A stretch of DNA of 24,664 nt from a virus: positions 1 through 24,664 of IMG/VR virus record IMGVR_UViG_3300032086_003395; one strand, written 5' to 3'. A program made the translations under genes and the position numbers. Shown here in pieces: positions 1 through 24,664 of this stretch. Every line of letters begins with the position of its first letter. The stretch's first letter is position 1. The notes under the pieces were generated by a model that worked only from the letters and a program-made list of their open reading frames with translations, was not told the DNA's origin and searched no databases.

Positions 1-2
1 TC

Positions 3-3000
3 GAGGAGGAGGCCGAGCCGGAGGCCGAGGCGGCGGAGCCCGCAGCGGCGGAGGCAGCATATGTGCCTGACGGCGACCTGACTCGCGAGTCCCTTGACGG
101 GATGGCGTGGAAGGAAGTGCAGCAGCTGGCCAAAGACCAGGGGCTGTCGACGGGCGTCGGGCAGACGCGCGAAGCCCTGACGGATCAGCTGCTGGGCGAG
201 GCTGAGCCGGTGATGCGCGGAGCCAAGGCGGGCAAGCTTGGAAAAAAAGCGTCGAAGAAAAAGGCGGCTCGCAAGAAAGCTGCCGCGAAGCCTGCCGCCA
301 CGCGCAAGAAAAAGGTTAGGAAGCAGGTGCGCCGCGAAGAGGTGGCCGAGGAGGCTGATGAGGGCCGGGAGCTGGCACAGCCTGCGGAGCGGACGCCGCA
401 ATACAAGCTAGACAGAGCCGCCAAGCGAGCCGCTAAGAACGTCTCACCCGAAGACGTTGAGGCGGCAGCAGAAATCATCCGCTACTGGCAAAGCGGCAAG
501 ACGTGGAGTGAACTGACTCCTGAGGAGCAGGAGCGGCTCGATGCTTTGCTGCCCACGCCCAAAGGCAAAAAAGCCCTGACTGCCGAGCAGAAGCTCAAGG
601 GCATTGGGACCGATGCGGCGCTAAACGAAATCCAATGGGCGCTTGTTAGCGACGTTCTGCGCGATCGAGGTTACGATCCCGATGCGGTCCTGAAGAATCA
701 GTACGGGAAGGGCAAGGCCAAGATCCGCGGCAAGTACCCGAGCAAGGCCGCCATCCTTGACCCCGAAACCCACGTCGATCTGTGGGAGGAGGCGTCGGCG
801 GAGAAGCAGGCCAAGGCGGTTGAGACGGACGAGAAGCGCGAGAAGCGTCAGAAAGAGAACAAGGCGCGACTCGAGGCCGCCGAACGCAAACGCCAGGAGC
901 GGCGGGAGACGCGCGGGCCGACGGCAGCTGAGGTAGTTGCCGATCGAGAGGCAGGCCGACACGCAGAGCAAAACCCTGCTGAGGTCGGGCGCGATGTGCT
1001 CGTGCCGGAAACTGTAGCCCAATACCAATGGTGGCAGGATGCGCCAGCCTGGATCCGCCCCGCTCTTGCCCGCGCGCTGAGCACGCGTGTTGAGGATGTG
1101 CCTGGCCGCAAGGTCAGCAGCGGCAGGCCTAAGCGCAAAGCCCGCATGCACGAAATGCTGTGGGAGGACATGACTGAGGCCGATAGCGGGGCCATTGAGT
1201 CCATCATCCTCGATGCAGTCGCTCACCGCTCGCAAACCCGCGGCATGGATGAGGCCGACTGGTACTGGGCGGATCCGATGACTTGGTGGATTGAGCGGCA
1301 CGAGCCCGAAATGGAGCAAAAGGCGGTTGACGACACCTTGCTCTTCAACCTGCGCCCCGACGCATTCGACGACTTTGAGCCCATCAGCGAAGAGTACGTC
1401 AACGATATCGTCAAGAGTGCCATCGACTTTGGCGGGCCCGTCGGCAAGCTGTACAGCGATATCAGGCAAGCCAACGCCGATTGGCAAACCGCCATTGACC
1501 TCCTCAAGAACAAAGAGGAGAAGCACCAATGGGGCGATCGTAACGAGTACCTGCAAGACGCTCTTGAGGCGCTTGGCCACCTTGAGGCAGAGCGGGTGTT
1601 TGATGACAGCGTCTCCGACTTCCAAACCTTCTTGGCGCTGGAGCTAGAGAATCGGTTCGGAGAGGACTCGGACAATTGGCCGCAAGCGGTGCGAGATGCA
1701 GTCAGCCTCGACACCAGCGATGTGATGGAGATGGGCATTGGCCCCACCAGCGGTGCGAACTTCGACGCCCTAATGGCGTGGGACGAGAACATTGCCCGCG
1801 ACATCTACATCAACATTCTGGAGGGCACCAAGCCTCTGCACGAAGCTGCACAGCAGTTGTTCTTCGGACAGCAGGACATTGCCCAGTTCATGCAGGAGGA
1901 GGTCCGTGATGTGCTCACGCAGGCGGGCCTGCTGACGGCAGAAGACCTACAAGCAGAGCGCGTAGGCAACCCACTCAACTTCACCTTCCTTGAGTTCCAG
2001 TTCAAGGCGCAGCTAGAGCGCGCCCTGGAGTCCGTGCGCACCCTGACGGAAGATGTTGTCGACCAAACGCTGAACAGCATGGCCGTGACTCGCGCCAAGG
2101 GCCTGAACCCCGGAGTGTACAGCCAAGCCAACGCCGAGATTATTCAGGACGCGGCGTACCATACGCTCGATCAGGCGCGACACATTACCCGGAAGGCTGC
2201 GCGACGCATCTATGCGCGCATGGCCCTTGAGACGTTCCAGAGACTGACCCCTGGCGTCAAACTCAGCGCCGCCGAGCGCACCTCACTTACAAGCCTGTTC
2301 ACGGAGTTCAAGAACGGCCTGAACCGCAGCCCGATTCGCGGCACCGCCAGCAAGGGCGAGATCGACCCGGAGATGCAGGAGCTGGAGATGTCTTTCCAGC
2401 TGGATGCGCTGCGCAACGACCCCAACGTCCTGCGCAACCCGAACACGAACGAGCCAATGCTGCTGTGGCACGGCACGCTGGACAATCGCTCAATGCTGGC
2501 TGGCGGCCTGTTCACAAAGGGACGCGGGTTTGGCGTGGCGACGCCGCTTGACGCTGGCTGGGCGTCCGAGATGTTCGTGCAGTCCGCCCTAGATGGCCAA
2601 AGGAAATACCCACGGGGAACGGCACGCAAGCGCGATGTGCCTGAGTTCGTGCAGGGCACAAGCCTAGGCGCGTACTACGTCCGCTCCAACGCAACGTTCA
2701 ACCCCTGGCGGCATGAAGACCGTGGTCGCGTGGTGCGATACCTCCCGCACAACCGCATGGAGGACGAGGGCATCAAGGACCCGACTGTGCGCGTGGACGC
2801 GTACATGGAGCTGCTTAGCTACTACCTGCCCAACTATCGCGACTTCGTGGCCCACAAACGACTCGACACCGGGCTGCGGGACCTGCTGCTTGACGTTGAG
2901 CTTGAGCGGCGGCAGCTGACGGCATTCGAGTCCAAAATTCTCGAGTCCGTGCAGACGATGTTCGACACCATGCTGGTGATGTCGCGCGATCCGTTCAGTC

Positions 3001-6000
3001 TGCAAGAGGCCGCCACGATTGTTCGGGCGACTCGCGAGGCAGGCGGTGAGATTCCCAACAGGCCCAGCGTGAGCAGCCTTGAGAGCCTGCTGCATCCCGA
3101 GTGGGCGCCTGCGTGGGAGGCCATCGAGTTGGGCATTCGCCAGGACGTTACGCAAAGCATGCTGACGGATCTGACGGTTTCGCCAAACGAGCAGGACGGC
3201 CTCATTCTGTCGCCGGACATTCCGGGCCGTGACGCAACCGAGGCCGAGCGGTTCATGGATCTGCGTCAGCGCGGCATCAACTTCGCGTCGCAGTTCAACA
3301 ACATCGCGGCCATGACCCAGGAGTGGTTCGTCGAGACTCTGCGAAACGCAGGGTTTGACGCCGCTTACGCCAGCAGCTTGGTCGGTCAACCCAACCGGGA
3401 CTCCATGGCGCCGTGGCTGCCCGACATGGACCCGCTCGCTGACCTTGATGCGGGCTTCCTGGAGATGGCCAACCAGGGCGAGGACTTTGGTTCAAACCCC
3501 CTGCTGACTCGCCCTGGGCGCAACCTGCCGCACGTCATCGTGTTCAACCCGCAGCAGATGGTGTCCGCGACGGTGCCCTCGGCTCGCGAGCAGGACCTGT
3601 TCTTCAACATCAGCAACCTAGACGCGCCGAACGGTCAAGGCGTGGGCATGAGCTATACGCATAGTGTCAACGACCCGACCGGCGGAATTGAGAGCAGAAT
3701 CCGGGCAATCTACAACACGCCCGACGGAGCGGAAACGTTCGACGCCAGCATCCGGCGTGACGGCAACAACACGCGCTACATGCGCGCCGTTGTGCCGCCC
3801 TATCTTGTGGAGGCTGAGGAGTCGCTGATCGACAACCTCATGTTCCACGCTGGGCACCACGCTGCGGCATACATCGAACTCGAGGACGATGCGCTAGCAG
3901 AAAGCCTTGCCGATGCTCTGGGCACCGAGGCCGAGGCAACAGAGCTAGGCCACTACACCGTGCGCATGACGGCGGCTGGTGCTCGACAGCAAGGGCAGCA
4001 CTTCGGAGCTGCACGGATGGTGCGTGACGCCCAGGAGGCAATCACCGGCATTCGCTTGTTTGAGGATGACGACCTCATGTTCAACATGGATCAGGAGGTC
4101 GACGAGCCCAGCATGATCGAGCCGGGCGCCGACAGTTTGCTGACCGCCGAACGCTACCAAGCCATGCTCGACAAGCTGAACTCGGAAGTCGAGACGAGCA
4201 CCGAGTGGCTGGAGAAACGCTTCATGCTGCTGGAGAAGGAGCTAATGGATCTGGCTCCCAACAAGATCAGCATGGCCAAGCATGTTAGGCGCTGGACAAG
4301 TGCTGGGCACCTGCTGATCGACCTTGAGAACACCGCTCGCATCAAAGGCAGCACGATCGAGCAGCTGATTGACGAGGGTCGCAACAAGGCAAAGGCGCAA
4401 GGCAACCCTTGGAACGAGGCCAAGGAGGCCATGATCAAGGACGTGCTCGACATGCCTGCCGAGATCGAGTCCATCGTCACCAGGGTCGCCACGATGAACC
4501 GGGTGCTGGGTCAGAGGGCTCAACGCTTCGGGCTCATTAGCGATTACTACGACTTCTACAGCGCGCGCATCTGGATGGGTGACGATGTTTCCCTGCAAGA
4601 CAGGAACATCATTGATCTCACGCAGGGCATTGCCTCACCGACACGAGCAGGCGCAACCTTCCGTACGGGCGTGGGGGCGCGCGGCAAGCGACGGACCTAC
4701 GACTCGATCCTGGATGGCTGGGCTGATGGCAAGGAGCTGGCCGCCATGAACATGCTGGCTATTAGCCAACGTGTTCACAGCGATGTCCTGAACAGCATCT
4801 CGAACATCCAGTTCCGCAACGTCATGACCTCCGCAGGGTTCATGGGCAAGCTGAAGGATGGCCGTGCGCCGCAAGGCGCCGTCGAGCTGCGCACCAACAG
4901 CCCTGGCCTGCGGGGCTACTGGGTTGTCGAGGCACTCGCCGACGACCTTTCAGCCCTGACAACGCGCATGGACTGGCAGTCCACGGCATTCAAAAAAGCG
5001 TACCGCAAGGCGTACCGTCTCAACAATGCAGGCAAGGCGTCAGTCCTGTTCACCAGCCTGTTCCACAACTTCGCCTTCTGGCGCTCGTTCTACTTCAGTC
5101 GCCCCGGCCACTTCAGCTCGACCACCAAGATGGTGACAGAGGCGCCGATGTTGCTGGGCGGCTCGCTGCTCAACGTCATTCCGGGCGCTGACCAGCTGCT
5201 TGGCCGTGATGCTGGAATGCGACTGGCAATGCGGTCGCCCGAGGTAAGGTCTGGAGTCGAGGCGATTCTGGGTGAGTCCCCCATCTACGCACGCCTCGTA
5301 GCAAACGGCATGACCATGCCGTTCAGTATGCGCTATGGCGATGAGCAGTCGATTGACTCGGCGCAGCGGCGCACGCTGATCGAGAAGGCCGTCACCCTCT
5401 TCGGGCCGCTGTACGGTCGCGAGCGTGCGGAGCGCATGGCGCAAAGCATGCAGGACTACCGCACTCGTACGAGCCAGTTCCTGTTTGCCAACGTCGGCGC
5501 CCCGCTCAAGGCGCAAGCTGCAATCCTCGAGTACAAGCACGAGATGGCGCAGCTCAAGCGCGACATCATGAAGGGGCGTGTCGAGGAAGGGCAGATTACC
5601 GAGGACGACATCGCCCGCAAGGTTGCGGCCAAGATGAACGATGACTTCGGCGGGCTCAACTACCGCAGGGGCGAGAACATCCTTGGCGGCGTGCGGCGCG
5701 CAGAGAACCAGAACCTCATGCGCCTGGGCCTGCTGGCATCTGACTGGACGGAATCCAACCTGAACACCGTCCTCAAGATGTTCAGCCTGACCCAGAAGAT
5801 GTACGGCACCAGGGCCGACACGGACGAGGAGAAGCAAAAGCAGCTCGACCGCATCGAGCGACGCATGTATCGCAACCTTGCGATCAACGCTGCGTTCCGA
5901 TCGCAGATCCTGACCGCCGCGTTCAACGCCCTGATGGCGGGCCTCGATGACGACGAGGACTTCTTCTCTCGCTACGAGCAGGCGTGGCGCGATGGCAACT

Positions 6001-6533
6001 TTAACTGGGCCAAGGTCAACATCAGCCCTGTTGCCAACATGGTCGACGAGTTCTTCGGCAATGAGGCGCACCACCCTGACAGCCGGATCTACTTCAGCCT
6101 CATCGGGCACTTCCTCGATCCGTACAAATGGGCCTACGACATCTTCCTGAACGACGATATGTGGGGCCCGCTCAAGGCAAAGGGTAGCCCCATTGTGCGG
6201 GCCTTGACTGCCCTGGGCACCGGTACGGACTGGAAGGGCCAGAGCTACACGCCTGTGTGGAATGCTCCGGGCAAGCCCAGTCTCATGGAGGGGCACCTGA
6301 AGCAATGGGAGTGGAACAGCGGCCAAACCGTCTACCGCATGCCCGCTGCAATGATTGACCAGTTCATCGGCAACCTGCCCATCATCGGGCAGACCGGCGT
6401 GCGCGTCTTCAACGGAGAGGAGTCGGCATTCGACTTCATGGCCGACGGCGTCGGCCTGCATACCACCCGCACCTATCCTGGGAGCGGGCGTCAACGGGAG
6501 GTCGCTCCCTTCTTCGAGTACATGATGCAATGA
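3..6533 (+). CDS. Giant phage polyvalent protein with ART-like and LPD38-like regions (5' partial)
   Basis: The reading frame is open to the left edge, so the gene probably starts outside the window; a GTG at 63 is the first in-frame start seen. Residues below count from that GTG. The order is: an acidic Glu/Ala tract, a SAP/HeH-like segment (about 7-40), a Lys/Ala-rich linker (about 52-90), and long helical regions. An ART-like region follows at about 798-1175, with a WHGT motif (His803) and a terminal FNPQQMVSA motif. The C-terminal third holds DDFGGLN (about 1860) and DWTESN (about 1894), which recall the LPD38 domain of polyvalent proteins. Such proteins are thought to ride in the virion and enter the cell with the DNA. 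The position at the end of the late module, just before lipoprotein and holin-like genes, fits a virion protein. The ART and LPD38 calls come from motif recognition only. The catalytic residues beyond the HGT motif were not placed. Confidence 0.85.
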   Translation, partial: EEEAEPEAEAAEPAAAEAAYVPDGDLTRESLDGMAWKEVQQLAKDQGLSTGVGQTREALTDQLLGEAEPVMRGAKAGKLGKKASKKKAARKKAAAKPAATRKKKVRKQVRREEVAEEADEGRELAQPAERTPQYKLDRAAKRAAKNVSPEDVEAAAEIIRYWQSGKTWSELTPEEQERLDALLPTPKGKKALTAEQKLKGIGTDAALNEIQWALVSDVLRDRGYDPDAVLKNQYGKGKAKIRGKYPSKAAILDPETHVDLWEEASAEKQAKAVETDEKREKRQKENKARLEAAERKRQERRETRGPTAAEVVADREAGRHAEQNPAEVGRDVLVPETVAQYQWWQDAPAWIRPALARALSTRVEDVPGRKVSSGRPKRKARMHEMLWEDMTEADSGAIESIILDAVAHRSQTRGMDEADWYWADPMTWWIERHEPEMEQKAVDDTLLFNLRPDAFDDFEPISEEYVNDIVKSAIDFGGPVGKLYSDIRQANADWQTAIDLLKNKEEKHQWGDRNEYLQDALEALGHLEAERVFDDSVSDFQTFLALELENRFGEDSDNWPQAVRDAVSLDTSDVMEMGIGPTSGANFDALMAWDENIARDIYINILEGTKPLHEAAQQLFFGQQDIAQFMQEEVRDVLTQAGLLTAEDLQAERVGNPLNFTFLEFQFKAQLERALESVRTLTEDVVDQTLNSMAVTRAKGLNPGVYSQANAEIIQDAAYHTLDQARHITRKAARRIYARMALETFQRLTPGVKLSAAERTSLTSLFTEFKNGLNRSPIRGTASKGEIDPEMQELEMSFQLDALRNDPNVLRNPNTNEPMLLWHGTLDNRSMLAGGLFTKGRGFGVATPLDAGWASEMFVQSALDGQRKYPRGTARKRDVPEFVQGTSLGAYYVRSNATFNPWRHEDRGRVVRYLPHNRMEDEGIKDPTVRVDAYMELLSYYLPNYRDFVAHKRLDTGLRDLLLDVELERRQLTAFESKILESVQTMFDTMLVMSRDPFSLQEAATIVRATREAGGEIPNRPSVSSLESLLHPEWAPAWEAIELGIRQDVTQSMLTDLTVSPNEQDGLILSPDIPGRDATEAERFMDLRQRGINFASQFNNIAAMTQEWFVETLRNAGFDAAYASSLVGQPNRDSMAPWLPDMDPLADLDAGFLEMANQGEDFGSNPLLTRPGRNLPHVIVFNPQQMVSATVPSAREQDLFFNISNLDAPNGQGVGMSYTHSVNDPTGGIESRIRAIYNTPDGAETFDASIRRDGNNTRYMRAVVPPYLVEAEESLIDNLMFHAGHHAAAYIELEDDALAESLADALGTEAEATELGHYTVRMTAAGARQQGQHFGAARMVRDAQEAITGIRLFEDDDLMFNMDQEVDEPSMIEPGADSLLTAERYQAMLDKLNSEVETSTEWLEKRFMLLEKELMDLAPNKISMAKHVRRWTSAGHLLIDLENTARIKGSTIEQLIDEGRNKAKAQGNPWNEAKEAMIKDVLDMPAEIESIVTRVATMNRVLGQRAQRFGLISDYYDFYSARIWMGDDVSLQDRNIIDLTQGIASPTRAGATFRTGVGARGKRRTYDSILDGWADGKELAAMNMLAISQRVHSDVLNSISNIQFRNVMTSAGFMGKLKDGRAPQGAVELRTNSPGLRGYWVVEALADDLSALTTRMDWQSTAFKKAYRKAYRLNNAGKASVLFTSLFHNFAFWRSFYFSRPGHFSSTTKMVTEAPMLLGGSLLNVIPGADQLLGRDAGMRLAMRSPEVRSGVEAILGESPIYARLVANGMTMPFSMRYGDEQSIDSAQRRTLIEKAVTLFGPLYGRERAERMAQSMQDYRTRTSQFLFANVGAPLKAQAAILEYKHEMAQLKRDIMKGRVEEGQITEDDIARKVAAKMNDDFGGLNYRRGENILGGVRRAENQNLMRLGLLASDWTESNLNTVLKMFSLTQKMYGTRADTDEEKQKQLDRIERRMYRNLAINAAFRSQILTAAFNALMAGLDDDEDFFSRYEQAWRDGNFNWAKVNISPVANMVDEFFGNEAHHPDSRIYFSLIGHFLDPYKWAYDIFLNDDMWGPLKAKGSPIVRALTALGTGTDWKGQSYTPVWNAPGKPSLMEGHLKQWEWNSGQTVYRMPAAMIDQFIGNLPIIGQTGVRVFNGEESAFDFMADGVGLHTTRTYPGSGRQREVAPFFEYMMQ

Positions 6534-7114
6534 AACTCCAAGTAGCTTTCCTCGTGCTGGCGCTGTCCAGCTGCCAACAGATTGAGTCCCTGCTGACGGC
6601 CTCGATTCCGCCCGAGGTCCAGCAACAGCTGGCTGAGCAGGAGGCTGCGCTGGCCGAGTACGACGCTGCCATTGGGCGCGTCGAGCAACAGGCAAAGGAC
6701 GTGGCCGCTGAGGCAAAGGCTGCCGTAGAGGCTGCCGACTACGCAAAGGCGCAAACCCTCATGGCTCAGCTCGAGGCGCTGCAAGCGGAGCACGAGGGCT
6801 TTGTCGATATGTACCTGACCACCGCTGCGGAGGCCAAGGATGCGATCGAAGAGTCCGCTCAAGCAACGACCGAGGGCGTGCTGGGAATGCTGGATCCGCT
6901 GATCCCGCTGCCCCTGCAACCGCTGGTGCCTGCGGCCACGAGCCTGTTCGTCATGGCGGGAAGCCGCCGTTCCCGCAAACACACCAAGCGAGCCCTGCGC
7001 CATGCCGCCGTCGGAAATCTGGGTACTGGAGTCAAGGACATCCTCAAAGCGGTGGGTGCCACGCACTCTTCGGATGCTTCTAAGAAGGTGGCGGAGGAAG
7101 AGGGTGTCGCCTGA
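6530..7114 (+). CDS. Coiled-coil phage lipoprotein
   Basis: The start overlaps the stop of the giant gene by four bases (ATGA), so translation is probably coupled. The N-terminus is a short lipoprotein signal with lipobox L-S-S-C and lipidated Cys at residue 15. Gln at +2 would favour outer-membrane retention in a Gram-negative host. Residues about 28-115 are Ala/Glu/Gln-rich and predicted helical or coiled coil. A hydrophobic, Pro-containing stretch (about 117-143) follows, then a basic tail. The gene sits between a virion protein and a holin-like protein, so a role in lysis or envelope passage is plausible, for example as an unusual spanin-like partner. At 194 residues it is longer than a typical Rz1 lipoprotein, so that function is inference. 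Confidence 0.8.
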   Translation: MKLQVAFLVLALSSCQQIESLLTASIPPEVQQQLAEQEAALAEYDAAIGRVEQQAKDVAAEAKAAVEAADYAKAQTLMAQLEALQAEHEGFVDMYLTTAAEAKDAIEESAQATTEGVLGMLDPLIPLPLQPLVPAATSLFVMAGSRRSRKHTKRALRHAAVGNLGTGVKDILKAVGATHSSDASKKVAEEEGVA

Positions 7115-7526
7115 CAAGCCCATCAAAAAAGTGGTACGGGTCGAAGACCTCGCCACGACCGTGCGCTTGAAGAAAGTGCAGGCAAAAGCTGACGCAGCGG
7201 CCCGCAAAGTTGAAGCTGAGGCGCGCAAGGAGCAGGCCAAGGTAGAGCTGCAAAAGCTCAAGCTGGGGATGTCGGCGCGCGAAGCAGCTGCGCGTCACCT
7301 CGCCAACTTTGCTGGCCTCTACATGTTCCTGTCGGTCATCGCATTCCTGTATGCGGTGAGCACCCTGGAGGCGGACCTTGTGGCCGTTGTTGCCGGGCTC
7401 ATCACGCTGGTCGTGACACAAATCTCTGCGCTGCTGCGCAGCATCGTCACCGAGGGCAAAGAGGAAGGGGTGCCACACATCCAGTCCGAACGACCCACGA
7501 ACGAAGAAGAAGGTGACACCCCCTGA
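7104..7526 (+). CDS. Holin-like two-helix membrane protein
   Basis: The chosen start is the GTG at 7104, because a purine-rich GGAGGAAGAGG lies immediately upstream and the gene then overlaps the previous stop by 11 bases. The 140-residue product has a charged Lys/Ala/Glu coiled-coil segment (about 14-60), two adjacent membrane segments (about 69-86 and 91-109) and an acidic, hydrophilic tail. Two closely spaced helices with charged ends are typical of class II holins, and the gene closes the late operon next to a lipoprotein. No endolysin is visible beside it. It could instead be a general membrane protein of the late module. The upstream ATG-initiated extension would be antisense to nothing but overlaps the lipoprotein heavily, so it was rejected. 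Confidence 0.72.
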   Translation: MSPDKPIKKVVRVEDLATTVRLKKVQAKADAAARKVEAEARKEQAKVELQKLKLGMSAREAAARHLANFAGLYMFLSVIAFLYAVSTLEADLVAVVAGLITLVVTQISALLRSIVTEGKEEGVPHIQSERPTNEEEGDTP

Positions 7527-7531
7527 AAGGT

Positions 7532-7563
7532 GGGGGCGCAGCCGAGTGAGTTGCTGCGCCCCC
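7532..7563. terminator. GC-rich hairpin, convergent-gene spacer (first of two)
   Basis: A perfect 11-bp stem (GGGGGCGCAGC paired with GCTGCGCCCCC) encloses a 10-nt loop, beginning six bases after the holin-like stop. No T-run follows on either strand, so it is not a canonical intrinsic terminator. It may block RNA decay, or slow polymerase between the converging late and recombination operons. Confidence 0.6.
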
Positions 7564-7604
7564 TAACCGCACGACCAACTCCACGAAGGCGCGCGGTTGT
7601 AGGC

Positions 7605-7636
7605 GGGGGCACAGGTATGGGAAACCCTGTGCCCCC
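7605..7636. terminator. GC-rich hairpin, convergent-gene spacer (second of two)
   Basis: A second perfect 11-bp stem (GGGGGCACAGG paired with CCTGTGCCCCC) again has a 10-nt loop. The geometry and the outer six pairs match the hairpin about 73 bp upstream. No T-run is present. It lies between the ends of the holin-like and recT genes. Confidence 0.55.
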
Positions 7637-7642
7637 TAGACA

Positions 7643-7667
7643 CCGAGTTCGCTCTAGAAAAACTCGG
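7643..7667. other. Hairpin overlapping the recT stop codon
   Basis: A 7-bp inverted repeat (CCGAGTT and AACTCGG) with an 11-nt loop contains the last codons and stop of the recT-like gene. It is the third hairpin in a row in this convergent region. In recT mRNA it would fold around the stop codon. Confidence 0.4.
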
Positions 7668-8349
7668 CGGGGTCAGGCATGTCTCCCTTGCGCTCGCTTT
7701 CTGCAAGGGGCTGTTCAGACGTGCCTTCCTCACCTTCGTCGGAGCGCACACTCTCCGGCGAAGGCTCTGCGATAAGGTCGTTGAGGGCATCGACCTTGGC
7801 TTCAAACTCAGGGACGCGCGCAGCCCGCACATCTTCAAGCTCCTCGGCGGTCTGCAATCCCAGCAGCACCTGAGGACATGTGGTGCGGATGAGCAAAGAA
7901 CTTGCTCTGTAACGCAGCATCAATTGCGGCATCGTACGATACTTGGGATTGCTCGTCCACTTCTCGGCCTTGGCCATCGCCATATCGCAAGTGAACTCGA
8001 CACGCTGGTCCGTCTCACGCACGATTGCAAACGCAGTCACCGCAAGCTGATCTCCGCTGCCTCGCTCTTCGAAGCAGATGGGGCCCTTGAACACGCCGCT
8101 CTTGTTCGCCATGCCGATGGCGTACTTGGCCGAGAACCCCGGCGTACCATGCACCACATAGGTGTTCTGCATGATCTCCATGACGCCGACGCCCAGCCGC
8201 TCGGCCATGTCCATGGCGACGAAGCAGTTTGCGGGCTGACCCTGGAACGTCTTGGGGATGATGCTTGCGCGGCTCAACGCTTGCGCGTATTGCCACATCT
8301 CTTGCCCTTTGTTGGGGTGGGCAGCGACCTCTTTGGTTTCGTCAGTCAT
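7654..8349 (-). CDS. recT: RecT-family single-strand annealing protein
   Basis: This 231-residue protein is recognised as RecT-like from its body. It has the N-terminal segment about recovering a substrate (QGQPANCFVAMDMAERLG), the VMEIMQN and GTPGFSAKYAIGMAN segments, and a C-terminal MLRYRASSLLIRT segment just before an acidic tail. RecT proteins pair complementary single strands made by a partner exonuclease, and serve phage recombination and replication. The gene directly follows the exonuclease gene on the same strand with an 8-base gap, the usual exo-recT pairing. Its start has no Shine-Dalgarno sequence; the spacer instead holds CCTAACCC. The acidic C-terminus (about 180-231) may bind a host single-strand-binding partner, which is inference. 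Confidence 0.88.
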   Translation of the reverse strand: MTDETKEVAAHPNKGQEMWQYAQALSRASIIPKTFQGQPANCFVAMDMAERLGVGVMEIMQNTYVVHGTPGFSAKYAIGMANKSGVFKGPICFEERGSGDQLAVTAFAIVRETDQRVEFTCDMAMAKAEKWTSNPKYRTMPQLMLRYRASSLLIRTTCPQVLLGLQTAEELEDVRAARVPEFEAKVDALNDLIAEPSPESVRSDEGEEGTSEQPLAESERKGDMPDPAEFF

Positions 8350-8357
8350 CGTGGGGG

Positions 8358-9185
8358 TTAGGACTCAAGGGACCAGCGGGGGAGGGAAAGGGTTTCCACC
8401 TTGTCGGACGAGGTGTAGCTGCGCCAATGGTTGCTGGTGCGGCACTCGGCGTAGGTCGCCAAGCCGTTCATGTAGAACTCCCGGCCAGCTTGCATGGCGT
8501 CTTCGTCAAGGACGTAGCAGGCAACGCCATACGGCGGCAGCTTCTCGACAACGAGGAATGCGAACATCGCGTCTTCGTCGACTTCGCCAATGCGCTTGAG
8601 CCCGTCGAGGTAGTACGCGGCTTGCGCGTGGTACTTGAAGTTGGCGGCGGTACGCGCGAACTCCTTCGGGCTTGCGTCGAAGCTAGTCTTCAGATCGACG
8701 ATGAGCTTGCGGGACATGGCGTCAGGCCTGCCTCGGCAGAGCATGCCGGGCTGCGAAGCTGAGTCCCAGCAACAGCTGACCTCACGATCGGCGGCCTCGA
8801 GCAACAGGTTGCGTGCCGCAGCGGAGTCATGCACGGCGGCCTTCATGCGGCAAAGCTGGTCGGCCTCTTCTTGCGAGACGATGATGCGATCGCCAGCTTC
8901 GGCCTCGAACTCGGCGTACTGCGCCTTGCCCGCCTTGGTGCGTCGGTCCACCTTGGGGCAGACGATCAACTCCTTGGCGGCTTCCTGCGTCTCCAGCAGG
9001 ATCCATGCGTGGGCGGCGGTGCCGAAGCGCATGTTGGCTGTCGGTTCCTTGGGCTTGAGCCGGGCTTCGCGCAAGTGCGCCGGGGATCGGCGTACCAGCA
9101 TCAGGTCATGCACACTCACGGCGTCCCAGGACAGGTAGTCCTTGAAGGGCACCCCGTGGTGTGCGCCAGGGGTGGGGGTGATCAT
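8358..9185 (-). CDS. RecE-type PD-(D/E)XK exonuclease
   Basis: The product of 275 residues has a RecE/DUF3799-like nuclease layout: GTAAHA (His59), a Glu near 135, GRPDA (Asp155), the D-L-K triad at 164-166, and a Gln/Tyr motif at about 188-192 (HAQAAYY). It would digest one strand of duplex DNA ends to make substrate for the adjacent RecT. The ATG at 9185 was chosen because it falls exactly where the leftward promoter should begin transcription. The longer open frame beyond it runs antisense through the repressor gene and lacks family similarity. The gene is transcribed away from the Cro-like gene and shares its operator region. Confidence 0.87.
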   Translation of the reverse strand: MITPTPGAHHGVPFKDYLSWDAVSVHDLMLVRRSPAHLREARLKPKEPTANMRFGTAAHAWILLETQEAAKELIVCPKVDRRTKAGKAQYAEFEAEAGDRIIVSQEEADQLCRMKAAVHDSAAARNLLLEAADREVSCCWDSASQPGMLCRGRPDAMSRKLIVDLKTSFDASPKEFARTAANFKYHAQAAYYLDGLKRIGEVDEDAMFAFLVVEKLPPYGVACYVLDEDAMQAGREFYMNGLATYAECRTSNHWRSYTSSDKVETLSLPRWSLES

Positions 9186-9191
9186 GCCCCT

Positions 9192-9219
9192 ATTGTACCT
9201 ACGCGCGTAGAGGCCGCAA
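9192..9219 (-). promoter_or_regulatory. Leftward promoter for exonuclease-recT, leaderless
   Basis: On the minus strand TTGCGG (9219-9214) is followed by a 16-bp spacer and TACAAT (9197-9192), five of six matches to the -10 consensus. Only six bases, AGGGGC, separate the -10 box from the ATG at 9185. Transcription would therefore start at or beside the start codon. The spacer contains one complete operator copy. Confidence 0.7.
9198..9212. promoter_or_regulatory. Operator copy 1 (CTACGCGCGTAG palindrome)
   Basis: The core at 9199-9210 is a perfect 12-bp palindrome, CTACGCGCGTAG, inside the identical 15-mer CCTACGCGCGTAGAG that recurs 48 bp to the right. It lies between the -35 and -10 boxes of the leftward promoter, so a bound repressor would block polymerase. 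The Cro-like protein encoded next door is the obvious candidate ligand. Confidence 0.75.
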
Positions 9220-9238
9220 GAATCTTTCCGAAAAAAAG

Positions 9239-9266
9239 TTGACGCCCTACGCGCGTAGAGCATAAG
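9239..9266 (+). promoter_or_regulatory. Rightward promoter for the Cro-like operon, leaderless or nearly so
   Basis: TTGACG (9239-9244), a 16-bp spacer and CATAAG (9261-9266) form the promoter. Eight bases lie between the -10 box and the ATG at 9275, so transcription should start within about three bases of the start codon. There is no Shine-Dalgarno sequence. The layout mirrors the leftward promoter. Confidence 0.65.
9246..9260. promoter_or_regulatory. Operator copy 2 (CTACGCGCGTAG palindrome)
   Basis: This is an identical 15-mer to copy 1, with the palindromic core at 9247-9258, and it occupies the spacer of the rightward promoter. The centres of the two copies are 48 bp apart, which would allow one repressor to control both directions. 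Confidence 0.75.
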
Positions 9267-9274
9267 CTCCGCGC

Positions 9275-9511
9275 ATGGATAGCACCGACACCCCCGCCCC
9301 GAAGCAGCTGATCGAGACGATCGAGCAGCACTTCGGCGGCGTGACTCAACTGGCAGCCCAACTCGGCGTGACCGAGGGGGCAGTACGCGACTGGAAGCGC
9401 AAGGACGGCATGCCCCTGATGGCTGCTCGCTTGACCGCACGCATCGCCGGAGAGAACGGCATCGTGATCTTCGAGCGTGACCTGCTGAAGAGGCCGACCG
9501 ATGGCGAATGA
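9275..9511 (+). CDS. Cro/YdaS-like helix-turn-helix repressor
   Basis: A 78-residue protein with a helix-turn-helix at about 20-45 (the VTQLAAQLGVTEGAVRDWKR region), followed by a basic recognition-helix end and a short C-terminal part typical of Cro or YdaS-type phage regulators. There is no peptidase or dimerisation domain of the CI type. It is the first gene rightward of the divergent control region and probably binds the two CTACGCGCGTAG operators, repressing both its own operon and the exonuclease-recT operon. The transcript is expected to begin at or next to the ATG. The next gene overlaps it by 11 bases. Confidence 0.85.
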   Translation: MDSTDTPAPKQLIETIEQHFGGVTQLAAQLGVTEGAVRDWKRKDGMPLMAARLTARIAGENGIVIFERDLLKRPTDGE

Positions 9512-10232
9512 CTACCTGCCCTACTTCAAGTTCTTTCCTCGCGACTACCTCGCATCTCCCTCGGTCATGCTTATGACGCTGGCCGAGCAAGGCGCGTACA
9601 TTCGCATGCTCTCGCTCCAATGGGAGAACGGACGCATCCAGCCCCGCCACCTGCGTGGGCTCCTGCAATGCACGCAGGAGGAGTGCGATGAGCTGATGTC
9701 AGGCTCGCTGGGCGAGTGCTTCATGCTCGACGAGGAGGGCAACCTCTACAACGAGCGGCTCGATGGCGAGCGCAAGGAGGCTATGCAGCTGATCGAGAAG
9801 CGCAGAGCAGCTGGTTACGCAAGGGCCCGCAAGTCCTCAGCACCTGCTGGGCATCCGGTTCCATATGCAAAGGCAGAGGCAGAGGCAAAGGCAAAGCCTA
9901 AACGTAGGAGCGCCGTGGCCGAGTACGAGGCGGCGGTCGATGACTGGCAGCGCACCAACGGGCCTATGCCTAGCGCCCTGCTGCAAGCCACCGAGGAGTA
10001 CCTCGCCCTACGCAAGGATCAACGCATGCCCTTGTGGTCACGGGAGATGTGGCTACGCAACATGTCGATGGAGGTCTACACCGTCGAGGAGTGGTGCGAT
10101 GCTTACGCAACGGCCATTCGCAGCGGTTGGCGTAGCGTCCACCCTCGCAAGGGGGGTAAGGGCTCGATGCCGCCTTCGCGTAACGGCAACCCGTTCATCG
10201 AGCTTATGGAGGGCGAGAGTGAACAAGGCTGA
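9501..10232 (+). CDS. DUF1376 (YdaU-like) replication protein
   Basis: The N-terminal 85 residues match the DUF1376/YdaU pattern: YLPYFKFFPRDYLAS, then LTLAEQGAYIRML-like helices. In phages these proteins sit where replication initiators such as lambda O lie. An Ala/Lys/Glu linker (about 122-134) is encoded by five tandem GCARAG hexamers. The C-terminal part (about 135-243) is a second helical domain with a basic NGNPF-containing tail. The start is well supported by an AGAGG sequence seven bases upstream, within the repressor gene. A helicase-loader-like gene follows with a 14-base overlap, which supports a replication module. Direct DNA binding at an origin is inference. Confidence 0.82.
   Translation: MANDYLPYFKFFPRDYLASPSVMLMTLAEQGAYIRMLSLQWENGRIQPRHLRGLLQCTQEECDELMSGSLGECFMLDEEGNLYNERLDGERKEAMQLIEKRRAAGYARARKSSAPAGHPVPYAKAEAEAKAKPKRRSAVAEYEAAVDDWQRTNGPMPSALLQATEEYLALRKDQRMPLWSREMWLRNMSMEVYTVEEWCDAYATAIRSGWRSVHPRKGGKGSMPPSRNGNPFIELMEGESEQG
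9867..9896 (+). repeat. Five tandem GCARAG hexamers inside the replication gene
   Basis: The copies are GCAAAG, GCAGAG, GCAGAG, GCAAAG and GCAAAG without gaps. They encode an Ala-Lys/Ala-Glu linker, so simple linker expansion can explain them. An iteron-type origin inside the initiator gene, as in lambda O, is an alternative. Confidence 0.7.
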
Positions 10233-10782
10233 AGTCAGCGCCCTGCTTGCGATGCTGTCCGAGGTGTACCCTCGACGCATAGGCACGGGTGACGCAAAGC
10301 GCACAGCTGCGCTGTGGTCGATGGTCCTTGCGGATGCTGCCCCAGCGCCCGTGCTGGCAGCTGCCGTCGGGTGGATGCGTAGCAACAAGCCCCATCCCCC
10401 GACGCCTGGGGAGCTACTCGCAACGCTGGAGGATGCCGATCGGGACACGCCCGAGGAGGCGTGGGGTCGGGTACGCAGCGAGATGCAACGCGTAGGCTAC
10501 ACGGGTACGCCCGAGCTGTCGGACCGTGCGCGTCGCGCAATCGAGGCCGTGGGTGGCCCATGGGAAACCATGTGCAGGACGCTGCAAAGCAGCGAGGTCA
10601 CGGCTTTGCGTGCCCGATTCCTGGAGGCTTACCGTGGCATGGAGGATCGCGATCAGAAACGCGAGGCCATCGCGCAAGCGGACGAGATCCTCAAGCTTGC
10701 TGCGCCCATCGCAAAGGCGTACCGTTTGGTCGATGCGACGGGCAGCGAAGGTGGATGCGAACCAAGCGGAGATTGTCCGTAG
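10219..10782 (+). CDS. Helicase-loader-like replication protein
   Basis: The product of 187 residues starts at a GTG preceded by GGAGGG. The N-terminal half, beginning NKAEVSALLAMLSEVYP and continuing through a segment on attrition of a workload (AALWSMVLADAAPAPVLAAAV) and HPPTPGELL, resembles phage helicase loader/inhibitor proteins of the G39P type. Those deliver the replicative helicase to the initiator. The C-terminal half is helical and has no motif I recognise. It lacks a Walker A ATPase motif, so it is not a DnaC-type AAA+ loader. Location after the DUF1376 gene supports the role. The next start codon lies inside its last 50 bases. Confidence 0.65.
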   Translation: MNKAEVSALLAMLSEVYPRRIGTGDAKRTAALWSMVLADAAPAPVLAAAVGWMRSNKPHPPTPGELLATLEDADRDTPEEAWGRVRSEMQRVGYTGTPELSDRARRAIEAVGGPWETMCRTLQSSEVTALRARFLEAYRGMEDRDQKREAIAQADEILKLAAPIAKAYRLVDATGSEGGCEPSGDCP

Positions 10783-11023
10783 CTTGCGTGCGCTAGGCGC
10801 CACCGTGCAATCGCTTGCAATGGTGGGCAAGGGGTGCCCCGATATCCTCGTCGGATACCGGGGCACCAACTTTCTATGCGAGATCAAAGACGGGCGTAAG
10901 CCCGCCTCTGCGCAAAAGCTGACGCCCCACGAGGCCGCATGGCACGACTCGTGGGGCGGTCAGGTGGTGATCGTTCGCAGCGTTGACGATGCAATCGCGC
11001 TAGTCACCAAGCACTTCTCGTGA
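10733..11023 (+). CDS. VRR-NUC-like nuclease / resolvase
   Basis: The 96-residue product has the small phage VRR-NUC layout: DANQAEIVRSLRALGATVQ, then G-C-P-D-I-L-V-G, then the E-I-K catalytic motif (FLCEIKDG) and a basic Gln/Lys segment before the HEAAW helix. Members are PD-(D/E)XK nucleases linked to branched-DNA or Holliday-junction cleavage in recombination and replication. The ATG at 10733 overlaps the previous gene by 50 bases; a GTG 18 bases later is an alternative start. Shine-Dalgarno support is weak. The 3' end overlaps the convergent ribbon-helix-helix-like gene by 24 bases. Confidence 0.85.
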   Translation: MRRAAKVDANQAEIVRSLRALGATVQSLAMVGKGCPDILVGYRGTNFLCEIKDGRKPASAQKLTPHEAAWHDSWGGQVVIVRSVDDAIALVTKHFS

Positions 11024-11230
11024 GTAGTGCAGGACCGCATGCCGGATGAACGGGCTGCGGTCACGGTATCCCATGTAGCGCATGGCCTCTTCGACCACGA
11101 GCTTCTCCTCTGCGGTGAGCATCACGGAGACGGGCTTGACCTTCGGGCGTTCGCCCGCAGGGCGGCCAGCGCCGGGACGCCAGCCGCCGTGCTTCTGATG
11201 TGTCGTGCGTTTACGCTTGGGGGTAGGCAT
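11000..11230 (-). CDS. Ribbon-helix-helix-like small basic protein
   Basis: From the ATG at 11230 the protein has 76 residues. It has a basic N-terminus, then a GGWRPGAGRP motif that is common at the N-termini of phage DNA-binding proteins, and a C-terminal segment (VKPVSVMLTAEEKLVVEEAM, then RSPFIRHAV) fitting the strand-helix-helix pattern. It is the last gene of the long minus-strand operon. A TTG at 11266 overlaps the upstream stop as TTGA and would add 12 residues. The ATG itself lies at the foot of a 9-bp hairpin. A role as an autoregulator of the operon is inference. Confidence 0.72.
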   Translation of the reverse strand: MPTPKRKRTTHQKHGGWRPGAGRPAGERPKVKPVSVMLTAEEKLVVEEAMRYMGYRDRSPFIRHAVLHYSREVLGD

Positions 11231-11257
11231 GCGCACGATGTACGCACACCTACCCCC
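11219..11257 (-). promoter_or_regulatory. 9-bp inverted repeat at the RHH-like start
   Basis: GGGGGTAGG (11219-11227) and CCTACCCCC (11249-11257) are perfect complements with a 21-nt loop. In the minus-strand mRNA the hairpin begins just after the upstream stop codon, and the ATG is the last codon before the 3' arm. It could hide the start codon or act as a DNA operator. Confidence 0.55.
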
Positions 11258-11262
11258 GACAG

Positions 11263-12252
11263 TCAAGCGACGAGTGTCGGATTCTTGACAGACTCCAACG
11301 CCTTGGTGATGGCGTCGATGGCGGAACGCTCATCGAACACCGAGTCGAGCAAGATCGTGTTGCCGGGAAGCAGCCCACGAATCTTGCTACGCATCTCCTC
11401 GGGGATGGTGCTGATGGGCTTGGACCTGCCAAGCGCAGTACCCGAATCCACGAGGGGCAACGCCTTGATGAGACGGAACTGGCGCAACCGGAAGCTTGCC
11501 GGGTGAGCCAACAACGAGCCAAGCTTGCCGATGCGCAGGAGCTCATCGGGTTGCTTGACCGGGATGAGCATGCTGGTCCGGTTCTTCGGATCAGCGTTGC
11601 TCTGCATCGAGTACCACGCCGTGATGCCAACCGACCATCCGGCACGAGTCAACGCATCGGCCAACGCCACAGCGGCGCAACCATTCCAGCGCAACTGGCT
11701 GGCCTTCATGTCGCAGTTGCCACCCCATGCCGTCGCAATCGTGACGACGGGCAACGACCGAGTGCCGCCCGCCTTCACGGTGAACGGCGTGTAGTAGTCG
11801 CCATTGACCCAGCGATCCGAGGACAGTTCACCGCCCTCGTGATGCTTGCGTCGCTTGCGCTTGCGTGGGACGATCAGTCCCTCCGCCTTCGCCCGCAACC
11901 CCTGGGACATCTTCTCGATCTCCTCGGCCATGTAGCCAACACGCCAGGTTTCCTGGAGTTCAGGCCATGACTTCGCATCGCCTGCATACCAGTCGTCGGG
12001 CACTCGTTGCGCCCAATCGTCGGGCCCGTAGCCTTCGAGGCATTCGGGGGGGCCGCACCAACCTTCCCAGTCGTTGGGCTTGTCGGATAGCGCCTCCCAC
12101 GAGGCGAGGTCACGGAACTGGATGACACAATGCGAGTCGCCCGAAGACTTCGAGTCCCACGCCTTGCGCTTCTCGCGAGCGCGAGTCGTCGTCCCGTACA
12201 TCTTGCGCGTGAACTCCGGTTGCTCATCTTGCTGACCAAGCTCCCAGCTCAC
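11263..12252 (-). CDS. Degenerate VWA-like partner of the AAA+ ATPase
   Basis: The 329-residue protein starts at a GTG that overlaps the AAA+ stop as GTGA. The N-terminal third is Trp-rich (SWEALSDKPNDWEGW, GYGPDDWAQRVPDDWY). A basic KRKRRKHH cluster lies at about 131-138. Residues about 166-330 alternate predicted strands and helices in the order of a von Willebrand A domain: LPVVTIAT, a helix, GWSVGITAWYS, and a late NTILLDSVFD strand. The place of the DxSxS metal site is taken by ATAWGGN (about 173-179), so metal binding may be lost. MoxR/CobS ATPases usually pair with VWA proteins, which supports the fold. It also recalls phage proteins I know as DUF7192; that name is from memory and was not checked. 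Confidence 0.6.
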   Translation of the reverse strand: MSWELGQQDEQPEFTRKMYGTTTRAREKRKAWDSKSSGDSHCVIQFRDLASWEALSDKPNDWEGWCGPPECLEGYGPDDWAQRVPDDWYAGDAKSWPELQETWRVGYMAEEIEKMSQGLRAKAEGLIVPRKRKRRKHHEGGELSSDRWVNGDYYTPFTVKAGGTRSLPVVTIATAWGGNCDMKASQLRWNGCAAVALADALTRAGWSVGITAWYSMQSNADPKNRTSMLIPVKQPDELLRIGKLGSLLAHPASFRLRQFRLIKALPLVDSGTALGRSKPISTIPEEMRSKIRGLLPGNTILLDSVFDERSAIDAITKALESVKNPTLVA

Positions 12253-14012
12253 GACGCCACCTCGGCAACGGTACGGCAGGACTTGATCTCGTCCGGCGTC
12301 CACGCAAGCACAGCCTCCTGCAAGCAACGGGCGACGGTCCAGCCGTCGGCTTGCGTGCGGAGGTACAGGCGCTGCAACTCACGCATCGAGATGATGCGCC
12401 GCAGCTGGGCCTTGCGAACCTCGTCGCGCAAGCGTTGCCACTTGGTCACGAGTTCGGGCATGTTGGGGCACAAGGCCCGCTCAAGCTTGGGATCGTAGTC
12501 AACCTCGACCAGACCGAAGCGATTGAGGAACGCACCATCGAGCTGGTTGCGTCCCACATACACAGCCGACGGCCCGGTGCCCCAGGTGTTGGCTGCGCAG
12601 ACCAGCATGAAGTCCTCGTGCTTGTGGGCGAAGGGCGCATCGTCCCTGCCCGGCACAGGCAACAGCCCGTTGGCGATGCCGTCGTTGATTGCGAGCAACA
12701 CGTTCTCGTCGCACGCATCCACCTCGTCCAGCAGCATCACGCCACCGTTCTCGAACAGGTCGAGGAACGGCGTCGTGCGATGCCGGAACGAGCCGTCCGC
12801 ATCGGGCAAGCGTGACCCCGTGAAGTGGTACTCCGCAGTACCACCCGACAGCGACATGCTTGCGAAGGGGCGGTCAAACGCAGCCGCCAGCTGGCGACCG
12901 AGCATCGACTTGCCCGTACCAGCAGGGCCACGCAAGAACACCGGGACGCCGAGGCGCAGCCAGCCCACGCAATCCTGGAACTTGTCGTGCAACGCCTCGT
13001 CCTCGGGGATCTCCCACTCGGACATGTCGGGACGAGTCACCTGCACGCGCATCGTGAGGGTGCCGTCGGATGCGGCAGCAGCGATGGCATCTCGAGCGGC
13101 TTGCTCGGCGATTGCACGCACCTCGTCCGGGTTGGCAGCACCACCCGAGGTCAGCAGCTGCGCAATCTGCTGCGCCACATCACCAACAGCAGGCGATGCG
13201 GGAGCAGGGGTAGGGGCGACGGGACCCGGCACCTCGTCGGGCTGCGGGTCGGGCGTGGGGTCAGGCTTCGGGGCACCCTTGTCCTCACCCAGTCGGATGC
13301 CTGCCTGTGCGCATCGCTTCCACGTCGCGTAGGTGTCGACCCACCGCTTGTGAAGGGCGTTGTAGTCGTATGTGCCCTCCACGGTACGGCTGCCGTGCAA
13401 CGCCTCGGAGTAGCCATCAGGCCAACAGCCGTACGCAGCGGGAATGCTCTTGCGATTCTCCGGCTGCGCCCCGCACATGTCGACCAGCTGGATAGCCGCC
13501 ATGTCCTGTTGCGTGTAGCTGTGCGACAGGCTGCGCCAACGCTGGAGCCAGAACTCCACATCCTTGTCCAGGCAAGCGTCGATCAACTCGCACCACACCC
13601 GAGCCTTCGCCTTTGCGCGAACGCCGGAGATGGAGCCCCTGTCGATCCGTTGCGTGATGTCACGCTGCACCTCCCGCAAGCGGGTCCGCAGGGTGGAACG
13701 CCCAAGGGCCTGCAACAGCGTCCAGTCCCGCAGCATCGGCTGGCTGCAAGACACCGGGGGGTACGCATCCACGAAGAACAGCCGATGCGCACCCGTCACG
13801 GGCACCCTCTTGGGGTCCGACATCCAGGGCTGGTACAGCCACGAGCGATGCATGCCGTAGTCGTCGTCCTCGACATCGGTGCGCTCGACATCTCGGATCG
13901 GGACGCGTGCCGCCTTGCTGCGCTTGCAGCACGATAAGGCGCTGGCCTCGTCGACATGGATGCGGCCGCATCCGTTGGAGGCGTGGTGGTTGTTGCAAGT
14001 GTAACGAGTCAT
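12249..14012 (-). CDS. CobS/MoxR-like AAA+ ATPase with zinc-finger-like N-terminus
   Basis: The product has 587 residues. The N-terminus holds Cys6, His9/10, Cys15, His19, Cys28 and Cys29, a possible zinc site. A helical region (about 85-235) and a Pro/Asp-rich linker (about 246-275) follow. The C-terminal AAA+ module has Walker A GPAGTGKS (362-369), Walker B VMLLDEVD (425-432), sensor 1 Asn475 in CAANT, and an arginine-finger candidate Arg498 in LNRFG. The closest family is CobS/MoxR, hexameric ATPases that remodel partner proteins through VWA-domain adaptors. No cobalamin genes lie nearby, so a cobaltochelatase role is unlikely here. The ATG overlaps the upstream gene's stop, and the downstream VWA-like gene overlaps its own stop. 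The N-terminal extension is far longer than in bacterial CobS. Confidence 0.85.
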   Translation of the reverse strand: MTRYTCNNHHASNGCGRIHVDEASALSCCKRSKAARVPIRDVERTDVEDDDYGMHRSWLYQPWMSDPKRVPVTGAHRLFFVDAYPPVSCSQPMLRDWTLLQALGRSTLRTRLREVQRDITQRIDRGSISGVRAKAKARVWCELIDACLDKDVEFWLQRWRSLSHSYTQQDMAAIQLVDMCGAQPENRKSIPAAYGCWPDGYSEALHGSRTVEGTYDYNALHKRWVDTYATWKRCAQAGIRLGEDKGAPKPDPTPDPQPDEVPGPVAPTPAPASPAVGDVAQQIAQLLTSGGAANPDEVRAIAEQAARDAIAAAASDGTLTMRVQVTRPDMSEWEIPEDEALHDKFQDCVGWLRLGVPVFLRGPAGTGKSMLGRQLAAAFDRPFASMSLSGGTAEYHFTGSRLPDADGSFRHRTTPFLDLFENGGVMLLDEVDACDENVLLAINDGIANGLLPVPGRDDAPFAHKHEDFMLVCAANTWGTGPSAVYVGRNQLDGAFLNRFGLVEVDYDPKLERALCPNMPELVTKWQRLRDEVRKAQLRRIISMRELQRLYLRTQADGWTVARCLQEAVLAWTPDEIKSCRTVAEVAS

Positions 14013-14485
14013 TGGGAGTCTCCAGTCTTGGTGGTTTCGGTGTCGCTCGAATCCGGGTACTGCTCCGACCGGAGCGACTCCAGTCGGGCAAGCATGATTT
14101 GTGCAGCAAGCTGCAAGATGTGAATGTCGAGGCCTCGATCAGCGAAGGCGTCAACGTCACGCAAGGCAGCGAGCATGCGCTCGGGACTGCCAGCATCGGA
14201 ATCCATGGTTTCGCCCTGCATCACGGCAAGGGCCCATGCTTTGGCGTACTCCTCGGGAGTCGCCGTGAGGATCACACCAACGGCACGCTGCGGGGAGTGC
14301 AGCTGCTGCAAGATGCGATCGACCAGCTTGCTACGGGCGTCATCTTGGATGTTGCCCTTGTGCATGCGGTGCTGGTCAAAGTACGACGGGAACACATCGT
14401 CCACGATGGCGGCACACACTCCGATGTACGCCATGCAGGAGTCGGCCCACCTGCCGGGGTCGTCGGGCTTGATGTCGTCGCTCAT
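14009..14485 (-). CDS. Hypothetical helical early protein
   Basis: The 158-residue protein starts at an ATGA overlap with the DUF3846 gene and ends in an ATGA overlap with the AAA+ gene. It is acidic at both ends and largely helical between about 12 and 140, with no catalytic motif I recognise. The segment about 18-40 (CMAYIGVCAAIVDDVFPSYF) is hydrophobic but contains charges, so a membrane helix is unlikely. It might be an accessory or substrate of the neighbouring ATPase, judged only from coupling. An upstream ATG at 14608 would overlap the previous gene and was rejected. Confidence 0.75.
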   Translation of the reverse strand: MSDDIKPDDPGRWADSCMAYIGVCAAIVDDVFPSYFDQHRMHKGNIQDDARSKLVDRILQQLHSPQRAVGVILTATPEEYAKAWALAVMQGETMDSDAGSPERMLAALRDVDAFADRGLDIHILQLAAQIMLARLESLRSEQYPDSSDTETTKTGDSQ

Positions 14486-14778
14486 TTGAGCCACCCCGAC
14501 GGGCAAAGGATGACGGTGCCGTACAGTTCCACATTGGACATGAACGAGGCTGCAAGGTTGAACCCTCGCCCGTTGATGCGTCCGTTGTCGTCGATGATGG
14601 CAATCCACTCAGGGTTGCCCGGAAGGGGCGGAGTGAACGGCACAACGTCGATGGTGTCGCAACCGAGATGCTCGTAGCACTCGGCAAGCGTGAACCCCTC
14701 GTCGGGGTCGTTGGGCGTGATGCCCTCGGGCTCGATGGATTGGTCTTCGTCGATGCGAAGCGCGAACTGGATGTTCAT
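14482..14778 (-). CDS. DUF3846-like protein
   Basis: The 98-residue product matches the DUF3846 pattern: LGCDTIDVVPF near residue 40, then a substrate-like PEWIAIIDDNGRING strand pair, then FNLAAS and a late VELYGTVILCPSGW segment. DUF3846 proteins are common in phage early regions and have no known function. Upstream Met codons overlap the previous gene; the ATG at 14778 is one base after the previous stop. Downstream it overlaps the next gene by four bases. Confidence 0.75.
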   Translation of the reverse strand: MNIQFALRIDEDQSIEPEGITPNDPDEGFTLAECYEHLGCDTIDVVPFTPPLPGNPEWIAIIDDNGRINGRGFNLAASFMSNVELYGTVILCPSGWLK

Positions 14779-14779
14779 G

Positions 14780-15256
14780 TCAGTTGCTGGGGTTGAGGTT
14801 GGTGGGGTCAAGGGGGGATGCGGGAGCCGGGGGATCCGGCTCGTTGCTTGCCTCAGGAGGCGCAGCGTGGCGATGCCTGAGGGTCATGTCTGCAAGCTCG
14901 ACAGTCTCGAACATGTGCAGAGCTCGTGTATACCACACGCTCATCTCGTGCCGAAGATCCGTACGCAGGATCTCCTCGGCACGCTCAGGCGTGATGGCGC
15001 CGCCCATCGCAGCCGCTTGGCGCTCAAGGCGGTCGATTGCATGGGCCTTCGCACTATCGTGCGAGAGCTTCATGAACTCGACACGACTGAACGGCGGCAG
15101 CTTGTAAGGCGGCGGCGTTGCAGTCGTGTGATGCGAGTCGATGTACGCAAGAGCATCCAGCACCAGGGCGTGGAGCATCTTGCGTTCGGGGTAGATGAGG
15201 GTTGCACGCAAGGCTTTGAGGGCCTTGCCTGCGGGATTGAAGGTGGTGTCTTGCAT
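14780..15256 (-). CDS. Hypothetical early protein with Pro-rich tail
   Basis: The 158-residue protein has a helical N-terminal part (about 10-45, with an LHALVLDALAYIDSHH segment), a Pro-rich break at about 48-55, and a helical middle (about 60-130). The C-terminal tail is rich in Pro, Ala, Asn and Asp. I recognise no domain. The start follows a 21-base gap that holds CCTAACCC rather than a Shine-Dalgarno sequence. The next gene starts one base after its stop. Gene order suggests it belongs to the same operon as the AAA+ gene. Confidence 0.72.
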   Translation of the reverse strand: MQDTTFNPAGKALKALRATLIYPERKMLHALVLDALAYIDSHHTTATPPPYKLPPFSRVEFMKLSHDSAKAHAIDRLERQAAAMGGAITPERAEEILRTDLRHEMSVWYTRALHMFETVELADMTLRHRHAAPPEASNEPDPPAPASPLDPTNLNPSN

Positions 15257-15277
15257 GTCGCAATACGGGTTAGGGTT

Positions 15278-15469
15278 TCAGGAAAGGAACCATCGCCTCT
15301 CGGACAAGACGCGACGGACGACGTTGGAGGCGGGATGGTCACGCAGCATGCGTGCGATTCCCTCCAGCTCCAGCACGGTGCAGCCACGGCACAATGCATA
15401 TGCTTTGCTCGTGGACACGGGATGCTCATGCACAAGGCGACGAGCCAACAGCTTGAGGCGCAACGGCAT
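15278..15469 (-). CDS. Small basic hypothetical protein
   Basis: The 63-residue product begins at an ATGA overlap with the membrane microprotein gene upstream. It is Arg/Leu-rich and probably helical, with two Cys in a CRGC motif near residue 28 and an Arg-rich C-terminus (VVRRVLSERRWFLS). One CxxC pair alone is too little to claim zinc binding. No family is recognised. A 21-base gap separates it from the following gene. Confidence 0.62.
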   Translation of the reverse strand: MPLRLKLLARRLVHEHPVSTSKAYALCRGCTVLELEGIARMLRDHPASNVVRRVLSERRWFLS

Positions 15470-15612
15470 CACGAGAACACCATCCACGCCAGGATCACGA
15501 TGGCCTGCAAGGCGCAAAGCACCATGAGGCAGGACAGCATGCGGGCTTGGGCCTTTGCCTCACGACGCAGCTCACGCAAGGCGGCCTCCTGTTGCAGCTT
15601 GAGTAGGTCCAT
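15469..15612 (-). CDS. Membrane microprotein (47 aa)
   Basis: A charged amphipathic N-terminus (LKLQQEAALRELRREAKAQA, residues about 4-23) leads into one membrane segment (about 25-46) that ends in FS. The ATG lies one base after the stop of the 28-residue gene upstream, and its own stop overlaps the next ATG. The positive-inside rule puts the N-terminus in the cytoplasm. I do not know the function. Small membrane proteins of phage early operons often act on host envelope or exclusion processes, which is only a general possibility here. Confidence 0.65.
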   Translation of the reverse strand: MDLLKLQQEAALRELRREAKAQARMLSCLMVLCALQAIVILAWMVFS

Positions 15613-15613
15613 A

Positions 15614-15700
15614 TCACACCGCCCAAAGCAGGAAGAACAGGAACAGCATGAAGCCAAGCCACATGCACTCGATGATTGCGCGTTCGATGGAGGCACGCAT
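15614..15700 (-). CDS. Membrane microprotein (28 aa)
   Basis: The product starts with RASIERAIIECM and continues with one very hydrophobic helix, MWLGFMLFLFFLLWAV. The ATG overlaps the upstream stop as ATGA, and the stop is one base before the next ATG. Such exact packing on both sides is the main reason to believe this tiny gene. No family is recognised. Confidence 0.55.
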   Translation of the reverse strand: MRASIERAIIECMWLGFMLFLFFLLWAV

Positions 15701-16029
15701 CACTCGTCCTCCCACTCGGCGGAATCGGTGGGCCAGACGCGCGTCTCGCAGGTGCAAGGCGCGAATGCAGGCTCGGCAACAACGGTCCATTGGACCATGC
15801 GTCCGTCGCTCGTGCGACGCAACGACGAGGAGCGCGGGATGCGCTCGTTGATGGTCCAACGCTCCCACGAGCGGACGGGCATCACGGCGACGCGAAGCCA
15901 CGGGAGGTCGCGTCGCTCGTCGTGGTCAGGGTTGGCAAGGAGGCGCGCGGGGATCTCGCGACTCCAGAGGACGGCCTGAAGGGCCTGGGGTTCGGTCTTG
16001 TGGGTCATGGTTTGGTTTGGGTTAGGCAT
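15700..16029 (-). CDS. Hypothetical protein, first gene of the minus-strand operon
   Basis: From the ATG at 16029 the product has 109 residues; a second ATG at 16008 would give 102. A Trp-rich central region (about 22-58, including AVLWSREIPARLL and RSWERWTINERIP) is followed by strands and an acidic tail ending SAEWEDE. No family is recognised. The upstream ATG sits one base after the T-run of a terminator hairpin. The 21 bases between the two ATG codons read CCTAACCCAAACCAAACC-like, without a Shine-Dalgarno sequence. Confidence 0.66.
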   Translation of the reverse strand: MPNPNQTMTHKTEPQALQAVLWSREIPARLLANPDHDERRDLPWLRVAVMPVRSWERWTINERIPRSSSLRRTSDGRMVQWTVVAEPAFAPCTCETRVWPTDSAEWEDE

Positions 16030-16030
16030 G

Positions 16031-16059
16031 AAAAAAGCCCCGACGCCGAGCGCCGAGGC
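16031..16059 (-). terminator. Intrinsic terminator abutting the first start codon of the early operon
   Basis: On the minus strand GCCTCGGCG and CGTCGGGGC pair over 9 bp, with two G-T wobbles and a 5-nt loop, and are followed directly by TTTTTT (16036-16031). The downstream ATG begins two bases later. It could be a second terminator for the 16131-16700 gene or an attenuator for the next operon. Confidence 0.65.
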
Positions 16060-16072
16060 GGAAAGTGCAGAC

Positions 16073-16109
16073 AAAAAAAAGGTCCCTCACCCGCGAGGGG
16101 CGAGGGACC
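16073..16109 (-). terminator. Strong intrinsic terminator of the GC-rich gene
   Basis: A perfect 8-bp GGTCCCTC/GAGGGACC stem is extended by three inner G-C pairs around a GCGA-type loop. It is followed on the minus strand by eight T. It lies 21 bases after the stop of the 16131-16700 gene. Confidence 0.85.
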
Positions 16110-16130
16110 GATCGGCCCGCTACGCGCAGG

Positions 16131-16700
16131 TCAACCCGCGATGGCCTCCAGCTGCGCGAGAGCCTTGTAGCCGTTGCTGCGCTTCGCGATCTCCGCGCTC
16201 GCGCCTCGCACGACCGCCTTGCGCTTGCGCCCGGAACCCGCGAGCACCTCGCTCGCGATCTCGAGTGCGTGACGCTCCAGGGCCGCCCAATCGAGGTCCT
16301 CCCAGGCATCGCGCATCGCATCCGCAAGCGCGTGGCCCTCGGTCAGCAGGCCCGCATCCGCGAGCCGACCCGCGAGGCCCTTGGGACCGTCCCAGAGCTT
16401 GCGCCGCTTCGCGGCGACGACGGGCAAGCGCTCGTCGACGCGTCCGCTCGCGACCCACGCGGGGATCGTGTGCGTTCGCAGGTCGTTGAACCCCGCCGCA
16501 GCCACGCACAGCTGCGCGAGGAATCCCGCGCGACCGCCCGCATCGGCGGCCTGGGGCTTCGGCTTCGGCTCGGCCTTGCGCTTGCGCTTGGGCGCGGGAT
16601 CCGCAGGCGTGTCACCCGCGATCGCGGCGAGGATCTGGTCGAGCTTGGAGTCCTGCGCGTCGATCCGCGCGGACAGGGACTTGAGAGTGAGTCGGGTCAT
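16131..16700 (-). CDS. GC-rich hypothetical gene, probably a separately transcribed insert
   Basis: The 189-residue product has a short helical N-terminus with coiled-coil spacing (SLSARIDAQDSKLDQILAAI), a Lys/Arg/Pro linker (about 37-50), and a helical C-terminal domain (about 55-185) rich in Ala, Arg and Trp. I do not recognise it. Two hand-counted 60-base lines within it are 72-75 % GC, against 57 % in a line from the neighbouring operon. Codons are strongly biased to G/C ends. It has its own strong terminator pair and a long noncoding upstream region. These features fit a recently acquired 'moron' gene. No Shine-Dalgarno sequence or good promoter is visible. Confidence 0.72.
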   Translation of the reverse strand: MTRLTLKSLSARIDAQDSKLDQILAAIAGDTPADPAPKRKRKAEPKPKPQAADAGGRAGFLAQLCVAAAGFNDLRTHTIPAWVASGRVDERLPVVAAKRRKLWDGPKGLAGRLADAGLLTEGHALADAMRDAWEDLDWAALERHALEIASEVLAGSGRKRKAVVRGASAEIAKRSNGYKALAQLEAIAG

Positions 16701-16707
16701 CGTGTGT

Positions 16708-16721
16708 GCGCCTCCGGGCGC
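16708..16721 (-). other. Small hairpin in the leader of the GC-rich gene
   Basis: GCGCC and GGCGC pair around a 4-nt loop, seven bases upstream of the start codon at 16700. It may restrict ribosome access. Short GC hairpins are common by chance at this composition. Confidence 0.3.
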
Positions 16722-16858
16722 AGCGAGAGAAACAAGCGCCGCTCCGGAACAGCCCGGAACGGCACCCTCACCTGCGGTCGGAGACAGCGCGTGGGTGTGG
16801 GCGCGTCCGCGGCGCGTGTCCGCGCGCGCGTAAGGAGGGGTGATTTCTGGCCATTCTA

Positions 16859-16893
16859 CGCCCTTCGCGATCGCATAATGCGCATGAAGGGCG
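16859..16893. other. Stem-loop with two nested palindromes
   Basis: CGCCCTTC and GAAGGGCG form an 8-bp stem around a 19-nt loop. The loop contains two complete palindromes, GCGATCGC and ATGCGCAT, three bases apart. The loop also holds CATAAT, a possible -10 box with no matching -35. Confidence 0.5.
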
Positions 16894-17038
16894 AGTGGTT
16901 AGCACTTGCATAGGCCATGGGAAGCTCCCTGCCTCGCGTGGACGCGCCATGCGCAACTCAAGTCCAGCAACGGGCGAGCGGGCCTGTCTGTGGCCGCGCA
17001 CCCCCCACCCCCATACCCACCTGCCGGTTCGGTCTGGC

Positions 17039-17050
17039 AGCGGGTCCCAT
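17039..17050 (+). repeat. AGCGGGTCCCAT repeat, copy 1
   Basis: An exact 12-bp direct repeat of the sequence at 17085-17096, offset by 46 bp. The inner GGGTCCC is nearly palindromic, which fits a protein-binding site. It lies upstream of the GC-rich gene and downstream of the winged-helix-like gene. Confidence 0.5.
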
Positions 17051-17084
17051 CACTCCCCCCCGTGTCTCTCCCCCGCACCAGCTG

Positions 17085-17096
17085 AGCGGGTCCCAT
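17085..17096 (+). repeat. AGCGGGTCCCAT repeat, copy 2
   Basis: The second exact copy of the 12-mer at 17039-17050. The 46-bp offset is close to the 48-bp offset of the CTACGCGCGTAG operators. Confidence 0.5.
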
Positions 17097-17136
17097 ACAT
17101 CGGGATTACAAAAATTTCCCAGAGTTCAGCATGTGC

Positions 17137-17430
17137 TCAGCTTTCGGCCTCTCTCATTGCAAGCACAATGTCCTGGCCTTCGTCTGTGAGCCACAGGGAG
17201 CCCTTGGGGCGCTCTTTGGGCCCACGCGGCTCTTTGGTGATCCAGAGCCAATCGCGGGCTACAAGGCCCCGTAGAGTCTGCCTGGGCAGCGGCTCCCCCT
17301 CGGTCTGCAGCATGTGGGGGCTGTACTTGTCCCCGGTGGTGTAGACCCTGGGATCCTCGACAGCGCGATCCTGCCAAAGTCCGTAGAGAGTACGCATGAG
17401 GCGGGCGGTGCGTTCTTGCTGGACAGTCAT
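17137..17430 (-). CDS. Winged-helix-like putative regulator
   Basis: From the ATG at 17430 the product has 97 residues. The middle and C-terminus follow a winged-helix pattern: helices at about 3-25, RQTLRGLVARDWLWITKEP at about 50-68 as a possible recognition helix and wing, then GSLWLTDEGQDIVLAM. It is transcribed divergently from the late operon, and the promoter region between them is only 86 bp. A role as regulator of late transcription is inference. TATCTT lies nine bases before the ATG, so this mRNA may also have almost no leader. The longer open frame upstream runs antisense to the next genes and was rejected. Confidence 0.65.
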   Translation of the reverse strand: MTVQQERTARLMRTLYGLWQDRAVEDPRVYTTGDKYSPHMLQTEGEPLPRQTLRGLVARDWLWITKEPRGPKERPKGSLWLTDEGQDIVLAMREAES

Positions 17431-17444
17431 AGTCACAGTAAGAT
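17416..17444 (+). promoter_or_regulatory. Candidate late-operon promoter
   Basis: TTGCTG (17416-17421), a 17-bp spacer and TAAGAT (17439-17444) match the sigma-70 pattern moderately. Transcription would start near 17451, about 66 bases before the first late gene. The -35 box lies inside the divergent winged-helix-like gene, and the spacer has a tandem AGTCAT/AGTCAC. Confidence 0.45.
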
Positions 17445-17516
17445 ACAAAGGCAAAGCCCCCCCAAACCGCCCGGCCACCCTAGCATGTGCTGGGCGCTTG
17501 TGGCAAGCTACTAGCC

Positions 17517-17753
17517 ATGGATCTTCCGACCAACCACCACGGGCGCAAGAAGCGCCGTCGCATGTGGCTCCAGGCCAAGGCACAGGCTGCAATTGATCTT
17601 GCTCAAGAGGCTCAAGAGCTGGCTGCGGCAGCTGTCCATGACGCTGCAGAGGCGGTCGAAGAGGCAGAGGCTGCGGAAGCTGACGAGCCGGTCGCAGAGC
17701 CTCAAGAGGACAAGCCCGAAGGCACCGTGCTGGAGGAGCCCTGGTCTGAGTAA
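17517..17753 (+). CDS. Ala/Glu-rich hypothetical protein, first late gene
   Basis: The 78-residue product has a basic start (NHHGRKKRRRMWLQAKAQA), a long Ala/Glu coiled-coil-like helix (about 20-60) and an acidic Pro/Glu tail. No family is recognised. The ATG at 17517 was preferred over one at 17487 because the latter would add a segment unlike the rest. Neither has a clear Shine-Dalgarno sequence. The stop overlaps the next start as TAATG. Its place before the terminase candidate suggests packaging or morphogenesis. Confidence 0.66.
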   Translation: MDLPTNHHGRKKRRRMWLQAKAQAAIDLAQEAQELAAAAVHDAAEAVEEAEAAEADEPVAEPQEDKPEGTVLEEPWSE

Positions 17754-18064
17754 TGGGCGCCGCTCGCAAAACTCCGGCAACAGCAGCTGCTGAGCTTGAC
17801 CGTGGTTTGCGCCCGCACAAGCGGGGGCCTAGCCTAGGTGCAGCTCTTAAGCGTTATTTGCGCGAGAACCCGGAGTACCTGGAGCAGATCGTCATGGGCA
17901 TGGTCCACAAAGCCCGCATGGGGGACCACAAAGTCCTCGAGATGCTGTGGGACCGCATCGACGGGGCCGTCGTCAAGAAGGCTGTCGTCGAGACTGAGCA
18001 TCACGTCAAGCGCTACGGTTTTGCTGAGCCCCGGCTGCTAGAGCCGGAGGACCCTGAGCAATGA
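17753..18064 (+). CDS. Putative small terminase subunit
   Basis: The 103-residue product begins with a Lys/Arg and Ala-rich arm. It continues with ALKRYLRENPEYLEQIVMGM, a helix pair ending in GDHKVLEMLWDRIDGAVVKK, and a short C-terminal tail. That KVLEMLWDRIDG pattern is typical of small phage proteins called small terminase or DUF5681-like, which sit just ahead of large terminases. The large terminase follows three to four genes later. Small terminases recognise the packaging site and load the motor. The assignment rests on this motif and position. Confidence 0.6.
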   Translation: MGAARKTPATAAAELDRGLRPHKRGPSLGAALKRYLRENPEYLEQIVMGMVHKARMGDHKVLEMLWDRIDGAVVKKAVVETEHHVKRYGFAEPRLLEPEDPEQ

Positions 18065-18546
18065 TCGACTACAGCGGGCTGGCGGCCAACTTGGCCTCTG
18101 TTCTGACACCCGGCACTACTGGGGGCGGCCTGTACGGCATTGGTGGCCCGTCGGGCCCTGGCTTTAGCGCTCGCAATACGATCGGGCAGGCAGTAACTGT
18201 TGCGCAGCGACCAATGATGTCGCAGGTCCTCATGCAGCGCAAAGAACGCGCGCGCATGGCGGCAGCGCGACAAGAGAAGCTCGACCAGTACGAAGCCGAC
18301 CGTATGCGCATGGCTCAGTACGCGTACAGCCAGCGGCGCGCACAAGCCAAGCAGGGCCTTACCCAGGGCTTTGCCAACACCGACATCCTCGGAGGGTTGG
18401 GCGACATGTCTGACATGAACCTCGGCAGCCATCGGCGCGCCTCGAAGCTCATGGCCCTGTCGGAGTACCGGCAGCGCCTTGCGCTGCAACAAGAGCAGTT
18501 TGGCCAAGACGGCCAAATGACACCTGTCCCCTTCAACTCGTACTGA
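18061..18546 (+). CDS. Hypothetical virion or packaging protein
   Basis: The 161-residue product starts at an ATGA overlap. The N-terminal 50 residues are Gly/Pro/Thr-rich and probably flexible. Residues about 55-115 form a long charged helix rich in Arg, Gln and Met. The C-terminus is again Gln/Pro-rich. No known domain is seen. Location between small and large terminase candidates suggests a head-related function. Confidence 0.72.
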   Translation: MIDYSGLAANLASVLTPGTTGGGLYGIGGPSGPGFSARNTIGQAVTVAQRPMMSQVLMQRKERARMAAARQEKLDQYEADRMRMAQYAYSQRRAQAKQGLTQGFANTDILGGLGDMSDMNLGSHRRASKLMALSEYRQRLALQQEQFGQDGQMTPVPFNSY

Positions 18547-18547
18547 T

Positions 18548-18754
18548 ATGCCTAACGTCAACGGAAAGAAGTTCCCCTACACGAAGAAGGGGAAAGAAGC
18601 GGCTATGAAGGCCATGAAGAAGGCTGGCAAGAAAGCCAGCAAGAAGGCCGGTAAGCGCGGCATGTCTGCTGGCGCTCGTGGCGCCGCCGCTCGGACTGCC
18701 AAGAAGAGCAAGATGAAGCGCGTTCGCGGGGCCCGTATGGGTTACGGCGGTTGA
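18548..18754 (+). CDS. Lys-rich small DNA-binding-like protein
   Basis: The 68-residue product starts PNVNGKKFPYTKKGKEAA and then has repeated Lys-Lys-Ala units, ending RGARMGYGG. Proteins with the same VNGKKFPYT opening are familiar from podovirus-like late modules. The charge suggests DNA binding or condensation. The start follows the previous stop after one base. Function is unknown. Confidence 0.75.
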   Translation: MPNVNGKKFPYTKKGKEAAMKAMKKAGKKASKKAGKRGMSAGARGAAARTAKKSKMKRVRGARMGYGG

Positions 18755-18855
18755 TCGTCGTTTCTACCGCTCAATCGGGGCATGCCGTGGCCTCACGCGT
18801 GGCGCAAGTCACGATTGTGGGGCGCGGCGCAGCGATAAGTGGCGGCTCCTCATAA
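18751..18855 (+). CDS. Possible 34-aa gene with TTG start at a TTGA overlap
   Basis: A TTG overlaps the TGA of the Lys-rich gene and opens a 34-residue frame (IVVSTAQSGHAVASRVAQVT, then a Gly/Ser-rich end). The overlap type is the same as that of the better supported gene at 23352. It is in the same frame as the next gene, separated only by the TAA at 18853. It could therefore also be the remnant of a longer N-terminus. Evidence is weak. Confidence 0.3.
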   Translation: MIVVSTAQSGHAVASRVAQVTIVGRGAAISGGSS

Positions 18856-18876
18856 CCGCGCCAGCCGCTGGGGAGT

Positions 18877-19359
18877 GTGTTGCGCACTGGCTTGGCAGGG
18901 GCCGCCACACCTATAGACGCTATGGAAACGGTCATTGAAGGTAACGACATCTGGTTTGTCGCCCGAGTGCGACGGCCAGACAACGTCATCTTGTCCCGCG
19001 ACGACATCTCGGGCAGCGGCGGCAGCAACAGCGACGCCCTCCAGATCCGCATCTACGACATCAGCAAGGACAGCCTGGGCACCGGCACTAACGGGCGGCA
19101 AGTGTTCCAGAGCAATCAGGCTGACAACAACCTGTCAGACGTGTTGCTAACGGCCACGTCAAGCTCTGCGCTGACTAATGACGGGTTCTGGAACGGGCTC
19201 GACAGCGAGGGCTACAACTTCATTTATCGCGTTCGCGCAAGCGGCGCAGCGTACACCGCGGGTCGCAGGTTCCAGGCCGAGTTTGCGTTCGAGACAACGG
19301 CCTACGGCACGATTCGCTGGACCGAAATGTTCTACGTCAAGAGCGCGCTGTCAGTATGA
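18877..19359 (+). CDS. Beta-rich hypothetical virion protein
   Basis: From the GTG at 18877 the product has 160 residues. GGGGAG lies immediately before it, but too close to be a good Shine-Dalgarno sequence. The ATG at 18922 (145 residues) also gives a sensible N-terminus, METVIEGNDIWFVARVRRPD. The body alternates short strands with Gly/Ser/Asn loops, as in many phage structural or decoration proteins. The start is uncertain, and an in-frame stop at 18853 bounds it. The stop overlaps the large terminase ATG. Confidence 0.7.
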   Translation: MLRTGLAGAATPIDAMETVIEGNDIWFVARVRRPDNVILSRDDISGSGGSNSDALQIRIYDISKDSLGTGTNGRQVFQSNQADNNLSDVLLTATSSSALTNDGFWNGLDSEGYNFIYRVRASGAAYTAGRRFQAEFAFETTAYGTIRWTEMFYVKSALSV

Positions 19360-20795
19360 GCGAGCAAGTCACAGAGGTCGTGCATGAGTACACGCCGCAT
19401 GGCGCTGCACGAGAGCTGTGGAACTTGCAAGCCAACGAGCTGCTGATGGAGGGGCCTGCCGGTACGGGCAAAACTCGCGCGCTTCTCGAGTACATCAACT
19501 TCCTGTGTGAGCGCTATGCGGGCATCCGCTGCCTGCTGCTGCGTCAAACGCGGGAGTCCCTGACCGAATCGGTGCTTGTCACCTTCGAGCAAGACGTGCT
19601 GTGGGAGAACCATCCCGCTATCCACGGCACGAGCAGCCGCAACACGCGGCAGAACTACCACTACCCCAACGGCTCGCACATTGTGGTCGGTGGTCTGGAC
19701 AAGCCCGCCAAGACGTTCTCCACGCAATATGACGTGATTGCCGTCTTTGAGGCCCGCGAGATTACGGCGGACACCTGGGAATGGCTGGCGCGCGCCAATC
19801 GCAACTTCAAAATGCCGTGGCAAATGCGGGTTGCCGACACCAACCCGGCGGGCGAGTTCCATTGGCTGAACACGCACTTCCCGCAGGGGTTCCGCGAGGT
19901 TCCTGATCGCCACAGGCAAGACAAGCGGGTGCGCCTGCTGTCGCGGCACGAGGACAACCCGTCCTACTTCGACCACAAGAAGGGCACATGGACCAAGAAT
20001 GGCGAAGCATACGTCCTCGGCATCCTCGCCAAACTGACGGGGGCGCGTCGCGCCAACCTCTACGAAGGCAAATGGGCGAGCGAAGAGGGCATCATCTACG
20101 AGGATTGGGATCCCGCAGTTCACATGGTGGACTTCGAGGACATGCCCGAGCCCAAGTGGTACTTTGGCGCCTACGATAAAGGCCTGCGCCACCCTGGCTG
20201 CCTGCAGATCTGGGCTGTCAACGATGATCGCATGTACCGCGTTCTCGAAATCTACAAGACCGGCGAGAACAGCGACTGGTGGGCCGAGCAAGTGCTTGAA
20301 GCCAACGAGGATTACCCGCTGTCCGCTCTCGTGTGCGACCCCAGCGAGCCCGAGTACATTCGGTTGTTCAACGACCGGCTAGGATCTGCGCGGGGCCGTG
20401 ACGGCAACCGTATTGCCCGGAAGGCTCGTAACCCCATTCGCAGCGGCATTGACATGGTGCGATGGGGACTCTCAAAGGTCGACAACGGGCCGCGCATTTA
20501 CATCTGCAGAGGCAGCCAGCTTGTGCAGGACAAGGCACGCATTGACGCAAAGAAGCCGACTTGCCTAGAGGAAGAGATTCCCAGCTATGTGTGGGCCAAG
20601 AGCCGCGACGGTGCGCCCATCAAAGAGCGCCCCGACCCCACATGCAGCGATCACGCCATGGACTGCCTGCGTTATGCAGCCATGTTCATGTGGAACCGTG
20701 ACATGAGCATGGAGGTTTCGATCCCCGAATACCCCGACGGCAGCCTTGGCGACCTTCTCGGGCACAGCGACGTACACGCGGAGGTTTACAGCTAA
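19356..20795 (+). CDS. terL: Large terminase subunit
   Basis: The 479-residue product is the packaging motor. Walker A GPAGTGKT is at 33-40, followed by the adenine/coupling helix region and a Walker B-like YDVIAVFEAREIT at about 125-137. A phage nuclease domain follows at about 265-460, with Asp in AYDKG, Asp in LVCDPSEPEYI and the Asp pair in CSDHAMDCLRYA as candidate metal ligands. The length and layout are those of Terminase_6-type subunits. In the Walker B strand the residue before the catalytic Glu is Phe, not Asp. The start overlaps the previous gene as ATGA, and the stop overlaps the portal gene as TAATG. Confidence 0.93.
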   Translation: MSEQVTEVVHEYTPHGAARELWNLQANELLMEGPAGTGKTRALLEYINFLCERYAGIRCLLLRQTRESLTESVLVTFEQDVLWENHPAIHGTSSRNTRQNYHYPNGSHIVVGGLDKPAKTFSTQYDVIAVFEAREITADTWEWLARANRNFKMPWQMRVADTNPAGEFHWLNTHFPQGFREVPDRHRQDKRVRLLSRHEDNPSYFDHKKGTWTKNGEAYVLGILAKLTGARRANLYEGKWASEEGIIYEDWDPAVHMVDFEDMPEPKWYFGAYDKGLRHPGCLQIWAVNDDRMYRVLEIYKTGENSDWWAEQVLEANEDYPLSALVCDPSEPEYIRLFNDRLGSARGRDGNRIARKARNPIRSGIDMVRWGLSKVDNGPRIYICRGSQLVQDKARIDAKKPTCLEEEIPSYVWAKSRDGAPIKERPDPTCSDHAMDCLRYAAMFMWNRDMSMEVSIPEYPDGSLGDLLGHSDVHAEVYS

Positions 20796-22693
20796 TGCTC
20801 AAGACAACGCCCCAGGCCCTCATGGCCGAAATTGACTCGGCTATCACCTACCGCGATAAGCACCTTGAGGGCTACGAAGACAAGGTCGCGCGGTATCACG
20901 GCCCGTACTACGACGGAACTGGCGACACCAACCAGTACTCTCCTGAGAACACCTACTACGAGTACGTCTCGTTGATGGTGCCCCGGCTAGTGTTTGACAA
21001 CCCGCGCGTGCAGGTCAGCTCCAGGCGCCCAGGCACTCAGCAAGACGTAGCAGAGGCCCTGCGCCACGGCATGAACCGTTGGGCTCGGGACGCAAAGCTG
21101 CGCAAAATGCTAGTCGAGGTGGCCAGCGACATGCTGCTGGGCTACGGCGTTTGCATGGTGCGCCCTGACCACAAGAAGAAATACGCGAGCCCAAACAGCA
21201 CGCCCTACAAAGCGTCCGAAACTCCAGCCTGGCCAGCCTGCGAGCGGATTGCCCCGCGACGCTTCTTCATTGACCCGGAAGCTGAGCGCATCGAAAGTGC
21301 GCGCTTCATGGGGCACATGTGGCGAATGGACAAAGAGGACCTGATTGACCTAGCAAAAGCCCAGCCTGAGCAGGGCTGGAATGCAGAGGCCATTGAGTCG
21401 CTGGGCCAGCAAGACGACCCCAACCGCAAGCACGGTTACGGGTACGAGGGCACGCCCAATCGCAACGAGGTCTACTGCTACGAGATCTACGTCCCTGAGG
21501 TGGAGCTAGATGACAGCCCCGGAGCCAAGTCTGGCTTTCACGGGACAATCTACACCTTGGGCTGCAATCAACCGCTGGGCAGCTACGACGACGACGACGC
21601 CCAGAGCGCTTTCGTGCGTGAGCCACGACCGTACTACGGCCCGGAAACGGGCCCGTATGTGGTGTTTGGCGCGTACAAAGTTCCGGATCGCGTCTACCCC
21701 CTGTCGCCGCTGTGCGCAGTCGAGGCTCAAGTTACCGATCTCAACGATCATGTGATGGCGGCCAGCCAGAGCATGCTCAAGCACAAGCGGATCGTCGGCG
21801 TCAACGACCCGCGCACCGCTCAGCTCGTAAAGAACGTCGAGCACGACTATGTAGCTGTCGTCCCGTTCGAGGACGGCAAAGCGCTGGTCCAAGAGTTTGT
21901 GCTGGGCGGCCAAACTGAGCAGCAGGCCAACTGGATTGCAACCTGCCGTCAACGCGCTGACCGCGTCCTGGGCATGGACGAGGCGTTGCGCGGCAGCGTC
22001 AGCGGTTCCGGCACCGCTACAGAGCACAGCATTGCGTCAGAGGCGGCCAACACGCGTATTGCGTTCATCAAGCAGAGCTTCACGGACGCGACGGTTTCCG
22101 TGCTGACGCGTGTCGCCTTCTACATGTATCACGACGACACGATCAAGTTCCCTCTGGACATGGATGCCATGAAAGAGCTGAGCTTGCCGCCTGATACGGA
22201 GCTGGTGTTCCAGGGCGGAGGACACGAAGGGGCTGACTACAGCTTTGAGGATCTTGAGCTTGAGATCGAGCCCTACAGCATGGAGCGTGCGTCGGAGGGG
22301 CTTGCGCAAAAGCGCGCCATGGAGATGCACACGATGCTGCTGAACAGTCTGCAGTTGATGCAGGCTTTCCCCGACTACCCGTGGAAGGACCACTTCGGCA
22401 AAATCGGCAACGCCATGAATGCGCCCGACATGGTCGAGCTGGTTGACGCCAAGCTGCTGGAACGGCTAGCCGAAGACTTGTCAATGCAGAGGCAAGCAGC
22501 GGTCATTGCGCAATCTGAAAGCCTTCAGCCGCGCATGGGCAAGGATGCGCCGAAGGGCGTTGCGACTGGCGCTCCGCCGTCGAAAGTGGTGCCCATGGCC
22601 GGGCAAGAAATGGCCGCAATGCTGCAAGCTATGCAGCAGCAGGCGCAGACCGGGCCGCCGCAAGGCGTCCAGGGCATGAACTCCGCAATGTAA
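20795..22693 (+). CDS. Portal protein
   Basis: The 632-residue product directly follows the large terminase. It opens with helices and a YHGPYYDGTGDTNQYSPENT segment and has a membrane-free alpha/beta body. A conserved RFFIDPEAER portion is near residue 153, and the VYPLSPLCAVEAQVTDLNDH segment is near 300. The long C-terminal tail is rich in Gln and Met (EMAAMLQAMQQQAQ). These features fit the podovirus-type portal, which forms the dodecameric ring for DNA entry. The Gln-rich tail may line the ring or bind scaffold. The TAATG start overlap indicates coupling to the terminase. Confidence 0.88.
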   Translation: MLKTTPQALMAEIDSAITYRDKHLEGYEDKVARYHGPYYDGTGDTNQYSPENTYYEYVSLMVPRLVFDNPRVQVSSRRPGTQQDVAEALRHGMNRWARDAKLRKMLVEVASDMLLGYGVCMVRPDHKKKYASPNSTPYKASETPAWPACERIAPRRFFIDPEAERIESARFMGHMWRMDKEDLIDLAKAQPEQGWNAEAIESLGQQDDPNRKHGYGYEGTPNRNEVYCYEIYVPEVELDDSPGAKSGFHGTIYTLGCNQPLGSYDDDDAQSAFVREPRPYYGPETGPYVVFGAYKVPDRVYPLSPLCAVEAQVTDLNDHVMAASQSMLKHKRIVGVNDPRTAQLVKNVEHDYVAVVPFEDGKALVQEFVLGGQTEQQANWIATCRQRADRVLGMDEALRGSVSGSGTATEHSIASEAANTRIAFIKQSFTDATVSVLTRVAFYMYHDDTIKFPLDMDAMKELSLPPDTELVFQGGGHEGADYSFEDLELEIEPYSMERASEGLAQKRAMEMHTMLLNSLQLMQAFPDYPWKDHFGKIGNAMNAPDMVELVDAKLLERLAEDLSMQRQAAVIAQSESLQPRMGKDAPKGVATGAPPSKVVPMAGQEMAAMLQAMQQQAQTGPPQGVQGMNSAM

Positions 22694-22989
22694 TGGCAAC
22701 ACCTAAGAAGAAAGACTCGCGCCTCGCGCGCGCAGGCGTGTCTGGCTACAACAAGCCTAAGCGGACTCCTGGGCACCCCAAGAAGAGCCACATCGTCGTG
22801 GCTAAGCAGGGGGATCAGGTCAAGACGATCCGATTTGGTGAGAAGGGCGCCAAGACTGCGGGCAAGCCGAAGCCGGGCGAGTCGGATCGCATGAAGGCCA
22901 AGCGCAAGTCATTCAAAGCGCGCCACGGTAAGAACATCGCTAAGGGCAAGATGTCCGCGGCATACTGGGCCAACAGGGTTAAGTGGTAA
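22693..22989 (+). CDS. Basic phage protein, DUF6321-like
   Basis: The 98-residue product has a pattern I know from podovirus-like late modules: RLARAGVSGYNKPKRTPGHP, then KTIRFGEKGAK, and a C-terminus of SFKARHGKNIAKGKMSAAYW followed by ANRVKW. I recall the name DUF6321 for this family; that label is from memory. It is highly basic, and function is unknown. The start overlaps the portal stop as TAATG, and the next gene overlaps it in the same way. Confidence 0.82.
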   Translation: MATPKKKDSRLARAGVSGYNKPKRTPGHPKKSHIVVAKQGDQVKTIRFGEKGAKTAGKPKPGESDRMKAKRKSFKARHGKNIAKGKMSAAYWANRVKW

Positions 22990-23186
22990 TGCAGATCAAG
23001 ATTGATCTTAACACGATCATGACCGCCCTGGTGCTGGGCATGGTCACATGGATCTTCACCACGGTGCTGCACACCGACAAACAGATGGTGCTGATCGCTG
23101 CTCGCGTTGACGCAATTGCCGCTGGCACCTTTCACCCTAGCTGCCCCTACTGCAACCACGAGCTTCATGGCCAAATCGAAAAGTAA
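22989..23186 (+). CDS. Membrane microprotein with CxxC-His motif
   Basis: The 65-residue product starts at a TAATG overlap. One membrane segment lies at about 10-30 (IMTALVLGMVTWIFTTVL), followed by a helix (about 31-46) and a compact HPSCPYCNHELHG end. The last part has two Cys and three His within 13 residues and could bind a metal. No family is recognised. It lies among head genes, so it may be a virion or envelope component. Confidence 0.68.
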   Translation: MQIKIDLNTIMTALVLGMVTWIFTTVLHTDKQMVLIAARVDAIAAGTFHPSCPYCNHELHGQIEK

Positions 23187-23355
23187 GAGCCGGGTGAACG
23201 AGGCGGGCAACTACACCCGCCCCACGATGCGGAAGCGTCTGTTTGAGCGCATCAAGGCTGGCGGCAAAGGCGGCAAGCCCGGCCAATGGTCGGCACGCAA
23301 GGCTCAGATGCTGGCTCAACAGTACAAGCAGGCCGGAGGAGGCTACCGCGATTGA
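23167..23355 (+). CDS. Basic phage protein, DUF5872-like
   Basis: The 62-residue product contains RVNEAGNYTRPTMRKRLFER, then IKAGGKGGKPGQWSARKAQM and GGGYRD. The GKGGKPGQWSARKAQ core is known from phage and large-virus proteins (DUF5872, from memory). The function is unknown; the charge suggests nucleic-acid contact. The ATG at 23167 overlaps the previous gene by 20 bases and was chosen because family members begin MAKSKSK-like. The stop overlaps a TTG start downstream. Confidence 0.82.
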   Translation: MAKSKSKSRVNEAGNYTRPTMRKRLFERIKAGGKGGKPGQWSARKAQMLAQQYKQAGGGYRD

Positions 23356-23636
23356 AGAAGCCGCAGCGCAGCCTGAAGAACTGGACTAAGGAGAAATGGC
23401 GTACCAAATCTGGTAAGCCTTCGACCCAGGGGACTAAGGCGACAGGCGAGCGCTACATGCCGTCGGCGGCCATTAAAAAGCTAAGCAGCAGTCAGTATGC
23501 TGCAACCACCGCTGCCAAGCGAAAGGCAACCAGAGCGGGCAAGCAAGTAGCCAAGAACACGCCCGCAGCCCGCAAAGCAACACGATCTGCGCGCATCAGC
23601 CCCGGCAAGGCGCGCAAAACCAGGAGGAAGAAATGA
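23352..23636 (+). CDS. Basic phage protein starting at TTG
   Basis: The 94-residue product begins KKPQRSLKNWTKEKWRTKSG and continues STQGTKATGERYMPSAAIKK, an opening familiar from small phage proteins next to portals. That similarity fixes the start at TTG 23352, which overlaps the upstream TGA as TTGA. The C-terminus is a Lys/Arg/Ala tail resembling DNA-compacting proteins. Function is unknown. The next ATG overlaps its stop by four bases. Confidence 0.8.
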   Translation: MKKPQRSLKNWTKEKWRTKSGKPSTQGTKATGERYMPSAAIKKLSSSQYAATTAAKRKATRAGKQVAKNTPAARKATRSARISPGKARKTRRKK

Positions 23637-23830
23637 GCAAACGCTTCAACATCATCGTCAAGAAGACGCCGAACTTTGCCAGCAACCAGCTGCCTCGCAA
23701 CTGGAAGCATCACAAGGGCCAGTTCGATAGCAAGGGACGCCCGGTGTTCACCAACCGGCGCGAAATTGAGAACAGCATGGCCCGTGCGCGTGACAAAGAG
23801 GGCATCACCATCGAATACGACGAACTCTGA
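23633..23830 (+). CDS. Small hypothetical late protein
   Basis: The 65-residue product has a strand-like start (KRFNIIVKKTPNF), a basic middle (RNWKHHKGQF) and a C-terminal helix (EIENSMARARDKEG) ending acidic. The start overlaps the previous gene as ATGA, and its stop overlaps the next ATG by one base. No family is recognised. Packing in the late operon supports it as a real gene. Confidence 0.75.
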   Translation: MSKRFNIIVKKTPNFASNQLPRNWKHHKGQFDSKGRPVFTNRREIENSMARARDKEGITIEYDEL

Positions 23831-24664
23831 TGACTGAAACCACTCCCCAGCCTGAGCAGGCCCCCGAGACGACCGCTGCGCCCCAGGCGACAGCTGAACA
23901 ACTTGCCGATGAGCGCGAGGATGCAGTCCTCATGCAAATCGACGGGGATGATCCTGACGATGAACAGCCTGCACCGCAGGCTCCGGCGGCAGAAGAGGCA
24001 GCTGCAGAGGCTGCGCCTGCTGCTGAAACCGAGCAAGTCTCCGACACGGGAGACATTGAAGAGGCCTGGAGCGTCCTGCGGCGCGATGGGTTTTCGAAAG
24101 ATGACCTAGCCGCGCTTAGCGACGAGGCCATTGCCCGTCTGGCTGCCCATCGCAAGAAGGTGCAGACGGACGTTGACCGAAAGCTTTCTGAGGCTAAGCA
24201 GCCGCAGCCAAGTGAAGCGGATGAGGAGAGTCGTCAGCAACCCGAGGAGCCCGCAGTTGCAGAGGCCACCCCGAAGGATGTCACCGACGATCACCTTCAA
24301 AACGCCGCTCGAATGTTTGCTGAGGCTGTCGATCTAGACGATGAAAGCACGAGCCTGCTGGCTGCTTCTTACGCAGCTGTGGTCGAGCCCTTCAAGCAAC
24401 AGCTTGCAGGGATGCAGGAGTGGATGGCGCGACAGCAAGTTGAAGCGACACGGCAACAGCTTGTCGAGCAATATCCGCAAGTGTCCGATCCCAATAGCGA
24501 GGGCTTTGGCCGCGTCGTCGGTCGAATGACTAAGCTTGCGGAAGAACAGGGCGTCAGCGACATGCGGGCGCTCATGGAGGACGCTATTGCGTTTGAGTTC
24601 CGCGAGGAGCTGCGCCAACAGGCCCAAGAGGCCAAAGATACTGTTCGTACTTACCGATCTAATG
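23830..24664 (+). CDS. Scaffold-like acidic protein (3' partial)
   Basis: The frame begins at 23830 and is still open at the right edge, giving 278 complete codons. The N-terminal 70 residues are acidic and rich in Ala, Pro, Glu and Gln. A helical region (about 75-110) follows, then another charged Glu/Gln-rich linker, and from about 150 a long helical segment with RMTKLAEEQGVSDMRALMED. Acidic, helix-rich proteins after the portal are usually capsid scaffolds or scaffold-like assembly proteins. The major capsid gene would be expected next, outside the window. Confidence 0.8.
   Translation, partial: MTETTPQPEQAPETTAAPQATAEQLADEREDAVLMQIDGDDPDDEQPAPQAPAAEEAAAEAAPAAETEQVSDTGDIEEAWSVLRRDGFSKDDLAALSDEAIARLAAHRKKVQTDVDRKLSEAKQPQPSEADEESRQQPEEPAVAEATPKDVTDDHLQNAARMFAEAVDLDDESTSLLAASYAAVVEPFKQQLAGMQEWMARQQVEATRQQLVEQYPQVSDPNSEGFGRVVGRMTKLAEEQGVSDMRALMEDAIAFEFREELRQQAQEAKDTVRTYRSN

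Follow-up and report, generated by a model that had tools for sequence, protein, structure and literature searches.

Among the described systems closest to the locus examined here, NorQ-NorD consists of a MoxR ATPase and a VWA protein and serves the maturation of nitric oxide reductase. For this pair, a finger in the pore has been described (PMC13036017), and NorD mutants altered in the MIDAS were found to keep NorQ binding but to lose client activation (PMC9976466). In tailed viruses, cobST clusters are widespread, with the cobT of cyanophages being usually misannotated as a peptidase (PMC8651126). The DNA analyzed in this study, a fragment of 24,664 bases, corresponds to an IMG/VR virus record and is in the following called the window. 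A previous reading of the window from its letters alone (the sequence-only reading) had singled out one gene, encoding a MoxR/CobS-like ATPase with a long N-terminal extension, as part of a candidate uncharacterised system. The protein is not an orphan, its ATPase half being part of the large and already catalogued phage family phrog_249, a membership that had been missed.

Results

Positions 12249..14012 of the window are open on the minus strand alone and encode, from an ATG start, a MoxR-type AAA+ ATPase of 587 amino acids (P0001), with the plus-strand frame across the same positions being interrupted by stops. Scans of viral contigs with single window proteins yielded no relatives; a three-row ATPase alignment did retrieve loci. 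The contig L009, which stems from a related phage, has the same gene order as the window, and its ATPase is 57% identical in the same frame over 306 aligned residues (the AAA+ part), with identities of 74% for RecT and 36% for the DUF7192 partner described below. This common gene order and these identities indicate that the ATPase gene is real and conserved, and its coding status is supported by the L009 homolog together with the overlaps of 4 bases that the gene shares with its flanking genes on each side. A tblastn search using the AAA+ half of the protein gave matches in 915 of 50,697 phage records, none of them with an identity of 60% or more.

The AAA+ module comprises residues 341-587 (12252..12992, minus strand) and was modeled with pLDDT values mostly >90. 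All motifs looked for in a MoxR-family ATPase are present, namely Walker A (GPAGTGKS, residues 362-369; 12906-12929, minus strand), Walker B (VMLLDEVD, residues 425-432; 12717-12740, minus strand), sensor 1 (N475), the Arg finger (R498), and sensor 2. In an alignment of 59 homologs, G362, G365, G367, K368, D429, E430, N475, and R498 do not vary and R544 hardly does, in agreement with the intact module that had been read from the sequence at these residues. The protein matches AAA_5 of Pfam (E = 3e-14) and, with residues 325-549, phrog_249 of the PHROGs (E = 2e-46), which is labeled 'porphyrin biosynthesis'. The best PDB folds for the ATPase model were NorQ and CbbQ (E down to 2e-13), including entries of NorQ-NorD complexes, and AlphaFold2 predicts a helix-2 insert and a pre-sensor-1 hairpin (strands 400-403/409-412 and 450-452/461-463). 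Judged by its modeled fold, the ATPase is a member of the MoxR family with NorQ/CbbQ as its closest folds, which bears out the MoxR/CobS-like assignment made before. Identity as a helicase, clamp loader, Lon, or GvpN was rejected, these being generic AAA+ signals that were below curated cut-offs or far weaker than phrog_249; a check for clustering with a phage helicase likewise showed that helicase and clamp-loader families all score well behind phrog_249.

Walker A is preceded by 361 residues, which is the longest N-terminal part among 59 relatives (median 188) and in accordance with the long extension claimed by the sequence-only reading. Residues 1-30 were modeled by AlphaFold2 as strand, strand, and helix and carry the motif C-x8-C-G-x2-H-x8-C-C, a putative Cys/His finger at residues 6-29 (C6, C15, H19, C28/C29; 13926..13997, minus strand). 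By reading and aligning the sequence of the L009 ATPase, the finger was found there with a longer first loop, corresponding to C-x(8 or 17)-C-G-x2-H-x8-C-C across the two proteins, and the ligands C, C, H, and C are conserved in this sole relative aligning at that place. The zinc-finger-like cluster described previously is therefore present as a motif, its basis being conservation in one relative and a model of moderate confidence. The other two parts described for the extension were also recovered: a mostly helical region (residues 96-236; 13305..13727, minus strand) with modeled helices at 105-124, 132-148, and 152-178, and a Pro-rich linker evident from the sequence itself (approximately residues 246-277; 13182..13277, minus strand). 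However, moderate model confidence is reached within residues 1-240 by no more than the finger and some of the helices, and confidence is low for residues of about 48-104 and 166-214. The helical region belongs to no known family and has no phage relatives, residues 1-260 yielded no significant relative in the phage collection and no phmmer match in the fetched loci, and a comparison of the N-terminal part with known replication and virion families gave no match. CxxC motifs occur in the N-terminal parts of 8 of the 59 relatives. The extension may represent a variable recruitment module.

Directly downstream of the ATPase gene, positions 11263..12252 of the minus strand encode a protein of 329 amino acids from a GTG start. 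The general link between MoxR ATPases and VWA proteins had been stated correctly before, whereas this dedicated partner had been missed. The protein matches PF23822 (DUF7192; E = 3e-15) as well as phrog_1909, and each of the 59 members of the working alignment individually matches PF23822. AlphaFold2, run on these 59 sequences, predicts a VWA-like core at residues 169-323 (11284..11748, minus strand) with pLDDT values mostly near or above 90. It is composed of beta1 (169-175), alpha1 (184-203), beta2 (207-217), beta3 (224-233), helices at 241-264, a helix at 285-294, a strand at 298-302, and a helix at 308-323, with beta2 and beta3 forming a hairpin (207-233). In the predicted model, the elements follow each other as in a VWA domain, except that one of the inner strands is weak or absent.

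The top four Foldseek matches of the DUF7192 model in the PDB were NorD VWA chains in NorQ-NorD complexes (E 3e-4 to 3e-3, probability 0.98-1.00), found in PDB entries to which the ATPase model had led as well, and vWF A1 domains ranked behind NorD with weak scores. TM-scores to NorD were low (0.23-0.35), because much of the model falls outside the core. A search of BFVD returned DUF7192 proteins first, followed by VWA and CobT proteins of viruses with E values of 4e-6 to 5e-4. An hhalign comparison of DUF7192 with the VWA domain of CobT from bacteria and phages aligned 79 columns, extending from beta1 to beta3 (probability 94%, P = 1e-7, score 52 to 55) with an identity of about 22% in the aligned part, and the near-invariant Lys of both, K233 of DUF7192 and K80 of the CobT alignment, share one aligned column. 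The score of a re-run was 52.5, compared to at most 15.5 for 100 column shuffles, 11-14 for reversed profiles, and at most 24 for 143 neighboring phage proteins; a control alignment of DUF7192 to the ATPase gave a probability of 0.4%. As a sequence search of the PDB alone yielded CobT at E = 1.3 only, the VWA claim for DUF7192 is based on profile-profile and fold evidence jointly.

The MIDAS motif DxSxS-T-D is absent from the DUF7192 protein of the window, which has AWGGN instead. Of the 59 members, 40 have D or N at the first position and a single one has a complete DxSxS, and a by-eye comparison revealed neither the DG nor the SDG motif of CobT in DUF7192. The combined profile and model evidence identifies DUF7192 as a relative of the VWA fold whose metal site has decayed. 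The sole member with a complete DxSxS (DTSTS; contig L050, 6850-7704) is a good candidate for dating the loss of the MIDAS.

The association of the two genes was examined in 80 IMG/VR loci chosen solely by ATPase similarity, 76 of which contain a DUF7192 gene, and in six GenBank phages belonging to different groups (Stab23, Aegeus, LP-114, P100plus, Wigglewiggle, and crAss cr125_1), in which it directly follows the ATPase. In all 82 cases DUF7192 is encoded on the ATPase strand, being located downstream in 77 (68 of them at a distance of at most 100 bases) and directly upstream with a 4-base overlap in four; outliers are one gene 4 kb downstream and one 1.4 kb upstream of the ATPase. Two of the four loci lacking DUF7192 (L074, L082) end at the ATPase and a third (L031) has about 450 bases left, so that L083 (242-973, 861-2640) is the only one with downstream room and no DUF7192. 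Here, the ATPase ORF breaks off shortly behind the Arg finger; next come an ORF resembling a reverse transcriptase fragment and then portal-like sequence, an arrangement that possibly marks a rearranged or mosaic contig. Record counts of ATPase and DUF7192 in GenBank phages, which are totals and not record-by-record pairings, amount to 236/236 for Staphylococcus, 70/70 for Listeria, and 80 and 88 for Mycobacterium. Several mycobacteriophage records, of Wigglewiggle (MK937600.1) and its relatives, contain two DUF7192-like places each. In crAss cr125_1 (4698-5609 of locus L008), the DUF7192 gene is uninterrupted only if TAG is decoded as an amino acid (table 15). No match to DUF7192 was obtained in 14 control genomes and three Alphaproteobacteria, a sample too small for a virus-only claim. 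Altogether, the pair is known from phages of Staphylococcus, Listeria, and Mycobacterium, from gut crAss-like phages, and from many uncultured phages, where its genes carry the annotations porphyrin biosynthesis and hypothetical protein, and the pairing with a VWA protein looked for in a MoxR-family ATPase is found in the form of a VWA-related protein adjoining the ATPase in nearly all relatives.

A tree of 77 ATPase cores separates 65 DUF7192-partnered ATPases from 12 partnered with CobT or a cyanophage 'peptidase', the latter including bacterial CobS, by one branch with an SH-aLRT value of 100. The split between the two types of ATPases is thus supported, albeit by a tree built quickly and in which the branches of Adgers, ICP2, and crAss are long. 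The NCBIfam CobS equivalog TIGR01650 (cut-off 558.55) did not match the window ATPase at E 0.01 and reached 29 bits for the L009 homolog, in line with the doubt that the sequence-only reading had voiced regarding a cobalamin role. Its statement that cobalamin genes are missing holds for the 24.7-kb window, a fragment and not a whole phage, in which no CobN or CobT_C family was found.

The ATPase stop and the DUF7192 start overlap by 4 bases (GTGA; 12249..12252, minus strand), and translational coupling of the two genes is likely. At its other end, the ATPase gene overlaps with its start (ATGA) the stop of a gene for a protein of 199 amino acids without assigned function (14009..14608, minus strand), which probably shares an operon with the ATPase and stands outside the conserved pair; a 27% identical counterpart precedes the ATPase in L009 only. 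Outside a single lineage, the surroundings of the pair contain no recurrent third gene, the maximum being 11 of 65 loci. Positions 7654-11023 of the window encode a RecT-like annealing protein, a PDDEXK exonuclease, a DUF1376 primosomal-type protein, and an endonuclease/Holliday-resolvase-like protein, in an order conserved in L009. In both contigs, the pair adjoins RecT, exonuclease, primosomal, and VRR-type nuclease genes and is located away from terminase and portal. The early operon proposed previously is a supposition drawn from the gene neighborhood. Replication or recombination genes are found near the pair or the ATPase family in the window, L009, crAss, LP-114, and cyanophages. A survey of 143 nearby proteins revealed terminase genes as the commonest recognizable neighbors, the neighborhoods being mixed overall. 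Upstream of the replication genes, the window contains an ORF of 2156 amino acids (63-6533) without PHROG match, which possibly encodes a giant virion protein.

Discussion

It appears highly likely that the ATPase and the adjoining DUF7192 protein constitute a two-component MoxR/VWA remodeling motor that is distinct from phage CobST. This is suggested by the intact AAA+ site, the near-universal pairing, the VWA ancestry of DUF7192, and the separation from CobS/CobT pairs in the tree. In such a motor, six ATPase subunits would form a ring into which the DUF7192 protein would dock, perhaps via its beta2-beta3 hairpin and by analogy to NorD in NorQ, and ATP hydrolysis around the ring would move the VWA domain and so remodel a client. 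Targeting may depend on the N-terminal parts, which vary between relatives and comprise the Cys/His finger in the case of the window ATPase. As the metal site has decayed while the part nearest to CobT (beta1, alpha1, beta2, beta3, and the near-invariant Lys) has been kept, the client is probably not gripped via a MIDAS metal. The behavior of the NorD mutants fits a MIDAS-less module that keeps beta1-beta3, in which docking would be retained and client binding via the metal would be lost. As a tentative first guess, the client could be a nucleoprotein or a host complex of the replication or takeover phase.

With a virion part as client, a second and less probable guess, the pair would be a chaperone of virion assembly acting late on a structural protein. 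Precedents are Acidianus two-tailed virus and jumbo phages, whose MoxR-VWA pairs have been suggested to act in this way (PMC7824862, PMC7911831), and the role would be compatible with terminases being the commonest recognizable neighbors. However, the genes beside the pair in the window and L009 are of the replication type, with terminase and portal located elsewhere, replication genes flank the family in crAss and cyanophages too, and the metallopeptidase part is absent, so that virion assembly appears unlikely. A rather improbable function is that of a defence or counter-defence module, for instance one related to the MoxR-vWA ternary conflict systems. These use MoxR-vWA cores (PMC7159879), and the N-terminal parts vary between relatives of the window ATPase as well, but no recurrent third component or effector was found around the pair beyond one lineage, and PADLOC returned no specific match, only a generic AAA one (E = 0.002).

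The label of phrog_249, a published proposal for viral CobST (PMC8651126), and the distant relationship that the two proteins show to CobS and CobT would point to a helper of cobaltochelatase that raises cobalamin together with host CobN. This is hardly tenable given that the CobS equivalog is unmatched, that the tree places the ATPase apart from the CobT-partnered side, to which bacterial CobS belongs, that the partner has lost its MIDAS, and that the window lacks CobN and CobT_C. Moreover, conservation of the pair extends to phages of Staphylococcus, a host genus not known to make B12. The lost MIDAS, the low TM-scores, and the identity of about 22% to CobT could also mean that DUF7192 is some other Rossmann-like protein which merely travels with the ATPase. 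Such an origin is very improbable in view of a profile score far above those of 100 shuffles and 143 real decoys, of two structure libraries that independently return VWA proteins, with MoxR-bound ones first in the PDB, and of the near-universal gene pairing.

Reading the pair as a MoxR/VWA motor provides DUF7192 with a testable function and cautions against scoring these genes as vitamin-B12 auxiliary metabolic genes; for the DUF7192-partnered branch, a label as vitamin B12 or porphyrin gene is probably wrong. The pair would moreover represent a naturally MIDAS-less MoxR/VWA system that allows docking to the ring and binding of the client to be told apart. With somewhat less than even confidence, it can be proposed that this large phage MoxR branch as a whole kept the ring-docking VWA part, lost the MIDAS, and moved the choice of target to fast-changing N-terminal modules, which in the window would be the zinc finger and the helical domain, aimed at a host or replication complex, the 'CobS/porphyrin' label then being wrong branch-wide.

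The window proteins belong to the catalogued families phrog_249, phrog_1909, and PF23822 (DUF7192), whose entries read 'porphyrin biosynthesis' or 'unknown function' and leave VWA kinship and pairing unstated, and no literature naming DUF7192 was found in a search covering few subscription journals. MoxR/VWA motors are a known kind of system, of which a phage MoxR ATPase with a MIDAS-less DUF7192 protein is a variant that we have not found described. With phage and bacterial CobS-CobT it shares the pair of AAA+ and VWA genes in tailed phages and a detectable profile kinship of the partner. In contrast, phage CobT has 580-850 amino acids and DUF7192 about 280-330, DUF7192 lacks the MIDAS (DxSxS, DG, SDG), and the ATPases form a separate group unmatched by the CobS equivalog. 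The cyanophage cobS and 'peptidase' (phrog_459) genes likewise combine a phrog_249 ATPase with an adjacent partner gene, but that partner comprises 711 amino acids, is located upstream, and belongs to the phrog_459 family, with its ATPase on the CobT side of the tree. The pairs of Acidianus two-tailed virus and jumbo phages also consist of a viral MoxR ATPase with a VWA cochaperone, whereas the window pair has no metallopeptidase fusion and a degenerate MIDAS. NorQ-NorD differs in that the window pair lacks a NorD-type N-terminal domain and the MIDAS, has a long N-terminal extension of the ATPase, and occurs without a nitric oxide reductase. Even at identities of about 16-19%, the window pair resembles NorQ-NorD in the best folds for both proteins, in the adjacency of the genes, and in the VWA topology.
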